Of a DNA stretch of 12,005 bases, positions 1-12,005 are shown piece by piece (the stretch's first letter is position 1; every line of letters starts with the position of its first letter). Below the pieces are notes generated by a model. That model had not been told where the DNA came from. It did not search any database and saw nothing but the letters and a program-made list of their open reading frames with translations. Made by a program: the position numbers and the translations under genes. Source of the DNA: Chrysochromulina parva (lineage: Eukaryota; Haptophyta; Prymnesiales; Chrysochromulinaceae); NCBI GenBank assembly GCA_002887195.1, contig PJAB01001824.1, forward strand, positions 1-12,005, in the 5' to 3' direction.

Positions 1-120
1 TGTGTGAGGAAGCTGCGGGGGGACGCGCGGCCCTCGCCGTATCGCGTGTTGTCGGTGGCGCCGGGGAGGCGTGTCTGGCGAGCGAGGAGGCGAAGGATGG
101 TCATGAATGAGGCTGCGAGC
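1..120. repeat. Direct repeat, left copy
   Basis: Matches 314-433 at an offset of 313 bp with about 8 differences in 120 bases and no gaps. The left copy is cut by the window edge. Confidence 0.95.
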
Positions 121-313
121 CCCCTGTGTGAACGTTAACACGACAGACGCGACAACCGGTGCTACGGCACTGTTACTGCCCGCTCAGAATACACACACCT
201 TACATGACCCCATATGAGACGCGGAGCATGCGCGCGCGCGCTGGCGGCGTTGAGGATGGTTTGGGCGTCGGCGGCTTGGATGGCGGTGGAGATGTTGGCA
301 ACGTGGTGCCTGG

Positions 314-433
314 TGCGTGAGGAAGCTGCGGGGGGACGCGCGGCCCTCGCAATATCGCGTGTTGTCAGTGGCGCCGGGGAGGCGCGTCTGGCGCGCGAGG
401 AGGCGGAGGATGGTCATGAACGAGGCTGCGAGC
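314..433. repeat. Direct repeat, right copy
   Basis: Partner of 1-120. The match ends sharply at GCTGCGAGC in both copies. Confidence 0.95.
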
Positions 434-3409
434 GCGCCGGTGGTTTCGGCGACGAGTAGGGACTAGGGACTTTGGAGAGGGCGTCGGCGTACTGCCCGTT
501 GTGCGCGGCGACGAAGCCAGCGCCGGTCACGCGGTCGTAGGGCGCGTCGTTCCTGCTGCCCACCTGCTTGAGGCCAAGCACGAGCTTCTCCTCCGTGCAT
601 CCAAAGGCATGGGTGTGGCCCTCGGCGGTGGATGGGGCGCCGCCGCCGTTGCGCTCCGAGCCGAGGCCGAGTGCGACCGTCTGGTTGTACGGCGTGTACA
701 CCTTGAGCTCGTACTCCTGTGTGAACGTTAACACGACACACGTGTGAATGTGAATAGTGTCAATGTGATTTCTACAGTTAATGCCCTGTGTGAAACGGTT
801 GTGAGCTTGCGCAAACCGTGAGCGACTGCAGATGTGAACGTAGAACGATCCAGAGCGCCGACGGCGAGTGCGCAGTCCGCAGACGTCGGTATCAAACCGG
901 AAGTACGCCCCGAGGCGCCGCGCAGAACTGGCACCCGGCACAATCCCCGCGGGAGCACAGCATCTGGCGGCGAGCGCTGTCAGACTGGTGTGGCGGCCTG
1001 CAATAGGGCCGGCAGCTCCAGTGGGCGCCATCGCAGTTGAGGAGGCGGGCGGTTTGGTCACAGTCACACGCACGCCCAGTGCCCGCGACGGCGCCCAATT
1101 GACGGCGCGTGCCATCACCGCTCTCTCGCCGCCCGCGATTGTGATGCATGTTGGGATGGCCAGCCACCGTGGACCCGCTCGCATCGTCGCCCAAGTAGCC
1201 CGCTCGCACCTCCACCCAACCATCCAAGCAAGTTCGCCAGCCAAGTTTGGGCATGCGCCCAATGGGTAACCCCATGCATGCAGCCGTCGTGATCACAATC
1301 TCTGCCCGCCAGCCTGGGGTGCCTGGGGGCGGGAGCGGACGCGCTGCGCTCGAGAGAGGGCGAGCTCGGCGGCTGCCATGCCCGCCCGCTCCTGCAGCCT
1401 GACCTAACTGACCTAACTGACCTAATTGCCCTAATTGCCCTAATTGCCCGCCCGCTCCTGCAGCCTGACCTAACTGACCTAACTGACCTAATTGCCCTAA
1501 TTGCCCTAATTGCCCGCCCGCTCCTGCAGCCGGACCAGCACTCCCAGCACTACCGGCTTTAGCAGCACTGCCACGAGCAGCACTGCCAGCACTAGCACTA
1601 GCAGCACTGCCACTCACAGAGGCGTCGCCTTGGCCGTTCACAGAGGCGTCGCCTCGGTACGCCCCGCCTGCGATCGGCCCAATCTGGACGCTGTCGAGGC
1701 CAAGTTCGTATGCCATAAATGGGAATATCTCGGGATAGCCGAGCCAATGAGCGTCCTCCGAGAGAGCCTCCGAGCGCGTCGTGTTGAGCCAATGAGCGTC
1801 CCCCGAGGGAGCCTCCGAGCGCGTCGTGTTGAGCGGATGAGCGTCCCCCGAGGGAGCCTCCGAACGCGTCGTGTTGAGCGGATGCCCCGTGGGCTGACTG
1901 GCGGGCGCCGCGTCGTGCTGAGCGCCGGCCCGGGCGCGTCGCGGAAGAGCACTAGGGTCCGATGCCGCCGCGGCAGCCGCGAGCGTGCAGCGGCACGTAT
2001 CGTGCAGCCGGCACATTGCATGCGGCACGAGGCGGTAGCGCAACGGGTTCCATGCATGCTGCGGGCTTTGCGACGAGCCGACCACTCCTATCATAGGGCC
2101 CGAGGAGAGCACTGATGACCACTGATGTCCTGCCAATGATGACCACTGATGACCTGCCAACATGCAAGGGCCTGAAGGGAGCGTGGCCAGCGGCGGCCCT
2201 GAAGGCAACGGCCGCAGCGCAGAAACAGAAGGTGACGAAACGGAAGGTGACGAAACGGAAGGTGACGAAACAGAAGGTGTCGGCCTCCTCGCCGCCGCAG
2301 ACGCATTCGGACGGCGGCGGCGCAACAACCACTCCGCCTCGCATCGATCGGTCTTCAGCGCGCCGCCTCGCGCCGTCTTGAGCGCCTCGGCGGCCGCGTG
2401 TGCGCGGCAGATGCTCACGCTGAGCTCGAAATCTCGATCCTCGACGAGACGGCGCTGGGGCAACCCAAATTTGGAAAGCCAACGGCCGACGAGGTCTCCT
2501 TCGGACCACGGCAGGTATAGCTCCGGCTTGGTCGCGACCGCCCAGGTGCGCCCCACGTTGACCCAAATGCCTGCGCCGGTCGCAGGGGTGAACCGATCAA
2601 TAGCAGTCGATAGCAATCACAAGCAACCGAGAGAGTAATCAGTAGCCATTAGTAGCCATCAATCAACGAAAAGTAGCAATCAATCTGGACCCACACACAC
2701 CTGTGGTGCCGCTCGCCGGTGTGAACCAATCAAAAGCAATCAATAGCCATCAATCCACGTGGACCCAGCACACACCTGTGCCACTCGCCGGCGTGAACCA
2801 GCAGCCGTACCCGGCCTGGCCCTCGAGGCCAGAGGGCTCCCGCAGCACCTCGACCCAGCCTCCGGATCGCGTCGCGGCCCATTGTACTCGAGAGGGCGCT
2901 AAGCTCGCCGTCGAAACGGACGAGTTCGGCGAGATGCTCTCGGCCCCGTCGGCGGCGGCGTACCCGCCGAGGGCCGCCGGCTGCAGTGGCCAGTAGGCGC
3001 CAACCGTGGTGATGTCTGGCGGTTGCCTGCCGATTTCGGGGAGTAGGATCATCGGAGGGAGGAGAGCGGACGCCGAGTAAGCGGCCTCGGGCAGCGGCGG
3101 CGGCACAGTCCAGCGAGCACATATGTGGGAGGGACACGCTGTCGTCGTCGGGCCATTCCAACTCAGGCCCCTACTCTCGGGCTGTGCTCGCCGCGCGCAC
3201 GTCGCCATCGGCCATTCTGTCGTTGGATGGCGTGAACTCCAGCGCCGGTCGTTGTGATAAAACATGGTGAGAGAACGCAGATCGAAAGGCCATGGCAGCC
3301 GAGCCTCGGTGCCATACACGGCGTCGAGGTAGCCTGCCCATGGGCTACTGCGGTTTATGGGCCCGGGCAGGTTGCGATGGAATTGGCGTGCCTCATCTAC
3401 GGTGCACAT
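414..3409 (-). CDS. Unrecognised Cys-rich, repeat-containing protein, modelled in 3 exons
   Basis: Proposed exons are 3409-2776, 2570-907 and 716-414, giving an in-frame 866 residues ending in TGA. I cannot name the family. The N-terminal part has LPWPFDLRSLTMFYHNDRRW, ITTVGAYWPLQPAALGGY and GYGCWFTPASGTG joined to IWVNVGRTWAVATKPEL. The middle has YELGLDSVQIG and EIVITTAACMG. The C-terminal part has ACDCDQTARLLNCDG and a cluster with Cys in WSCRPYC and CSRGDCAGCQFC, suggesting a metal-binding or disulfide module. Exon 3 has YTPYNQTVALGLGSERNGG and HTHAFGCTEEKLVLGLKQVG. Between 2340 and 1340 are in-frame repeats with units of 15, 45 and 66 bp; parts of this could be unspliced introns, so the middle is uncertain. 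An ATG at 3436 or 3523 could also be the start. Confidence 0.5.
717..906 (-). other. Intron 2 of the unrecognised gene (190 nt)
   Basis: Donor GTACTT, acceptor TTCACACAG, phase 0 on both sides, joining CAAPRG to EYELKVYTPYN. Its last ~22 nt (GTCGTGTTAACGTTCACACA then G) recur at 124-145. If it is not spliced, the upstream frame stops at 892. Confidence 0.55.
1381..1531 (-). repeat. 66-bp tandem repeat, about 2.3 copies
   Basis: Units start at 1381, 1447 and 1513 (CCCGCCCGCTCCTGCAGCC). Each contains nested CTGACCTAA and TTGCCCTAA repeats. The minus frame reads repeated GQL and AAGAGG without a stop. Confidence 0.92.
1747..1884 (-). repeat. 45-bp tandem repeat, three copies
   Basis: Units start near 1747, 1792 and 1837. 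The minus frame encodes repeated HPLNTTRSEAPSGDA with small changes. The period is a multiple of three, so the frame stays open. Confidence 0.9.
2226..2280 (-). repeat. 15-bp tandem repeat
   Basis: About 3.5 units of GAAGGTGACGAAACG on plus. On the minus frame it encodes repeated SVSSP. Confidence 0.9.
2571..2775 (-). other. Intron 1 of the unrecognised gene (205 nt)
   Basis: Donor GTGTGT, acceptor GGCGCAG; the join reads TPASGTG-IWVNVGRTW. The interior holds a second copy of the exon-end and donor region (about 2692-2731) and TTGATTGC-type short repeats. The sequence around the acceptor is a third, more diverged copy of the same segment. Confidence 0.7.
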
Positions 3410-3723
3410 GGAGAAGCAGTGGCAAGGCTGAATCGGCATCGCGAAACACGCATGAAAAGAGATGGACGTGGTGTGAAAGGAAAAAACGGCGCTTGTGAAA
3501 GGAAAACGGGATCCAACGCACATGAACGCGCAAACGGTGGATACGCGAAACCGACGCGACCGAGTATTACATCATATGAGGCAGAAGCGGCACAGTGCAG
3601 AGCCGCAACTCCCCTCTTTCGTTTGCCTGTTTCTGCTCACCGCATTGGCCACTTTCTGCCCACCCTCGCTCCACCCGACACCTCGCCTCCACTCACCTCC
3701 AATGGGGATGCATGTAAGCATCC
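3410..3723. other. Intergenic, XRN2 3' end to unrecognised gene promoter
   Basis: Lower GC than its surroundings, with A-rich stretches on plus (3479-3510) consistent with untranslated or promoter DNA for two head-to-tail minus-strand genes. No TATA box, repeat array or RNA gene is seen. An in-frame ATG at 3523 could extend the downstream gene into it. Confidence 0.5.
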
Positions 3724-3901
3724 CTATCGTCGTGCACCGAGCGGCATCGGCGCCGAGCGGTGCCGTTGCGGCGGCAGCCCCGCGTGGCCCTGCTGTGAGT
3801 AGCCGCCCTGCAGAGCTACCGCGTGGCCAACGGCGTGAGCGCCGCCTCCACGTCCGCCTCTGCCTCCGCCGCCTCCGCCGCCTCCGCCGCCGCCGCCACC
3901 T

Positions 3902-3933
<32 letters not shown>

Positions 3934-6900
3934 TCCGCCGTAGCGCGGTCCGCCGCCGCGCCCGCCCACCGCGACGGGTACTGCGCTGCCCGGACCATAG
4001 GTCGCGAGGCGGGCGGCGAGGGAGCGGCACGCCGCCTCGGAGTCACGCGAGAGCTGGCAGCGATCATGCGGCTGCAGCACGATCGGCGGCAGGTGGATCG
4101 TCGGCAGCAGTCGAGGCACGTGCGTCACGTAGGCCGGAGGAGTGTACTCCGCACCAGCGACCGTGGATTCCTTCAAGGGCGCTAGCCCATACGCGTCGCC
4201 GCCGATCGGCGCGGGGAGCGGGGAGCCCGCCGACCCCACGCGGTCACCTGTGGGGGGAGGGGGGCGATGGCGCCGTGGTGAGCACTTGCATGCGCGGGGA
4301 GCGGGGAGCCCGGCCCACCCCACGCGGTCATCAGCGGTCATCAGCGGTCATCAGCGGTCATCAGCGGTCATCAGCGGTCATCAGCGGTCCATCGGCGACC
4401 GTACCGGCCCACGACAGCGCGCCACCAAAGCCCGGCACGTACGGGCTGATGTCGAGTGGCGCTCCCGCGCTCGCAGCGCCGTGGTGAGCGGTCGCAGCGA
4501 CGATGAGCGCGCCCAGCGGTGACGAAGCCCTCGCAAAGAGGAGCTCGGCCCCAAATGCGTTTCGTCGCGCCTCCTCGGCCTCGAGCGTCGTGTCGAGCGG
4601 CGCGAGCGAGGCGCGCAGCCGTGCGGCGTCGATGAAGGGGAGGAGCGCGATCGCCTGCCAGAAGAACTTTTTGCCGTTGAGGTCCATCCGGAAGTCGATG
4701 GGGTAGAAGTCGATGATGGGCGAGGCGGGGTGCACCTGCAGGATGAGGGGCGCAATCAGGATGCGGCGCAATCAGGCGCAATCAGGGGTGCAGGATGAGG
4801 GGCGCAATCAGGCGCAATCACCATGAGGGTGCGGTAGCTCTCCGGCAATGCGGAGGGGCGCAATCAGACGCAATCAGACGCAATCAGACGCAATCAGACG
4901 CAATCAGGCGCAATCACCATGAGGGTGCGGTAGCTCTCCGGCAGTGCATGGCCGGAGGACGGTGGGAAGACCGCCATGAGCTGCTGGAAGGGTGTGAACG
5001 GCGCTCCGAGTGTGAACTGGCCGCCGGCAAACTCGTGGAGCCTGTGGGGAAGCGAAGGCGCCGTGGTGAGCACTGGCATGCTCACGAGGGCAGCTGGTGT
5101 TCTCTCTGGCGAGGGCATGGCGAGGGCATAGGGCATAGGGCAGCGAGGGCATGGCGAGGGCCTAGGGCAGCGAGGGCCTAGGGCACAAGGCATAGGGCAT
5201 AGGGCAGCGAGGGCATAGGCAGTGAGGGCGCATACCCGATGATATCAGAGGCACACGGCGCGTAGTGGAAGGGATAGAACCAGCCCCAGTCCTGCACCCC
5301 TTGGTAATAGTACATTAGGGTCCAGCAGAGGCCTTGCACATAGCACCCGACGACATAGCGCTTCATCGCCTCATCCCCCTTGTGCACCTGCAGCTTGTGC
5401 GCATAGTAACGTTCCTTCCAGCCGCTCTCGCCGTACCGCACCTGATGGACAGTGCTCATCAGTGCTCATCAGTGCTCATCAGTGCTCATCAGTGCTCATC
5501 AGCGGCCATCAGCGCTCATCAGTGGTCATCAGCGGTCATCAGCATGACGCACCACATCGGGCTGCGACGCTGCCGCCTCCTCAAGCTTCTCCAGGCGCAG
5601 CGCGAGCCTCATGTTGAAGTCGTCCACAGTGCACTCTACCGACGCCTCCCCCCCCTCTGCACCGACCCCTTCGGCGCCTAGCAGACCGTTCGCATGCTCG
5701 ACGAAGCCGGCTTCGTCAGCGCCCTTTTTGCGCGGCGCGCGCTTGCATTTGACCAAAAAGGAGCCATCGGGCTGCGAGGCGTCGTGCAGGTTGAGCAACG
5801 TCAGGTATAAGTGGAAGGACGCCTTGTGGAAGCCGGACGAAATGGACGAAGCCGGGATGGGCAGTACGGCGTCCATCACGGCCGCATCGGCGAAGGCCTT
5901 CATCGCATTCCAGAGCAGCTTCTGGCCGTTATCACGCGGCGGGTAGAGCGACCCGAAGGCGCCCGGTGCCACCTGCCCGCCCTCCTGCATCGTGCGTGCC
6001 GCCTGCGCGCGAGCTCGCCCCTCCTCGCGCCGTCGTGAGCGCTCGAAGACCTCCTCCTCGAACTGCGCCACCTCGCGCAGCACCGCCTCCGCCCGCGGCA
6101 GGTGGACGCGGCCCGCGTCCGAGATGTAGCCGCCGAGGGAGGGCAGCAACGCCTTGTAAGAGTAGATGAGCATATCGATCGCGCCATCGCGGATTTCGAG
6201 CGCCGGGATATGTGGAAGGAAGTCGTTCCCCACAAAGAAGCAGAGGAAGACGAAATCGTCGATGACGCGCTCGAGGTCGAATCCCCCGGGCACCTGTGGG
6301 GAAGAGGGAGGCGCCGTGGTGAGCGCATGCATGCAAGGGCTTGGGCTCGAGGGGGAGAGGGAGGCGCCGTGGTGAGCGCATGCATGCAAGGGCTTGGGCT
6401 CGAGAGGCGCCGTGGTGAGCTCATGCATGCAAGGGCTTGGGCTCGAGGTCGAAGCCCCCAGGCACCAGGCTCCAGTCCACCCCAGGGAGGTCATCAGGAG
6501 GTCATCAGGAGGTCATCAGGAGGTCATCAATGAGGTCATCAGGAGGTCATCAGGAGGTCATCAGGAGGTCATCAAGGAGGTCATCAGTAGTTATCAGGAG
6601 GTCATCAGGAGGTCATCAAGGAGGTCATCAAGGAGGTCATCAAGCAGGCACCAGGCTCCAGTCGACCCCTTCGAAGTACTCGCGCTGCAGGTACTCACGC
6701 AGCGTCCACACGTGCAGGAATTGGAGGGGCGTCGGGCCGGGCACGTGGCCGTTGGCGATCTTCTCCTTCTGCTTCTCCTGCGCCTTCCGGTCGAGCACGA
6801 CCTCGCGCAGGATTGAAAAGTGCTGTGGGGAGTGGGGAGTGGGGAAGAGCGCGCGCTGTGGTGAGCAGTTGCATGCCAGGCAGGTCCTCAGCGCTGTGGT

Positions 6901-7750
6901 GAGCAGTTGCATGCCAGGCAGGTCCTCCGCATGCACTCGGCGTACCGGCTCATGAGTCGCGAGCGCGAGCATGATCAGATCGGCATCGAGCCCATGGATG
7001 ACGTGGCGCGTGTCGGCCTCGTACCTACTCAGGGAGAGACGGCGCCGTGGTGAGCACTTGCATGCGAGCCGCAGCCGGGCGCGCGTGGCGCGTGTCGGCC
7101 TCGTACCCGGGAAGGGCCCGCTGCCGCCGGATATGCTCCATGATCTTGTGCTCGCCCTCGCCTGGGACCGACGCGTCCGACAGGATCACCCGAATGCCCT
7201 CGAAGCCCGGATCGGAGTGCAGCCGCTGCTGGATGTAAAACCGGAGCCAGTGGGCGAGGTCGGCCATGAACCGAGTCCCGGGCGTGATGACGTTCGAATC
7301 AAAGGGAGTCTTGTCCGAAGGCGGCGGCGGCACGCGCCCCTGCGCCGTGAGCTCCGCACGCAGCGCAAGCGTCTCGGCCGCCTTGTCGGCGCGCTCCTTG
7401 GCCGCTTTGAACCGCCGCGTGCGCTGTTGGTTCATCTTGGCGCGTGGCGCTGGCCCGTCGATGGCCATGAAGAGGAGCTTGCGCGGCCGCACGACCGAGA
7501 AGATGCGATCAATGTACTTGAAGATCGCCGCGTACATCTCCTCGTGCGTCGCGGGCGGCGGCCGGCCCTCGGGGCGCGCGCACGGGTGGATGATGCCGTT
7601 CATGTCGAGGTAGAGGCAGTCGAACTCGTGGCCGTTCGGATTCGGCTGGCTCGCGTCGACCGGCCCGTGGGCCGGGTCGTCCTCGATGCAATCGACGACG
7701 ATCTTCGGGTACTTGTCGGCCAGCCAGCGGTAGAAGGCAGGCACGCCCAT
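3724..7750 (-). CDS. XRN2: XRN2/RAT1-like 5'-3' exoribonuclease, 8 exons
   Basis: The gene encodes a 5'-3' exoribonuclease of the XRN family, which degrades 5'-monophosphate RNA; the RAT1/XRN2 branch acts in the nucleus in transcription termination and RNA turnover. I read the exons as 7750-7107, 7024-6946, 6822-6652, 6293-5553, 5441-5236, 5041-4918, 4735-4405 and 4247-3724. They join in frame to 939 residues, close to the usual XRN2 length. It starts at the family N-terminus [15 protein letters not shown]. Acidic active-site candidates are D49 ([11 protein letters not shown]), D98 ([17 protein letters not shown]), D192/E198/E200 ([13 protein letters not shown]), D228/D230 ([16 protein letters not shown]) and D322 ([12 protein letters not shown]). 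Further matches are [27 protein letters not shown] and [18 protein letters not shown]. The XRN2 CCHC zinc knuckle is missing. The tail (about residues 860-905) is a poly-Gly/RGG tract. The assignment to XRN2 rather than XRN1/XRN4 rests on length and motifs such as [11 protein letters not shown]. Confidence 0.93.
3838..3945. repeat. CCG/CCT trinucleotide repeat in XRN2 exon 8
   Basis: GCCGCC and TCC triplets on plus encode the poly-Gly/Arg tract at the XRN2 C-terminus. The run is long and likely length-variable. Confidence 0.9.
4269..4292 (-). mobile_element. Introner-like core, XRN2 intron 7
   Basis: Identical over 24 nt to the intron 1 copy. Roughly 38-bp copies of the exon 8 start flank it (4292-4330 inside the intron, 4209-4246 in the exon). 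Confidence 0.6.
4324..4388 (-). repeat. 10-bp tandem array in XRN2 intron 7
   Basis: About six units of TGATGACCGC on the sense strand (GCGGTCATCA on plus). Confidence 0.95.
4736..4917 (-). other. XRN2 intron 6 (182 nt)
   Basis: Donor GTGATT, acceptor CCTGCAG. Splicing gives [18 protein letters not shown]. It consists of CTGATTGCGT-type 10-bp repeats. About 100 nt downstream of the true donor it contains a second copy of the last 30 nt of exon 6 with the same donor (about 4815-4850, against 4913-4948), so a competing splice donor exists. Confidence 0.88.
4745..4917 (-). repeat. 10-bp tandem array in XRN2 intron 6
   Basis: Units of CTGATTGCGT or CTGATTGCGC on the sense strand, in two blocks separated by the copy of the exon 6 end. 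Confidence 0.9.
5057..5080 (-). mobile_element. Introner-like core, XRN2 intron 5
   Basis: The sense strand reads CATGCCAGTGCTCACCACGG then CGCC, one mismatch from the intron 1 and 7 copies. It sits just upstream of the CCCCACAG acceptor. Confidence 0.6.
5108..5225 (-). repeat. Short tandem repeats in XRN2 intron 5
   Basis: Interleaved GAGGGCATGGC and TAGGGCA units on the plus strand. Unlike the other arrays, these lack CTGAT. Confidence 0.85.
5442..5552 (-). other. XRN2 intron 4 (111 nt)
   Basis: Donor GTGCGT, acceptor CCATCAG. Splicing gives [17 protein letters not shown]. Apart from its ends the intron is almost entirely 10-bp tandem repeats (CTGATGACCG, then CTGATGAGCA on the sense strand). 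The sequence after the acceptor again begins GTGCG, like the donor. Confidence 0.9.
5449..5543 (-). repeat. 10-bp tandem array in XRN2 intron 4
   Basis: About nine units of AGTGCTCATC or AGCGGTCATC on plus; each unit carries CTGAT on the sense strand. Confidence 0.95.
6310..6429 (-). mobile_element. Introner-like core, three copies, XRN2 intron 3
   Basis: Copies at 6310-6333, 6363-6386 and 6406-6429 read CATGCATGxGCTCACCACGG then CGCC on the sense strand. Each is preceded by GAGCCCAAGCCCTTG. They are tandem expansions of one element next to the acceptor. Confidence 0.6.
6485..6645 (-). repeat. 10-11-bp tandem array in XRN2 intron 3
   Basis: About fourteen units of AGGAGGTCATC on plus (TGATGACCTCC on the sense strand), with a few variants such as AGTAGTTATC. 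Confidence 0.95.
6823..6945 (-). other. XRN2 intron 2 (123 nt)
   Basis: Donor GTACGC, acceptor CCCCACAG. Splicing gives [14 protein letters not shown], matching the family. The intron holds two tandem copies of a 38-bp unit (6853-6890 and 6891-6927), each with the shared core, followed by a C-rich tract before the acceptor. Confidence 0.9.
6853..6927 (-). mobile_element. Introner-like core, two tandem copies, XRN2 intron 2
   Basis: Two copies (6853-6875 and 6891-6913) of a core variant reading CATGCAACTGCTCACCACAG on the sense strand. Each lies in a 38-bp tandem unit with the preceding GGACCTGCCTGG. Confidence 0.6.
7025..7106 (-). other. XRN2 intron 1 (82 nt)
   Basis: Donor GTACGA, acceptor GAGTAG. 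Splicing restores [19 protein letters not shown], the conserved XRN sequence. The first 23 nt of the intron are an exact copy of the first 23 nt of exon 2; including the preceding G, a 24-bp perfect direct repeat lies at 7084-7107 and 7002-7025. The unique part in between carries the shared intron core at 7041-7064. Confidence 0.9.
7041..7064 (-). mobile_element. Introner-like core, XRN2 intron 1
   Basis: The sense strand reads CATGCAAGTGCTCACCACGG then CGCC. It is identical over 24 nt to the copy at 4269-4292 in intron 7. Mobility is inferred from the dispersed copies; no terminal inverted repeats or coding capacity are visible. Confidence 0.6.
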
Positions 7751-7892
7751 TCCAAAAGCACGCGCGCGGCGCGCGTTTCTTAGGAAAAGGCGCGCGGGGT
7801 TGGGGTAGCGCGCGCGCGCGCGCCGTCGCGACGCGGACTTCCAAAGTAGGAAAGTTTGAGGTCTACATTGTACGCAACCGAGTGGAGACGTC
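7751..7892 (-). promoter_or_regulatory. Spacer and likely promoter upstream of XRN2
   Basis: A 142-bp gap separates the TAG of the upstream gene from the XRN2 ATG. It includes an alternating GC tract (about 7808-7824) able in principle to adopt Z-DNA, and further CGCG-rich stretches. I see no TATA box. The short gap implies that the 3' end of one gene and the promoter of the next share this segment. Confidence 0.5.
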
Positions 7893-9207
7893 CTAGCGGC
7901 CTCCCAGCACCGTGTTCCTCTTGAGCTTCGGAGGTGGCAGCTCCCGCGACCTCGCGCTGTGATCCATCATCTCGCGTGCCTGGCGCTGCGACTGTGCCCA
8001 CAGGCGTGGGTTGCGCTGGGCCGGGGTCGAGTCCTGAGAGGTGGCACCGAACATCGAGCCACCCCACTGCCGAGACGCCTTGCTACGGAACAGCTTCACT
8101 CGTGATTCACACCAGCCCATGTTCACACCTGCCGGGCAAGCAAAGCAGAGGCCATCAGAAGCACTCGGAAAGACTCCAGTGGTGCCAAGACTCACCAGTG
8201 GTAACAACACTCTCACGCACGCAGGGAAGCACCTCTTGCCTGATCAGAGGCCATCAGAGGCCATCAGAGGTGATCAGCTCGCACCGATCTCGCCCAGGCA
8301 CCCATCGATCAACAGCATCGGCTCAAACCCAGCGTCGCGCAGATCGTACCTGATGATGGAGGCAATCAGAGGTCATCAGAGGTCCTCAGAGGCAATCAGA
8401 GGTCCTCAGAGGCAATCAGAGGTCCTCAGAGGTCCTCGGAGGTCCTCAGAGTCAATCAGAGGTCATCCGATCCGATCAGAGGCCATCCGTCGCCATTAGG
8501 AGCAGCACGTACATCTCCTCCACGTCCCCTCCCCACGCGCCCAAGAGCACTGGAGCTGCGCCCGCCGCCGACGCCGATCCCTCCGTGGAGGCACTCGCCG
8601 CCGTCGACCCATCGGCCGTCCCAACCGCCGAGGCGCCAACCGCCGAGGCGCTCGCACACGACTCGATTTGGTAGTCACAGACGACCGCGGCGGCGCCCGC
8701 CGCCACCGCGGCCGCGTGCGCGAACTCATCCAAGGCGATGACGACGAGGGGTAGCCCAGCGTCCTCCGTCATGCGTGCCACGTAAGCGAGTCCCACGGTG
8801 GGCTCGCCAGCATGGCGCACGGCCACGCCAGCAGCTCGGCCGCTGCTCATCGCGCCGAGTGCGTCCGTGGAGCCGCTCGTCGTCGCGTCGGACGCATCGA
8901 TGGTGCAGAGCACTGGGAGCGGCTCAGGGAAATTGCCCTTGGCGGTGGCCTGCTCTTCCAGTACCGCCTCGAGCAAATGCGGTGGGACCAGGAGCGCCGT
9001 CGCACCTGCGTCCCGCAGCCGCGCCGACAGCTCGGTCACGTCGAGTTTCCAGGCCTCGGAATCCCTCTGCTGTGTCACTTCCACGACGAGTGCCCGACCG
9101 TGCGTGAGTGATTGTCGCAGCTTGCTGGCTGCTGCCGAAGCGATGGGGAACGTGTGCGCCGACGAGACGAGCGCGCTCAGCCCGAGCACCACTGCCACCT
9201 TCGCCAT
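7893..9207 (-). CDS. Predicted targeted protein, weakly TIM-barrel-like, 4 exons
   Basis: I do not recognise this protein. Proposed exons are 9207-8513, 8349-8302, 8239-8196 and 8128-7893, joining in frame to 340 residues and ending in TAG. Residues 1-20 ([20 protein letters not shown]) look like a signal peptide; the AHTFP after it recalls bipartite plastid leaders of secondary algae (inference). Residues 55-180 alternate hydrophobic strands and helices: [25 protein letters not shown], and [10 protein letters not shown] followed by [15 protein letters not shown]. That rhythm resembles the indole-3-glycerol-phosphate synthase group of barrels, but no catalytic motif is visible. Residues 183-217 are an Ala/Ser/Gly-rich spacer. 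The basic C-terminus ends [14 protein letters not shown] chose the start at 9207 because an in-frame ATG at 9294 would hide the signal peptide. The junction of exons 2 and 3 is the weakest part. Confidence 0.62.
8129..8195 (-). other. Intron 3 of the targeted-protein gene (67 nt)
   Basis: A canonical donor GTGAGT and acceptor CCGGCAG; the join reads [13 protein letters not shown]. It is not a multiple of three, and without its removal the upstream frame favoured here would not continue. Confidence 0.7.
8240..8301 (-). other. Intron 2 of the targeted-protein gene (62 nt)
   Basis: The preferred donor is GTGCCT and the acceptor GATCAG; the join reads [15 protein letters not shown]. An alternative donor at GTGCGA with acceptor GCAAG, three bases before GTGCTTCC, would also stay in frame. 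The interior has three CTGAT-containing units. Confidence 0.5.
8350..8512 (-). other. Intron 1 of the targeted-protein gene (163 nt)
   Basis: Donor GTACGT, acceptor CATCAG. The join reads [19 protein letters not shown] and bridges a reading frame that stops at 8476. The first exon bases after the acceptor (GTACGATCTGC) resemble the donor end (GTACGTGCTGC). The interior is a 10-bp array. Confidence 0.75.
8354..8480 (-). repeat. 10-bp tandem array
   Basis: Units such as AGAGGTCCTC, AGAGGCAATC and AGAGGTCATC on plus. The CTGATTGCC and CTGATGACC forms on the sense strand match the style of the XRN2 intron arrays. A shorter block of the same kind lies at 8240-8280. Confidence 0.9.
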
Positions 9208-9569
9208 GATGAAGAAGCCACGCGCTTGCGAAGTTCGACGTGGGTGTTGTGGCGTTCGCGGTGTGGCGTGAGATTTGTGGGGTTCGTTAACCATTGGCTT
9301 ACCATTGACTGTGAAATGTGGGTCAAAAGTGACCTACTTGGTGTGTAGCGGTTGGCGGTACCTCGTGCGATGGTGCTCCCTTGATGGTGCTGTGTGAACT
9401 TGGATCAGGGATTATCAGGGATACATGTATTGTACCTGTATTCGTGTGTGTCTCGGGGCATGAACGCATGATGCGAATTGACCGGGGTGAGCGCGCGTGG
9501 GGAACGCGACAAAACTGACTTACATGCATACGCAAAATCCCGAAATGGTTCTATAAAATCGTCCTTCAC
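9208..9569. promoter_or_regulatory. Divergent promoter region
   Basis: About 360 bp between the start of the minus-strand targeted-protein gene and the plus-strand EF-hand gene. It contains TATAAAA at 9552-9558. No repeat array or RNA gene is seen. Confidence 0.5.
9552..9558 (+). promoter_or_regulatory. TATA-like TATAAAA
   Basis: A TATA box match only 12 nt before the annotated ATG at 9570. With usual spacing transcription would start downstream of that ATG, so either the match is fortuitous, the leader is extremely short, or the start codon differs. Confidence 0.35.
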
Positions 9570-10736
9570 ATGCACGCCCAGTTTTCAGCAGCTGTCTTCG
9601 CCGAGCCAGGGCCGGAGCCAGAACCTGCGCCGGTTCTCCTGGAACCCAAGCCGGCGTCAAAGATCTTCCGGCGTCAAAAGGTCGTCGAGCAGTCCGTTGA
9701 GAGCATCAAGGCCGTCGGAACCGCCACGTTCGACGGCGTCAAGGCAGTTGGAATCGGCGTCAAGGCCATCGGCGCTGGGACCATGAGCGGCGGCAAGATT
9801 GGCGCCAAGCTCACGTCGCCCTTGAGTCGTCGCCCTTACATAGCCGAGGCCGGCGCGGCCACGGTGGACGGCGCCAAGGCTGTCGGCACGGCGACGGTGG
9901 ATGGCGCCACCTTTGTGGGCCAGAAGAGCCTTGAGGGTGCCAAGGTCGTCGGTTCGGCCACGGTCCACGGTGCCAAGGCCACCGGCGCCCTCGTGGCCAC
10001 AGGGCTCGAGAAGACGGGCGTGACTGCGGGCTTCCAAGCCGTCTTTGGCGAGGGCGTCGACAAGTCGGATGCGGGGCTAGAGGCGGCGTTTGCCACGGTG
10101 GACACAAACCAGAGCGGCAGCATCGATGCCGCCGAGATGAGGGCGTACATCCGGGGCGTGTACGACAAGGGCCTCGACGACAAGACCGTCGACGACATGA
10201 TGATGGCCGCGGACGCCATGATCTGGCTTCGTAATAAGGAAGGAGAGATCGGCGTTTCGGAGTTCAAACTCATCATGCGCGCCGGGCCGCATAAAAAGTC
10301 GGATGGGGCCATCGGCAAACACGTCGATGCGGGCGTGGCGGCCACCGTGGGCGGCGTCAAGGCGATCGGAGATGGCGCCGTCTTCATCGGCACGCAGTCT
10401 GTCGAGGGCATCAAGGCCATCGGAGCGGCGACGGTGGACGGCGCCAAGGCTGTGGGGAAGGGCGCCAAGGCTGTGGGCACCTGCCTTCGCTTCAATGGGG
10501 ACGCTGATCATAAGAGTGACGTGTTGTATGGACCGTTCCCGTTGGAGCCCGTTCATTTGGATTCTTCCCCCAAGTTGGAGCCCGTTCATTTGGATTCTTC
10601 CCCCAAGATGGAGCCCGTTCATTTGGATTCTTCTCCCAAGTCGGAGTCCCTCGTGCAGAAGGCTAAGGGGGTGGCTCAGCTGCCACCTCAAGAAGGCGGG
10701 GCCATCTCCGACGACGAGCCCCCGCCCCTCGAGTGA
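9570..10736 (+). CDS. EF-hand protein with 11-residue GAKAVG repeats
   Basis: A 388-residue protein not matched to a named family. Residues 101-155 are five exact-length 11-mers (GAKAVGTATVD, GATFVGQKSLE, GAKVVGSATVH, GAKATGALVAT, GLEKTGVTAGF); related copies lie at 46-68 and 262-303. This spacing is typical of synuclein- or perilipin-like amphipathic 11/3 helices that lie on membranes or lipid droplets (inference). Between the arms is an EF-hand pair: loop 1 DTNQSGSIDAAE (178-189) has canonical D1 and E12, while loop 2 (215-231) is canonical only if five residues, MIWLR, are skipped. Three copies of LEPVHLDSSPK follow (325-357), then an acidic end. The role may be Ca2+-regulated membrane binding. 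A second start is possible: ATG at 9469 spliced with GTGAGC to TTTTCAG would give MMRIDR-AAVFAEPG. Confidence 0.75.
   Translation: MHAQFSAAVFAEPGPEPEPAPVLLEPKPASKIFRRQKVVEQSVESIKAVGTATFDGVKAVGIGVKAIGAGTMSGGKIGAKLTSPLSRRPYIAEAGAATVDGAKAVGTATVDGATFVGQKSLEGAKVVGSATVHGAKATGALVATGLEKTGVTAGFQAVFGEGVDKSDAGLEAAFATVDTNQSGSIDAAEMRAYIRGVYDKGLDDKTVDDMMMAADAMIWLRNKEGEIGVSEFKLIMRAGPHKKSDGAIGKHVDAGVAATVGGVKAIGDGAVFIGTQSVEGIKAIGAATVDGAKAVGKGAKAVGTCLRFNGDADHKSDVLYGPFPLEPVHLDSSPKLEPVHLDSSPKMEPVHLDSSPKSESLVQKAKGVAQLPPQEGGAISDDEPPPLE
10543..10641 (+). repeat. 33-bp coding tandem repeat, three copies
   Basis: Encodes three LEPVHLDSSPK-type units with few substitutions (L or M at the first position), close to identical in DNA. 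This indicates recent expansion. Confidence 0.95.
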
Positions 10737-10897
10737 AGAGTCGCTGTGAAGAGTCGCTGCGAAGAGTCATCTCCGACGACGAGCCCCCGCCCCTCGAGTG
10801 AAGAGTCGCTGTGAAGAGTCGCTGTGAAGAGTCATCTCCGACGACGAGCCCCCGCCCCTCGAGTGAAGAGTCGCTGTGAAGAGTCGCTGTGAAGAGT
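10703..10897 (+). repeat. 65-bp tandem repeat spanning the stop codon, three copies
   Basis: Units start at 10703, 10768 and 10833. Each contains the last coding bases (CATCTCCGACGACGAG, then the CCCCTCGAGTGA stop) and GAAGAGTCGCTGT units. Only the first copy is translated, because the unit length is not a multiple of three and the stop is in the first unit. Confidence 0.95.
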
Positions 10898-11335
10898 CTT
10901 CAGGTGACACGGCTTCGTTCCTCTAAAAGGCGACCTATTGCTGTGGAGCCGCCCCTGGCGCTCCAGCTGTCAGTTCGTGTGACGCGAGCGTGCCGCATGC
11001 CCGCGGACCATGCCCATGGCGCGATACGCGATAGGATCTGGGCCGGGTAAACTCATCAACATGTCGTCATGAATCAATCTGAATCATATCGAAGCGTCTA
11101 GGGAAAGTCTCCATTTGTGTTTTCGGAACACGCGGTGGGTGGCTTTTCGCTCGACCGCCCAGGCCCACGCGCCACGGCTCGAGTGTACTACAGTAACTCA
11201 ACACGATAGTAGCATGCAGTTGCACAGATCATTTCGTCATTGCATCTGCCCCAGTGTCTCCAGGCACCAGGGCGTCATTGCGCTGCTGACAGGACTACGT
11301 AACTTACGTACCTTCTGGCCCAATCAGGTGGAAGG
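10898..11335. other. Convergent 3' intergenic region
   Basis: Lies between the ends of a plus-strand and a minus-strand gene. I see no repeat array, clear coding exon, tRNA or other RNA gene. Both 3' untranslated regions presumably share it. Confidence 0.5.
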
Positions 11336-12004
11336 TCATTGCCAACCGCGCGGAGGCCCCTGGAAGGGCGGGCGCATGGGAAAGCTTCCCATGTTGCCGC
11401 CGCCCATGCTACCACCAATGTTGCCACCCATGTCGCCGCCCCCCCAGCCGCCACTCATCATGCCGCTCCCCATGCCGCCCCCCATGCCGCCCCCCATACC
11501 ACCCCCAATACCGCCCCCCATGCCGCCCATTGGCCTAATGCCACCACCCATTCCGCCACCCCCCATTCCGCCACCCATTCCACCCCCCATGCCGCCACCC
11601 ATGGCGCCACCGCCGAAACCACCGGCGCCGTGTTGAACGCCACCGGCTCCGTGCGGAACGCCACCGGCGCCGTGTTGACCGCCGCCGAAACCACCGCCCA
11701 TGCCGCCCCCCATGCCGCCGCCGAAGCCGCCGCCCATGCCGCCGAAGCCGCCGCCCATGCCACCGAAGCCGCCGCCGAAGCCGCCGCCCATGCCGCCGCC
11801 CATGCCGCCGCACATACAGCCGCCCATGCCGCCCATGGCACCGCCACCAATGGCACCGCCCATGGCACCCATGCCTATGGCACCCATGCCTATGGCACCG
11901 CCACCGATGCCGCCGCCGCCCATGCCGCCGCCGCCCATGCCGCCGCCGCCCATGCCGCCGCCGCCCATGCCGCCGCCGCCCATGCCGCCGCCGCCCATGC
12001 CGCC
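11336..12004 (-). CDS. Gly/Met-rich repeat protein, 5' end outside the window
   Basis: The frame is open from the window edge to a TGA at 11336, at least 220 residues. It is almost entirely MGGG and MGGGG repeats, with short HGAGGV units (three copies near 11630-11680), FGG stretches and a non-repetitive end: GSFPMRPPFQGPPRGWQ. Such compositions occur in RNA-binding and phase-separating proteins and in some cell-wall or biomineral proteins; nothing here decides between them. The plus strand over the same bases gives a Pro-rich frame that stops inside the repeats at 11634, so I favour minus. Whether the missing N-terminus carries a domain is unknown. Confidence 0.6.
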   Translation of the reverse strand, partial: GGMGGGGMGGGGMGGGGMGGGGMGGGGMGGGGIGGGAIGMGAIGMGAMGGAIGGGAMGGMGGCMCGGMGGGMGGGFGGGFGGMGGGFGGMGGGFGGGMGGGMGGGFGGGQHGAGGVPHGAGGVQHGAGGFGGGAMGGGMGGGMGGGMGGGGMGGGIRPMGGMGGGIGGGMGGGMGGGMGSGMMSGGWGGGDMGGNIGGSMGGGNMGSFPMRPPFQGPPRGWQ

Positions 12005-12005
12005 C
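11390..12005. repeat. Degenerate GCCGCC/CAT codon repeats
   Basis: Trinucleotide-based repeats (GCCGCCGCCCAT on plus, most regular at 11905-12005) underlie the Gly/Met-rich protein. Confidence 0.9.

Follow-up and report, generated by a model that had tools for sequence, protein, structure and literature searches.

A 25-nt core, GCATGCAAGTGCTCACCACGGCGCC, very probably defines a dispersed, introner-like family in the haptophyte Chrysochromulina parva, the copies of which were inserted in either orientation with the duplication of 15–40 nt of target. At the level of sequence, the dispersal of the core, its sharp edges, the long direct repeats that accompany it and the absence of inverted repeats are evident. 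The core was noticed in the gene for the 5'-3' exoribonuclease XRN2, located on the minus strand of the window, by which we mean the whole analysed stretch of 12,005 nt, which is one entire contig (PJAB01001824.1).

The XRN2 gene model (Table 1) has seven introns, all of the GT-AG type, and its spliced product of 939 aa is identical in 65% to a metagenomic (JGI) protein, in 63% to the protein of Prymnesium parvum and in 61% to that of Chrysotila carterae. In the alignment with haptophyte XRN2 proteins, junctions 1–6 were free of gaps, and the alignment was loose at junction 7, where the protein is poorly conserved. The sequence CATGCAAGTGCTCACCACGG occurs in the window eight times with up to three mismatches (starts at 4273, 5061, 6314, 6367, 6410, 6856, 6894 and 7045), as compared with a mean of 0 per shuffle in 200 shuffles of the window. 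All eight copies are on the minus strand, which is the sense strand of XRN2. The earlier note on this DNA had counted eight copies in introns 1, 2, 3, 5 and 7, and our re-count returned the same distribution (1, 2, 3, 1 and 1). Its title, which spoke of four of the seven XRN2 introns, was wrong, as five carry the core, and its own text had this right.

Table 1. XRN2 and its core-bearing and related features in the window, with the duplications found beside them
Feature	Position	Strand	Content	Flanking duplication
XRN2 (5'-3' exoribonuclease)	3724..7750	-	8 exons, 7 introns; from gene model, homologues and alignment	
Intron 1 (82 nt)	7025..7106	-	one core copy, 7041-7064	22 nt, perfect: 7085-7106 and 7003-7024
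Intron 2	6823..6945	-	core copies 6852-6875 and 6890-6913, within a 38-nt tandem repeat	exon repeat looked for at the flanks, none found
Intron 3	6294..6651	-	core copies 6310-6333, 6363-6386 and 6406-6429; 11-nt CTGATGACCTC array	core part, 26 nt, two mismatches: 6269-6294 / 6441-6466; array part, 25 nt: 6645-6669 / 6459-6483
Intron 5	5042..5235	-	one core copy, 5057-5080, 15 nt upstream of the intron end CCCCACAG	direct repeat looked for, none found
Intron 6	4736..4917	-	no core; CTGATTGCGC array	40 nt of exon and donor sequence: 4811-4850 / 4907-4946
Intron 7	4248..4404	-	CTGATGACCG array followed by one core copy, 4269-4292	exon sequence, 38/39 nt, one indel: 4292-4330 and 4209-4246
Core piece in exon 7 (14 nt)	4476..4489	-	GCTCACCACGGCGC, within the coding sequence of exon 7	

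In intron 1, the duplicated exon sequence starts with the donor GT. Both core copies of intron 2 terminate in CAGCGC, not in GGCGCC. Intron 3 looks like two neighbouring insertions, each with an exon duplication of its own, one around the core copies and the other around the array. Intron 6 is similar in its apparent anatomy to the core-bearing introns, with a different cargo. The core piece in exon 7 is possibly a remnant that was left unspliced; the region around it is shorter in most of the XRN2 homologues in the alignment. The array of intron 4 (window 5457-5506) matched a C/D-box snoRNA family with 27.6 bits, below the gathering threshold of 54, probably because its repeated TGATGA resembles a C box. 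Beyond this match, the Rfam search of the window and of four other loci (L116, L132, L138 and L154; E ≤ 0.1) returned nothing, and the core was rejected as a known structured RNA, having matched no Rfam family.

The proposal of the earlier note that the core represents an introner family gained support from the genome-wide core search that it had named as a test beforehand. In 45.07 Mb of genome (2,199 contigs), the inner 16 bases of the core occur in 557 exact copies, and the 24-mer in 282 exact copies and in 1,353 copies with up to two mismatches; the reversed controls of the 16-mer and of the two-mismatch search gave 0. The copies thus number in the hundreds and include those on other contigs. 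The sequence TGCTCACCACGGCGCC followed within 3–25 nt by CACAGGT was found 311 times (reversed control 0). Apart from XRN2, the core is hosted by genes with five kinds of Pfam domain.

The extent of the constant unit was judged from 99 exact 16-mers in loci L001-L113, 98 from the list of the 16-mer search and one from the CACAGGT list. All 100 listed 16-mer places were taken except C112, a second copy; the rows of L006 and L008 (overlaps), L103 (overlaps L102, with one copy lost) and L049-L073 (viral loci) were left out. As the 16-mer was the criterion of selection, base conservation is informative solely outside of it. The frequency of the commonest base is 0.90 at position -9 and 0.43 at position -10, and downstream of GGCGCC the copies have nothing in common but a pyrimidine-rich stretch, which sets the constant unit at 25 nt. 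A pyrimidine-rich YAG follows within 45 nt in 78 of the 99. In three loci (L041, L088 and L111), several copies terminate in CCCTAATTAG rather than in CCCCACAG; in L041, this ending is common to two adjacent introns, which suggests local copying from a single source. Two copies on different contigs (L025:3950 and L081:218) have an extra upstream stretch and a ATCCCATCTCCCCACAG tract in common, and are a possible source–daughter pair.

Exact 16-mers were also present in 25 stretches of IMG/VR contigs, roughly the number that we would estimate chance to give in a collection of this size. The longer core was found there in L059 alone, as a copy with CACAGGT within a haptophyte-like terminal stretch (L059:4200-4554, the last few hundred bases), while the remaining frames looked bacterial or phage-like by eye. 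L059 was rejected as a viral introner, since its core copy lies at the extreme contig end in haptophyte-like DNA; it is probably a chimeric assembly, and suggests that a second sample also contains the core family. The longer core was not found in the prokaryote contigs, nor the form-B 21-mer (see below) in the viral contigs.

The earlier note described the elements as lacking terminal repeats. This holds for inverted repeats, but long flanking direct repeats had been overlooked, among them those at XRN2 introns 1, 3 and 7, as had the core piece in exon 7. We compared 95 nt upstream with 75 nt downstream of each single core, without gaps, against a null of 555 mismatched upstream/downstream pairs. 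The sample of 111 single core copies combined loci from the exact 16-mer with loci from the form-B pattern; 31 clusters of several cores and 6 single copies whose flanks were short were left out. The pattern used in this comparison matched 183 times in the fetched sequence read forward and once in the same sequence read backwards. A direct repeat above the 99th percentile of the null was found at 73 of the 111 copies, and one above the maximum of all 555 null pairs at 54. A significant repeat was absent from 38 copies, which may be old insertions. A repeat shorter than the 15–40 nt of the strong cases would miss the threshold.

The strong repeats (n = 58) are 15–40 nt long (median 25.5), with some lengths inflated by junction overlaps because repeats were extended maximally; their mean identity is 97%, and 28 are perfect. 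The last figure suggests recent activity, so that one may expect to find insertion polymorphism in cultures or metagenomes. The inserts between these repeats measure 29–106 nt (median 52); in total, a median of 77 nt was added. The length of the duplication is thus broad and not fixed, and both ends of the insert vary. The ends of the 58 inserts showed no inverted complementarity (a mean of 5.59 matches out of 15 versus 5.50 in shuffled ends; one of the 58 exceeded the 99th percentile). Nor did the fetched loci contain pairs of opposite-strand cores up to 300 nt apart.

Sense copies fall into two predicted forms, which differ in the splice site that the target would supply. In form A, the duplication starts at, or a few bases before, the GT that adjoins the CACAG of the element; the insert would end with a pyrimidine tract followed by CACAG, and a GT taken from the duplication would make the first repeat copy the source of the donor. 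In form B, the element starts with GTACGTTGATTGCCACTGATGACCTGCCTTGCATGC and the duplication terminates in AG; the insert would begin with GTACGTTGATTGCCACTGATGACC, and the AG recruited from the end of the duplication would make the second repeat copy the source of the acceptor. One 20-base piece from form B occurs 72 times in the genome, of which 51 were displayed, from 40 fetched stretches.

An exact GT-AG intron, the removal of which restores the presumed empty site, could be drawn in 47 of the 73 repeat-flanked copies, as compared with 5 of 73 on the opposite strand; of the remaining copies, 9 allowed GC-AG only and 17 neither. Ten spliced flanks from 45 spliceable loci were compared with Pfam: six matched a domain and four matched nothing. 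In five of the ten, the domain ran continuously through the predicted junction (metallophosphatase, gelsolin, PP2C, GH127 and fatty acid hydroxylase); the fatty acid hydroxylase match, which represents form B, scored slightly under the Pfam cut-off. The motif TGCTCAC of the core resembles a branch site and lies a median of 27 nt upstream of the first YAG (88 copies). Splicing in silico left the joint frames open in 39 of 45 loci versus 34 and 33 in the shifted frames, a test that is uninformative because several frames stay open in GC-rich DNA; with the intron kept, 23 of the 45 loci were open, and the longest ORF at random places had a median of 443 codons. We infer that the core-bearing segments are spliced out and that the branch point lies in the core, the A of TGCTCAC being the predicted position.

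The earlier note also stated that all copies share one orientation relative to the gene. This is true of XRN2 (8/8 sense) but probably not of the genome, in which seven repeat-flanked copies (L014, L015 at 3936, L024, L037, L042, L153 and L019) each lie within an open frame on the strand opposite to the core, three of them with independent support for the coding strand. Six were chosen by eye from the 26 repeat-flanked copies without an exact GT-AG intron, and the seventh, L019, came, likewise by eye, from a list of 21 exact copies that lack an acceptor and that also include L014, L015, L024 and L042. The added lengths (60, 45, 63, 66, 69, 66 and 42 nt) are all multiples of three, which in a set chosen post hoc corresponds to a chance of 0.0005 (0.0014 for 6/6 if L037 is omitted); among all 26 copies without an exact GT-AG intron, 11 are multiples of three, showing no bias. 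The antisense core is translated as RRGEHLHA or GAVVSTCM, typically flanked by two copies of the duplicated peptide.

SAM and EF-hand domains support the coding strand in L019, and a GH127 domain together with homologues does so in L037; for L154, a longer version of L153, the support comes from one homologue aligned on either side of the insertion. Support is weak for L015 and consists of ORF length alone for L014 and L024, where length by itself says little given the long ORFs of random places. L042 is doubtful, its opposite-strand frame of 94 aa being shorter than the same-strand one of 134 aa. L037 is borderline because CACAG sits in its second repeat copy, and the repeat score of L019 (15) is between the 95th (12) and the 99th (25) percentile of random places. 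An empty allele was looked for among proteins of other strains, and none was seen. The same antisense insertion as in L037 is present in P0121, a metagenomic homologue with 98% identity; P0127 has no counterpart of it, but its alignment is loose at this point (42% identity over 34% of the query). A 60-nt tandem pair of similar look in L018 stands outside the antisense count.

The antisense copies end inside the core or no more than 8 nt from GGCGCC. As these ends carry no pyrimidine tract with CACAG, the 3' end of the intron does not seem to be a preferred end of the insert. Taken together, the seven copies make insertion seem independent of orientation and the core itself seem to be the moving unit, and so indicate that it would move irrespective of splicing and orientation.

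Duplications of this type were not confined to the core. With a relaxed complexity filter, strict filters being too harsh, 67 repeat pairs were counted in 168 kb versus 13 in shuffled blocks; 17 of them contained the core and 50, many of which are ordinary tandem repeats, did not. GT-AG compatible arrangements were found in 8 of the 50 core-less pairs versus 0 of the 13 controls. As such duplications are also seen where the core is missing, it may be cargo and not the driver. Duplications of about 25–50 nt around other cargo, similar in anatomy to the core insertions, were seen at window 4811-4946 and 6459-6669, and further ones at L015:4183-4320, L015:3395-3525, L028:4144-4265 and L023:3876-3983. 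Their cargo consists of arrays of 10–11-nt units, CTGATGACC or CTGATTGCGC, in which the repeated unit contains a branch-point-like CTGAT or CTGAC, or of CCCTAA-like repeats. Elsewhere in the window, outside XRN2, positions 1379-1536 hold TGACCTAAC/TGCCCTAAT arrays with 26-nt duplicated segments on either side. Three near-identical copies with a spacing of 65 nt (10703-10901) span, by eye, the stop codon of a plus-strand ORF with repeated GAKAVG-type motifs, and a long CCGCCGCCCATG-type repeat stretch (11385-12005) continues off the contig end.

In the scheme that we propose, the core with variable flanks would insert into coding DNA in either orientation, the target being duplicated over 15–40 nt. 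A sense insertion would become a spliceosomal intron because the core would supply the branch-site-like TGCTCAC, acting about 27 nt upstream of the AG, and the missing splice site would come from the duplicated target. Antisense insertions would persist as in-frame peptide insertions. As to the route, a short piece with the core may have been captured at a break with its strands cut 15–40 nt apart, fill-in having followed; this has in our estimate a little less than an even chance of being correct. A nuclease, an integrase or a repair pathway would be the candidate agent. The lack of inverted ends, the broad duplications, the variable insert ends and the presence of other cargo favour such break capture over a transposase acting on fixed ends.

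Alternatively, short intron-derived RNAs may have been reverse-transcribed into a nicked target in the manner of LINEs and SINEs, with two nicks giving rise to long, variable duplications. We consider this unlikely, though far from negligible. It agrees with the breadth of the duplication lengths and with form A, in which the 3' end is fixed (CACAG) and the 5' start variable. At the 3' junction of form B, element and target may share bases, 7 nt in L138 as counted by eye and 3–5 nt in L098, L133, L146, L152 and L153; such an overlap fits break capture and an RNA route alike. The constant 3' end and 5' truncation of a target-primed element are seen in form A, in which splicing would select the 3' end; in form B and in antisense copies, the 3' ends vary. 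Against an RNA route, the fixed end of form B is on the opposite side, and the ends of the seven antisense copies, presumably free from splicing selection, lie in or close to the core.

It is improbable that there is no mobile unit at all, the core being a selected branch-site consensus within introns that arose from local tandem duplication and random filler. The excess of core-less repeat pairs, with their GT-AG compatible fraction, would fit this, as would the pyrimidine tracts downstream of the core, which differ among the copies with perfect repeats. Against it, the same sharp-edged 25 nt also occurs in antisense orientation within coding frames, where it should be out of reach of splicing selection, and we know of no precedent for a branch-site consensus of 25 nt. 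A conventional non-autonomous DNA transposon, that is, a MITE-like introner moved by a transposase, seems a still poorer candidate. The apparently orientation-independent insertion with target duplication would suit it, and target site duplications, terminal inverted repeats or both have been described in 59.2% of 130 judgeable introner families (PMC9860276), but the 58 inserts have neither inverted ends nor a fixed duplication length, their ends vary, and no opposite-strand core pairs were found within 300 nt. Finally, local duplication confined to XRN2, the case that the earlier note had set against its own proposal, has practically no chance of being true: the tandem core copies in introns 2 and 3 would agree with it, but it is refuted by the hundreds of copies elsewhere in the genome, on other contigs.

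In Aureococcus and Micromonas introners, the target duplication can supply one splice site, as it appears to do here. Similarly, tandem exon duplication creates splice sites from duplicated exon sequence with AG|GT, and duplicated exon sequence is what would yield them in the family described here. Unlike in intron gain of this type (e.g. PMC4974935), the duplication here brackets a foreign insert that is common across the genome. The introners of Aureococcus, as characterised in PMC7789003, have inverted repeats at their termini and direct repeats whose length is constant, neither of which was found here.

Closest in kind are the introners with co-opted splice sites described by Gozashti et al. 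(2022, PMC9860276), which are dispersed intron-forming repeats in which the target duplication contributes one splice site; co-option is known there in both directions, with the element carrying either the 3' or the 5' site. According to that description, the duplications of previously characterised families measure 3–9 bp, those of the examples given are 4 bp (Symbiodinium and Chrysochromulina) and 8 bp (Aureococcus) long, and a family from a Chrysochromulina (haptophyte) metagenome genome has no inverted repeats and 4-bp duplications. Judged by these published descriptions, the core family is set apart by variable duplications of 15–40 nt, by both splice arrangements within one family and by antisense copies that appear as peptide insertions. 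The introner elements of Amoebophrya are likewise repeated introns of a protist with direct repeats at exon boundaries, but are described in PMC7789003 as having inverted repeats of 8–20 nt, direct repeats of 3–5 nt and many non-canonical splice sites, whereas here no inverted repeats, direct repeats of 15–40 nt and mostly GT-AG introns (predicted) were found. Duplications of 10–15 bp are cited in the same paper for MITEs in general.

The neointrons of Daphnia pulex have exon-sequence direct repeats at both ends, as here, and a mean length of 77.7 bp (PMC4202315), close to our median added length. Their repeats, attributed to staggered double-strand breaks, are 4–12 bp long, in contrast to the 15–40 nt of our 58 strong cases, and the passages of PMC4202315 on these introns do not describe a shared cassette comparable to the recurrent 25-nt core. 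In the passages of the open-licence literature that we covered, no report of introner duplications as long as 15–40 nt was found. We read the sequences as those of an introner family with what seem to be unusually long and variable duplications, which may already be listed in an introner catalogue.

A broader reading is possible, if on the unlikely side: the alga may have an insertion activity that cuts the strands of coding DNA 15–40 nt apart and inserts short cassettes, namely the 25-nt core, CTGATGACC arrays and CCCTAA-like repeats. Introns would then be a by-product of a sense landing at which the target supplied GT or AG. In size and geometry, such cassette insertion would be closer to CRISPR spacer integration, with its short insert and target duplication of about 30 nt, than to any intron-making transposon that we know.

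How introns come to be gained in bursts has long been asked, and for algae a DNA transposon that leaves short duplications is usually invoked. The tiny unit, the long and variable duplications, the two opposite ways of completing the splice sites and the antisense copies point to a different route of insertion. Since the antisense copies appear to show insertion before splicing selection, the mechanism of insertion may be read in this alga apart from the outcome of splicing.
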